Source: an uncultured Arenicella sp.
GTDB taxonomy: Bacteria; Pseudomonadota; Gammaproteobacteria; Arenicellales; Arenicellaceae
Direction of reading: 5' to 3'
Length of the DNA: 36,537 nt
Assembly (NCBI GenBank): GCA_937989675.1
Contig: CALKRK010000007.1
Location: 1-36,537, forward strand
Part shown: one piece after another, positions 1 to 36,537 of the stretch
How the letters are laid out: each line of letters starts with the position of its first letter
How positions within the stretch are numbered: position 1 is the stretch's first letter
Position numbers and translations under genes: made by a program
The notes under the pieces: generated by a model
What the model was told of the DNA's origin: nothing
The model's input: only the letters and a program-made list of their open reading frames with translations
Databases searched by the model: none

Positions 1-291
1 CAGAGTGTTGCGCCCAGCCTTTTTGGGAAGTGAGCTAATCAGTTTGCTTAGCGCGCCTGAAACGTTAGTCTGCGGGCAAAACGAATCTGTCGTGGCATTA
101 AATAACTCAGCTAGGGCGCTCTTAAAGCGTTCAATTTCGTGCAGCCATTGCGGCCAAATATCATCTTGGCTGCTTTGCCAGTGGGCAAAAAAATGTTGTT
201 CGCAGTACGCATGTGTCGAGACCGGCATCTTACCGATCGAATGCGCCAGCAAGTAAACGTCGTTACTTTCGCTGAATAGTTCTTGGTGCAT
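1..291 (-). CDS. Partial class-V aminotransferase fold / kynureninase-like PLP enzyme (N-terminus only, runs off the window)
   Basis: Reverse strand translates MHQELFSESNDVYLLAHSIGKMPVSTHAYCEQHFFAHWQSSQDDIWPQWLHEIERFKSALAELFNATTDSFCPQTNVSGALSKLISSLPKKAGRNTL with no stop to the window edge. The ATG at 291..289 lies 3 nt after the stop of the upstream ORF. Not in the ORF track because it is truncated. Confidence 0.75.
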   Translation of the reverse strand, partial: MHQELFSESNDVYLLAHSIGKMPVSTHAYCEQHFFAHWQSSQDDIWPQWLHEIERFKSALAELFNATTDSFCPQTNVSGALSKLISSLPKKAGRNTL

Positions 292-294
292 TAT

Positions 295-1488
295 CTAGCC
301 TTTGTCGTGTAGGGCTTTGCGAAGTTTTTGAAAATCTTCGAAACGGCTTGGAATGCCAACTACATCAGCTGCGGAGCGTAAGTCACACAGTTTTTTCAAA
401 CCTCTTATCAGCACATCTAGTGGCGGGCCGCTGGCGGTCAGGTTTTCTTCGCCCTGCAAATGGTCGCGCTCAACCGGGTGTTCAATAAATCGGCTGATTA
501 ACATTTCATGATGTTGAATTGCGGTTTGTCCATGCAGTTCACATACTTCTAAGAAGGCTTGAGCGTTCTTTTCAAACCAACTTGCTTCTGAGTTACTTCG
601 CCTAGCATCAAGTGTGGACAAAAAGCTATCCAACAAGCTCTCGCGACGCATGCAATCGCGCAATACCAGCTGATCTTCTGGGCGCATAAAGAGAAATTTA
701 TCGACCAGCAGTTGTGAGTAGTAAGGGTCATCGGCACGGCACACGCCGAGCAGCAAATCGATGACATTGATACCAGCAAAATCACCGGCGTTGGCACCAC
801 GATATTCATGTAAGCCAACGCGGTGAGGTTTGTAGTAGGGGCGCACGCAGTAAAAGAAGCGGTCGACATCCAGTTCTGCGAATAACTTTTTGTTGTTGTC
901 GATGACTTCTTGCAAATCGCGTTTGGCGGCCAACAGTAAGTCGTAGGTAACTGGGTGCGAAACGCCCAGTGGTAATGTGTGCAAAAGTGCTTCAGACGCG
1001 CGAATAAAAGCGAACACACCGCGAGTGTTGTAGTCTAAAAAAAGTGCTTCGTCTTTTAATGAGGTGAATGTTTTATAGATGCCGTTAATAGCGCGATTAT
1101 GGGTTTCCAAATGAGCGGAAGCAAAACGCGGAATTACACCAAGTGACGCGCCGAGCTGCATTGCCAGAGCGGAAGCTTCAACCAACGGTGACTTTCGTTC
1201 GCGTGATGGTTCAGTTAAGTCATGGCGACGACACGCCGCCATAAAGAAGCCGACATTGCCAAGTAGATCAAAGCCGTTGTCAAAACCTTCGTCGGTGTTG
1301 CCTTCGCTTAGCAGGGTTTGTATGTGTTCGTTGCCTTGAACTAATAATTGTTGTTTGAGCGTATCACCGACTTTGTCTACTGTATTGCGATCTTTCTGTT
1401 TGAAATAAAGCTCTTCAAGCTCGGTGTTGATTTGCTTAAATTCGTTTCGAATCCAATGATCGAAATTCCTTGAGTTGCGAGTTTTCAT
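295..1488 (-). CDS. PrnB-like (DUF1864) protein of the IDO/TDO heme dioxygenase superfamily
   Basis: 397 aa ORF with RPYYKPHRVGLHEYRGANAGDFAGINVIDLLLGVC...RPEDQLVLRDCMRRESLLD. C-terminal HHEMLISRFI and ASGPPLDVLIRGLKKLCDLR resemble the heme-His and GTGGT..LK..R regions of IDO-type enzymes. Confidence 0.65.
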   Translation of the reverse strand: MKTRNSRNFDHWIRNEFKQINTELEELYFKQKDRNTVDKVGDTLKQQLLVQGNEHIQTLLSEGNTDEGFDNGFDLLGNVGFFMAACRRHDLTEPSRERKSPLVEASALAMQLGASLGVIPRFASAHLETHNRAINGIYKTFTSLKDEALFLDYNTRGVFAFIRASEALLHTLPLGVSHPVTYDLLLAAKRDLQEVIDNNKKLFAELDVDRFFYCVRPYYKPHRVGLHEYRGANAGDFAGINVIDLLLGVCRADDPYYSQLLVDKFLFMRPEDQLVLRDCMRRESLLDSFLSTLDARRSNSEASWFEKNAQAFLEVCELHGQTAIQHHEMLISRFIEHPVERDHLQGEENLTASGPPLDVLIRGLKKLCDLRSAADVVGIPSRFEDFQKLRKALHDKG

Positions 1489-1716
1489 GGTGATGTTTCG
1501 TGGGCAGTTATGAGCATGATAGCAGGCATGCCAATCATCTTGCCATGTTAGTGCCCGAATCTAACTCAAGCGCTGCGCGCAGCTTATCTGGCCGCATAAA
1601 CTACGATAAATTTGTCATGCACCTTTGTTTGATGTGGGTCACTTGCGACAAGTCATGAGTCGGCGTATTTTTGGAGTCTCGAATAAAGGTGCACGCCACA
1701 CTAGGAGGAAGTGTTT

Positions 1717-2211
1717 ATGCGAATCTCTCTTGTAATCTTAATGTTTTCATATTGCTGTATAACATGGGCGCAAACCCCTCAGGCTGGTTGCGTGACCGAG
1801 GAGCACCGCCAATTTGATTTTTGGCTTGGTACTTGGGGTGTCACTACGCCTGATGGAAAAGCGGCTGGGGTAAATGTGATTCAGAATATTCAAAATGGCT
1901 GTGTGCTTCAGGAAAACTGGACTAGCGCCGCCGGTAATTTTACCGGTACCAGTTTCAACTTTTATAATTCGACCCTTAAGCGCTGGGAGCAGTTGTGGCT
2001 GGATAATCAAGGTGGCTCGCTAAAGCTTTTTGGTAATCGAAAGGGAGATCAGATGATTTTGGCTTCTGAACCAGCGCCTGAGACTGGCGTCATTCAACGA
2101 ATTACTTGGACAATGAATGAGGATAGGTCTGTACGTCAGCTTTGGGAACGTGTCAATGGAGAGGAGGTTAACATCGTCTTTGATGGCTTATATAAACCCA
2201 CAGAGGAGTGA
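1717..2211 (+). CDS. Secreted DUF1579-like protein
   Basis: Signal peptide MRISLVILMFSYCCITWAQ, then HRQFDFWLGTWGV...GCVLQENWTS...GTSFNFYN. An AGGAGG RBS at 1703-1708 favours ATG 1717 over GTG 1711. Confidence 0.7.
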   Translation: MRISLVILMFSYCCITWAQTPQAGCVTEEHRQFDFWLGTWGVTTPDGKAAGVNVIQNIQNGCVLQENWTSAAGNFTGTSFNFYNSTLKRWEQLWLDNQGGSLKLFGNRKGDQMILASEPAPETGVIQRITWTMNEDRSVRQLWERVNGEEVNIVFDGLYKPTEE

Positions 2212-2244
2212 TGCGATCAGGCAATTGATGTGCCTATGAGGCTT

Positions 2245-2265
2245 GAAATGTTATAAGGTAACAAC
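2245..2265. promoter_or_regulatory. Candidate Zur box
   Basis: GAAATGTTATAAGGTAACAAC, with core inverted repeat TGTTA-TAAGG-TAACA; resembles the gammaproteobacterial Zur pattern GAAATGTTATANTATAACATTTC. Located 13 nt upstream of the ORF at 2278. Confidence 0.7.
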
Positions 2266-2277
2266 TAGTATGGCGAG

Positions 2278-2577
2278 ATGTTGCCGATACTAAAGTCATC
2301 CAAACACCTGCGCGTGCGCGTAATAAGCCCAATGCTTATGTTGTTGGTCATTGTCTTTGCACAATCGGCGATTGCTTCGCATGATATTGGCCATTTCGGG
2401 CATGAAAAAACGGAATTTTGTGATGTTTGCATGCATGCTGAAAAAGCCGACGTTTCATTGGCCACCTCGCAGCTTCAGCCAGTGTCATTCGATGCAGGGC
2501 AGATTCAGTGCTCGAGTACACCCAGGGTTACAAATTCAATTGTATTAAGCGCTCGATCACGTGCGCCTCCATATTAA
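2278..2577 (+). CDS. Small DUF2946-like protein with His/Cys-rich segment, associated with a metal TonB receptor
   Basis: 99 aa; N-terminal hydrophobic segment, ASHDIGHFGHEKTEFCDVCMHAE motif and C-terminal ...RSRAPPY; directly upstream of the TonB receptor. Confidence 0.6.
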   Translation: MLPILKSSKHLRVRVISPMLMLLVIVFAQSAIASHDIGHFGHEKTEFCDVCMHAEKADVSLATSQLQPVSFDAGQIQCSSTPRVTNSIVLSARSRAPPY

Positions 2578-2683
2578 CTAATTTCAGTTGTTTCTATAGA
2601 TAACCGGCTTTATTTAGTAAGTTCGGTTTTGTGTCGATTAAATTTGGTCCGCGTGGACCGAATAGCTTGAAAATTAGTTCCCT

Positions 2684-4753
2684 ATGAAAATAAAAATATT
2701 GGCGGCGGCCAGTTTAAGTTTACTCCCGTTAGTTGGAGCCGCAGAAGATCTCGAAGAAATTATTGTGAAAGCCCACCCTTTATCAGATAAAGGGCTTGCG
2801 CAAGATGTGCGCGTGCTTACTGGCGATGAGTTAGCCAGTGAACTACAGTCATCTTTGGGTGAGACCGTTGCGGGTCAGCCGGGTGTGCGATCAGCGAGTT
2901 TCGGTGGCGCCGTTGGCCGCCCTGTTATTCATGGTTTAGGAGGCGCTCGGGTTAAAACCACTGAGGACCGAATCGACAGTTTAGACGCGTCGGTAACAAG
3001 TACAGATCATGCCGTAACGGTCGAGCCCTTTGTTGCAAATCAAATTACCGTGTTGAAGGGAGCCAGTACTTTGTTGTATGGGTCTGGTGCGATTGGCGGT
3101 GTTGTTGATACTGAGACTGGCCGAATACCTACTGAGCTACCCGATGAGCCGGTTTCTGGCCGCGTGGAGCTTAGGCTTGCCGACAATGGCGATGCCAAAA
3201 CTGGTGCTGTAAGGCTGGACGGGGCCGCGGGTGATGCCCTTGCTTGGCACCTTGATGCATTTAGCAAAGAGGCCGATGATTATGAAATTCCTGGGGAAGT
3301 TGAATCGGCGGCTTTGCGAGCCTCGGAAGGCGAAGAGCACGACGAGGAAGAAGAAGGAGAATTCGGTTTGCTCGAAGGCAGCCGTTATGATATTTCCGGT
3401 GGCGCTGTTGGCTTAAGCTGGGTGCAAGATGGTGGCTTTATCGGATTTTCAGTAAGTACTTTGGACGCTGATTATGGATTGATTGGTGGGCATGGCCACG
3501 AAGAAGAGGAAGGCCATGATGAGGAAGAAGAGCACGGTGAAGAGGAGGAGCATGACGAAGAGCTCGAGGAAGAAGGCGTTGGCATGATTGGTCTCGAGCA
3601 AACGCGTTTTGATATCGAAGCGGGGTTGAATAACCCATTTGCTGGTGTCAAAACATTGAATTTCCGCTTGGGTGTTAATGATTATGAGCACACTGAGTTT
3701 GAAGGTAATGGAGAAGTAGGAACAGTCTTTGATAATCAAGCTTGGGAAGGGCGACTGGAGTTGTCGCATGAAGAGTTAATCGGTTTTGACGGGACATTTG
3801 GGCTTCAGCTTAGCAATCGCGAGTTCAGCGCTTTGGGTGAAGAAGCGTTTGTACCGCCGGTAGAGACAGACCTGACGAGTGCTTTCTGGGTAGGAGAGCG
3901 TGATTTGGCTGGCGTGTCGCTGGAGACCGGTGTGCGCTTTGAAGAGGTTAAGCATCGGCCCTCCGTTGCGGGGCTCCCTGAACGAGATTTTTCAACAGGC
4001 AGTGCGTCAATTGGTGTTGTCGTGCCTCAGAATGACACCATTCGATGGTCAGCGTTGTTAGACTACTCCGAGCGCGCGCCGAGCATCGAAGAGCTTTATT
4101 CCAATGGCCCCCATCTAGCGACTCAGAGTTTTGAGATCGGCGATACTGAACTAGATAAAGAGTCTGGGCTAGGGCTTACCTTAACTTGGGTTTACGAATC
4201 AGATGGTTTCGATGCGCGTGCGTCTCTCTACCACACGCGCTTCGATGACTTCATCTTTGAAGTGGCTAGTGGTGAAGAAGAAGATGAACTGCCAGTGTTT
4301 GTTTATCAGCAACGTGATGCCGATTTTACTGGAATAGATATAGAGCTTGGACTGCATTTAGCTGAAATGGCTGGTGGTGATTTAGATCTAAAATTGATGG
4401 GTGATTGGGTCAAAGCTGAAGTCAGTAATCCTAATCAGTATCTGCCAAGGATACCCGCCACCCGCGTTACAGCAGGCTTAGACTGGCAGAACTCAGTTTG
4501 GAGAACCACGCTAAAGTTCACCCATGTTTTCGAGCAAGATGAGTTTGCTCAGTTTGAATTGCCTACAGAATCCTATAATGATGTGAGTTTCCGAGTTGCC
4601 CGAGAATTTGATCTTGGTGAAAATGCATTGTCTGTATTTTTCAGTGGTCGTAATATCACCGACGAAGAGCAGCGCCAGCATACCTCATTCTTGAAGGATG
4701 TTGCGCCCGCGCCAGGCCGTCGTCTAGAGTTGGGAGTCAGGTTAAACTTCTAA
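2684..4753 (+). CDS. TonB-dependent receptor with His/Glu-rich extracellular loops, ZnuD-like zinc receptor candidate
   Basis: Signal peptide; plug (EEIIVKAHPLSD...GQPGVRSASFGGAVGRPVIHGLGGARVKTTEDRIDSLDASVTSTDHAVTVEPF...ASTLLYGSGAIGGVVD); C-terminal beta-barrel signature ending LELGVRLNF; insert GGHGHEEEEGHDEEEEHGEEEEHDEELEEEG. Confidence 0.88.
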   Translation: MKIKILAAASLSLLPLVGAAEDLEEIIVKAHPLSDKGLAQDVRVLTGDELASELQSSLGETVAGQPGVRSASFGGAVGRPVIHGLGGARVKTTEDRIDSLDASVTSTDHAVTVEPFVANQITVLKGASTLLYGSGAIGGVVDTETGRIPTELPDEPVSGRVELRLADNGDAKTGAVRLDGAAGDALAWHLDAFSKEADDYEIPGEVESAALRASEGEEHDEEEEGEFGLLEGSRYDISGGAVGLSWVQDGGFIGFSVSTLDADYGLIGGHGHEEEEGHDEEEEHGEEEEHDEELEEEGVGMIGLEQTRFDIEAGLNNPFAGVKTLNFRLGVNDYEHTEFEGNGEVGTVFDNQAWEGRLELSHEELIGFDGTFGLQLSNREFSALGEEAFVPPVETDLTSAFWVGERDLAGVSLETGVRFEEVKHRPSVAGLPERDFSTGSASIGVVVPQNDTIRWSALLDYSERAPSIEELYSNGPHLATQSFEIGDTELDKESGLGLTLTWVYESDGFDARASLYHTRFDDFIFEVASGEEEDELPVFVYQQRDADFTGIDIELGLHLAEMAGGDLDLKLMGDWVKAEVSNPNQYLPRIPATRVTAGLDWQNSVWRTTLKFTHVFEQDEFAQFELPTESYNDVSFRVAREFDLGENALSVFFSGRNITDEEQRQHTSFLKDVAPAPGRRLELGVRLNF

Positions 4754-4763
4754 CTTGCATTGC

Positions 4764-4794
4764 CGCCAAGCTGGCGTCGACGACCAGCTTGGCG
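4764..4794 (+). terminator. Hairpin, possible transcription terminator (no clear U-tract)
   Basis: CGCCAAGCTGG-cgtcgacga-CCAGCTTGGCG, perfect 11-bp stem starting 11 nt after the TonB receptor stop codon. Confidence 0.5.
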
Positions 4795-4831
4795 CATAAT
4801 CTGAACCTTTGTAAAAGGCTCGGATAAGATC

Positions 4832-5578
4832 TTGAAAATTGGCTATAGACTAGTAATCACCTTGGTGTTTGTTGCATTCGTACTGCCTTATTTGGTGATG
4901 AATGTATTTGGCGGTAAGCAAAGCATCGATGCAAGAAAACAATTGCAAGAGTACGATCAGTTTGTTGCTGAGTACGATAACAATTTAGACGAGCATGCTG
5001 AGAACCTGTATGCGACTGTCGACAACATAGGTATCCGTGACCCCAATTTCAAAAAGTGCCTTAAGAAAAGTTTGGCTGATTTCGCGCGAATACCTGCGAG
5101 TAGCACCGGGCATTTGCGTTCGGTCACTGAGCTACCGAGAATTCGTTGCTATTCTATGGGTATTACTGACTTAAAAGGGATTGAGAAATTAACTGTGTTG
5201 AGCAGCGCAGAGTTGAACGGTAATGACATTAGTAGTTTGCTGCCCTTGACCTATCATCCTTCGCTTAAGAGTATTTCGTTGGAGGGGAGTAGTCAGCTGC
5301 AAAATCTGGAAGTGTTGTTAGATATTAAGAGCCTTGAAAAGGTTCGATTTCCAAATTTAACAGACAGCTACTGCTATGAGGCCATCCGTGTTCATGAAAA
5401 GTTACGCGCACGAAACAGCGCAGAGCGTCGGCCAACTAATGCAAAGAATATTCGTTGCCGCGGCAAGTATGACAACAATATTGGGCGCCTTATTAAGCGT
5501 AAGCAGCGAGGAGAAAAGCTCAGCTATGATGAAAAGCAACAGTTAAAAGATTACGAAGTAAACAAAAGTAGAAGTTAA
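4832..5578 (+). CDS. Membrane-anchored leucine-rich-repeat-like protein
   Basis: N-terminal TM segment (LVITLVFVAFVLPYLVMNVF) followed by LRR-like spacing (LKGIEKLTVLSSAELNGNDISSLLPLTYHPSLKSISLEGSSQLQNLEVLLDIKSLEKVRF). TTG start as given in the ORF track. Confidence 0.6.
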   Translation: MKIGYRLVITLVFVAFVLPYLVMNVFGGKQSIDARKQLQEYDQFVAEYDNNLDEHAENLYATVDNIGIRDPNFKKCLKKSLADFARIPASSTGHLRSVTELPRIRCYSMGITDLKGIEKLTVLSSAELNGNDISSLLPLTYHPSLKSISLEGSSQLQNLEVLLDIKSLEKVRFPNLTDSYCYEAIRVHEKLRARNSAERRPTNAKNIRCRGKYDNNIGRLIKRKQRGEKLSYDEKQQLKDYEVNKSRS

Positions 5579-5836
5579 TGCAGCTGGTTTTGCTTATATG
5601 AGAAGCTATTTAGTGCTTGTGTTCGCTAAATAAGATCAGGTTAGTGTCGCGGCAATGTCGGCGTAACCTTCGAGTTGATAATCGTTATTTACATACAGAG
5701 TTGCTATCGAGGCTTTTTATATTAGTTTTGTTAGTAAATATTTCAGACGTTTGAGGCTAAACCCTAAGCCAATATTAGTTGTTTTACTTTTTGTTGCGAC
5801 TCGGTATGCTTTGACAAATTCAATTACGCGAGGGCT

Positions 5837-8035
5837 ATGATGATGCAACTTTTTAAACGACAGATTTCGATGTTAGGTGCTCTAACACTGGCCTTCACTC
5901 TTACAGCCTGCACGACCACTCAAAACGACCCGAACACACCAGATACGATGAGCCTCAAAGTAGATCGACTAAAACAACTCAGTATTACTGCCCCGGTTGC
6001 GGACAAAAAACCTTACCAAGCTCAGTACCATGGGCAAACTTTGTCTGATCCTTATCATTGGTTGAAAGACCAAGGTTACCCAGAGGTAAATGACGAGCCA
6101 GTTTTGGATTATCTGAAAGCTGAAAACGCTTACTATCATAAGTTTTTGGAGCCTAATCAGGCGTTGGCCGATAAAATTTTCGAAGAGTTTAAAGGCCGTA
6201 CAGATGAAGAGGAAACGTCGGTGCCGTATACCGAAAATGGGTATGAGTATCGTTGGTATTACCGGCCTGGTGAAGAGTATCGAACGCGAAGCCGTAAGAA
6301 TCTCACTACCGGTGCTGAAGAAATTTTCCTTGACGAAACCGCGCTGGCAAAAGGGCATGATTACTTTGTGTTAGGTGATTGGGAGATCAGCCCAGATAAC
6401 CGCTTTTTAGCGTATTCGTTTGATACAGCCGGTGATGAGCGCTACCAGGTTAAGGTAAAAGACCTAGAAACCGGCGAATATCTCGATGATGTGCTAGAGG
6501 ACGTGCAAGGCGAAGTTGTGTTCTCATCTGATGGCTCATCGCTTGTGTATGCTTTGCTGGAAAAAGGTAAATGGTTAGCCAAAAACATCAAGGCCCATAA
6601 GTTGGGCAGCAAGCAAAGTGATGACGAAACCATCTACTATGAAGAAGACGATGGTTTTTTCATCGGTTTTGGTATGACCAGTAGTCGCGATCATTTGCTA
6701 ATTGTCTCAAGTCAGGGAGAGGTGCAAGAGAGCTATGTTATGCCTGCTGACCTGTCTGCAAAACCGGTGATGATGGTGTCACGTGACCAGGGCTTTCAGC
6801 AGTCGATTGATCACGCTCACGGTGAGTTTTATATATTGGCAAACGATACGCACAAGAACTTTCGTTTGGCTAAGGTCGATGATAAAGATCCAGGTTACAA
6901 GAATTGGCAAACGCTTCAGGCTGGCAGTGATGACGTTTACTGGTTAGGTCTGCAAACATTTGATGGCTTTATCGCACTTAAGTCTCGTGATCGTGGAACG
7001 GAAAAAATTTTAGTACGAGATTACGATGGTAAAACCGATGCTGTGGCCTTTCCTGAGGATGTGTTTACCGCTTCTATCGGTATCAACCCTGAATTTAAAC
7101 AGACACATTTACGTATCAACTACGAATCGATGATCACACCTGAAACGGTATTCGATTTTGATTTGTCGACCAAAGCCTTAAGCACCCGTAAGGTCCAAAA
7201 AATTCCATCGGGCTACGATAAATCTCAATATGAAACGGAGCGCGTGTTTGTAACCGCTCGTGATGGCGCTCAGGTGCCAGTATCAATTGTTTATAAAAAG
7301 GGCTATAAGAAGGATGGATCTCATCCAATGTGGCTCTATGGTTACGGAGCCTACGCTGCGACCATAACGCCAAGTTTTTCCACGACTCGATTAAGTGCCT
7401 TAGACCGTGGGTTCGCGTTTGCGATTGCGCATGTGCGGGGCGGATCTATGATGAGTTATCAGTGGTATCTTGATGGCAAATTGAAGAAGCGTAAAAACAC
7501 TTTTAACGATTTTGTGGATGTGGCCAGGCACCTAGTTGAAGAGAAATACGTTGCCGCTGGAAATATTTCTGCTTCTGGGCGCAGCGCGGGCGGTGAGCTA
7601 ATGGGCGCTGTTACCATTCAGGCGCCTGAGCTATGGCGCTCGGTTAATTTGGGTGTGCCGTTTGTTGACGTGCTCAATACAATGTTGGATGCCTCCTTGC
7701 CGCTAACACCGCCAGAATGGAAGGAGTGGGGTAACCCAATTGAGAGTGCCGATGATTATGACCTTATCAAGAGCTACTCGCCCTATGACAATATTGAAAA
7801 GCGTGAGTACCCGCCTATGTTTGTCAGCGGTGGCCTGAACGACCCTCGTGTTACCTATTGGGAACCGGCAAAATGGACCGCTCGTATGCGGGAAATGAAA
7901 ACCGACGACAACTTGTTAGTGATGCGTATTAATATGGGGGCGGGTCATTTTGCTAACAGTGGTCGATACGGGCGTCTAAAAGATTACGCTGAAGAATACG
8001 CTTTTATGTTTTTGGCCCACGGTATTAACGAATAA
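5837..8035 (+). CDS. S9A prolyl oligopeptidase family, oligopeptidase B-like, lipoprotein-type signal
   Basis: Lipobox-like LTLTACTTT; DPYHWLKD...; catalytic-Ser region NISASGRSAGGELMGAVTIQAPELWRSVNLGVPFVDVLNTM; PPMFVSGGLNDPRVTYWEPAKW; C-terminal GAGHFANSGRYGRLKD. Confidence 0.9.
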   Translation: MMMQLFKRQISMLGALTLAFTLTACTTTQNDPNTPDTMSLKVDRLKQLSITAPVADKKPYQAQYHGQTLSDPYHWLKDQGYPEVNDEPVLDYLKAENAYYHKFLEPNQALADKIFEEFKGRTDEEETSVPYTENGYEYRWYYRPGEEYRTRSRKNLTTGAEEIFLDETALAKGHDYFVLGDWEISPDNRFLAYSFDTAGDERYQVKVKDLETGEYLDDVLEDVQGEVVFSSDGSSLVYALLEKGKWLAKNIKAHKLGSKQSDDETIYYEEDDGFFIGFGMTSSRDHLLIVSSQGEVQESYVMPADLSAKPVMMVSRDQGFQQSIDHAHGEFYILANDTHKNFRLAKVDDKDPGYKNWQTLQAGSDDVYWLGLQTFDGFIALKSRDRGTEKILVRDYDGKTDAVAFPEDVFTASIGINPEFKQTHLRINYESMITPETVFDFDLSTKALSTRKVQKIPSGYDKSQYETERVFVTARDGAQVPVSIVYKKGYKKDGSHPMWLYGYGAYAATITPSFSTTRLSALDRGFAFAIAHVRGGSMMSYQWYLDGKLKKRKNTFNDFVDVARHLVEEKYVAAGNISASGRSAGGELMGAVTIQAPELWRSVNLGVPFVDVLNTMLDASLPLTPPEWKEWGNPIESADDYDLIKSYSPYDNIEKREYPPMFVSGGLNDPRVTYWEPAKWTARMREMKTDDNLLVMRINMGAGHFANSGRYGRLKDYAEEYAFMFLAHGINE

Positions 8036-8067
8036 ACCGATACGGTTAACAAACCCAAATCAGTCAG

Positions 8068-8634
8068 TTATTCGAGTGCGAGTTTGACCCGTTTGCGAAG
8101 CTCCGGGACAAACTCAGCTTCGAACCACGGGTTTTTGCTCAGCCAAATATTGTTGCGCGGGCTCGGGTGTGGCATCGGCAAGATGCCTTCTGAGTAAGTG
8201 CGCCACGCTTTTACAGTTTCCGTTAGTGTCGGTTTTGTTTCTATGTGCCAGGCTTGTGCGTATTGACCAATGACCAGCGTCAATCGAACCTGCTTTAACT
8301 CTTGTAGCACGCTATTACGCCAAGTCTCCGCGCATATTTTTGGAGGAGGCAAATCTCCTGATTTACCTTTTCCTGGATAACAAAAAGCCATCGGTACGAT
8401 GGCAATGTTTCGTTCGTCGTAGAATGTTTTGCGCTCAACACCCATCCATTCTCTTAGGCGGTCACCGCTGGCGTCGTCGAACGGTATTCCTGATTTATGC
8501 ACCTTGGCGCCAGGCGCTTGCCCGGCGATAATAATTTTTGACTGACGGCTGAACTGAAAAACAGGGCGTACGCCAAACTCCAAATCGTTTTCACACGCAG
8601 TGCAACTTGAAATCTGTTCTCGTAAAGCCTTCAT
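8068..8634 (-). CDS. Uracil-DNA glycosylase superfamily protein
   Basis: IIIAGQAPGAKVHKSGIPFDDASGDRLREWMG, LVIGQYAQAW and MPHPSPRNN motifs. Start placed at the internal Met (MKALREQISSCTAC), which avoids overlap with the upstream ORF. Confidence 0.8.
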   Translation of the reverse strand: MKALREQISSCTACENDLEFGVRPVFQFSRQSKIIIAGQAPGAKVHKSGIPFDDASGDRLREWMGVERKTFYDERNIAIVPMAFCYPGKGKSGDLPPPKICAETWRNSVLQELKQVRLTLVIGQYAQAWHIETKPTLTETVKAWRTYSEGILPMPHPSPRNNIWLSKNPWFEAEFVPELRKRVKLALE

Positions 8635-8641
8635 TTTTTCA

Positions 8642-8872
8642 TTAGAAGTGACCAAATAAACGCAAGTCGAATGCCATAGAAAGCCCAAGATATAGGCTAC
8701 AGATAACTAAGCCAATTCCCCATACATGCATCCAAAGTTGTTTACCTCGGCGGCCCAAGAAAGTAAGTGCTAAGCCAATGATAGTGCCTAGTACGGCGGT
8801 GAGCAGCAGCATGTCATCACTGGCGTGCACAGCGAGCTGCTCTTTTGGTATCTCTCCCTCTTTGTATCGCAT
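8642..8872 (-). CDS. Small two-TM membrane protein, unknown
   Basis: 76 aa ORF with hydrophobic segments LLLTAVLGTIIGLALTFLG and VWGIGLVICSLYLGLSMAF; tightly packed between gor and the UDG-family gene. Confidence 0.6.
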   Translation of the reverse strand: MRYKEGEIPKEQLAVHASDDMLLLTAVLGTIIGLALTFLGRRGKQLWMHVWGIGLVICSLYLGLSMAFDLRLFGHF

Positions 8873-8887
8873 ACCTGTTTAACCCGC

Positions 8888-10246
8888 TTAATCTGCGTCT
8901 TTAGTACGCATAGTGCAAAACTCTTCGGCGGTACTTGGGTGAATCCCAACCGTTGCGTTAAAGTCGGCTTTTGTGGCTCCGGCCTTAATGGCGATAGCGA
9001 TGCCTTGCATGATCTCAGCCGCGTCAGGGCCCACCATGTGAGCGCCGACTACTCGGTCTGTATCGGCATCAACAATCAGCTTCATGAAGGTTCGCTCGGT
9101 ATTTTCGGTCAGAGTGTGTTTCAGTATTTTGAATTCTGAAGAGTAGGTATCAACATTCGCAAGGCTTTCGCGAGCCTGTTCCTCGCTTAAGCCCACCGAG
9201 CCGATGGGCGGTTGTGAAAAGACGGCCGATGGAACATTGGTGTGGTCGGCTAAACGCGGGTTGTTGCCGAAAACAGTGTCTGCGAATGCATGGCCTTCCA
9301 TTGTGGCAACTGGGGTCAGTGCTATACGGTCAGTTACGTCGCCCACGGCATAGATGTTGTCGATGTTTGTTTTAGAAGTCTCATCAACTTTTATCTGCCC
9401 TTTAGACCCCAGCTCAATGTTCGCATTGTTCAGGTTTAGCGCCTCGGTATTGGGTACCCGGCCAGTTGCGAACAATACGCAGTCGACGACTCGCACGCTG
9501 TCGTCGGTAAAGGTGACTTGCTTATGGCCACTTTCGGTCAGTTCGATTTTTGTAACATTAGTATCGAGTCTGAGGTCGATGCCCTTCTTAACGATTTCTT
9601 TGGCAAGGTGCTCTCTAATATCGTTATCGAAACCTCGTAAAATTTGCGGGCCACGATAGACGAGTATTGACTCGGTGCCGATGCCATTAAAGATACCTGC
9701 GAACTCCACGGCGATATAGCCACCGCCAACAACGACCGCAGATTTTGGTTGGCTTTCTAGGTGGAATACCTCGTTGGAGCTGATGGCGTGCTCTATGCCA
9801 GGTATCTCAGGCATAAAAGGCGTGCCGCCACTGGCGATTAGAATTTTATCGGTGGATAGTGTTTGGTCTCCTAAGCGTACGGTGTTGGCGTCGATCAGGC
9901 TGGCGGTGCCATACAGGATCTCTACGCCGGCGTTGCTTAGCAAGTTTTCGTAAATGCCATTTAAGCGATCAATCTCGGCGTCCTTATTGCGAATGAGTCT
10001 TGCCCAGTCAAAGCTATCTACTTTGGTGTTCCAGCCGTAGGCCTGACTGTCGTCAAAGTCTTCGTGATAATGGGCGGCGTAGACCATCATCTTTTTGGGA
10101 ACGCAGCCGCGTATAACACAGGTGCCGCCATAACGAAACTCTTCACAAATGGCGACCTTTGCGCCATGGCCCGCTGCGATGCGCGCTGCGCGCACGCCAC
10201 CAGACCCACCACCGATTACGACAAGATCATAGACATTTTCGTTCAT
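8888..10246 (-). CDS. gor: Glutathione-disulfide reductase
   Basis: DLVVIGGGSGGVRAARIAAGHGAKVAICE, redox motif GGTCVIRGCVPKK, C-terminal GIHPSTAEEFCTMR. Start set at MNENVYD, codon 5 of the listed ORF. Confidence 0.93.
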   Translation of the reverse strand: MNENVYDLVVIGGGSGGVRAARIAAGHGAKVAICEEFRYGGTCVIRGCVPKKMMVYAAHYHEDFDDSQAYGWNTKVDSFDWARLIRNKDAEIDRLNGIYENLLSNAGVEILYGTASLIDANTVRLGDQTLSTDKILIASGGTPFMPEIPGIEHAISSNEVFHLESQPKSAVVVGGGYIAVEFAGIFNGIGTESILVYRGPQILRGFDNDIREHLAKEIVKKGIDLRLDTNVTKIELTESGHKQVTFTDDSVRVVDCVLFATGRVPNTEALNLNNANIELGSKGQIKVDETSKTNIDNIYAVGDVTDRIALTPVATMEGHAFADTVFGNNPRLADHTNVPSAVFSQPPIGSVGLSEEQARESLANVDTYSSEFKILKHTLTENTERTFMKLIVDADTDRVVGAHMVGPDAAEIMQGIAIAIKAGATKADFNATVGIHPSTAEEFCTMRTKDAD

Positions 10247-10365
10247 TGCTTTTCTCAAATTTTAAGTTGTATCGTTCTTTGTTTGGCGTTTGTAGTGCCA
10301 GACTTGATTTGCTTATAGGGCCAGTGAGCTGCAAAGCCAGCATGTGGCAACAAGAGCCGGCGCAC

Positions 10366-10393
10366 AAAAAAGGCCCTTTCATACGAAAGGGCC
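10366..10393 (-). terminator. Rho-independent terminator of rpoH
   Basis: On the minus strand GGCCCTTTC-gtat-GAAAGGGCC followed by TTTTTT; 9-bp perfect stem and U-tract, 29 nt beyond the rpoH stop. Confidence 0.92.
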
Positions 10394-10421
10394 ATGCCAT
10401 TAAAGCCTGTCGTATTAGACC

Positions 10422-11279
10422 TTACGCAACCAGTTGACCTTTCATCTTTTGCATTGCGCGTTTTTCGATCTGGCGAATTCGCTCTGCAGAGACATTGTAC
10501 TCGGCTGCCAACTCATGCAACGTGGATTTGCTTTCACCTAACCAACGACGCTGTAGTATGTCTTTGCTGCGATCATCCAAGTCTTCAATCGCGGCATATA
10601 GCGCTTGTTTATTATTGTCGCTGTTTTGCGTCTTCATAACCAGCTCTTCTGGGTTATAACGCATGTCAGGTAAATAACCTGATGGGCTCGTTGTGAACTC
10701 ATCATCATCGCTATCAACGCCATCGAATGCGACATCTGTTGACGTCATGCGTTGCTCCATCTCGCGAACAGTTTTGACAGGCACATCCAGGTTGGATGCT
10801 AAGTCCTGTGTTTCTTGCTCGGTCATGGCCGCTAAAGATTTACGTGCTTTACGTAAATTGAAGAACAGTTTGCGCTGCGCTTTGGTTGTTGCGACTTTTA
10901 CGATCTTCCAGTTTTTTAGTACATATTCGTAAATTTCGGCTTTGATCCAGTGAACTGCATACGAGACCAAGCGGATCCCGCGTTCAGGATCAAAGTTTTT
11001 AACAGCTTTCATCAAGCCAATATTACCTTCCTGAATGAGGTCAGCAACCGGTAAACCATAACCAGTAAAACTCTTAGCCACGTGAATGACATGGCGAAGT
11101 TGCGATACAACTAATTGGCGTGCAGCATCAACATCATCATCATCGCGGAAGCGGCGTGCAAGGCGAGCTTCGTGCTCCGCCGTCAACACAGGTGCATTAT
11201 TGGCAACTTGTAGAAAACCTGCCAAATTGGTGTCTTGAGGCAGAGATACAGGGTTAGCTTTACGTGTATTTGTAACCAT
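10422..11279 (-). CDS. rpoH: RNA polymerase sigma factor RpoH (sigma-32)
   Basis: LRHVIHVAKSFTGYGLPVADLIQEGNIGLMKAVKNFDPERGIRLVSYAVHWIKAEI; RpoH box QRKLFFNLRK; region 4.2 LHELAAEYNVSAERIRQIEKRAMQKMK. Confidence 0.97.
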   Translation of the reverse strand: MVTNTRKANPVSLPQDTNLAGFLQVANNAPVLTAEHEARLARRFRDDDDVDAARQLVVSQLRHVIHVAKSFTGYGLPVADLIQEGNIGLMKAVKNFDPERGIRLVSYAVHWIKAEIYEYVLKNWKIVKVATTKAQRKLFFNLRKARKSLAAMTEQETQDLASNLDVPVKTVREMEQRMTSTDVAFDGVDSDDDEFTTSPSGYLPDMRYNPEELVMKTQNSDNNKQALYAAIEDLDDRSKDILQRRWLGESKSTLHELAAEYNVSAERIRQIEKRAMQKMKGQLVA

Positions 11280-11355
11280 TTATGTTTCTCCTAGACTCTT
11301 TCGAGTGCTTTTCAGAGGCTGCTAATCATTAGCAACGTGATCTATGAACAGCAGT

Positions 11356-11382
11356 TTAGCACTCAAGAGTGGCGAGTGCTAA
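11356..11382. promoter_or_regulatory. CIRCE element (HrcA operator)
   Basis: TTAGCACTC-aagagtggc-GAGTGCTAA: both 9-bp arms match the CIRCE consensus exactly with a 9-nt spacer; 77 nt upstream of the rpoH ATG. Confidence 0.93.
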
Positions 11383-11407
11383 TAAATATAATTTCTGTTA
11401 AAAGCAA

Positions 11408-11438
11408 AAGTTTTAATAACTGATAGTTATTAAAACTT
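11408..11438. repeat. Perfect 14-bp inverted repeat, AT-rich
   Basis: AAGTTTTAATAACT-gat-AGTTATTAAAACTT, in the ftsX-rpoH intergenic region upstream of CIRCE. Confidence 0.85.
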
Positions 11439-11634
11439 GCTTCATTTTGGCAATTAATTAGGCAAATGATCATTAAGTGTGCCCGCTCACCTCTGTTTAA
11501 CAGCGTGTTCGCGACTGCCCGGAAGGCCTGACTTATATCACCATTGCCTGTGCAGAACTCAAGACCGGTTCCGAATCATTTTTATGGCTTCAGCTATTTT
11601 TCCGACTTTACCGCGCCGTTTAGCGGTTCAAAGT

Positions 11635-12564
11635 TTAGCGAGGTTGAATTTTGCGTAGGTGTTGGGCAACCGACCAACGAGCTGCGAGCCAGCCGATAAC
11701 GCCGCCGCAAAGTACGATAGTCAATAACTCCCATCCCGTGACGGCGTGCAGAAGGGCGTTTGTTTGATAGAGCGATGCCAGCTCTTGTAACGGTTGCGCA
11801 ACTAATTCGGAGGCCAGCAATAAAAGCCCAAGGGTAATGAGAGAGCCGAGTATGCCGAATAAGGTGCCGTAGTAAAGAAATGGTCTACGTACAAAGGTAT
11901 CTGTACCACCGACTAATTTGGTGATCTCGATTTCGTGGCGTCGGTTAAAGATCAGCAGTTTGATTGTATTGCCAACAATGAGAATGAGGCCGATGCCAAG
12001 CAGTGCGCTAAGCAGTAAGGCAACTCGGGTAAAGGCCTGGAGTATGGCGTTGAAGCGCTCGGTCCAGTCTAAATCTAAGCGAATGGTGTCGATGCCGTCA
12101 AAGCTGCTCAGTTCGTCTTTAAGTGCTTGTAGCTTAGCTGATGCGGATGATTCGATAACCGGCATAACCACAATGGATGGCGGAAGTGGGTTTTCCCCCA
12201 AGAATTCGATTTCTTGATCCAGTGAGTTTTTCTCATCACCGCTAAGAATACGAAATTCTTCCAGCGCTTGATCCGGAGAAATAAATTCAGCGAGCTCAAT
12301 TGCTGGGTGTAGCTGTATTTCTTCAAATATTAGCTGTGCGGTATTGTCGCTGACATTCGCTTGTAAAAAAATGGATATTTGGGGGCGACCCTGCCAATTT
12401 TGGCTTAAGCCTTGGGCACTTTTCACCGCAATATATAGTAAGCAAGGAAGCAATAAGGTAATGGCGATAATCAATAGAGTATTAATAGTGGCCATTGGTG
12501 TGCGCCGCATATCGCCGAGGGTTGCGAACAAAACCTGTAGATGACGAGTTAGATAAGTCAGCAT
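11635..12564 (-). CDS. ftsX: Cell division protein FtsX
   Basis: Four-TM permease architecture with RMTP-like N-terminus (DMRRTPMATINTLLIIAITLLLP) and FNRRHEIEITKLVGGTDTFVRRPFLYYG; overlaps ftsE by 1 nt (TAATG). Confidence 0.95.
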   Translation of the reverse strand: MLTYLTRHLQVLFATLGDMRRTPMATINTLLIIAITLLLPCLLYIAVKSAQGLSQNWQGRPQISIFLQANVSDNTAQLIFEEIQLHPAIELAEFISPDQALEEFRILSGDEKNSLDQEIEFLGENPLPPSIVVMPVIESSASAKLQALKDELSSFDGIDTIRLDLDWTERFNAILQAFTRVALLLSALLGIGLILIVGNTIKLLIFNRRHEIEITKLVGGTDTFVRRPFLYYGTLFGILGSLITLGLLLLASELVAQPLQELASLYQTNALLHAVTGWELLTIVLCGGVIGWLAARWSVAQHLRKIQPR

Positions 12565-13280
12565 TAGCTCAGCTCCAGATCTGAAGCTACCTGTTCGGTA
12601 TCTTCTATGGATTCTGCGGGCTCGACAATCTCTCCGTTCGCTAGATGGATCGTACGTTTGCTGAGCCGCTCGACTTGGCGAAGGTCGTGGGTGGCGATAA
12701 GCACGGTTACACCAACTTGGTTAAAGTCCGCAAATATATCGATGATTTCATCAGAGAGCGCTTCGTCTAAATTCCCAGTCGGTTCGTCGGCCAACAAAAT
12801 ATTGGGGCGATTAATGACCGCGCGTGCGATGCCAACCCGCTGTTGTTCGCCGCCAGACAGGGTGATGGGCAATTGTTTTTCCTTGCCTGATAGGCCAACC
12901 TTACCAAGTGCCGCACGAACGCGTTTTTTAATTTCGTCGTGTGGCATGCCGATTACAATTAGAGGTAGCGCCACGTTATCGAAGACCGAGCGATCCATTA
13001 ATAGCTTGTGATCTTGAAAAATCACACCAATTTCTCGCCTAAGAGCCGGAATTTTGGCGCGGCTTAAGCGCCCCAAATTCTGATTATCGACAATGATTTG
13101 CCCGGAAGTGGGCTTTTCAATGCGTGTAATTAATTTGAAGAGGGTGCTTTTACCGGCGCCGGAATGGCCGGACAGAAATGCCATTTCACCAGCGTCCAGA
13201 TCGAAGCTGATATCTTTTAGGGCTTCGTGCCCATTTGGGTAGCGTTTTGTAACGTGGCTTAATTTGATCATGGATGACAA
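12564..13280 (-). CDS. ftsE: Cell division ATP-binding protein FtsE
   Basis: Walker A GHSGAGKST, signature LSGGEQQRVGIARA, Walker B ILLADEPTGNLD; adjacent to ftsX and ftsY. Confidence 0.96.
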   Translation of the reverse strand: MSSMIKLSHVTKRYPNGHEALKDISFDLDAGEMAFLSGHSGAGKSTLFKLITRIEKPTSGQIIVDNQNLGRLSRAKIPALRREIGVIFQDHKLLMDRSVFDNVALPLIVIGMPHDEIKKRVRAALGKVGLSGKEKQLPITLSGGEQQRVGIARAVINRPNILLADEPTGNLDEALSDEIIDIFADFNQVGVTVLIATHDLRQVERLSKRTIHLANGEIVEPAESIEDTEQVASDLELS

Positions 13281-13282
13281 GC

Positions 13283-14350
13283 TTACAGATTATCGAGGTC
13301 AGGCACCAACGCATTTGCGAATGCCTGTGCTTCAAATGCTTGTAGATCGTTAAAGCCTTCGCCCACGCCAATATAGCGGATAGGTAGTTGGTGTTTTTGC
13401 GTGATCGAAATGGCCAGACCGCCTTTGGCTGACCCGTCTAGCTTGGTCAGACAAACGCTTGTAACACCAACGGCGTTTTTGAAATGTTCCAGTTGTGATA
13501 AGGCATTCTGACCAGTGCCAGCATCCAGAATCTGCATAACTTCATGGGGCATTGAGGGGTCGAGGTTTGAGAGCACTCGATTAACCTTTTGCAGTTGCTC
13601 CATTAAGTCGGATTGAGTGTGCAGACGCCCTGCGGTGTCTATCATCAATACGTGTGTGCCCTTCACGATAGCGGAATTTAGAGCATCGTGGGCGACGGCT
13701 GCGGCATCCGCGCCATGACCTTGTGCTACCACAGGGATATCTAGTCGTCGGCCCCACTCTTGAAGTTGGTCAACCGCAGCGGCTCTGAATGTATCGGCTG
13801 CCGCAAACATAACGGATTTGCCCTGATCTTGAAACTGTTTTGCTATCTTTGCCGTAGTAGTGGTTTTGCCGACGCCGTTGACGCCGACCATTAGCATTAC
13901 ATAGGGGCGTTGGTGCATTACGTTCCAGGGTTGTTCGGCTGGTTTTAGCATTTCGGCGATTTCAGTTCGCAAGCCAGCGATAACACCTGCTGCATCCTGA
14001 ATCTTGTCGTTCTTAACGCGCGCTCTTAGCCGCTCAACCAAGGCTAGGCTGGCGTCAACGCCAATGTCGCTGGTAATAAGTGCTTCTTCTAGTTCGTCAA
14101 ATAGATCGTCGTCAAGACTAAAAGAGCCCTTGAAGACGTTGCCTATTTTTCCAAACAGGCTAGAGCGGCTTTTATTAAGCCCTTCTTCGACAGTGGCAGG
14201 CTCTGCGTTAATCATAGCCTCAGCGGAGTCGTCTGTACCTTTGTTATCTGAGCCTCGACCGAAAAAGCGCGAAAAGCCACTCTTCTTCTTTGTCTGTGTG
14301 TCTTCTTGATCAGGTTTAACTTGGTTTGGCGGCGTATTGGAATCGGTCAT
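13283..14350 (-). CDS. ftsY: Signal recognition particle receptor FtsY
   Basis: GVNGVGKTTTTAKIAKQF, DTFRAAAVDQLQEWGRRL, DTAGRLHTQSDLMEQL, TKLDGSAKGG, YIGVGEGFNDLQAF. Confidence 0.97.
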   Translation of the reverse strand: MTDSNTPPNQVKPDQEDTQTKKKSGFSRFFGRGSDNKGTDDSAEAMINAEPATVEEGLNKSRSSLFGKIGNVFKGSFSLDDDLFDELEEALITSDIGVDASLALVERLRARVKNDKIQDAAGVIAGLRTEIAEMLKPAEQPWNVMHQRPYVMLMVGVNGVGKTTTTAKIAKQFQDQGKSVMFAAADTFRAAAVDQLQEWGRRLDIPVVAQGHGADAAAVAHDALNSAIVKGTHVLMIDTAGRLHTQSDLMEQLQKVNRVLSNLDPSMPHEVMQILDAGTGQNALSQLEHFKNAVGVTSVCLTKLDGSAKGGLAISITQKHQLPIRYIGVGEGFNDLQAFEAQAFANALVPDLDNL

Positions 14351-14425
14351 TCTGGGTTCGTCTATGATAAAGTTGGGTGTTGTTGCCCATGTGGCTATAT
14401 TGTAGGGATTGTCCGAAAAATCACA

Positions 14426-14995
14426 ATGAACAAGCGTGCTAAATCAAACACCATTCGTATTATTGCGGGCAAGTGGCGTGGTCGTCGTTTGCCGGTTTTG
14501 GATAGCCTAGGTTTAAGGCCAACGACTGATCGTGTGCGTGAAACTTTGTTCAATTGGTTAATGCATGACGTACCTAGCGCGCGCTGCTTGGATCTATTTG
14601 CTGGTAGCGGTGCGCTTGGCCTTGAATGCTTGTCCAGAGGTGCGGCTAGTGTGGCGTTTGTAGAAGCTGATAAGCGTGTAGCAGCCAGCCTGGTTGCTAA
14701 CCTGGGCACGCTGGGCTCAAGTGATGCGTCGGTTACTGTGGGCAGTGCGCTGCGATATTTGACTAAACCGCCGAAGAGCCCGTTTGATCTGGTATTTCTT
14801 GATCCTCCGTATCAGTCAGATTTGTTGGCTCCAGCTCTAGATCTTCTTAGCGAGCAGGCGTGGTTAGCGGAGCGGGCGCTTGTCTATGTCGAACAGTCTT
14901 CTGCTGAAACTCCTGTAAACATACCTGAAGATTGGTTTGAACACCGGTCTGGGCGCGCTGGGCAAAGTCGTTTTAGTTTGTATCAAACTGCATAA
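14426..14995 (+). CDS. rsmD: 16S rRNA (guanine(966)-N(2))-methyltransferase RsmD
   Basis: IRIIAGKWRGRRLPV...LRPTTDRVRETLFNWL, LDLFAGSGALGLECLSRGA, VFLDPPYQ; start at internal ATG 14426 (MNKRAK). Confidence 0.94.
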   Translation: MNKRAKSNTIRIIAGKWRGRRLPVLDSLGLRPTTDRVRETLFNWLMHDVPSARCLDLFAGSGALGLECLSRGAASVAFVEADKRVAASLVANLGTLGSSDASVTVGSALRYLTKPPKSPFDLVFLDPPYQSDLLAPALDLLSEQAWLAERALVYVEQSSAETPVNIPEDWFEHRSGRAGQSRFSLYQTA

Positions 14996-15032
14996 TCCGG
15001 TGTCAGAGCCATTACTGAGTTATAATCTCTCT

Positions 15033-15524
15033 ATGAGTAAAGTTGCTATATATCCTGGTACGTTTGACCCCATCACGAATGGCCATCTCGATTTGGTCGC
15101 GAGGGCCGAACAAATATTTGACGAAGTTATTATTGCTGTGTCGGATAATCCACGTAAAAATCCCTTGTTTAGTATTGAAGAACGTTTGGCGATGGTTGAT
15201 GAGGCCACCAAGGACATACCTCATGTGAGCGTTGAGAGTTTTGACGACTTGCTGGTTAATTTTGTCGCACAAAAACAAGCCAAGTTTGTTATTCGTGGGT
15301 TGCGAGCGGTGTCCGATTTCGAGTACGAATTTCAGCTGGCGTCTGCGAACCGGCGATTAAGCAGCAATGTGGAGACGATTTTTCTTACGCCACTAGAAGC
15401 AAATTACTTTATTTCTTCATCGCTAGTTCGAGAGATCTCTTACTATGGTGGCGACATCAGCAGTTTTGTGCCTCAGCATGTGGAGCAACGCTTGCATTCC
15501 AAGTGGAAGCAAAAAAAGGCTTGA
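15033..15524 (+). CDS. coaD: Phosphopantetheine adenylyltransferase
   Basis: MSKVAIYPGTFDPITNGHLDLVARA, VIRGLRAVSDFEYEFQLASANR, SSSLVREISYYGGDISSFVP; start at internal ATG 15033. Confidence 0.96.
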   Translation: MSKVAIYPGTFDPITNGHLDLVARAEQIFDEVIIAVSDNPRKNPLFSIEERLAMVDEATKDIPHVSVESFDDLLVNFVAQKQAKFVIRGLRAVSDFEYEFQLASANRRLSSNVETIFLTPLEANYFISSSLVREISYYGGDISSFVPQHVEQRLHSKWKQKKA

Positions 15525-15564
15525 ACCCTGTTTGTTTCAAGGTTCGACCGGTCTTGCTTAGTGA

Positions 15565-15846
<282 letters not shown>

Positions 15847-15873
15847 GTTCACCCGTGTTAGCGGCCTTACAAC

Positions 15874-16224
15874 TTACTGTTTCACCATATTCGGAACCCA
15901 AGAAATCTTTTTAAATTTCTTGTGCTCTCGAACAAATTCTTTGGCTTTCCATGTTTTTACTTGTTCATAAAAGCCAGGGCGAATGACTTTTAAGGAGACG
16001 GTCGTTGCACCATCAAAGCGCACTGATTTGTCCAGTACGACAGGTGTTGGGCCTAAATAGATCCATTCAGGGTTTTCATCCCCCTTATATTTGACCTGCA
16101 TTAGCGCGTAAGCACCGAGTGGGTCTGAGTGAACATTTACCGCGAAACTACGCTTATTGCCACCACAGGCGGCTAATGTAAGACAGGTCGCAATAACGAG
16201 TGCGATTTTTAAATATGCATTCAT
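15874..16224 (-). CDS. Small lipoprotein, unknown
   Basis: Lipobox LTLAAC; 116 aa; followed by VNVHSDPLGAYALMQVKYKG, PEGA-like strand pattern. Confidence 0.7.
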   Translation of the reverse strand: MNAYLKIALVIATCLTLAACGGNKRSFAVNVHSDPLGAYALMQVKYKGDENPEWIYLGPTPVVLDKSVRFDGATTVSLKVIRPGFYEQVKTWKAKEFVREHKKFKKISWVPNMVKQ

Positions 16225-16244
16225 GATGTTTTATTATTGTTGTG

Positions 16245-16583
16245 TTATTCGCCTTTTTTGACCATTACTATTTCGACTAATTGCGCGTTTTCAACCGCAT
16301 CACGTTGAGTTTTGTGACGCATGCTTAGCCAAAATGATGAAACTTTTTCGTAATGACCGTTGAGTTTTAGGCGAACCGGAATGTGTTGTCTAGTTCCGCT
16401 GCCATCTTTCCAGTAGTGGGTAATGGGCGTTGTTCCAATGACAGTTCCATCATCTAGGTTAATGACTTCGGCGCCAGGAGGCTCTGATACGAAACGCGCC
16501 GCACCATAATGTGCGCCGCAAGCTGATAATGTCGCGCAAAGTAAGAGCGATGCGAAGGTTTTTCTAAAAAATTGTGAAGGCAT
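16245..16583 (-). CDS. Small lipoprotein, PEGA-like domain
   Basis: Lipobox ATLSAC; ARFVSEPPGAEVINLDDGTVIGTTPITHYWKDG resembles PEGA repeats; tandem with the lipoprotein at 15874-16224. Confidence 0.7.
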   Translation of the reverse strand: MPSQFFRKTFASLLLCATLSACGAHYGAARFVSEPPGAEVINLDDGTVIGTTPITHYWKDGSGTRQHIPVRLKLNGHYEKVSSFWLSMRHKTQRDAVENAQLVEIVMVKKGE

Positions 16584-16672
16584 GAACTGTCTTTATTCTT
16601 ATATTCTCGCCTGCGATGATAGCATACCGCGGGCAGGCACTTGCAAGATTGCAGAGCTTGTAATGAACGTTT

Positions 16673-18706
16673 TTAGAACTTTGTTTTGTGATCCCAGTAC
16701 AAGATGTCTGCGCTGGAATTATCCTCCAGTTCAGGCGGGGTATTGGCCTGTTCTGCCTCACGCAGCAGGCTAGCAAGCGTGTTTTGGTATTGGGTGAATT
16801 GATCGTGCTGCTCGAGCAGCGTGGCCTGCATTTGCTTTAGTTCTTGCAGACGTTGTTCAACTGTATCAGACGCTTTATGAATCCGCTTTACACTTTCCAG
16901 ACGACGACGTAATTGAGTGTGATGCTCGCGAACATAGGTTTCCATTGGCACCATTAGGTTATTATTCCAATTTGTAGCGTCTCGTTGGGCGCGCGAGAAA
17001 ATTTTACGCGAGGCCTGGCAAACAGACTCATAGAAGCGATTTGTAATCGACATCTGTTCGCGAAAAAACAAGGTCTTTGTTTCTTTTAAATTGGAGTGTT
17101 TAGCCTCAAGACGCGCTACCTCTTGCTTGAATTTTTCTAAGCGTAGGCGGCGCACACGGAAATTGGCGATGCCATGATCTTGCTCAAAGTCGCGAGTAAT
17201 GCTCTCAGACAATACGGCTATTTCGTTAGCTTGTTTAATCGCCGAATCGATGTAGTAGTTAAGCCGGTCAAAATATTTTGAAATGGTTTTCTGTAGCGTG
17301 ATTGATGACGCGCAACGGGCCATATTGTGCTTGGTAATGGCGATCAATTTTTCAAGGCGATCGGGACTTAAAATTTGAACCAGTTTTGAGGTCTCCTTGG
17401 AGTAAACCGTGCGCAGGGCCTGATAGCGTTGCATATCTTTTTCCAGAGAGGTTTTCTCTGACTGCACTTTGAGCATGATGTGTGAAATTACATCTGTGTT
17501 TTTGCTGCTGAGCTGCTTCAACTCGGCAATGTGCTCATCTGCGTCTTTCAGGCGGTTATCAAGGACTGAACTGGCTGAATCAAGAATGCCTTCGAGTGAT
17601 CCACGCACTTTCTCGACCACAATTTTGCGTTTCTCTGGAATCAACTTATTGGCAATGGCACTTTCGAGCGATAAAATATTGCTGCGCTCGAGCAATTCCT
17701 GATCGTCGTTAAGTTTGGCAAGTAGGCCTTTCTGAGCCGAGACTGCAAAAATATTATCCGGGTCAAGCGTCAGTGTTTTGGCCGTAGCGCCGATTTGAAC
17801 GTCGATCTCTTGTTGTATTTCTTCCTCGGTGCGGATGCCGTCCCACAAGGCGTCAATTTTGTTCAATGCCACAAGTTTGCGCTGATTACGTGCAGCGCCT
17901 GTGTTATCACCGGTTTCACCGCCAAGATGTTGCTCCCATAGCTCAAGGTCAGTTGAAGTGACGCCGGTGTCGTGTGACAGAATGAATACCACGGTATGTG
18001 CCGTGGAAAGTTGATTTATGGTCAACTCTGGCTCCGCGCCGATCGCATTCAAGCCAGGCGTATCTAAGATAACTAAGCCTTGCTCGAGCAAAGGGTGCGG
18101 CAAATTGATGATGGCGTGGCGCCAGCTGGGTATTTCGACTTCATCGTATTCGTTGAGAGGTAAGCCGATCTCGGAGTTTTCATCTTCGAGTAAGTCAAAC
18201 TTGAGCTTTTTCGCATAGTTTTTGCTGACCAGTTTGTTCTCGGTCATGCCCTTCATCGCTTCGCTAACGCTATTCACATCGTCAGCGTCGAATTGAATTT
18301 CGTGCCACAATTCGCTGTCTTTTTTCAGTTCAAATAACGCGCGCTCGTCTTTTCGTGATTCGATAGGTAACAGGCGAATAGAGCTTGGCAGATTCGGGTC
18401 GTACATCAACTCGGTCGGGCACATGGTGGTGCGACCAGTTCCAGAAGGAAGAATACGTTTTTTGTAGTTGCCGAAGAAAATAGTGTTAATCATCTCCGAC
18501 TTTCCGCGTGAAAATTCGGCAACAAAAGCAACCGACAAATTGTCGTCGGCAAGTGCTCCTAATACTGTTTCAAACTGGTGATGAGTTCGTAAGTCTGTAA
18601 CGTTGTTTGATTTTAGGAAAGTGCTGAGTTCCTGCACCGAGTCGCTGACGTTACTACGCCATTCGGAATAGGTCTCGATTTCATTATTTAGTCGTTGATC
18701 GGTCAC
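16673..18706 (-). CDS. Dynamin-like GTPase family protein
   Basis: VAEFSRGKSEMIN (P-loop variant), TTMCPTEL, ILDTPGLNAIG, LVALNKIDALWDG; long helical C-terminal region. Confidence 0.85.
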   Translation of the reverse strand: MTDQRLNNEIETYSEWRSNVSDSVQELSTFLKSNNVTDLRTHHQFETVLGALADDNLSVAFVAEFSRGKSEMINTIFFGNYKKRILPSGTGRTTMCPTELMYDPNLPSSIRLLPIESRKDERALFELKKDSELWHEIQFDADDVNSVSEAMKGMTENKLVSKNYAKKLKFDLLEDENSEIGLPLNEYDEVEIPSWRHAIINLPHPLLEQGLVILDTPGLNAIGAEPELTINQLSTAHTVVFILSHDTGVTSTDLELWEQHLGGETGDNTGAARNQRKLVALNKIDALWDGIRTEEEIQQEIDVQIGATAKTLTLDPDNIFAVSAQKGLLAKLNDDQELLERSNILSLESAIANKLIPEKRKIVVEKVRGSLEGILDSASSVLDNRLKDADEHIAELKQLSSKNTDVISHIMLKVQSEKTSLEKDMQRYQALRTVYSKETSKLVQILSPDRLEKLIAITKHNMARCASSITLQKTISKYFDRLNYYIDSAIKQANEIAVLSESITRDFEQDHGIANFRVRRLRLEKFKQEVARLEAKHSNLKETKTLFFREQMSITNRFYESVCQASRKIFSRAQRDATNWNNNLMVPMETYVREHHTQLRRRLESVKRIHKASDTVEQRLQELKQMQATLLEQHDQFTQYQNTLASLLREAEQANTPPELEDNSSADILYWDHKTKF

Positions 18707-19170
18707 GGTCGAATATTTGTTCGGTGTTCGTTCTAATTATCGTGCTGAATTTACAGGGCTATTTATTGTTCTCAATGGTACGCAATTTGCATGCACGCCA
18801 CTCAAAATTGACAACAGTCTTTCACCTCTGCCAAAACCTTCCCCAAAGGCTTAAGTCCACTCTCAATTCCTTCCACAAAAAGAGTGATCGTAGATCATAT
18901 CTGAGAGCCCCTGAGCATGTCAAAGGGAAAATGTGAAGTTATGTTTCATATAGTTGGCGCATCTTGTTGATTTGTAAGTCAATATGAATCTGGTTGTGTT
19001 GCATTTTCTAACTCACTGTTACAGCCGATTCACAATGTTTGGGTAAGCGTTGTAATTGTGCTTAACTAAGGTCAAAATCGGGGGCGGAAGAGGCAGTGAT
19101 TGGGGTTATTCGTGTTCTTTTCTTATTCTTAGCTTTTCATTCGAAGTCCTAATTTCACTAAAAAAGTCCG

Positions 19171-21696
19171 ATGGTAGGAAAAAAAACCACTTCAAAAAAG
19201 AAGGCGACTAAGCGTCGGGTGAGTAAAGCGTCACCTAATTCTCGTTCAACTTCTAATTCAAAAAGGGCCGGTAAAGCGGGTACAAAAGTTGCGAGGTCTA
19301 AGCGTTCTACCGTTAAGAGTGCGCGCGGGGGTACTCGATCCACCGTTTTTCGATTTATTAGGTTCTGGTTATTGCGTGCCACACTGGTGGTGTTTGTACT
19401 GTTGCTAGGCCTGACAGTCTATTTAGATGCTTCAATTCGTAAAAAGTTCGAGGGCCAGAAATGGGCGCTACCAGCGCATGTTTACACCCGCCCAATGGAG
19501 CTATACATAGGCCAGAAGTTAGACCGAGATTTGATTCAAAGTGAGCTGGTTGAGCTTGGTTACGTGGTCCGCAATGACTTAAGCCGAGTTGGAAGTTATC
19601 GCTTTTCGACTCGCGAGCTGGCTATTTATCAACGCGAATTTCGGTTTTGGGATGGGCTTCGCCCGCAGCAAAAAATTCGTTTGGCGCTTACTAATGATGT
19701 GATCGATGAGATTACCCTTGAGTCGCCAGGTGGCTTGGTTTCGAGCACTGAAATTGTGAGATTGGAGCCGCGCCTCTTCGGTAGTGTGTCGCCAATGAGT
19801 CATGAAGATAGAAGCCTGCTGAAAATTGAAGACGTTCCGCAGGAGCTGATTGACGGTTTAATTGTTAATGAGGACCGGCAATTCTACTCACACTTCGGCG
19901 TCAACCCGCTTGGGATTATGCGCGCCATGATTCGTAATGTTCGCGCGGGCCGAGTGGTGCAAGGAGGTAGCACGTTAACCCAGCAGCTGGTCAAGAACTA
20001 CTACCTAACTTCAGAGCAGTCCTACAAACGTAAACTGCTTGAGGCGATTATGGCTGTCTTGTTAGAGATGCATTACAGCAAAGACGAAATTTTGCAGGCA
20101 TATTTAAATGAAGTGCACCTGAGTCAAGTAGGTAACCGAGCGATTCACGGTTTTGGTTTGGCTAGCCAATATTTTTATGGGCGGCCCGTTCAGGAGCTAG
20201 AACTGGATCAGATAGCAACTTTAATTGCAGTCAATAACGGGTCCAGTAAATACAACCCTATTCGCAATCCTAATAACGCAACCAAGCGGCGTAACCTCGT
20301 TTTGAAGACGATGCTGGAGCAGGGTGTTATTGATGATGAGCGCTATCAATTAGCGGTTTCTAAGAAGTTATCGATTAGCCCCACTGCCGAACGCGCGGCG
20401 CTCTTGTCATACCCATCGTTTCTTGGGTTTGTGCGGCAGAATTTGCAGGAAGACTACCAGCAAGAAGATTTATTGAACGATGGTTTGCAAATTCATACGA
20501 CTCTAAACCCTCGCATTCAAGAAAGCCTGGAAAGTGCTGTGCGCACAGAGCTAGATGCCATCGAGAAAAACAAAGGCATTTCCCAGAATAGCTTGCAGCT
20601 TGCGGCTGTTGTCGTCCGTACTGATAACGGTGAGGTTGCTGCGATGCTGGGTGATCGTAACCCAAGTTTTTCAGGCTACAACCGAGCCATGCAGGCGCGC
20701 CGCCCGGTCGGCTCCTTGTTAAAGCCGTTTGTGTACTTAACAGCACTTGAATCGCCAGACCGTTATTCTCTGGCCACGATGCTGAGCGATGACCGCATCA
20801 CGGTATCGCAAAAAGGCAGCCCCGACTGGAATCCGGAAAACTATGACAATCAAACGCATGGCAATGTCATGTTGATTGAGGCGTTGGCCAGATCCTACAA
20901 TTTGGCAACCGTGCGCCTGGGCATGGATCTCGGTGTGCCGAGGGTGTCGAAAACCATTCGTCGAGTTGGCTATCACGATGAGTTTAGTGAGCTGCCTTCA
21001 GTGCTGCTTGGCGCGGTTCCGATGACGGTGATGGATGTTGCACAGCTGTATTTAACGCTTGCATCAGGTGGGTTCAAAACGCCGATCAAAGGCATTCGTT
21101 CGGTCTTGAGTAATCAGAATGAACCGCTGGCACGTTACTCGCTCGATATTGAACAAGTAATTGAACCTGAGTTCACCATGTTGATCAATTATGCATTGCA
21201 AGACGTAGTGAGAAATGGCACCGCTCGCAATGTGTTAACCGGTTTTCGCTATGACTATGGCTTGGCTGGTAAGACTGGCACCACAGATGAAAATCGAGAT
21301 AGTTGGTTTGCCGGTTTCAGCGGCAATTATTTAACGGTAATTTGGGTTGGTCGGGACGATAATCAGCCGACCAAGCTAACCGGTGCCAGTGGTGCCGCAC
21401 GGTTGTGGGGTAAAGCGATGCAGCAAATGCCACTGCAAAGATTTGAGCTCGGTTACAGTGACGACGTTATTTCGCAAACAGTGCACTACTCTCTAGACCC
21501 CGTGGCTGAAGATTGCAGTTTGTCGCGTAATCTGCCGATGTTAATCGAATCGTTGGAACTCGAAAATATTCCTTGTGCGGATCGATTCCAGTATGATTTG
21601 AAGAATGATGAAGAATTACAGCACTTTGAACCCTCGCCACATGGTAATCCGCCGCGCCGCAAAAAGAAATCGTGGTGGCAGCGAGTTTTTGGCTAG
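19171..21696 (+). CDS. mrcB: Bifunctional penicillin-binding protein 1b (GT51 transglycosylase and transpeptidase)
   Basis: NEDRQFYSHFGVNPLGIMRAMIRNVRAGRVVQGGSTLTQQLVKNYYLT (GT51); RPVGSLLKPFVYLTAL (SxxK), SYN, GKTGTT transpeptidase motifs; basic cytoplasmic tail plus TM. Confidence 0.93.
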   Translation: MVGKKTTSKKKATKRRVSKASPNSRSTSNSKRAGKAGTKVARSKRSTVKSARGGTRSTVFRFIRFWLLRATLVVFVLLLGLTVYLDASIRKKFEGQKWALPAHVYTRPMELYIGQKLDRDLIQSELVELGYVVRNDLSRVGSYRFSTRELAIYQREFRFWDGLRPQQKIRLALTNDVIDEITLESPGGLVSSTEIVRLEPRLFGSVSPMSHEDRSLLKIEDVPQELIDGLIVNEDRQFYSHFGVNPLGIMRAMIRNVRAGRVVQGGSTLTQQLVKNYYLTSEQSYKRKLLEAIMAVLLEMHYSKDEILQAYLNEVHLSQVGNRAIHGFGLASQYFYGRPVQELELDQIATLIAVNNGSSKYNPIRNPNNATKRRNLVLKTMLEQGVIDDERYQLAVSKKLSISPTAERAALLSYPSFLGFVRQNLQEDYQQEDLLNDGLQIHTTLNPRIQESLESAVRTELDAIEKNKGISQNSLQLAAVVVRTDNGEVAAMLGDRNPSFSGYNRAMQARRPVGSLLKPFVYLTALESPDRYSLATMLSDDRITVSQKGSPDWNPENYDNQTHGNVMLIEALARSYNLATVRLGMDLGVPRVSKTIRRVGYHDEFSELPSVLLGAVPMTVMDVAQLYLTLASGGFKTPIKGIRSVLSNQNEPLARYSLDIEQVIEPEFTMLINYALQDVVRNGTARNVLTGFRYDYGLAGKTGTTDENRDSWFAGFSGNYLTVIWVGRDDNQPTKLTGASGAARLWGKAMQQMPLQRFELGYSDDVISQTVHYSLDPVAEDCSLSRNLPMLIESLELENIPCADRFQYDLKNDEELQHFEPSPHGNPPRRKKKSWWQRVFG

Positions 21697-21703
21697 ATCG
21701 TCC

Positions 21704-22228
21704 ATGGATGACATAGTTAAATCAATAGCCAAACCAGCGGCGCTATTATTGCTGCTGTTGACCTTGAGCGGTTGTATTTCAACTAAAACGATAGACGTGC
21801 CGACCCAGCCGCCAGTTGATGTTGAGGACAGAGTGATTGTCGACGGCGAGGTTTTGCCGCTGCCTGATCAGGCCGTGGTAAAAACCGAACCCCTGAGCGG
21901 GCAGCCATCAATGTCGCCAGTAGTGAGAACGCTGATGACATCGGCGCAGAATCAACGCAACGCAGGTAACTGGGATGGCGCTGCCAGCTCTTTGGAGCGC
22001 GCATTGCGGATCGAGCCGCGTAACGCCATGTTATGGGGGCGGCTTGCCGACGTTCGATATGGCCAGAAAGCCTGGCGTAAAGCTATTCAGTTAGCAGCTA
22101 AGTCAAACACCTTAGCGGGCAGTGATCAGATGCTCCGACGGCAGAATTGGTATCTAATGGCAAACGCCTACGAGGCACTGAACGACCCAATTTCATCACA
22201 AAAGTATCGTGCCAAATTGAATCAATAA
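21704..22228 (+). CDS. TPR-containing lipoprotein
   Basis: Internal ATG 21704 (MDDIVKSIAKPAALLLLLLTLSGC lipobox), then NAGNWDGAASSLERALRIEPRNAMLWGRLADVRYGQKAWRKAIQLAAKSN TPR pattern. Confidence 0.8.
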   Translation: MDDIVKSIAKPAALLLLLLTLSGCISTKTIDVPTQPPVDVEDRVIVDGEVLPLPDQAVVKTEPLSGQPSMSPVVRTLMTSAQNQRNAGNWDGAASSLERALRIEPRNAMLWGRLADVRYGQKAWRKAIQLAAKSNTLAGSDQMLRRQNWYLMANAYEALNDPISSQKYRAKLNQ

Positions 22229-22429
22229 GCCGTGCTGCTTGTATCTTAGTTTTTAACTTGAGTGCAAGGTTGAGTAAAGCGAAAAACCACCCAATTAAGT
22301 GATTGGTTTCGATGTTTGTTCACGGTAGACTCACTGTTGATGGAGGTCCGATGGATGTCGGAGGGGGCATGGAAGCCATTTAAACTTCTTCTTAGGTTGC
22401 GAATCCCTAATCTGGTAGGTATGCGGAAG

Positions 22430-22900
22430 CTAGTTATATAAAAGAATATAAGTGTTCAGTGACGTTGCTAGTAACAACCATAGCAGATACGGGCAAAGCA
22501 GCCAGCCGATCAAATTCAACGATTGCCGACGCGCCTGAAAAATAAGTAGTATCACCAATAGATCGATTATGACTAAGTCGATGAGGCCAGCAAGCACCCA
22601 TTGCTTGCCAAAAAACAGCCATGACCAAACACCGTTAAATGCGAGCTGTAAGCTCCAAGCCCATTTTAGAATGCGTGAACCGTGTGCAAATATCTGCCAT
22701 CCGGCAATCGCGATCAACGCATAGAGAATTACCCAAACAACCGGGAATGCAATATTAGGGGGGCTCCATGGAGCTCGGTTAAGTGATTCGTACCAGTCGC
22801 CTGGCTGAAACAAGCCGCCAAACCCAAACACGGCGTAACACAATAAAAAGAACAAACTCAAATTGCCCCAAGACCTTGGCATGGCGTGCTCAGTCATCAT
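22430..22900 (-). CDS. TspO/MBR family protein
   Basis: WYESLNRAPWSPPNIAFPVVWVILYALIAIAGW, LQLAFNGVWSWLFFGKQWVLAGLIDLV; five hydrophobic segments. Confidence 0.93.
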   Translation of the reverse strand: MMTEHAMPRSWGNLSLFFLLCYAVFGFGGLFQPGDWYESLNRAPWSPPNIAFPVVWVILYALIAIAGWQIFAHGSRILKWAWSLQLAFNGVWSWLFFGKQWVLAGLIDLVIIDLLVILLIFQARRQSLNLIGWLLCPYLLWLLLATSLNTYILLYN

Positions 22901-23435
22901 ATTGCTCCACGCGGTATTCGTGCGCTAGCCGAACATAACGCTGGCGGTTTATTTCAAAAAATTCGAGGTCTTTTTCGTTGATATCACGTAGCTTTTTCGC
23001 TGGGCTGCCTGCCCAAACTTCACCGGCTTTCACTATTTTGCCGGGAGTCACTAATGCACCGGCGGCAACCATGGCGCCTTTCTCGATTAGGCAGTCATCC
23101 ATTACGCAGGCTTGAATGCCAATGAACGCGTTATCCTCGACAGTGCATGCATGTAGAACGGCCGAGTGCCCAACCGTAATGTCATCACCGAGGTAGGTGC
23201 CTTGGCCAAGCTCGGCACAATGAATCATAGTGAGGTCTTGAATATTAGTGCGCTTACCGATGCGAATTTCATTAACGTCGCCTCGCACAACGCAGCCGTA
23301 CCAAATACCTGAGTCTTCGCCAATCTGAGTATCACCAATAACGGTTGCGGTTTGCGCGATAAATGCAGAGGAGTGCACAGTTGGTAATACGCCACGATAC
23401 GGTAAAAGCGTGGGCTGGGTGAGGGGGCGTGTCAT
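22890..23435 (-). CDS. Gamma-carbonic anhydrase family (YrdA-like, left-handed beta-helix)
   Basis: Hexapeptide repeats: FIAQTATVIGDTQIGEDSGIWYGCVVRGDVNEIRIGKRTNIQDLTMIHCAE...ITVGHSAVLHACTVEDNAFIGIQACVMDDCLIEKGAMVAAGALVTPGK. Confidence 0.93.
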   Translation of the reverse strand: MTRPLTQPTLLPYRGVLPTVHSSAFIAQTATVIGDTQIGEDSGIWYGCVVRGDVNEIRIGKRTNIQDLTMIHCAELGQGTYLGDDITVGHSAVLHACTVEDNAFIGIQACVMDDCLIEKGAMVAAGALVTPGKIVKAGEVWAGSPAKKLRDINEKDLEFFEINRQRYVRLAHEYRVEQYDD

Positions 23436-23520
23436 GATAACTTGCTTTTGTTGGGTTATAAGTATTTTCTAAGCACATACGTTAAACTCTACGCCAACCA
23501 ATAGCAAACGCTCGTTCATC

Positions 23521-24621
23521 ATGGTGAATACGCCACTTTCTCGTTACCAAAAAGACCTTGAAGACCCTGAATTTGAGCCCGATGAGGCGCAAAAAATTGC
23601 GGTGGAAAATCTGCAAAGACTTTACGACGAACTGATTGTTGTCGAACCAGTTAAGAAAAGCTGGCTTTCTCGGCTCGGCTTGGCTAAAAGTGAGAAAGTT
23701 CGGCCAGTTCAAGGCCTTTATTTTTGGGGTGGAGTAGGCCGCGGCAAGACCTATTTAGTCGACACGTTTTTTGATTGTCTGCCGTTTGAGGAAAAAACGC
23801 GTATGCATTTCCACCGCTTTATGCATCGAGTCCATTTGGAGCGTAAGCAACTTCGAGAGCAACCCGACCCATTGGTGATTATTGGTAAGCAACTTGCAAG
23901 CGAAGCCCGAGTATTGTGTTTCGATGAGTTTGTGGTAAATGACGTTGCCGATGCGGTAATTTTGGTAAAGCTGATGCGTGTTTTATTTGACGAAGGCGTA
24001 AGCTTAGTCGCGACTAGCAATGTCGAGCCCAAGAACCTCTACCTTGGTGGCCTTCAGCGCGATCTGTTTTTGCCGGCGATCGACATGATTTATGACTACA
24101 CTGATGTGGTAAATATCGACTCAGGCATCGACTACCGTTTGCGCTTTTTAGACAAAGCTGAGACTTACTTTACGCCGGTTAATGAGGCGGCTAATGAGGG
24201 CATGCAATACAACTTTGAGCACTTAGCTCCAGAGCCAGGTGTGGCAAACGCCACCATTGAAGTTGAAGGCCGAGAGTTGACTTCTATTCGGCGTGCCGAT
24301 GGCGTGATCTGGTTTGATTTCGCCGAGCTCTGCGATGGCCCGAGGTCGCAGAACGATTACATTGAGCTGGCGGTTTGTTTTCACTCCATTCTGGTTTCTG
24401 ATGTGCCCGAGATGGGGCGGCTAATGGAAGATCAGGCGCGCCGTTTTATTAATATGGTCGACGTGTTCTACGACCATAATGTGAAGCTGATTGTCTCAGC
24501 AGATAAACCGGTAACTGAGCTCTACAATGGTACCCGAGTCGCATTTGAATTTCAGCGTACAGTAAGTCGGTTGCAGGAGATGCAGTCGCACGACTATTTA
24601 GCGTTAAGTCACAAGACCTAG
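23521..24621 (+). CDS. zapE: Cell division protein ZapE (AFG1-like ATPase)
   Basis: GLYFWGGVGRGKTYLVDTFFDCLPFEEKTRMHFHRFMHRVH, VLCFDEFVVNDVADAVIL, VATSNVEPKNLYLGGLQRDLFLPAI. Confidence 0.94.
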   Translation: MVNTPLSRYQKDLEDPEFEPDEAQKIAVENLQRLYDELIVVEPVKKSWLSRLGLAKSEKVRPVQGLYFWGGVGRGKTYLVDTFFDCLPFEEKTRMHFHRFMHRVHLERKQLREQPDPLVIIGKQLASEARVLCFDEFVVNDVADAVILVKLMRVLFDEGVSLVATSNVEPKNLYLGGLQRDLFLPAIDMIYDYTDVVNIDSGIDYRLRFLDKAETYFTPVNEAANEGMQYNFEHLAPEPGVANATIEVEGRELTSIRRADGVIWFDFAELCDGPRSQNDYIELAVCFHSILVSDVPEMGRLMEDQARRFINMVDVFYDHNVKLIVSADKPVTELYNGTRVAFEFQRTVSRLQEMQSHDYLALSHKT

Positions 24622-24645
24622 GTGTTAGCCCTTGAGTAAATCACA

Positions 24646-25053
24646 CTACATATTCTTAAGTTTTCCATTCAATATAGTTGGTCGCATGCCCAGAATTTCA
24701 GGTTTACAGTTTTGTTCGCCAGGCTCATTTAGTAGATATAACTCTTTACCCAAGGCATAGCCGAATGCGAGTTCGATTAGTGAGTTAGGGCCAACGTAAC
24801 CCGCTACCCCATTTTTAAAGTAGTTAGCTACTAGAACTTTATCTGACTTTTCGATTTTCAAAAGGTGTGCTCGGATATAGTCGCCTTTGTGAATTGAAAA
24901 TGCCTCATCGCCTATTTCGCTGCGCAATAGTTCACGTTCTTCTTCCATAGGGTAGTAGCTTGAAATTCCCGTTGCGGATAAGGCCCTTGAAATTTCTTTG
25001 ATTTTTCCGATAAACGTCATCGACCCGCACAATGCGACTTGTCTGTGTTCGAT
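24646..25053 (-). CDS. Nucleoside 2-deoxyribosyltransferase-like domain protein
   Basis: LCGSMTFIGKIKEISRALSATGISSYYP...KIEKSDKVLVANYFKNGVAGYVGPNSLIELAFGYALGKELYLLNEP. The track starts at TTG 25032, but the best RBS (AGGAG, 25066-25062) points to an ATC codon at 25053-25051. Confidence 0.6.
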   Translation of the reverse strand: MEHRQVALCGSMTFIGKIKEISRALSATGISSYYPMEEERELLRSEIGDEAFSIHKGDYIRAHLLKIEKSDKVLVANYFKNGVAGYVGPNSLIELAFGYALGKELYLLNEPGEQNCKPEILGMRPTILNGKLKNM

Positions 25054-25121
25054 CTTGCTCTCTCCTGCTATTCACAAGGTCTTTATAAAAGGCGCGCGAA
25101 GCAGCCTATGTATTTGTTGCG

Positions 25122-25358
25122 CTAATTGTTTAGAGACTCTTCTAACTTCTTAGCTCTCTCATCAGCGTTATCTTGCACAAATTTATTGATGTCGCTTTCA
25201 AATTTTTGTAACTCTTTTGGGGATGAAGGTACTTGAACATCGATATTTTCATCGTCTATGATTTCATTGGCTTGATTCTTTGATGAGCTATTGCCCAGTT
25301 GCGTTGTAATTAAAAAACCAATCAATAGTAATGCGAGTAGCAGTGATATTAATCTCAT
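25122..25358 (-). CDS. Small membrane-anchored protein, unknown
   Basis: 78 aa; N-terminal TM (LISLLLALLLIGFLITTQL) then charged tail; GGAGAAC RBS upstream of the ATG. Confidence 0.55.
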   Translation of the reverse strand: MRLISLLLALLLIGFLITTQLGNSSSKNQANEIIDDENIDVQVPSSPKELQKFESDINKFVQDNADERAKKLEESLNN

Positions 25359-25374
25359 ATTAGTTCTCCAAAAA

Positions 25375-25680
25375 TTATCTTCCTAAAACGCTTTGTAAGT
25401 AGCAGCATGTTCTTTCGGTATTTGCATCTGTGCGACTGAAAATTTCGCAATTGAACTTGTTTCTCATCGTTATCTCATGCCAAATCTGATCGTCGTTTCT
25501 GTATAAAAGACTATTACAAAACCTCAGCGGTTTATACCAAATATTGGTAGCGCCACTTCCGGTGCCAATATCTCTGTGGTTTTTTTCATCATCCAAAATG
25601 CTGTTAACCGCTTCGTAAGCTCGGTCATCGCCTTTTTTCCTAAGATAGATAAGTTGATCTTTTGGATGCTCAATCACCAC
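25375..25680 (-). pseudogene. Possible C-terminal fragment of a ferritin-like/COQ7-family protein
   Basis: VVIEHPKDQLIYLRKKGDDRAYEAVNSILDDEKNHRDIG has ExxH-type di-iron spacing. The frame stays open upstream (...ISSIISRKGIEACTWAIKS) to a stop without any ATG. Confidence 0.35.
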
Positions 25681-25824
25681 TGATTTAATTGCCCAAGTGC
25701 AAGCTTCTATTCCTTTCCTACTAATAATTGATGAAATAAACTAATAACGTATCCGCCAGGCCCACATAACCAATAACTGGTGTGTTTGTGGCCAACTGGT
25801 CGATTGGTAATCGAAATCTTCTAG

Positions 25825-25844
25825 CGGCAATCTTGGTGCATATT
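25825..25844 (+). promoter_or_regulatory. Shared promoter/operator-like box, copy A
   Basis: CGGCAATCTTGGTGCATATT, 19/20 identical to 31899-31918, with a TATACT hexamer at the same offset (14 nt after TTGGTG). Confidence 0.6.
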
Positions 25845-25897
25845 ACGCGGATTATACTCGAGGTCACTCAAAATAATATTTATGTCGGAGAGATCTG

Positions 25898-26115
25898 ATG
25901 ACTAAGATTTACGCGTTTATTTTATTCTTCTGTGTCACTCTTGCCGGTGATGCTAATCAAGATGCTGAGGAGTCCTCGGGCTTGGATTCTTTTTCTTTGA
26001 TGAAACCGAGTCTGATATCACTGGCCTATATGCGGGGTTAAAGCGGCCTCTTTGCGGTGCATTCGTTTTTCAAAAGCACAGTAAGGCTATCCGCAATTGT
26101 GATTTGTTACTTTAA
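25898..26115 (+). pseudogene. Frameshifted small secreted protein
   Basis: Frame 1 MTKIYAFILFFCVTLAGDANQDAEESSGLDSF...; an adjacent frame continues ...GFFFFDETESDITGLYAGLKRPLCGAFVFQKHSKAIRNCDLLL* to 26115; frame change within 25984-26010 near a T-rich run. Confidence 0.45.
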
Positions 26116-26405
26116 ATACGTACTTAGTAAGATATCGAGCAGCCATCATTGTTACCGAGTTAGATCACTTTGTCCGGCAAACTGGTGTCATAGAACTAAG
26201 ATCATGGTAAAGCTTAGGTCTTGCTAATAGGTAGCTTGCGTGACTATTGCTATGTTTACGGTAAGCCACATTCACACAGATTCAGGGTTCGCTTGGCTTG
26301 CCGGCGTACATGGCTGTTGGATACTTTTATGCATAGACTTTGGGTAGTCAGTTATCGCGTACATCCAGGCTGTGTAAACTAACCTTTGACAACTTAGAGG
26401 TAATC

Positions 26406-27089
26406 ATGCGTGTATTGATTGTTGAAGACGACCTTCAAATAGCCAAGTTATTGAAGCGTTATCTAGAATCACACAATTTTGTCGTGGATCACCAAGAGAC
26501 CGTTGGCCGCGGTTTACAAGCGGTACTAGATGCAAAATACTCGGCCGTGATTATTGATCGAATGTTGCCTGATGGGGATGGTATAGAGCTTATCGACAAG
26601 TTAAAAGAAAGGCGGTTGGAAAAGGATTTGCCTCCTTTTTTGGTCTTGTCTGCCTTAGGGGATGTGGAAGAAAGAGTAGCGAGCTTAAATTTGGGCGCTG
26701 TTGACTACGTGGTGAAACCCTACGAACCAGAAGAATTACTGGCGAGATTAAAGGTGTGTATCAAACACAAAACCACTGGGGTTGATCAAACCATTGCTCT
26801 TGGCAACATTGTTTATGATATACAAGATCAGCACATCGAGATTGATGGTAAAGCACTCAACTTAAGACGCAGGGAACTGTTGATCTTTGATACGCTGGTA
26901 CGCCATCAAGGCAGAGTCACATCCTACCGCGCTCTGGAAGAAGCGGTCTACAGCTACGATGACGATATTTGTTCCAACACCCTGGCGTCACAGGTGTCAC
27001 GCTTACGCAAGGCCTTGCGTGACGCGAATTCGGGTGTTCACATTAAGGTGCTGAGAAATATTGGCTATCTACTCGAATTAGAATCATGA
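26406..27089 (+). CDS. OmpR-family response regulator
   Basis: MRVLIVEDDLQIAKLLKRYLE, phospho-Asp VIIDRMLPDGDG, VVKPYEPEELLARL, winged-helix tail LNLRRRELLIFDTLVRHQGRVTSYRALEEAVY...VSRLRKALRD; start at internal ATG 26406. Confidence 0.94.
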   Translation: MRVLIVEDDLQIAKLLKRYLESHNFVVDHQETVGRGLQAVLDAKYSAVIIDRMLPDGDGIELIDKLKERRLEKDLPPFLVLSALGDVEERVASLNLGAVDYVVKPYEPEELLARLKVCIKHKTTGVDQTIALGNIVYDIQDQHIEIDGKALNLRRRELLIFDTLVRHQGRVTSYRALEEAVYSYDDDICSNTLASQVSRLRKALRDANSGVHIKVLRNIGYLLELES

Positions 27090-28600
27090 TGAAATCGATT
27101 TACAACAGTCTGTCTGCCAGAATAATCGCACTTTCCTTGATTGTTCATCTGGTCATGATGGGCATTGCGATGATGAACCAATATCGCGTAATGACTGAAC
27201 TTGATGCCTTAGGTTGGGAAGAGGCTATTGCTGTTTCCTATGAATTGGAAGATTTCTTTTCTGAGTACAATCCTAATATCGCGAGAACGAAACGGGCCAA
27301 TATTGGCCAAAAAATGCCAGGCCAAAGTGACTTTAATAAGCCTTCTATTATAGGCGCCGAGCTTGATTTGATCAGCCGCGATGCAGTCAAACTTACCAGC
27401 AAAGATTTAACCGGCAGCTCTGGTTTACAAAAAGCAATAAACAGAAACCCTGATATTTGGTTTTACTACTATAGTTCGAGCGATGGAGTTGGTTACTCGT
27501 TCGGGCGTGAACCAGTGACGCTCAAAGACACCGCTGTTCAAGCCATTATGGCCGAAAAAAAAACAGGAGCGTTTTGTTCAGAACTGACACTACCAAAAGG
27601 ATTTGAGAGTCTCGAAATAGTCACTCTGGTACAAAATTGTGCCGATAGCGGCGCCAGTTTTATCGAAGTTGGGGGTATTGAGCCAACTAATCCGAGGCAA
27701 TACAGTTTTTTAGAAGTTTTCTATGAGCTGGCCTCTGAGGACGAGCGGGCTCTGTTTTTTTTGTATTTGATATTAATGCTACTCACTCCTATCGTTATTT
27801 ACTTTTTAATTAGGCCGGTTTCTCGAGCCTCAAGAGTGGCCAGAAAAATATCGCCTTATTCAAAAGAAAAAACGCTTCCTAGTGAAGGTGTTTTTACTGA
27901 AGTACTTGGGCTCGTTGAGTCTGTCAATGCAGCTTTTACTAGGTTGGATGCGGGTTATGAGCGCGAGCGATGGTTAAGAGATGTAATCGCTCATGAGCTG
28001 CGAACACCGTTGACTGTATTCCGAGCAAGGGTAGAAGAGATCGCTGAACCTGAGTTGAAGTCTGAATTGGTTTTGGACTTGCGCAAACTAAACGAATTGA
28101 TTGAACGACTCATCAGTTTTTCAAAAGCAACCGCACTGTCTTCTCAGGCTGAGTGCTTATCCCTAATTGGCGAAGTGCAAACCGCTTGTGCCGAGTGTGC
28201 AACCTTGGCGTTAAAATCGAATGTAGAGATTGATTTTCGCTACCCTGAAGAGCAAGAAATTTTTATTCAAGCGAATAGCATGGTTGTTTTTATGGTGCTG
28301 ACTAATCTGTTGAACAATGCGATCAAGCACAGTGAAACTAGTGCTCCGGTAAAAGTACTGATACAAAAAGACGGTACGGTTATTGTTTCAGATCACGGTG
28401 TGGGTATGGACGTGGATATCTATCAGGCATTTTTTGAAAACTTCTCACTTAGTCATATGGATAATGTGCGACAGCACGGGCTGGGTTTGGTTATCGTCGC
28501 TGAGTTGATGCAATTTTGCGCAGGCGACATCAAGGTCTTCCAAAGTGAAGGGGGTGGCGTGGCCTATTCTCTGCGTTTTCCTCTATCATCAGCACATTGA
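27086..28600 (+). CDS. Membrane sensor histidine kinase
   Basis: Two TM segments flanking a periplasmic domain; H-box VIAHELRTPLTVFRARVEEI, N-box LTNLLNNAIKHS, G-boxes VSDHGVGMD and HGLGLVIV; overlaps the response regulator gene by 4 nt. Confidence 0.94.
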   Translation: MMKSIYNSLSARIIALSLIVHLVMMGIAMMNQYRVMTELDALGWEEAIAVSYELEDFFSEYNPNIARTKRANIGQKMPGQSDFNKPSIIGAELDLISRDAVKLTSKDLTGSSGLQKAINRNPDIWFYYYSSSDGVGYSFGREPVTLKDTAVQAIMAEKKTGAFCSELTLPKGFESLEIVTLVQNCADSGASFIEVGGIEPTNPRQYSFLEVFYELASEDERALFFLYLILMLLTPIVIYFLIRPVSRASRVARKISPYSKEKTLPSEGVFTEVLGLVESVNAAFTRLDAGYERERWLRDVIAHELRTPLTVFRARVEEIAEPELKSELVLDLRKLNELIERLISFSKATALSSQAECLSLIGEVQTACAECATLALKSNVEIDFRYPEEQEIFIQANSMVVFMVLTNLLNNAIKHSETSAPVKVLIQKDGTVIVSDHGVGMDVDIYQAFFENFSLSHMDNVRQHGLGLVIVAELMQFCAGDIKVFQSEGGGVAYSLRFPLSSAH

Positions 28601-28714
28601 ATTAACACCAGTGAAAAATGGGAGGCTATTGAATTTTCTTCTACTAAATCCTTCTAATCTCAATATTAATCGTTTTGAGGCCGTTTGCACCAACAATAGT
28701 AGCGTGCGTATTTC

Positions 28715-28735
28715 TGGCAATGTTCGGGCAATATT
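28715..28735 (+). promoter_or_regulatory. Shared operator-like direct repeat, copy B
   Basis: TGGCAATGTTCGGGCAATATT: GCAAT(G)TT and GCAAT(A)TT spaced by 11 bp, 110 bp upstream of the TonB receptor start at 28845. Confidence 0.45.
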
Positions 28736-28844
28736 CAGTTGCTAGCGTGTCTGTTGTATCGGGTTTTCTTAATCTGATAGTCGGTCAAGTATGTCTTTAG
28801 TGCATAAAATTACAAACAGAACAGAGATTGCCGGGAGCGTGGAA

Positions 28845-31685
28845 ATGAAACTAAAAACAACAATATTGTCGATGTCGTTAATGATGCCAATGCCTTGTGT
28901 GCTAGCTCAAACCATCAACGGAGATATCACGAATCAAAGTGACGTTGTTAGAGAAGAGCTAACGGAAGAAGAAAACAGTCAGGAACTAGAAGAAATAACG
29001 GTAACTGGATCCCGAATAGAGGGTGGTGCCGAATCGGTTCCTATAACCGTGATCACTGCCGAAGACATTGAGATCCGAGGAATCACCAGCATTGACCAAT
29101 TATTCAGGCAATTCACGTCGAACTCGCCCAATATATCCTCCTCCAATACGGCTGGTATTAATGGTGCTCGTCCAACCAATCGAGGTAGAGCATTTGACAA
29201 CATCGGCGGCGGCAGCGTGGTCAACCTTAGGGGCTTAGGCGCAGGATCTACTCTGGTGTTACTGAATGGCCGCAGACTAGCCGGTGAAGGGCTGGCTCGT
29301 GGCGATTTTGCCGATATCGCGGGTATTGCTATTAATTCCATTGAACGAGTTGAAATATTAACCTCAGGAGCCTCTGCTATTTATGGCGCAGACGCCGTTG
29401 CCGGAGTGGTGAATATCATTCAAAAGAAAAACTTTACTGGCTTAACTGCCACGGCAAGGCTGGAATCAAGTAACACCGGTGCATCAATTCAGAGGTATAG
29501 CTTAACCTCAGGTCATTCTTGGGGGTCGGGTAACCTGACCGCGACCATTACCTACGCTGATCAAAAGGCGGTTAATGCTAGGCGCTTTGGATTAACCACG
29601 CGCGATTTCAGACCGAGAGGAGGAAGCGATCTCAGACAAATAAGTTCCCCCAGAGGTGCTTTCTCTCTTGACCCTGAATTTAATGATTTCAGCGACACAT
29701 CAGATGAATTTACTCGAGATGTGCTTTTGCTACCTGAAAACTCAGGACCCGTTGATTTCGCCACTGACACAGATAGTTTTGAACGACTGTCTAGAGGAAA
29801 TTTGATTGAACGACTCCCTGTCACACTGAGTCCAGCCAGCAAATCGACTTCATTAAGTTTACGTTTTAATCAAGAGATAGATTCAAAGTATATCAACAAC
29901 GTCTTTATTGATGCGGCCTACTCCGATCGAAGCACCGATACAGAAGTTGAGCGCCCCCAAATAGCAATAGCCGGAGTGGATTTGCCCTTTTCTGAATTTG
30001 GTAGCCCGTTTGACAGAGACGATATTCGCTTTGATTTGTCATTGGACGAGGCTGTCGTTGCTGGCATTATTCCTGAAAACGGGTTTGAAACTGAGGGTGA
30101 GAACTTGTCTTTTGCGGCCGGCTTTGGCGGTAATTTATCGCCGAGTTGGAATTGGGAGGCCAGCGCCTCCTATTCCGAAAATGAAGACACAGATCGTAGT
30201 TTCTTCACCACTCCCGAGGCGCTTTTGGAACCCGATTTTAATTTTGATACAGGTGAGCTATTACGACCTGCCGTCAATATTATCCGAAATGATTTTTTAA
30301 CCAGTCCAGAGGCAATGCAAATTCTACGCGACAGTGCCACCAGGGAGCTAGACATTGGGGAATCGAGCGTATTGAACGTGTTAGCGCTGACTCGCGGTGA
30401 GCTTTTCAGCAACCGAGACTCTGGCCCTTTGCAAGTGTCTTTTGGGTTTGAATATCGCGAGGAAGACAGCGATGGTACGTCGATTATCACTGATCTTGTA
30501 TTGGGTGAGTTTTTAGAAGGTGATCGTAATCTAGACAGCACCAGGAAAACCACCGCCGTATTTTCAGAACTCAGTTTCCCAATCACCGAACGTATTACCC
30601 TAGAGGCAGCGGCCAGGTGGGAAGAAACAAGAAATCAGGGGCGGACTACTGGCGTTGAAGAAGCCTTAGCGGCCTTTGAGGCGAACGGACGAGCCAATCA
30701 ATTTGACCCAATTCCAGGAAACTTTAACTTTGATGAATCCAGTTCTGGGCTTAGCCCGCGCTTAGGGGCAGCTTGGCAGCTTAGAGACAATTTAAAACTT
30801 CGTGCATCGCTTGGCCAGTCTTTCAGGTCACCGAATCCAGATGAAGTGGGTCAGCCAGTTATAGTCATGAGGGGTTTTAGTGTTCCTGACCCTTTAACGG
30901 GAGAAATTCTTGATCCTGAGTTGACGCCGCAGGTGCTTGGGGGGAATGAGCGGTTGAGAAATGAAATCGCAGACACCTTGAATGTTGGTTTTGAATATGG
31001 ATTTGATTCGGCGCTGGGCTCCTTTGACATGGGGTTGGATTACTACCAAATTCAGTACGAAGACAGAATAGCTGATTCAGTCGAGTTTTTACCGTCAGAG
31101 TTCGAAAACATACCCCTCAGAGAGCCCGCAGTAGTCAGAACTGATGATGGCACCGCAAGGTTTATATTCGATGGTCCAATAAATGTCGCCAATGAAGATG
31201 TTGCCGGCCTAGATTTTAGTTTAAATCACATTTATGAGGGTAACTCCTTTGCCTTGAGTTCGAATTTGACGATTAATCAGCAATTAGAGAGCGAGAGATT
31301 TTCAGCGGGTTCTGATGAGGTTGAAGACAATTTAGGTATTGCCCAACCCGAAACCAGAGCAAACCTGGTGTCCACTTTGATTTTTGGGAATTTCGAGATT
31401 ACCAGCTCGATACAATATAACGGGAGTTATCTGCAAAGAACATTTGATGACTTTGGTGCCGAAGCTGTACCAACGGATATCGAAAGTTTTACTACCGTTG
31501 ATTTACAACTCTCTTACTTGGTCCCCGATGGCGTGAAGTATTTTAACGGCACGAGAGTGCGTATCGGCGCAAACAATATATTTGATACTGACCCACCATT
31601 TTTAGATGACTTTAATGGTTTCGACGGCCTCTTTTACGATCTTCGCCGTAGAGTGGTGTATTTAGAGCTGTCAAAGACATTCTGA
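28845..31685 (+). CDS. TonB-dependent outer membrane receptor
   Basis: Signal peptide (MKLKTTILSMSLMMPMPCVLAQ), TonB box region EEITVTGSRI, plug GGSVVNLRGLGAGSTLVLLNGRRLAG...IERVEILTSGASAIYGADAVAGVVNIIQKKNF, C-terminal aromatic VVYLELSKTF. Start at internal ATG 28845. Confidence 0.92.
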   Translation: MKLKTTILSMSLMMPMPCVLAQTINGDITNQSDVVREELTEEENSQELEEITVTGSRIEGGAESVPITVITAEDIEIRGITSIDQLFRQFTSNSPNISSSNTAGINGARPTNRGRAFDNIGGGSVVNLRGLGAGSTLVLLNGRRLAGEGLARGDFADIAGIAINSIERVEILTSGASAIYGADAVAGVVNIIQKKNFTGLTATARLESSNTGASIQRYSLTSGHSWGSGNLTATITYADQKAVNARRFGLTTRDFRPRGGSDLRQISSPRGAFSLDPEFNDFSDTSDEFTRDVLLLPENSGPVDFATDTDSFERLSRGNLIERLPVTLSPASKSTSLSLRFNQEIDSKYINNVFIDAAYSDRSTDTEVERPQIAIAGVDLPFSEFGSPFDRDDIRFDLSLDEAVVAGIIPENGFETEGENLSFAAGFGGNLSPSWNWEASASYSENEDTDRSFFTTPEALLEPDFNFDTGELLRPAVNIIRNDFLTSPEAMQILRDSATRELDIGESSVLNVLALTRGELFSNRDSGPLQVSFGFEYREEDSDGTSIITDLVLGEFLEGDRNLDSTRKTTAVFSELSFPITERITLEAAARWEETRNQGRTTGVEEALAAFEANGRANQFDPIPGNFNFDESSSGLSPRLGAAWQLRDNLKLRASLGQSFRSPNPDEVGQPVIVMRGFSVPDPLTGEILDPELTPQVLGGNERLRNEIADTLNVGFEYGFDSALGSFDMGLDYYQIQYEDRIADSVEFLPSEFENIPLREPAVVRTDDGTARFIFDGPINVANEDVAGLDFSLNHIYEGNSFALSSNLTINQQLESERFSAGSDEVEDNLGIAQPETRANLVSTLIFGNFEITSSIQYNGSYLQRTFDDFGAEAVPTDIESFTTVDLQLSYLVPDGVKYFNGTRVRIGANNIFDTDPPFLDDFNGFDGLFYDLRRRVVYLELSKTF

Positions 31686-31898
31686 TCGTTTTGACGCCGT
31701 AATCTCGTTTCCTACTTTGTAGAAGTTTTCTTAAGACCGAGTTTAATGACAGGCAAAGGAACTTTGTGGAGAAGGATCTCACCTTTGCCTAATGTGTTGA
31801 ATTCGCTTGCGGATTATAAGATCGCTTAACTCTCGAACGTTTGCAACACGATTGATGTCAAGGAACGATTTTCTTTACAACTTTAAAAAGATTCGAAC

Positions 31899-31918
31899 GG
31901 CAATATTGGTGCATATTC
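31899..31918 (+). promoter_or_regulatory. Shared promoter/operator-like box, copy C
   Basis: CGGCAATATTGGTGCATATT followed by TATAAT at the same offset as copy A; about 40-50 nt upstream of the M16 peptidase start. Confidence 0.6.
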
Positions 31919-31956
31919 GGCTATCTATAATCAACGTAGATTTAACAATTTAAAAT

Positions 31957-34740
31957 ATGGGTTTTACTATGAATCGCTTACTTAAACTGTCGTTATTGAT
32001 CTTAGTGATAATCGCAAACGGCGTTGAAGGTGTGTCTCTTGCTAACGCTAAGCCATCTGCCGAAAAAGACAAATCGCAGGGTTCAGTCAAGTACCAAGAT
32101 TACATCAAGCACGATATGTTTGAACTGGACAATGGCTTACGCGTCATCGTGCATGAAGACAAAACCGCCCCAATAGTAAGTTATTTGTTGTCGTTCCACG
32201 TTGGCTCTAAAGACGAGCCGCAGGGCAAAACAGGTTTTGCTCACCTTTTTGAGCATCTTCTATTTGCGGGTACCAAGACCAACCCCGGTGAGTATTTTGG
32301 GTACGTTGCCGAGCTCGGTGGAACCAACCTGAATGCCAGTACTGGCAATGACTTCACCAGTTACTTTGCCACCGTGCCGAGCGGTGCATTCGAGCGAGTA
32401 ATGTGGATTGAAGGAGACCGAATGGCAAACACCATCTATTCCATTGATGAAAAATATCTGGCAACGCAAATTGACGTTGTTAAAAATGAAAAATCATTGA
32501 GTGCGAACCAACCATTTGGTGACAGCGTTAAAGACACTTTGAAAGCAATCTACCCCGCAGGCCACCCTTATGCGCACGAAATCATTGGCTCTACAGAGGA
32601 TATAGAAGCCGCCAGTATGGACGACGTTAGAAGCTGGTACGAACAATACTACGGCGCTAGAAATATTGTGCTGAGCATCTCGGGAGACATCGACCTGCCA
32701 ACAGCGAAGACGATTGTGACCAAGTATTTTGGTTCTTTAAGATCCGGGCCATCTATTTACAAGCAAACCGCGAAACCTGTTAAGCGACTCATTAATACAC
32801 AGCAAAAGAATTATGACGTCGCTCAGTCTTCGTCGGTGCGCAGAACTTACGTGCTACCCAAGGTAATAGATCAGAATTCATATATGCCCTTGGTCGCGGC
32901 GGATATTATCGCGGCAGGAAGCGAGTCGCGTTTATCCAAAGCGCTGGTGGATGAACAGGAGATAGCGATATCCGTTGACGGCGCAGGCGCAATAGCGGAA
33001 CTGGGTTCAGAATATGTCATCGAAGCCGTGCCGGCAGAAGGCGTGTCTCTTGAACAGTTATCTGATGCGCTTGACGTTGAAATAGCCAAGGCAATTGATA
33101 AAGGGTTTAAAAGAAGTGACTTACAAATCAAATATGGTCCGGCAAAGTCCGCGCTACTGGGAACGCTGACCAATACTCTAGACAAAGCTTTTATGTTGGG
33201 GGAGGGTTTGCAGGGCGCCAATGACCCATTGTATGAATTGCGTAAGCTTGAGTGGATTGAAACAGCGTCGCCTGGTGAGCTTAAAAGCGCTGCGCAAGAC
33301 TGGTTGATGGTCGGTTTTCATGAAGAGCATAACATCGCATTAAAAGAAGCTGAACAAAATCAACAGCCGACGTCGGTTGGCCCGCCACCCCCGATTGCGA
33401 GTGATATCGAGACAAGTATTCCTGCTCCTGAGACCTTCACTCTGAACAATGGTTTGGATGTAGTGCTACTCACTCGTAAGGTCACGCCCAGCATTGCCAT
33501 GTCGTATCAGGTCGCGGCGGGAACGGCCTATCAAAACGCCGACACACGAGAGCTGCCCACTATCATGGGCGACATTCTCAACAATTCTGGTCTTGCCAGG
33601 ATGAGTTCGGACAAGCAAGCCGAGCTTATCGCAAAATTGGGTGTCGATATTGGCATGAATGTAGGCGAACGCTACACCAACCTTGAACTTAATGCCGATA
33701 AAGATTCGTTTCCCAAAGCCTTGGACGTCTGGACAGATATGCTTAGCAAAGCTCAATTTGAACAAGACGACGTCGATCGTTACGCAAAACAAAACATTCA
33801 ATTCGAACGTATAGCTGAGGAAGACATTCAATATGTTCGGCTACTTGTTCAACGACAAGCGATTTGGGGAGACGAATACACCATTACACCGCAAGAAAAA
33901 ATTCAATATTTAGAAACACTGACAAGCGAACAGCTTAATCAATACTACCGCAAATGGTTTCGGCCAAAAGGGGCAAAGCTTTATATTGTAGGTGATATAG
34001 AGCGCTCTGAAATTGAGCCTTTATTGAATAAAAAACTGAAAAACTGGGTAGGAACCGTACCCAAATCTCAGATCATAAGCTTGAATTTTTCGCCCAAATC
34101 GAACAAATCAAAATTTATTATCATTGACGATAAAGGTTCTGATCAAACCGACATCCTTGCGGTTAGTCGACTCGATATGCATGAGCGAGATATGTATCGT
34201 GAAAACGTCATGAATAGCGCTTTTGGTGGTAGCTTTACCTCACGTTTGAACTTAAATATCCGTGAGGACAAAGGGTGGACCTATGGAATCAGTTCTTTCT
34301 TTGAAAACAGCCCATCTCGTGCATACTTTGCCATCGATACGGCGGTAACGGCGGAAAATACGCTCGACAGTATTCAAGAAATTATCACGGAGATACGTGA
34401 AGCGCGCACCACGCGCCCGATCACGTCAAGTGAGATAGAAAAAATCATAAACGAAGAAGTCAAGGTGTTCTCAAGTGCACTTGTCACCAATAGCGACTTT
34501 ATGTCGGTCTACATGAACAGTGACTACTATGGCAAAGATTATACTTACTACAATGATTACAAAGATCGCATACTAGCGATAGATGCAGAGTCGACCAATA
34601 AGTCGTTAAAAGAATTGATTGACAGCAATGGCATGGTATGGGCCTTGACCGGCGATGCCGAATTGATCGAGGCCGATATCAGAGCCGCGAATTTAGGAGA
34701 AGTTGAAGTCTACAATCGAAACGGAAAGCGATTACGCTAA
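31957..34740 (+). CDS. M16-family zinc metallopeptidase (two-domain, exported)
   Basis: Signal peptide; HxxEH zinc motif in GFAHLFEHLLFAGT; downstream E in VDVVKNEKSLSANQ; second M16 domain from PETFTLNNGLDVVLL to the C-terminus. Confidence 0.93.
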   Translation: MGFTMNRLLKLSLLILVIIANGVEGVSLANAKPSAEKDKSQGSVKYQDYIKHDMFELDNGLRVIVHEDKTAPIVSYLLSFHVGSKDEPQGKTGFAHLFEHLLFAGTKTNPGEYFGYVAELGGTNLNASTGNDFTSYFATVPSGAFERVMWIEGDRMANTIYSIDEKYLATQIDVVKNEKSLSANQPFGDSVKDTLKAIYPAGHPYAHEIIGSTEDIEAASMDDVRSWYEQYYGARNIVLSISGDIDLPTAKTIVTKYFGSLRSGPSIYKQTAKPVKRLINTQQKNYDVAQSSSVRRTYVLPKVIDQNSYMPLVAADIIAAGSESRLSKALVDEQEIAISVDGAGAIAELGSEYVIEAVPAEGVSLEQLSDALDVEIAKAIDKGFKRSDLQIKYGPAKSALLGTLTNTLDKAFMLGEGLQGANDPLYELRKLEWIETASPGELKSAAQDWLMVGFHEEHNIALKEAEQNQQPTSVGPPPPIASDIETSIPAPETFTLNNGLDVVLLTRKVTPSIAMSYQVAAGTAYQNADTRELPTIMGDILNNSGLARMSSDKQAELIAKLGVDIGMNVGERYTNLELNADKDSFPKALDVWTDMLSKAQFEQDDVDRYAKQNIQFERIAEEDIQYVRLLVQRQAIWGDEYTITPQEKIQYLETLTSEQLNQYYRKWFRPKGAKLYIVGDIERSEIEPLLNKKLKNWVGTVPKSQIISLNFSPKSNKSKFIIIDDKGSDQTDILAVSRLDMHERDMYRENVMNSAFGGSFTSRLNLNIREDKGWTYGISSFFENSPSRAYFAIDTAVTAENTLDSIQEIITEIREARTTRPITSSEIEKIINEEVKVFSSALVTNSDFMSVYMNSDYYGKDYTYYNDYKDRILAIDAESTNKSLKELIDSNGMVWALTGDAELIEADIRAANLGEVEVYNRNGKRLR

Positions 34741-34927
34741 GGTATCGCTTCCTCGACTTCGTTGCCTTTATCAGGGTTCCGGGTTGTGGTCTGATTTTAC
34801 CTTGGTGCAGTCAGACTTAGAGCCCGGATCTTTCTTCTATTCAGGAATAGGTTAAAAGTGCTCTTACTTGATTTTCTAGCTGCATTTCGAAGAAAGATAC
34901 AATGACTATTCTGGTTAGCTATCCAGC

Positions 34928-35119
34928 TTATGTATTGACAGAGTAATACACATCATGATTGTCAAGTTCTCTAGGAAATATTTGTGCACCTTTAAAACCA
35001 GGTGTTTCCGAAGTTTCTTTAACTCCAGTTTTATAAAGATACTCAATGAAGTTTTTTTCAAACAGTTTCGGACACTTAGCTTTCCATTCTATATTAGGGC
35101 TCCAGTTGAATATAACGTC
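34928..35119 (-). pseudogene. Startless coding-like fragment, possibly antibiotic-biosynthesis-monooxygenase-like
   Basis: In frame after the TAA at 35122-35120: DVIFNWSPNIEWKAKCPKLFEKNFIEYLYKTGVKETSETPGFKGAQIFPRELDNHDVYYSVNT*; no ATG/GTG/TTG at its beginning. Confidence 0.4.
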
Positions 35120-35518
35120 TTAGAATGAGTTAGAATTTTTTTGTGAGTCTGTGTCAGCTTTTCTGACACCATCGTTCTTGGGCTTGTTGGTGGTTTTTTT
35201 GCCGCTCAAGGAGGACCAACCCAATAATATGGTTTCCAAAATTATTCTGATTTTAGAGCCAATTGTCAGATCTTCCTGCAATGAATTTTCTTTAGGCTCC
35301 AGCGCATCAGACCTCAGGCCTTGTATCAAGTTCAAAGCCTCATCGTAGTGCTCTTGAGGCACTAAAAATCGCCGCTCGTTGTAGGAGGCTATTTGAATAC
35401 CAGGGTATAGCGAACCAAAATTCTCCCCCACAATATGGAATGGTATTTCTGCACTTTGTAACATCGCTCGTATGTACATAACTTCTATATCATTTATTGC
35501 ATGGCAAAGAGTAATCAT
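35120..35518 (-). CDS. DUF2007-domain protein
   Basis: MITLCHAINDIEVMYIRAMLQSAEIPFHIVGENFGSLYPGIQIASYNERRFLVPQEHYDEALNLI, typical DUF2007; start set at codon 16 of the listed ORF. Confidence 0.75.
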   Translation of the reverse strand: MITLCHAINDIEVMYIRAMLQSAEIPFHIVGENFGSLYPGIQIASYNERRFLVPQEHYDEALNLIQGLRSDALEPKENSLQEDLTIGSKIRIILETILLGWSSLSGKKTTNKPKNDGVRKADTDSQKNSNSF

Positions 35519-35602
35519 TTGAATATCGTTAACACCTTTGAAGTGGGCCTGCAGAAAACGCATCCGAGACGAACGCGTTCATTTTTGATGCTTGTAATAT
35601 CT

Positions 35603-36040
35603 CTATTTTTGAACTTCAGCTCTATCAACAACTGATACGGCGCTGAGCATATCTTCGCTAATCTCTTCCCATTTGTTGCGGCAGAATATTGAAACAGTCT
35701 TAGTTTCGCCAGCTTGCAGTTTAAAATAAATATGACTGCATTTTTCAATTGGCTGCTTATTATGGGAGACAATCGCATCCATCCAAACACCATCTAATGC
35801 AAATGGATTATTATTTGTAATCATGGCAGAAACAATAATTTTACCTTCCCTAAGTGCTATGTTTTTAACTTGCGATTTTATTTTGGTGAAATCGACCGTA
35901 GTCTCTGCTTTTTTGACATCCTTCTTATTTTGATTGGGACTTAATTCTAATTTTTCGGCGCTTAGAAAAACTACTATCAATCCTAAAGTAAAGCCTATTC
36001 CCCAAAATAAACCCTCGAATAACTTTTTCAAATAATGCAT
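35603..36040 (-). CDS. Membrane-anchored protein with FxLYD-like extracytoplasmic domain
   Basis: N-terminal TM (LFWGIGFTLGLIVVFLSAEKL), then VKNIALREGKIIVSAMITNNNPFALDGVWMDAIV...LQAGETKTVSIFC. Confidence 0.6.
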   Translation of the reverse strand: MHYLKKLFEGLFWGIGFTLGLIVVFLSAEKLELSPNQNKKDVKKAETTVDFTKIKSQVKNIALREGKIIVSAMITNNNPFALDGVWMDAIVSHNKQPIEKCSHIYFKLQAGETKTVSIFCRNKWEEISEDMLSAVSVVDRAEVQK

Positions 36041-36378
36041 ATCAGTCTCCGTACATATAGTGCTATTAAAACGAACACGTGTCTCGTTGCTTGACCGTGT
36101 CAGTTATGCTGGCATTTTTTGACCCTGCTTAGTTTTATCTGATGTCACTCCGCCGTTTTTACAAGATGCATGCGTTATAAAAAAGAGCCGGCCCATTGAT
36201 TTACAAAAGGGGTTTTGCTGATGACTATTAATAGTGCTGGTCCTGTTACTGGCCAACCAAATTAGGCACCACAAAATGATTTCTTCGTTGGCTTATCTGT
36301 TCCCAGAGTTCTGTAGATTACATCAGAAGTATGCTTAATGCTGCGACGACCGGCGCCGCGCCAAGCGCTAGTGCTTTG

Positions 36379-36537
36379 TTACGCGATGTGACTAAGATGA
36401 TTTTTAACCGCGGGATTTTTTTTACTATAGTCAATTTCTAAACCTTCTTTTCTTAATAAATCTGCGTGACCTTCTGTGCCGCCAGGGAATTTTGAAATTA
36501 GTTCTCCTTGCTTTTTTACAACTCGCCAATAACAAAC
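36379..36537 (-). CDS. Partial MGMT/alkyltransferase-like (ATL) DNA-binding protein, C-terminus
   Basis: Reverse strand VCYWRVVKKQGELISKFPGGTEGHADLLRKEGLEIDYSKKNPAVKNHLSHIA*; matches the (P)CHRVV...FPGG...LL..EG pattern. Not in the ORF track because it is truncated. Confidence 0.75.
   Translation of the reverse strand, partial: VCYWRVVKKQGELISKFPGGTEGHADLLRKEGLEIDYSKKNPAVKNHLSHIA

Follow-up and report, generated by a model that had tools for sequence, protein, structure and literature searches.

Among solved structures, the nearest relative of the heme protein described here is SO4414 of Shewanella oneidensis, whose structures (1zee, and 2nwb with ferric heme) have been public since 2005–2006. 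Forouhar and colleagues reportedly described SO4414 in their 2007 PNAS paper on TDO, and to our knowledge no activity is known for any member of its family. Searching the openly accessible literature (subscription journals were mostly outside our scope), we found no described reaction for SO4414 and no published work on SO4414/SO4413 or on a pair made up of PrnB and kynureninase. In PrnB, the characterised namesake of the wider family, Ser319 in the substrate-closing loop binds the Trp carboxylate and glycines 210 and 211 of the GAGGG motif contact the same group; reconstitution of its activity from purified enzyme has yet to be achieved (PMC11791213).

We examined a window of 36,537 nucleotides (contig CALKRK010000007.1, assembly GCA_937989675.1, from an uncultured Arenicella sp.), at the start of which an earlier note, made from the sequence alone, had proposed a PrnB-type protein coupled to a kynureninase-like PLP enzyme. 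The two genes form a nearly obligate pair, found across many marine bacteria almost exclusively together, and this pairing points to a two-step oxidation, so far uncharacterised, of an aromatic amino acid. While the heme subfamily was already known by structure, we found nothing published on its dedicated, remodelled PLP partner. The features of the locus are given in Table 1.

Table 1. Coordinates of the paired genes and adjacent features, in window positions.
Feature	Position	Strand	Remarks
PrnB/SO4414-type heme enzyme, 397 aa	295..1488	minus	ATG at 1488, TAG at 297-295; intact ORF
Kynureninase-fold PLP partner, N-terminal 97 of 368 aa	1..291	minus	Remainder on contig C92 (L003:2066-2878)
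Coupling junction	292..303	minus	Shine-Dalgarno-like AAAGG at 303-299, 7 nt ahead of the partner ATG
Intergenic region upstream of the heme gene	1489..1710	.	No Lrp/AsnC gene; no promoter signal above chance level

Read on the minus strand, the junction is AAAGG CTAGATA ATG, in which the TAG stop of the first gene is followed by a 3-nt gap and then by the partner's ATG at 291; the AAAGG lies within the 3' end of the heme-enzyme gene. The partner's ORF exits the window after 97 residues. These residues alone matched no profile, so the class-V assignment is not provable from the window by itself. A second contig of the same assembly (C92) terminates in the window's first 141 bases, an exact 141-bp overlap as with assembly-graph neighbours. 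Read across the overlap, the partner is 368 aa long and aligns over its whole length with partners from other genomes, and the join is therefore very probably right. The joined protein contains Aminotran_5 (PF00266, E = 9e-28), carries an invariant K205 and D179, and has the fold of class-V (fold type I) PLP enzymes, which bears out the proposal of such an ORF 3 nt past the stop.

The search beyond position 1 that the earlier note had called for thus completed the partner, and it also reached molybdenum hydroxylase genes directly downstream (L003, contig C92, 3-1978), comprising a small [2Fe-2S] subunit and a large subunit with a Tat-like start. These genes lie beside the partner in the window's genome only, and with no recurrence in other carriers we rejected them as a third component. 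On the other side of the pair, a divergent 166-aa ORF with a signal-peptide-like start and no Pfam match occupies 1711-2211, and a TonB-dependent-receptor-like ORF at 2684-4753 carries long runs rich in His and Glu (GGHGHEEEEGHDEEEEHGEEEEHDEE), which hint at metal binding.

The 397-aa ORF, noted earlier for PrnB-type motifs, contains the C-terminal motif that had been reported for it. Pfam PF08933 (PrnB) covers residues 4-393 (profile positions 2-387 of 387) with E = 1.1e-177 and 591 bits, against a curated cut-off of 27 bits, and Pfam IDO does not match the protein. Scored with the profile of its own family, SO4414 reaches 702 bits, PrnB 37, and human IDO1 20; true PrnB is thus distant (about 33–37 bits). 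Foldseek, queried with an AlphaFold model of mean pLDDT 71 built on a shallow alignment, ranks SO4414 first, then PrnB entries, then IDO1/IDO2 (E from 1e-28 to 1e-3). Sequence and fold therefore agree on membership in the PrnB/IDO heme superfamily, and neither search placed the protein outside it, the outcome named beforehand as counting against the claim. As PF08933 comprises both true PrnB (a fragment of which scores 295 bits) and the SO4414 type, a family match alone cannot tell the two apart, and we rejected it as proof of PrnB function. One weak PF08933 match, in genome G040, turned out to be a true IDO.

Several residues of the superfamily can be placed by alignment. The second residue of an invariant His pair, H327 (15/15), aligns to His346 of IDO1, the axial (proximal) heme ligand of the human enzyme. 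By alignment only, H327 is the putative proximal ligand here; heme is present in the solved relative 2nwb. F211, F212, and R216 align, both by eye and by computation, to IDO1 Phe226, Phe227, and Arg231, the last of which is a carboxylate contact; R216 is invariant. A TASGPP loop, also invariant in the family, is probably the counterpart of the PrnB substrate-closing loop, a placement of our own. The GANAG motif is nearer to the GGSAG of IDO than to the GAGGG of PrnB, and an invariant Leu127 sits where the PrnB pocket has Val117/Tyr104. The protein is a member of the superfamily with a pocket of its own, so no functional name of PrnB, IDO, or TDO can be assigned to it.

The partner shows a comparable mixture of kept and lost features. 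Its best PDB profile match is the kynureninase of P. fluorescens, in whose numbering the residues below are given. Against the TIGR01814 kynureninase profile it scores 105.9 bits (84–123 for the rest of the family), well below the equivalog cut-off of 246.4 bits. The equivalents of Asp132, His204, and Tyr226 are absent in 14/14 partners and present in 11/11 true kynureninases. In all fourteen partners Asp132 is replaced by Ala/Met/Ile/Val, His204 by Gln, and Tyr226 by Ile/Val/Leu; Asn230 is Cys. Tyr226 and Asp132 are important for kynureninase catalysis. Retained are the Schiff-base Lys227 (K205 here), Asp201 (D179 here), the equivalents of Trp64, Trp256, His259, and Thr282, and the GWxxH motif. 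In a phylogeny the true kynureninases form a separate long branch with full support, while two more distant proteins (L110, L112) group beside one partner with weak support, so that the limits of the partner clade are approximate. In fold comparison kynureninase ranks level with cysteine desulfurase and C-S lyase, so the partner's reaction cannot be read from its fold. The label 'kynureninase-like' given to it earlier must be read as descent or resemblance, in which sense it is apt (kynureninase is the best profile match), and not as function, for which both the score and the lost residues speak against it.

We then looked at how the two genes are distributed. In one even sample of the phylum (399 genomes), PF08933 was above its cut-off in exactly six genomes and the partner was found in the same six, where its profile scored over 390 bits, with a gap from 393 to 200 bits before the next protein. 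The chance of six and six overlapping in this way is 2e-13 if genomes are independent, which as lineages they are only in part. In the window's genus, thirteen genomes have both genes and five have neither, and the partner adjoins the heme gene in 13/13 of the PF08933-bearing genomes (across a contig break in G003). The same gene order recurs in ten Shewanella, two Ferrimonas, Litorirhabdus, and three further complete genomes. Two of the six carriers in the sample of 399 keep the genes apart. In G689, G798, and Parvularcula (G437) both are present though far from each other, so hitch-hiking does not account for the association. The distances of the two proteins are also correlated (mirror correlation r = 0.74), a value reached by 0 of 5000 permutations. 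The two-enzyme cassette proposed earlier is thus much tighter than was suggested at the time.

A few genomes lie at the margin of this pattern. One carrier, MAG G440, has no detectable partner, and its assembly is small. Among plasmids, a Novosphingobium megaplasmid (NZ_CP117882.1) has the one copy of the heme gene found. The partner search in Novosphingobium covered this plasmid, whose nearest PLP gene, a weak partner candidate (L034, 14751-16298; 141 bits), lies 5.6 kb from the PF08933 gene and has Gln at the His204 position. Viral contigs held no relative of the heme gene.

Flanking genes vary by lineage, which leaves the pair itself as the functional unit. Genes for an acyl-CoA dehydrogenase and for a DcuA-type transporter were rejected as further components, each being confined to single lineages. 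An Lrp/AsnC gene is divergent upstream in ten related loci (eight confirmed by Pfam), though not at the window copy; regulators of this type commonly respond to amino acids.

On balance we lean slightly towards a dedicated unit in which an aromatic L-amino acid is first oxidised by the heme oxygenase, with the PLP partner cleaving or rearranging what results. In the first step, a His-ligated heme oxygenase from the SO4414 subfamily of the PrnB/IDO superfamily would oxidise the ring of the amino acid with O2. Our best guess at the substrate is tryptophan or an indole-bearing relative, and a substrate of the tryptophan type is plausible. In the second, a PLP enzyme whose lineage split off close to kynureninase would bind the oxidised amino acid as a Schiff base on Lys205 and then break or rearrange its side chain, using an acid/base set unlike that of kynureninase. 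The analysis shows the family membership of the two proteins, the coupling of their genes, their obligate pairing, and the differences in the active site; the use of O2, the substrate, the order of the reactions, and the product are what we infer here.

Another explanation is a compact kynurenine route, in which the heme protein would be a Trp dioxygenase replacing TDO/IDO and the partner a divergent kynureninase releasing alanine from kynurenine or N-formylkynurenine. There was no TDO in the 15 named carriers or in 21 relatives, and IDO occurs in 3/13 and true kynureninase in 9/13 of the genus genomes, so something may supply kynurenine. The retention of the FF..R and G.xAG motifs and of the axial His in the heme protein is consistent with this, as is the partner's top profile match to kynureninase. 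However, residues diagnostic of kynureninase are gone from every partner, the score is far under the equivalog cut-off, and a true kynureninase exceeds that cut-off in only 1/15 named carriers. The pair also has no formamidase alongside it, in contrast to an operon of IDO, kynureninase, and hydrolase in G040. We therefore consider this route unlikely, and the plain kynurenine pathway raised in the earlier note is not supported on the same evidence, with true kynureninases found elsewhere in the genus.

The G040 operon (L044, contig 29, 930-4281) encodes an IDO (PF01231, 325 bits), a true kynureninase (316 bits), and an alpha/beta-hydrolase, and is the canonical kynurenine operon, here in a different family within the order. 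Separate true bacterial IDOs occur in both the genus and the order. With separate loci for true kynureninase and IDO, and a textbook operon in a neighbouring family, the pair thus runs parallel to the kynurenine route, without its formamidase. At the true kynureninase loci of the genus (L071-L079), the gene mostly follows an alpha/beta-hydrolase with a signal-peptide-like start. These genomes mostly lack TDO and IDO, and uptake or the PrnB-like protein are candidate sources of their kynurenine.

The heme protein might instead carry out PrnB chemistry, giving a cyclised or rearranged, pyrrolnitrin-like Trp product that the PLP enzyme tailors, the two belonging to a small pathway for a natural product. 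PrnB is the nearest characterised family by both sequence and fold, and cyclic products are also possible from IDO (PMC12921851). Yet the pair, whose flanks are lineage-specific, has no recurring neighbour that encodes a halogenase, a Rieske oxygenase, or another enzyme of such a pathway, and occurrence in most species of a genus fits metabolism better than a secondary-product cluster. As the earlier note had seen for the window, a scan of window and flank proteins turned up no halogenase, nor the prnABCD cluster that would mark a functional PrnB. Together with the distance of true PrnB, this makes pyrrolnitrin chemistry, and PrnB chemistry more broadly, quite improbable. That the partner is a C-S or sulfoxide lyase or a desulfurase, with the heme protein oxidising a sulfur-bearing or non-indole amino acid, is highly improbable: cysteine desulfurases and C-DES rank beside kynureninase in the fold search, Gln182 replaces His204, EgtE matches weakly (58 bits), and Cys72 and Cys208 are invariant, but kynureninase is the partner's best sequence profile, its GWxxH motif and Trp64/Thr282 equivalents are kynureninase-like, and the characterised heme-superfamily members named in PMC11791213 use aromatic amino acids.

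Returning to the dedicated oxygenase and PLP unit, a more specific version is possible, and we hold it only tentatively: the IDO-fold heme enzyme would make an oxidised aromatic amino acid other than N-formylkynurenine or a pyrrolnitrin precursor, on which a rebuilt, kynureninase-derived PLP enzyme would perform a new C-C cleavage or rearrangement, the whole making up an undescribed two-step pathway. The pair would then illustrate how a kynureninase-like fold can be re-purposed after losing active-site residues. A near-obligate PLP partner is also a concrete reason why an SO4414-type enzyme alone might appear inactive, and it names the component to add. Culturable Shewanella commonly carry the pair, so this can be tested there directly and at once.

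Set against known systems, the partner shares with kynureninase (1qz9; TIGR01814) the class-V PLP fold, the Schiff-base Lys, and the equivalents of Asp201, Trp64, Trp256, His259, and Thr282. It differs in reaching 106 of the 246 bits needed, in the replacement of Asp132, His204, Tyr226, Asn230, and Asp95, in an unlike C-terminal Arg region, and in its distinct branch of the tree. The heme protein aligns with indoleamine 2,3-dioxygenase at the axial His and at the FF..R and G.xAG motifs, but has no Pfam IDO match and is 12–15% identical by fold alignment. With PrnB (2v7i, 9dfg) it shares the Pfam family, the IDO fold, an invariant H126 aligned to PrnB His116, and the carboxylate-side Arg. Identity to PrnB is 14–17% by fold alignment, however, with GANAG in place of GAGGG and the invariant Leu127 in place of Val117/Tyr104 in the pocket, and the window gene is paired with a PLP partner, the prnA/C/D genes not being seen. 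SO4414 is by far the closest: it is 59% identical over nearly the full length, has the same fold and the same family-invariant residues, and has relatives in ten Shewanella genomes with the same partner downstream. Nothing essential separates the two, and the window gene looks orthologous to SO4414, a protein described merely as a putative 2,3-dioxygenase.
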